A DNA stretch of 5,945 nt from Dehalococcoidia bacterium (GTDB lineage Bacteria > Chloroflexota > Dehalococcoidia > SAR202 > UBA11138), in assembly GCA_012270665.1 (NCBI GenBank), contig JAAXHY010000023.1:1-5945 (forward strand). The letters run 5' to 3'. Both the position numbers and the translations under genes were made by a program. Under the pieces are notes generated by a model that saw only the letters and a program-made list of their open reading frames with translations, had not been told where the DNA came from and did no database searches. Positions 1 through 5,945 of the stretch are shown one piece after another; position 1 is the stretch's first letter, and every line of letters begins with the position of its first letter.

Positions 1-519
1 CGCCCCGCATTCGGCTTTGCCGGTCCGCGCGCAACCGTATCCTCCATCTGGAGCGCGATCCATGAAATGCACAAACTCATCCGAGCGGACATTTCGGAGC
101 CAGGCGTCAATTCGCTCAGTCGGGGTCGCTTTCCGCTGGCCGTAGAGAACTCTGGCGAAGTCGCGCCCCATCCTGTCCACCGCGCGCTCGCGTAGCTGCC
201 TGACCTCCAAGATATAGTGCGCAGCCTCGTGAGCGACGGTGAATCGCTTCTGAGCCTCGTCGTCACTCTTTTCCAGCAGGATGCCCACACCTGCCCGATT
301 CACCACGATGCAGCCGTGCAGCGCGCGCTCGACGACTTCGCAATCTCTTCCGGTACGGGAAGCGGCGACTCGCGTCGTGAGATTGGCCACCTCTTCTATA
401 TAGACCTCGAGCGCCGACATGGCTGCGTAGCCTACATCGGCGGGAAAACCCTGTCTTCCACCCGCGCGTTTCCAGAACCAAGTCGCCAAGTACTCATCGG
501 AAGCGTCGAGTTCATCCAT
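1..519 (-). CDS. ImmA/IrrE-family zinc metallopeptidase, C-terminally cut by window edge
   Basis: The reading frame starts at ATG 519-517 and stays open for 173 codons to position 1, so the C-terminus lies outside the window. The key sequence is FTVAHEAAHYILE: a zinc-peptidase HExxH motif (H97, E98, H101), preceded by the usual hydrophobic VNRAGVGILLEKS-like strand and the 'KRFTVAHE' lead-in typical of ImmA/IrrE (COG2856, Pfam Peptidase_M78). Known members are cytoplasmic proteases that cleave repressors or act in stress responses. After the motif comes a segment with YGQR, TPTERIDAWL and FVHFMDR (about 126-154). I associate this with a long-form subfamily in which a later Glu-containing helix gives the third zinc ligand; that helix would lie off the window. 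The start overlaps the upstream gene by 8 bases, and GGGGA (531-535) sits 11 bases before it. It is the third gene of the sigma/HTH operon, so its target may be one of those two proteins (inference). Confident on family, unsure of substrate. Confidence 0.85.
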   Translation of the reverse strand, partial: MDELDASDEYLATWFWKRAGGRQGFPADVGYAAMSALEVYIEEVANLTTRVAASRTGRDCEVVERALHGCIVVNRAGVGILLEKSDDEAQKRFTVAHEAAHYILEVRQLRERAVDRMGRDFARVLYGQRKATPTERIDAWLRNVRSDEFVHFMDRAPDGGYGCARTGKAECGA

Positions 520-862
520 CCGGACCGCTTTCCCCGTCTTCCGCGTCGCGATCCCTCGCCGCTATCAGCATAGACTCGTCAGACGCTATCTGGGCGTACC
601 GCACAATGTTCATCAGACTGTCCGCGCGTACCTGAAACCTCTCCGCGACCATCTCTACGTCCATCTGAAAGTGGGGCGGCTCCGCCCGCGGAGCGCGGCA
701 GAGCGATATCAAGCTGACAACCTCCGGCAAACAGCCTAGTTCCTCGCTTACTTCTGCCATACTCATACCCTTCTTCTCCGAGTAGCGCGCCAGGTGCCAG
801 CCCAGATAGAAATCGTCCCTAGACGCGAGGGACGAAATCTTCAGCAACATCTCGCTATTCAT
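512..862 (-). CDS. Small helix-turn-helix-like protein of the sigma/peptidase operon
   Basis: A complete 116-residue acidic protein with no signal peptide or membrane segment. Residues 19-57 (starting YLGWHLARYSEKKGMS, then AEVSEELGC..EVVSLISLCRAP) look like a bundle of short helices with an HTH pattern. The stretch GMSMAEVSEELGC resembles an XRE-type second helix and turn. A second helical segment (about 66-96, FQMDVEMVAERFQVRADSLM) follows, and the tail (101-116) is charged, Gly/Asp-rich and probably disordered. I recall similar short proteins, with the LARY...LGC...LCR pattern, beside sigma factors and ImmA-type peptidases, but I cannot name a family. ATG 862 overlaps the sigma gene stop as ATGA, and GGGGA (873-877) lies 10 bases upstream. 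Its 3' end overlaps the peptidase gene by 8 bases. From position it could be a DNA-binding partner, an anti-sigma-like protein, or the peptidase substrate (inference). Confidence 0.75.
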   Translation of the reverse strand: MNSEMLLKISSLASRDDFYLGWHLARYSEKKGMSMAEVSEELGCLPEVVSLISLCRAPRAEPPHFQMDVEMVAERFQVRADSLMNIVRYAQIASDESMLIAARDRDAEDGESGPDG

Positions 863-1494
863 CTCAAATCTATCCCCATGCGCTGAATGCGCTTCTTGAT
901 CCGGTCCTTCACGCGCTTCACCTCTCTCGCCCGTTCAACCGGGGGCAGGCGCCCTATATTCATTACTTCGGCGGCAGCCCGGGTGCTACGTTCCCCCTCC
1001 AACATCAGCGAGAACACATCGCGTTCCACCGATGTCATTCCCCGCTTCAGGTCTTCGATGAGACGATGACCGTCCAAATCCTCCGCCACCTTCTCAGATA
1101 TATCATTCCCGTCAGACTGGCCGAATTCGACGCTATCGAGCGAAACCCTACCCTTCGCGTGCCGGGATTCTTTCCTGAGAAGGTTCTGCATATCCCGTCT
1201 GGCTGCGAGTCTCAGGTACGTCATGAGACCGCTCTTGTCGGGGTCATATTTACCCGGATTCTTGAAATAGTCGGTTAGCGTTTCGAACACCGCGAAGAGA
1301 TATATATCGGGATCTACGCTAGGCGCCAGATTCGGGAACCGCATCCGAAGGTGCTTCTCCAAATCAGGAGTGACAATCCCGAATATCTCCTCCGTCACAG
1401 TCGGATCGTCCGACAACAGCCTATCGTGGAGTTCGAGCAACTCCACTTGGCGTTCTGACACAGAGTTCGTGTTGCTAATCGGACATACCACCAT
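859..1494 (-). CDS. RNA polymerase sigma-70-family (ECF-like) sigma factor
   Basis: A complete 211-residue protein. Region 2 spans roughly 40-112: DPDIYLFAVFETLTDYFKNP (61-80) matches the core-binding 2.1/2.2 helices. GLMTYLRLAARRDMQNLLRKE (89-109) matches region 2.3/2.4, the -10 recognition helix with the usual 'WL..iA.N...d.lR' pattern, here YL.LAAR. Region 4 spans about 147-206: LKRGMTSVERDVFSLMLEGERS is the first part of the HTH, and a basic C-terminal helix (REVKRVKDRIKKRIQRM) would contact the -35 element. An unusually long turn (GRLPPVERAREV, 181-192) lies inside the region 4 HTH. There is no region 1.1 or 3, consistent with an ECF-like layout. The only ATG after the upstream in-frame stop (1540-1542) is 1494. 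Its upstream sequence has just GGAAG 12 bases away, a weak ribosome binding site. It is the first gene of the three-gene overlapping unit and could autoregulate it (inference). Family confidence is high; the regulon is unknown. Confidence 0.85.
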   Translation of the reverse strand: MVVCPISNTNSVSERQVELLELHDRLLSDDPTVTEEIFGIVTPDLEKHLRMRFPNLAPSVDPDIYLFAVFETLTDYFKNPGKYDPDKSGLMTYLRLAARRDMQNLLRKESRHAKGRVSLDSVEFGQSDGNDISEKVAEDLDGHRLIEDLKRGMTSVERDVFSLMLEGERSTRAAAEVMNIGRLPPVERAREVKRVKDRIKKRIQRMGIDLR

Positions 1495-1533
1495 AGGAAA
1501 AGGATACTTCCAGAGGATACAGCCATCACATAG

Positions 1534-1562
1534 AAATATCTATTGGGGCAGGGCCTGTGCAA
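1534..1562 (-). promoter_or_regulatory. Weak candidate promoter of the sigma operon
   Basis: On the minus strand TTGCAC (1562-1557) and ATATTT (1539-1534) are spaced by 17 bases, about 40 bases upstream of the sigma gene start. Both hexamers are poor matches to the housekeeping consensus. An ECF-type promoter recognised by the encoded sigma factor itself is an equal possibility that cannot be recognised by eye. Confidence 0.15.
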
Positions 1563-1599
1563 GATTGGCATTATTGAGATTTCGTCAGCAACTACACAC

Positions 1600-1652
1600 T
1601 GGATTGCCGAGCGGCGAGCCCTTTGGGGTTCCCGCTTTCGCGGGAATGACGA
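1600..1652. repeat. REP-like palindromic intergenic repeat
   Basis: The core is the perfect inverted repeat TTCCCGC (1629-1635), loop TTTC (1636-1639), GCGGGAA (1640-1646), followed by TGACG. This CCCGCTTTCGCGGGAATGACG core is a widespread dispersed extragenic palindrome in many bacterial genomes. It is known for spurious peptides such as SFPRKRE or VIPAKAG. The usual lead-in CACTGGATT is also present (1597-1605), but here it is separated from the core by about 23 extra bases containing GCCGAGCGGC, a second small palindrome (GCCG-AG-CGGC). It probably forms a hairpin in RNA or DNA and could act as an mRNA-stabilising or weak terminating element between the divergent units. Copy number elsewhere in the genome cannot be judged from this window. 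Confidence 0.7.
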
Positions 1653-1702
1653 TACGTGGCTATGAATCGCGGAATCGAAACTTTGCACAAGCGCTGGCGA
1701 GC

Positions 1703-1732
1703 TTGCAACACAGCGCCTATATCCACTATTCT
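1703..1732 (+). promoter_or_regulatory. Weak candidate promoter of the giant glycosyltransferase gene
   Basis: TTGCAA (1703-1708) and TATTCT (1727-1732) are separated by 18 bases, each matching 4 of 6 positions of the sigma-70 consensus. This would give a leader of roughly 110 bases. A second candidate nearer the gene is TTGGCG (1801-1806) with CATACT (1824-1829), spaced by 17 bases. That one would start transcription only about 15 bases before the ATG. Neither is strong. Confidence 0.18.
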
Positions 1733-1850
1733 CCGTATTCCAATAGCAAACTGGACATGACACGCATCAATCCGCCATTTCGCGAGAATCCGACCTTCGT
1801 TTGGCGCTCGATGATAGTCTGACCATACTCCCTATATCCGTCGACATTCC

Positions 1851-2630
1851 ATGCCTCCCATAGCCGCCGTAGTCGCTACTCACAACCGCCCCGTTCTCCT
1901 TGCCAACCGGTCCCTCAGATCGGTCGCGCTCCAGACACGCCCACCGGACATCCTGGTCGTCGCAGACGATTCGGGCCCGAAGGCGAGACGCGCCAACGAG
2001 GAGATAGTAGCGGACTTCAGGGCCGGGAGCGCGAGGACCATTTATCTTGAGAACCACCGGACACCGGGCGCCGCTGGCGCATGGAACACCGCGCTCTCCG
2101 AGATCCAGAACATAGCTCCCACCGCATATGTCGCTATCCTCGATGACGATGACTCATGGGACCCGGACTACCTCCGGTTATGCGAACAGAAAGCGTCCGA
2201 ACTCAGTCTCGACATGGTCGTTGCCGGCATCATTCGACACGAGTCTCAGCAAGCCGCCGGACGCCCCCAGTCGCTCCCCGAACGTCTGGACGTGGGGGAA
2301 CTGCTCATCCGAAATCCGCACATACAGGGTTCGAACCTCTACGTTCGGCTCAGAAAGCTACTGGAAGCCGGGGGATTCGACGAATCGCTCCTGAGCGCGA
2401 CTGACCGCGACCTCTGCATCAGACTCGCAGATCTCGGTTCCGTCAGGTTCGGCGCTGTACGGGGACACCTAGTACACCACTACGCAGAGAACGAACGCCA
2501 GAGGCTCTCGACACGCGGCGGAGATGCGAAGTGCGCCGGACTGAGGCGCTTCTTTCTGAAATACCGGGGCCGCATGTCCGGCGAGCAAAAGGACGCATTC
2601 CTCCGGCGCAGTCGCGAATTGTTCGACTGT
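1851..2630 (+). other. Domain: GT-A family-2-like glycosyltransferase (residues 1-260)
   Basis: It has the full set of GT2 landmarks: VVATHNRP at 7-14, the nucleotide-binding Asp pair in VVADDSGP (D39, D40), and the N.R.PGAAGAWN element (68-79). The metal-binding DXD region is ILDDDDSW (D98-D101), followed by GSNLYVR (160-166), GGFDE (174-178) and the catalytic-base motif TDRDL (184-188, the family's ED or xED position). All key residues are present, so it should be an active inverting transferase using a nucleotide-sugar. Sugar specificity cannot be told. Confidence 0.88.
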
Positions 2631-5600
2631 GAACCGGATGCTCCTATACAGATACCTCCGATACCTCCACCGAACAGGCCGTCCCCTAAAACAGTCGGGG
2701 ACAATGAACACCTGTATCTGGTGGTCGGCGCCATAACGTCGCCGGACACTGGCAGGATATCCAATCTCATGGACTCGCTAATGCGCAGAATCAACTGCCG
2801 CGATGATGTGACGCTGAAGGTAGTCCTGCTGGAGAACGGGACAAGCGATCCGGTATCTAGGAGAGAGCTCAGAGACGCCATAGACAGATTCTCCAGGCAG
2901 GGAATGGACATCGCTCTGAAGACGCTGGAACAACAGGCGTCGGATGTGAGGGCGGGCACATTCTCCGTCACCCCGGAGCATATGTCCGGACGCAAGAGCA
3001 TAGCCCTGAGCCGTACCATTCTGCAGCGCTACCTGTTTCTGGAAGCAAAGCCCCATCTGGGCGCCGTCGTATGGATACTGGATGACGACGTGATACTGGA
3101 CGGCCTCTTCGCAGGGCCGGCCGGTCCAGTCGTGATACAGGACATAGACTACGTATCTGAAATCAAGGCGCTTAAGAAGACGGGAGTCTGCGTCGTCCTC
3201 TGCGAGGTCACAGGGGATCCGCCCCTGCCTTTCCTGAGTTGCATGCGTACTCAAATGGTCGACCTCTACCATAACCTCCATCAACTCGCGGGCCTCCAGC
3301 CGACGGAGATATATCCTGACTTGCTGGACGAGAACCAGTTCATCCGACTGAACAGCCGCGACTACTACTATGACCTATCGCGAGTCGAAACGGACCACCT
3401 GGAGTCCCCATTCTGGTACGAGCCGAAGACTCGGAATATGAGCGTAGAGAATGTGTTCGACGAAATGCTTTCGCGGCTGCCCGAGATACTCGGTGGACGC
3501 CAGGTATTCAGGCCCCTTGCGCTGACTGGCGCGCATGACCCCTCGTCCAGGATGGCTCCCTCCATAAACAGGGGGCCGAGCACACTGGTGTTCGACCTGC
3601 AGGCGCTCAGGGAGTTCCCCAACTCTGTCCCGGAGATAGATGATTCGGACATAAGGCGAAGCGACATGGTCTGGAGCCTCCTCAACAGGTTCGTGGGAGG
3701 CTGCCAGATGGTCCGGGTTCCACTGCCGGTTCGACAGGACCGGGGAGGTTCTCCCAGCGACCGTCCCGATTTCGGAATTCTGGCACAGGACATACGCGGC
3801 TACGCGCTCTATTCGGCGATGCACGATGTATTCCTGCACAGGGCGCAGGCGCGACAGCGCCAGGGCAAGGAGCCGTACGGACGCAGCATTATGCACTTCG
3901 GTGAGGATGAAATCGAGCGTGCCGTCGCACTCTATGCCAAGTACATCCGGGAGAGAACACGGGCATTCGAGTTGAGCTTTCTCAGGGTCGTCGGAATCGT
4001 CTCAGCGCTGAAACCGTTCTACGAACCCGACTCCGCCGCCGGAACGCCATCTCCTTGGTGGCTTCACTCGAGTGAACACCGGGCGGTCGTCGACAAATTG
4101 AGGAATTTCGTCGATTCGGTGAAATCTATCTACAGCCCGGAGAATTTCGAGCGATTCAGGGAGAACGTCTCTAAGGTAGATGTCAGCCCAATCAAGGCAT
4201 ATCTCGGAAGCCTGCCGGACACCGTCGCGCGCCACCGCTCGAATACGTCGCTTCCCGGGGAGGAGCTGCGGAATACAGCGACCGAATACGTCCAGACCGA
4301 GTTTGGCGCTGTTCCACTTCGATGCCTGGGAATAGGGGAAGAGGGCGTGATACTTACCGATGAGAAGAGCGTTTACAAGTACTTCCACTACTGGAAGGCG
4401 CGCGACAGGAAGCAGCGAATCGCCTTCCTGCAGTCCCTCGTCGGCAAACTATCCGGCTGTGTATCTCTCCCGGACGTTCAGGAGGTGCGCGTACATGGCG
4501 ACCATGTAGTCGCAGTCTATCCCTACGAGGACGGGACTCGGTATGATGGAGGCCATCTCGATGGGCTACTGACTCTCCTGCGTGAGTGCAGGGAGGCCGG
4601 AATCGCCTGCCGAAACATCCACCCTGACAATCTCCTCGTAACGCGGTCAGGGGTGAAACTGATCGACTTCGGCTCGGACATTGTTCCGTTGGACGACTAC
4701 GAGTTCGAGCAGATGTGCCGGCGGGCTTTTCTCACACATCGCTTCCACTTCCGTTCAGACCTCAAGCGACTCATGAGCAGGGCGCTGACGGACGAGGACT
4801 TGCCCGAGCTCACAGACATGAACCACTTCAGGAGGGCGCTCGATCCACGGGGGTTCGACGAGCTGTTCCATATTCCGATGGCACGGATCGTGATCGCTGA
4901 GCGACCTGACTCCGTCCTGGATTACGGCTGCGGCGACGGCCGTCTGACGGAGATGCTATGTCGAGAGGATGTCCATGCCACAGGCTATGATCCCGACCAG
5001 GAGATCATAGCAAAGCGCCTGAAGCATGGGAGCCCTGCGAGATACGGAGGGATCGAGTTACTTGACGAGCTAAGAGCGAACTCCGTCGTGTTCGACTCCG
5101 TGGTCTGCAACAGGGTGCTCTGCACTATCTCCGACCCCGATGAGATCGATACCGTCCTTCGCGACCTGCGCCGTTTGGTCGCCGACTCCGGTACGGTCTT
5201 TGTGGCAGTTTGCAACCCGTTCCACATAATGACTGAGGCGACGGAACTGGCAGAGAAGCAACTACCACAAGACAGTGAATACCGGGACACATTCTCATAT
5301 ACGAAGACCGTGACCGACACCGGAAACATGCGGACCGATGTTCACCGGAGCTTAGCAGCCTACAGGCGAGCATTCTCAAGCGCGGGATTGCGTATCGCTG
5401 AAGTTCTGGAACTCGACGGCGCCGATACTGTCAGATTAAGGCCTGCGTCGGACCACCTCGTATTCAGACTCAGGCCCATGCCGGATCGAAGCCCAAGGGT
5501 CTCACTATTGATCAAGACCTGTCTGATGGAGTGGCGCGCTATCGAGCGTCTGGTTCGCCACCAGGTGGGGCAGCTGGAGGAGCCAGTAGAATTCGTGGAA

Positions 5601-5945
5601 AAGGTCGTAGTAGTCGATACCTTCGATGGGACGTTCCCGCGACAGTACGAAGATCCCGATCCCGAGGCACACCGCGCCGCTATGGACCGCCTTCTGGAAG
5701 ATGGTGTGGTGGACCGAGTGATCTATAGCCCGAGCGAGTCGGAGATCATCCGGGACACCTACCGAAGGTGGTTCGGCGTCGAAACCGACGAAACCCATTC
5801 CCTCAACGGACAGCAGATATTCGCCACACTGTTCGGCTTCGATGCTTGCGCAGGGGACTATGTCCTTCAGCTCGACAGCGATCTGCTGATCTCGAGACGC
5901 GACCGGTCTCATAACTACCTGAACGATATGGTAAATGTACTGCGC
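1851..5945 (+). CDS. Giant multi-domain protein: glycosyltransferase x3, kinase-like, methyltransferase (3' end outside window)
   Basis: One frame stays open for 1365 codons from ATG 1851 to the last base of the window, with no stop or frame change. An in-frame TAG at 1815-1817 with no other start codon in between fixes the start. The protein begins directly with the first strand of a GT-A fold (MPPIAAVVATHNRP). No Shine-Dalgarno sequence precedes it. Domains in order: GT2-like 1-260, proline-rich linker 262-281, second GT-A-like domain 287-640, helical segment 641-815, protein-kinase-like 818-985, class I methyltransferase 1005-1207, and a third GT-A-like domain from 1215 on. I see no signal peptide or membrane segment in the visible part, so it is probably cytoplasmic or attached to the inner membrane through partners. 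The combination implies stepwise synthesis and modification of a glycan, probably cell-surface (inference). The product sugar and acceptor cannot be read from sequence. ATA and AGG codons are common throughout. Confidence 0.93.
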   Translation, partial: MPPIAAVVATHNRPVLLANRSLRSVALQTRPPDILVVADDSGPKARRANEEIVADFRAGSARTIYLENHRTPGAAGAWNTALSEIQNIAPTAYVAILDDDDSWDPDYLRLCEQKASELSLDMVVAGIIRHESQQAAGRPQSLPERLDVGELLIRNPHIQGSNLYVRLRKLLEAGGFDESLLSATDRDLCIRLADLGSVRFGAVRGHLVHHYAENERQRLSTRGGDAKCAGLRRFFLKYRGRMSGEQKDAFLRRSRELFDCEPDAPIQIPPIPPPNRPSPKTVGDNEHLYLVVGAITSPDTGRISNLMDSLMRRINCRDDVTLKVVLLENGTSDPVSRRELRDAIDRFSRQGMDIALKTLEQQASDVRAGTFSVTPEHMSGRKSIALSRTILQRYLFLEAKPHLGAVVWILDDDVILDGLFAGPAGPVVIQDIDYVSEIKALKKTGVCVVLCEVTGDPPLPFLSCMRTQMVDLYHNLHQLAGLQPTEIYPDLLDENQFIRLNSRDYYYDLSRVETDHLESPFWYEPKTRNMSVENVFDEMLSRLPEILGGRQVFRPLALTGAHDPSSRMAPSINRGPSTLVFDLQALREFPNSVPEIDDSDIRRSDMVWSLLNRFVGGCQMVRVPLPVRQDRGGSPSDRPDFGILAQDIRGYALYSAMHDVFLHRAQARQRQGKEPYGRSIMHFGEDEIERAVALYAKYIRERTRAFELSFLRVVGIVSALKPFYEPDSAAGTPSPWWLHSSEHRAVVDKLRNFVDSVKSIYSPENFERFRENVSKVDVSPIKAYLGSLPDTVARHRSNTSLPGEELRNTATEYVQTEFGAVPLRCLGIGEEGVILTDEKSVYKYFHYWKARDRKQRIAFLQSLVGKLSGCVSLPDVQEVRVHGDHVVAVYPYEDGTRYDGGHLDGLLTLLRECREAGIACRNIHPDNLLVTRSGVKLIDFGSDIVPLDDYEFEQMCRRAFLTHRFHFRSDLKRLMSRALTDEDLPELTDMNHFRRALDPRGFDELFHIPMARIVIAERPDSVLDYGCGDGRLTEMLCREDVHATGYDPDQEIIAKRLKHGSPARYGGIELLDELRANSVVFDSVVCNRVLCTISDPDEIDTVLRDLRRLVADSGTVFVAVCNPFHIMTEATELAEKQLPQDSEYRDTFSYTKTVTDTGNMRTDVHRSLAAYRRAFSSAGLRIAEVLELDGADTVRLRPASDHLVFRLRPMPDRSPRVSLLIKTCLMEWRAIERLVRHQVGQLEEPVEFVEKVVVVDTFDGTFPRQYEDPDPEAHRAAMDRLLEDGVVDRVIYSPSESEIIRDTYRRWFGVETDETHSLNGQQIFATLFGFDACAGDYVLQLDSDLLISRRDRSHNYLNDMVNVLR
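2634..2693 (+). other. Proline-rich interdomain linker (residues 262-281)
   Basis: This short segment (DAPIQIPPIPPPNRPSPK) contains eight prolines in 18 residues and separates two folded GT domains. At DNA level it includes a tandem nonamer, ATACCTCCG then ATACCTCCA (2652-2669), giving IPP-IPP. It is consistent with a flexible or extended hinge. Confidence 0.7.
2709..3770 (+). other. Domain: second GT-A-like glycosyltransferase of unfamiliar subfamily (residues 287-640)
   Basis: It starts with a fresh GT-A-like strand (YLVVGAITSP, 289-298), then VVLLENGTSDP (324-334) in the place of the usual VVDDGS strand, and GRKSIALSR (380-388), which resembles the ARN element. WILDDDV (408-414) is a DXD-type metal site. 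A long C-terminal part has distinctive stretches: GDPPLPF (455-461), RTQMVDLYHN (466-475), NRGPSTLVFD (573-582) and RRSDMVW (602-608). I do not know a characterised family with this set. A GT-A fold with metal-dependent transfer is likely; the remainder may be an accessory or acceptor-binding lobe. Confidence 0.6.
3771..4295 (+). other. Unrecognised helical segment (residues 641-815)
   Basis: Mostly charged, helix-compatible sequence between the second GT-like domain and the kinase-like domain. Examples are DEIERAVALYAKYIRERTRAF (about 684-704) and HRAVVDKLRNFVDSVKSIY (about 744-762). No catalytic motif was recognised. It may be a spacer, an oligomerisation bundle, or the C-terminal lobe of the preceding transferase. 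Confidence 0.4.
4302..4805 (+). other. Domain: protein-kinase-like fold with altered catalytic loop (residues 818-985)
   Basis: A glycine-loop-like GIGEEGVIL (827-835) is followed by VYKYF with K843 in the place of the ATP-anchoring lysine. A hinge-like VAVYPYEDG (887-895) comes next. The catalytic loop is CRNIHPDNLL (920-929) and the DFG motif is KLIDFGSD (936-943). Aligned with HRDLKPENLL, the loop keeps R, P and the metal-binding N (N927) but has C920 for His, N922 for the catalytic Asp and H924 for Lys. The fold is clear, but activity is doubtful unless another residue serves as base. In the setting of glycan enzymes it might be a sugar kinase of the WbdD/LPS-kinase type or a pseudokinase scaffold (inference). 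Confidence 0.75.
4863..5471 (+). other. Domain: class I SAM-dependent methyltransferase (residues 1005-1207)
   Basis: Motif I is VLDYGCGDGRL (1022-1032), the SAM-binding glycine loop. The acidic residue after strand 2 is in GYDPD (D1047). FDSVVCNRVL (1081-1090) is the motif IV strand, and LVADSGTVFVAVCNP (1109-1123) is the motif VI turn and strand 5. Length and layout fit a complete Methyltransf_11/12-type Rossmann domain. With a neighbouring kinase-like domain, an O-methylation of a sugar or of a phosphate cap is plausible (inference by analogy with WbdD). Confidence 0.88.
5493..5945 (+). other. Domain: third GT-A-like glycosyltransferase, cut by window end (residues 1215-1365)
   Basis: It begins with VSLLIKTCLMEWRAIERLV (1217-1235), where a strand and first helix resemble the start of a GT2 domain. 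This is followed by VVVVDTFDG (1252-1260) at the second strand and VLQLDSDLLI (1338-1347), whose DSD (1342-1344) is a DXD metal site. The region after the DXD, including any catalytic base, lies beyond the window. Assignment to the GT-A fold is good; family and activity are open. Confidence 0.68.

Follow-up and report, generated by a model that had tools for sequence, protein, structure and literature searches.

A six-module protein from a Dehalococcoidia bacterium that may assemble a methylated glycan and carries a predicted pseudokinase

The window analysed here is a stretch of 5,945 nucleotides from contig JAAXHY010000023.1 of a Dehalococcoidia bacterium. It contains a long open reading frame that is cut by the end of the contig, and within this frame we distinguish the following features:

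1851..5945, + strand: open reading frame of a six-module protein, 1365 amino acids, ATG start, truncated at 3' where the contig stops
1851..2636, + strand: module 1 (residues 1-262), GT2 glycosyltransferase of GT-A fold, DDDD motif at 2142-2153
2706..3770, + strand: module 2 core (about residues 286-640), GT-A-like 'DDD' domain with a fold closest to GT75 NDP-sugar mutases, DDD at 3081-3089
3771..4244, + strand: helical part after module 2 (about residues 641-798; AF2 helices at 641-798), in the position of the MtdL C-terminal helix region
4257..4820, + strand: module 3 (about residues 803-990), protein-kinase-like with conserved Lys843, Asp939 and Gly941, from profile matches, alignment and a census of aligned rows
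4614..4616, + strand: codon of Asn922, which stands where the HRD motif has its catalytic Asp (338 of 341 rows have Asn here)
4833..5474, + strand: module 4 (about residues 995-1208), class I SAM methyltransferase, DYGCGDG at 4920-4940
5484..5945, + strand: module 5 (residues 1212-1365), GT-A-like by conservation and incomplete in the window, DSD at 5874-5882
past the contig end: module 6 (GT2), seen as a second PF00535 stretch in full-length relatives

An earlier note on this DNA had described an uninterrupted frame of at least 1365 residues, and this is borne out: the frame is open at its 3' end and its relatives are colinear with it, which makes a missed frameshift inside the window unlikely. 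A search of 7,990 candidate proteins gave 627 matches at E<=1e-3, and P0001 (1731 aa) is 83% identical to the window protein over 100% of the query. On these similarities, the frame at 1851-5945 is no chance frame. We examined the lengths of the best 120 of the 627 relatives and found that 104 have 1,700-1,783 residues and 7 have 1,600-1,699, while 8 are shorter and 1 is longer. In full-length relatives, of about 1,730 aa, the DSD domain is complete and is followed by a second GT2 module. Judged by the 104 of 120, the window protein is without roughly its last 365 residues, that is, the remainder of the DSD domain and the second GT2 module. Every motif set that had been assigned to a domain can be located in the translated sequence: DDDD at residues 98-101, DDD at 411-413, DYGCGDG at 1024-1030 and DSD at 1342-1344, with the GxGxxG/DFG set present as GxGxEG, Lys and DFG in the kinase-like part.

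The full order of modules is GT2, the GT-A plus helical "DDD" module, the kinase-like module, the methyltransferase, the GT-A "DSD" module and GT2. The kinase-like module thus precedes the methyltransferase and sugar modules are fused on both sides of the pair, as the earlier note had read it. It had also proposed searching for the same architecture elsewhere. We profiled 331 proteins, using module profiles cut from 60-63 relatives that are themselves among the 331 proteins scored: 195 have this order throughout, 118 have the order GT2-kinase-DDD-helical, and 18 show partial or other orders. Relatives also show split, permuted or extra-fused modules. In L032, L043 and L044 the modules are divided over adjoining genes; for example, the methyltransferase of L043 is a separate gene adjoining that of a protein which combines GT2, DDD and helical parts, and in L044 a GT2-DDD protein adjoins a SLOG-kinase-methyltransferase fusion. 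In Salinivibrio, GT2 forms one gene and GT2-kinase-DSD-GT2 the next, while in L045 the kinase, here with Asp at its catalytic site, is joined to GT2 and a histidine-phosphatase domain. The way in which modules are divided and reordered suggests that they work jointly.

Two predicted structures are confident, with pLDDT of 91.8 and 91.9, and show GT2, GT75-like, methyltransferase and GT-A folds; the fold matches of the second model come mostly from its methyltransferase and GT-A modules. Broadly, the domain identities given previously stand (GT2, kinase fold, class I methyltransferase and GT-A), except that the second 'transferase' is closest to GT75 mutases by fold. The methyltransferase module has both the SAM-binding motif, whose Asp and Gly are kept in 63 of 63 rows, and a Rossmann fold. 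In the DSD motif the first Asp is kept in 61 of 63 rows and the third in all 63, and a C-terminal DxDD is kept in all 61 rows having residues at that site. Modules 5 and 6 of the L001 model align across both modules with the chondroitin polymerase K4CP, which, like PmHS2 and the present family, holds two GT-A modules in tandem in one chain. The orientation of the two modules differs from that in K4CP (rmsd 20.7 Å over both), and in the relatives of the window protein the tandem sits in a larger chain.

The earlier note had counted three plain transferases, but the second of them is nearest to GT75 sugar-nucleotide mutases by fold, though not by sequence, and for this fold match we dropped the reading of module 2 as an ordinary transferase. 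The structural alignment with MtdL spans model residues 286..800, with the MtdL regions, including its C-terminal helix region, taken from PMC9937993 (in part). Module 2 has the GT-A core with a helical C-terminal domain and the DDD motif that characterise GT75. The helical part after the core refines the earlier reading. In a census of hits above 150 bits (339 of 342 rows grouped; P0122 and P0125 have no row), D411 is kept in 339/339 grouped rows, D412 in 333/339 and D413 in 338/339, and residues R466, D508 and D605 are invariant or nearly so. Sequence comparison gave a different picture. The Pfam RGP profile PF03214 did not match window positions 2694-4250 at E<=10, while four GT75 control proteins did match, and surveys with the profile gave 1/301 and 0/243, with the control registering in Haloferax volcanii. 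Profile comparison of module 2 with GT75 was not significant, at probabilities of 0.20 and 0.36 per cent in two runs; a profile of 10 against PDB sequences and a comparison with a single GT75 sequence gave nothing significant either. Against the same GT75 set module 1 scored 8.8, module 5 13.5 and module 6 0.1 per cent, as compared with 0.36 for module 2. Since modules 1 and 5 outscore it, sequence gives module 2 no special link to GT75, leaving the fold match as the one link that stands. MtdL and the plant UAM/RGP proteins thus differ from module 2 in having no significant sequence match to it and in that module 2 belongs to a multi-module chain. We also considered Arg466 (invariant, 339/339) as the GT75 nucleophile and dropped it because the GT75 alignment did not bear it out; by motif comparison, in a profile alignment that is not significant, the Arg of the GT75 RGYPY type falls near Thr454, so that this autoglycosylated, nucleophilic Arg has no clear equivalent in module 2. 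By the same non-significant alignment the site of the metal-binding His287 of MtdL is Gln629 in the window protein, with Gln in 182 and His in 19 of 206 six-module rows and His in 121/121 rows of the shorter type. Rice UAM2, one of the two matched proteins, is itself reported inactive (PMC9937993, in part). Going by fold, the substrate of module 2 is probably an NDP-sugar, which it would handle or isomerise, with mutase activity as the putative chemistry.

The assignment of module 3 as a kinase fold rests on profile matches, motifs and the whole model. Its family profile matches CDKL5 (4bgq, E=4.6e-5) and CDKL2 (4aaa, E=5.8e-4). Among hits with E<1e-10 spanning more than 110 residues (341 rows, 334 of them distinct proteins; P0124 and P0125 have no row), Lys843, the DFG Asp939 and Gly941 are present in 341/341. 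The site of the HRD catalytic Asp, in contrast, is Asn in all but three of these rows, and in 208/208 six-module rows, a change that the earlier note had not recorded. Asp occupies the site only in P0231, L044 and L045, of which L044 and L045 have other architectures. Because Asp is replaced in every six-module row while the nucleotide-binding residues are kept, the sequences suggest a nucleotide-binding pseudokinase that has probably lost phosphotransfer. The pseudokinase domains of HER3 and JAK2 are comparable nucleotide-binding pseudokinases. A conserved Asn at the HRD position is no proof of inactivity, as some such kinases retain weak activity. The protein might be read as a regulated synthase of glycoprotein or cell-surface glycan whose kinase-like module is an unusual active kinase working without the HRD Asp. 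Function of that kind would predict what we see, namely strict conservation, without drift, of the Asn and of those nucleotide-binding residues that were checked. We nevertheless hold this to be very unlikely: the Asp found at the site in P0231 and in the other architectures of L044 and L045 means that Asp may be the original state.

The same substitution bears on the reading put forward in the earlier note, an all-in-one O-antigen-like polymerase and terminator in which a polymer made by the transferases would receive a phosphate at its non-reducing end from the kinase and a methyl group on that phosphate from the methyltransferase. The kinase-like and methyltransferase modules are indeed adjacent and the nucleotide-binding residues are kept, but Asn at the HRD site argues against phospho-methyl capping, and an active capping kinase is not what Asn922 and its conservation indicate. 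WbdD of E. coli O9a and K. pneumoniae O3 likewise has a kinase fold and a methyltransferase together and is tied to glycan synthesis. In WbdD the methyltransferase comes first and the kinase second. The window protein reverses this order and replaces the catalytic Asp, whereas terminators of the WbdD type have an active kinase with that Asp and a methyltransferase N-terminal to it. The longest helix in both models is 35 residues, so that, read from the models alone, no coiled-coil ruler of the kind found in these terminators is evident. By the tests made, the window protein is no WbdD-type terminator. Its transferases are also fused to it, whereas in WbdD/WbdA the transferase is recruited (PMC11231755, in part).

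A closer parallel is ORF6 of K. pneumoniae O7, a methyltransferase-kinase terminator plus two GT modules, which like the window protein carries methyltransferase, kinase and GT modules in one long chain and so shows that terminator and polymerase can share a chain (PMC11231755, in part). The one-chain fusion is therefore already known and is less new than had been claimed. ORF6-O7 has an N-terminal methyltransferase, a coiled coil, an active kinase needing D441 and wzm/wzt in its cluster, and the D441A change, which matches the HRD Asp, abolished conversion (PMC11231755). The window protein differs in its Asn for Asp, in its GT75-like module and in that no exporter was recognised among the scanned neighbours of its relatives.

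Terminators of the WbdD type are encoded beside ABC-transporter export genes, and glycan export genes nearby had been proposed as a check on the polymerase-terminator reading. We scanned 59 neighbour genes of relatives, at L001-L004, L006, L008, L031, L032 and L043-L046, with the L041 pair within the count. No exporter (Wzm/Wzt-type, Wzx or Wzy) was recognised among the 59, of which 8 had no Pfam match. The ABC genes at two loci are of importer type and come with solute-binding proteins: at L046 a solute-binding protein, an ABC ATPase and a permease are encoded directly upstream, in the same orientation as the gene, while a FecCD-type iron-uptake set lies downstream at L045. Taken with the Asn, the module order and the short helices, this makes a polymerase-terminator quite improbable.

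Besides some importers, genes of nucleotide-sugar and nucleotide metabolism and of deacetylases occur among the neighbours scanned. In Poribacteria (L002) a nucleotidyltransferase, a UDP-Glc-type dehydrogenase and an epimerase lie nearby. The archaeal loci L008 and L041 have a free dehydrogenase without the UDP-binding domain, together with an NYN-type nuclease, and the same two dehydrogenase domains recur as a UDP-Glc/GDP-Man dehydrogenase fragment fused to eight proteins (P0135, P0136, P0139-P0141 and P0143-P0145). The fragment is N-terminal in both fusions scanned, P0135 and P0139, and probably in the other six too, because their module 1 begins at residue 274-303. A polysaccharide deacetylase adjoins the SLOG-kinase-methyltransferase gene of L044, and the SLOG protein of L046 has a deacetylase match just below the cutoff. 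At the Chloroflexota loci L001, L003 and L004 we found no glycan pathway among the scanned neighbours: at both L001 and L004 a luciferase-like monooxygenase is encoded just upstream, with SufBD not far off, and the other scanned neighbours of the three loci are unrelated, among them purine genes, endonuclease III, GMC oxidoreductase and HsdM.

Several neighbourhoods would fit a natural-product enzyme, in which the modules build a glycosylated, methylated and perhaps furanose-containing nucleoside-like or pyrimidine-derived metabolite. A Pseudoalteromonas plasmid (L031) and a marine euryarchaeote (L006) have a common operon of the GT protein, RibA-NADAR, AsnB-like and NAT-like genes, and RibA-NADAR is fused to the GT2-kinase-DDD protein P0263; we found no paper on NADAR with GTP cyclohydrolase II and glycosyltransferase. 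SLOG cluster-4 domains (PF18306) occur in the next gene at L008, two genes further along at L043, about 5.5 kb further along at L046 and fused to the kinase-methyltransferase of L044. ToxA, the toxoflavin methyltransferase, ranks first among single-domain fold matches of the methyltransferase model. The GT75 mutases MtdL and Hyg20 serve antibiotic pathways (PMC9937993, in part). Even so, we regard a natural-product enzyme as unlikely.

The nearest named genomes by identity are the uncultured Dehalococcoidia L001 and L004, at 65%. At E<=1e-30, matches were found in 1 of 148 genomes in the class to which L001 belongs (just the starting genome), in 6 of 292 in the phylum of L008 (including the starting genome, with G164, G234 and G441 only partly matched) and in 2 of 84 in the phylum of L002 (including the starting genome; the second, G458, has only GT2-DDD-helical). 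Each of the seven starting genomes has one gene; G007 has in addition a short methyltransferase-only match, and the two rows of G002 are parts of one gene. A gammaproteobacterial survey with P0121, run without a positive control and so showing only sparseness, matched 0 of 369 genomes at the same threshold. Two plasmid records hold relatives with several modules, which span 66% and 30% of the query. The copy at L005 is decayed or shortened, without the N-terminal part and with an internal stop, and the L004 frame stops after the methyltransferase. The distribution is thus sparse and looks horizontal. A phage origin was rejected, as no phage record matched and a single viral-contig locus matches module 1 only (27%, residues 4-233), and so was a defence gene, for which PADLOC matches were weak and lay on the kinase catalytic loop and the methyltransferase. 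No RNA element reached the gathering threshold. The matches listed in our literature search included no description of the window protein, which is very large, scattered in occurrence and apparently unstudied.

From the observed frame, architecture, conservation, fold matches, Asp-to-Asn change and neighbourhoods we infer, with confidence about evenly balanced, a soluble single-chain protein that would assemble a methylated glycan or glycoconjugate and whose pseudokinase would be regulatory; its activities, solubility, order of steps and product all belong to this proposal. Module 2, GT75-like by fold, would handle or isomerise an NDP-sugar by a putative mutase activity. The GT-A modules 1, 5 and 6 would add sugars in turn, with 5 and 6 as a tandem like chondroitin polymerase, and methylation of the product, during growth or once finished, would fall to the class I methyltransferase. 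The kinase-like module, its phosphotransfer probably lost, would bind ATP/Mg and act in regulation or docking. Synthesis would take place in the cytosol, and the product would more likely be a defined methylated oligosaccharide or glycoconjugate than an ABC-exported O-polysaccharide. This explanation is supported by the 195 of 331 proteins that keep the whole architecture, by the conserved metal motifs and confident models, and by the sugar-nucleotide genes fused or nearby; against it stand a mutase role read from fold only and the lack of a glycan pathway near L001, L003 and L004.

A bolder version, which we consider improbable, is that the family is a previously unrecognised kind of cytosolic assembly line for glycans, which horizontal transfer and shuffling of domains have made common to archaea and bacteria. 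An inbuilt mutase would supply furanosyl donors to the fused transferases, the methyltransferase would tailor, the Asn-type pseudokinase would gate by ATP sensing, and the product would be a nucleotide-linked or furanose-containing glycoconjugate. If this were true, a sugar-nucleotide isomerase, transferases, methylation and an ATP sensor would be combined in one protein spread between archaea and bacteria. The family also cautions that a kinase and a methyltransferase beside transferases need not mean phospho-methyl capping, and its conserved Asp-to-Asn change offers a simple handle on whether pseudokinases control prokaryotic glycan synthesis.

Upstream of the six-module gene, the window holds three minus-strand frames, and the gap directly 5' of the gene carries a perfect inverted repeat:

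1-519, minus strand: gene for an ImmA/IrrE-like M78 peptidase, running off the window edge (PF06114, E=2.3e-5; PADLOC capP, E=1.6e-7)
512-862, minus strand: short gene beside the peptidase gene
859-1494, minus strand: frame with a sub-cutoff match to sigma-70 region 2
1629-1646: inverted repeat TTCCCGC-TTTC-GCGGGAA

The repeat is of a kind scattered through many genomes. A pattern related to it was present in one of 54 loci.

Among loci carrying relatives, two from uncultured Dehalococcoidia (L001 and L004) have a luciferase-like monooxygenase gene 5' of the six-module gene, separated from it by one gene in L001 and by none in L004, and both have a SufBD gene nearby. In the phylum Poribacteria (L046), an importer-type ABC set lies ahead of a GT2-DDD-helical relative; after the relative come a sulfotransferase, two PhyH dioxygenases and a SLOG protein that weakly matches a deacetylase.

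L001 7866-8795 and L004 9028-9966: luciferase-like monooxygenase
L046 131-13075: GT2-DDD-helical relative with flanking genes
L005 10052-13606: decayed copy of the six-module gene, lacking the N-terminal part and containing an internal TAG
L041 7074-12261: split copy, broken within the kinase-like domain, with a 47-base overlap between the pieces

The break in the archaeal L041 gene may be either an assembly error or a natural frameshift; a related copy, in L042, is open through the point at which it occurs.

The following two relatives retain the catalytic (HRD) aspartate of the kinase-like domain:

L045 6138-8483: archaeal kinase-like, GT2-like and histidine phosphatase domains in one chain
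L044 5008-6864, minus strand: fusion of SLOG cluster 4, kinase-like and methyltransferase domains

The first is possibly a kinase-phosphatase pair in a single chain. Genes encoding a GT2-DDD protein and a polysaccharide deacetylase adjoin the second.

Relatives also occur in an operon that is common to a Pseudoalteromonas plasmid (L031) and a marine euryarchaeote (L006):

L031 19983-26505 and L006 282-5838: glycosyltransferase (GT) protein, RibA-NADAR, AsnB-like and NAT-like genes

In another relative, P0263, RibA-NADAR and the GT protein are joined in one chain. The operon looks like an uncharacterised small-molecule pathway.
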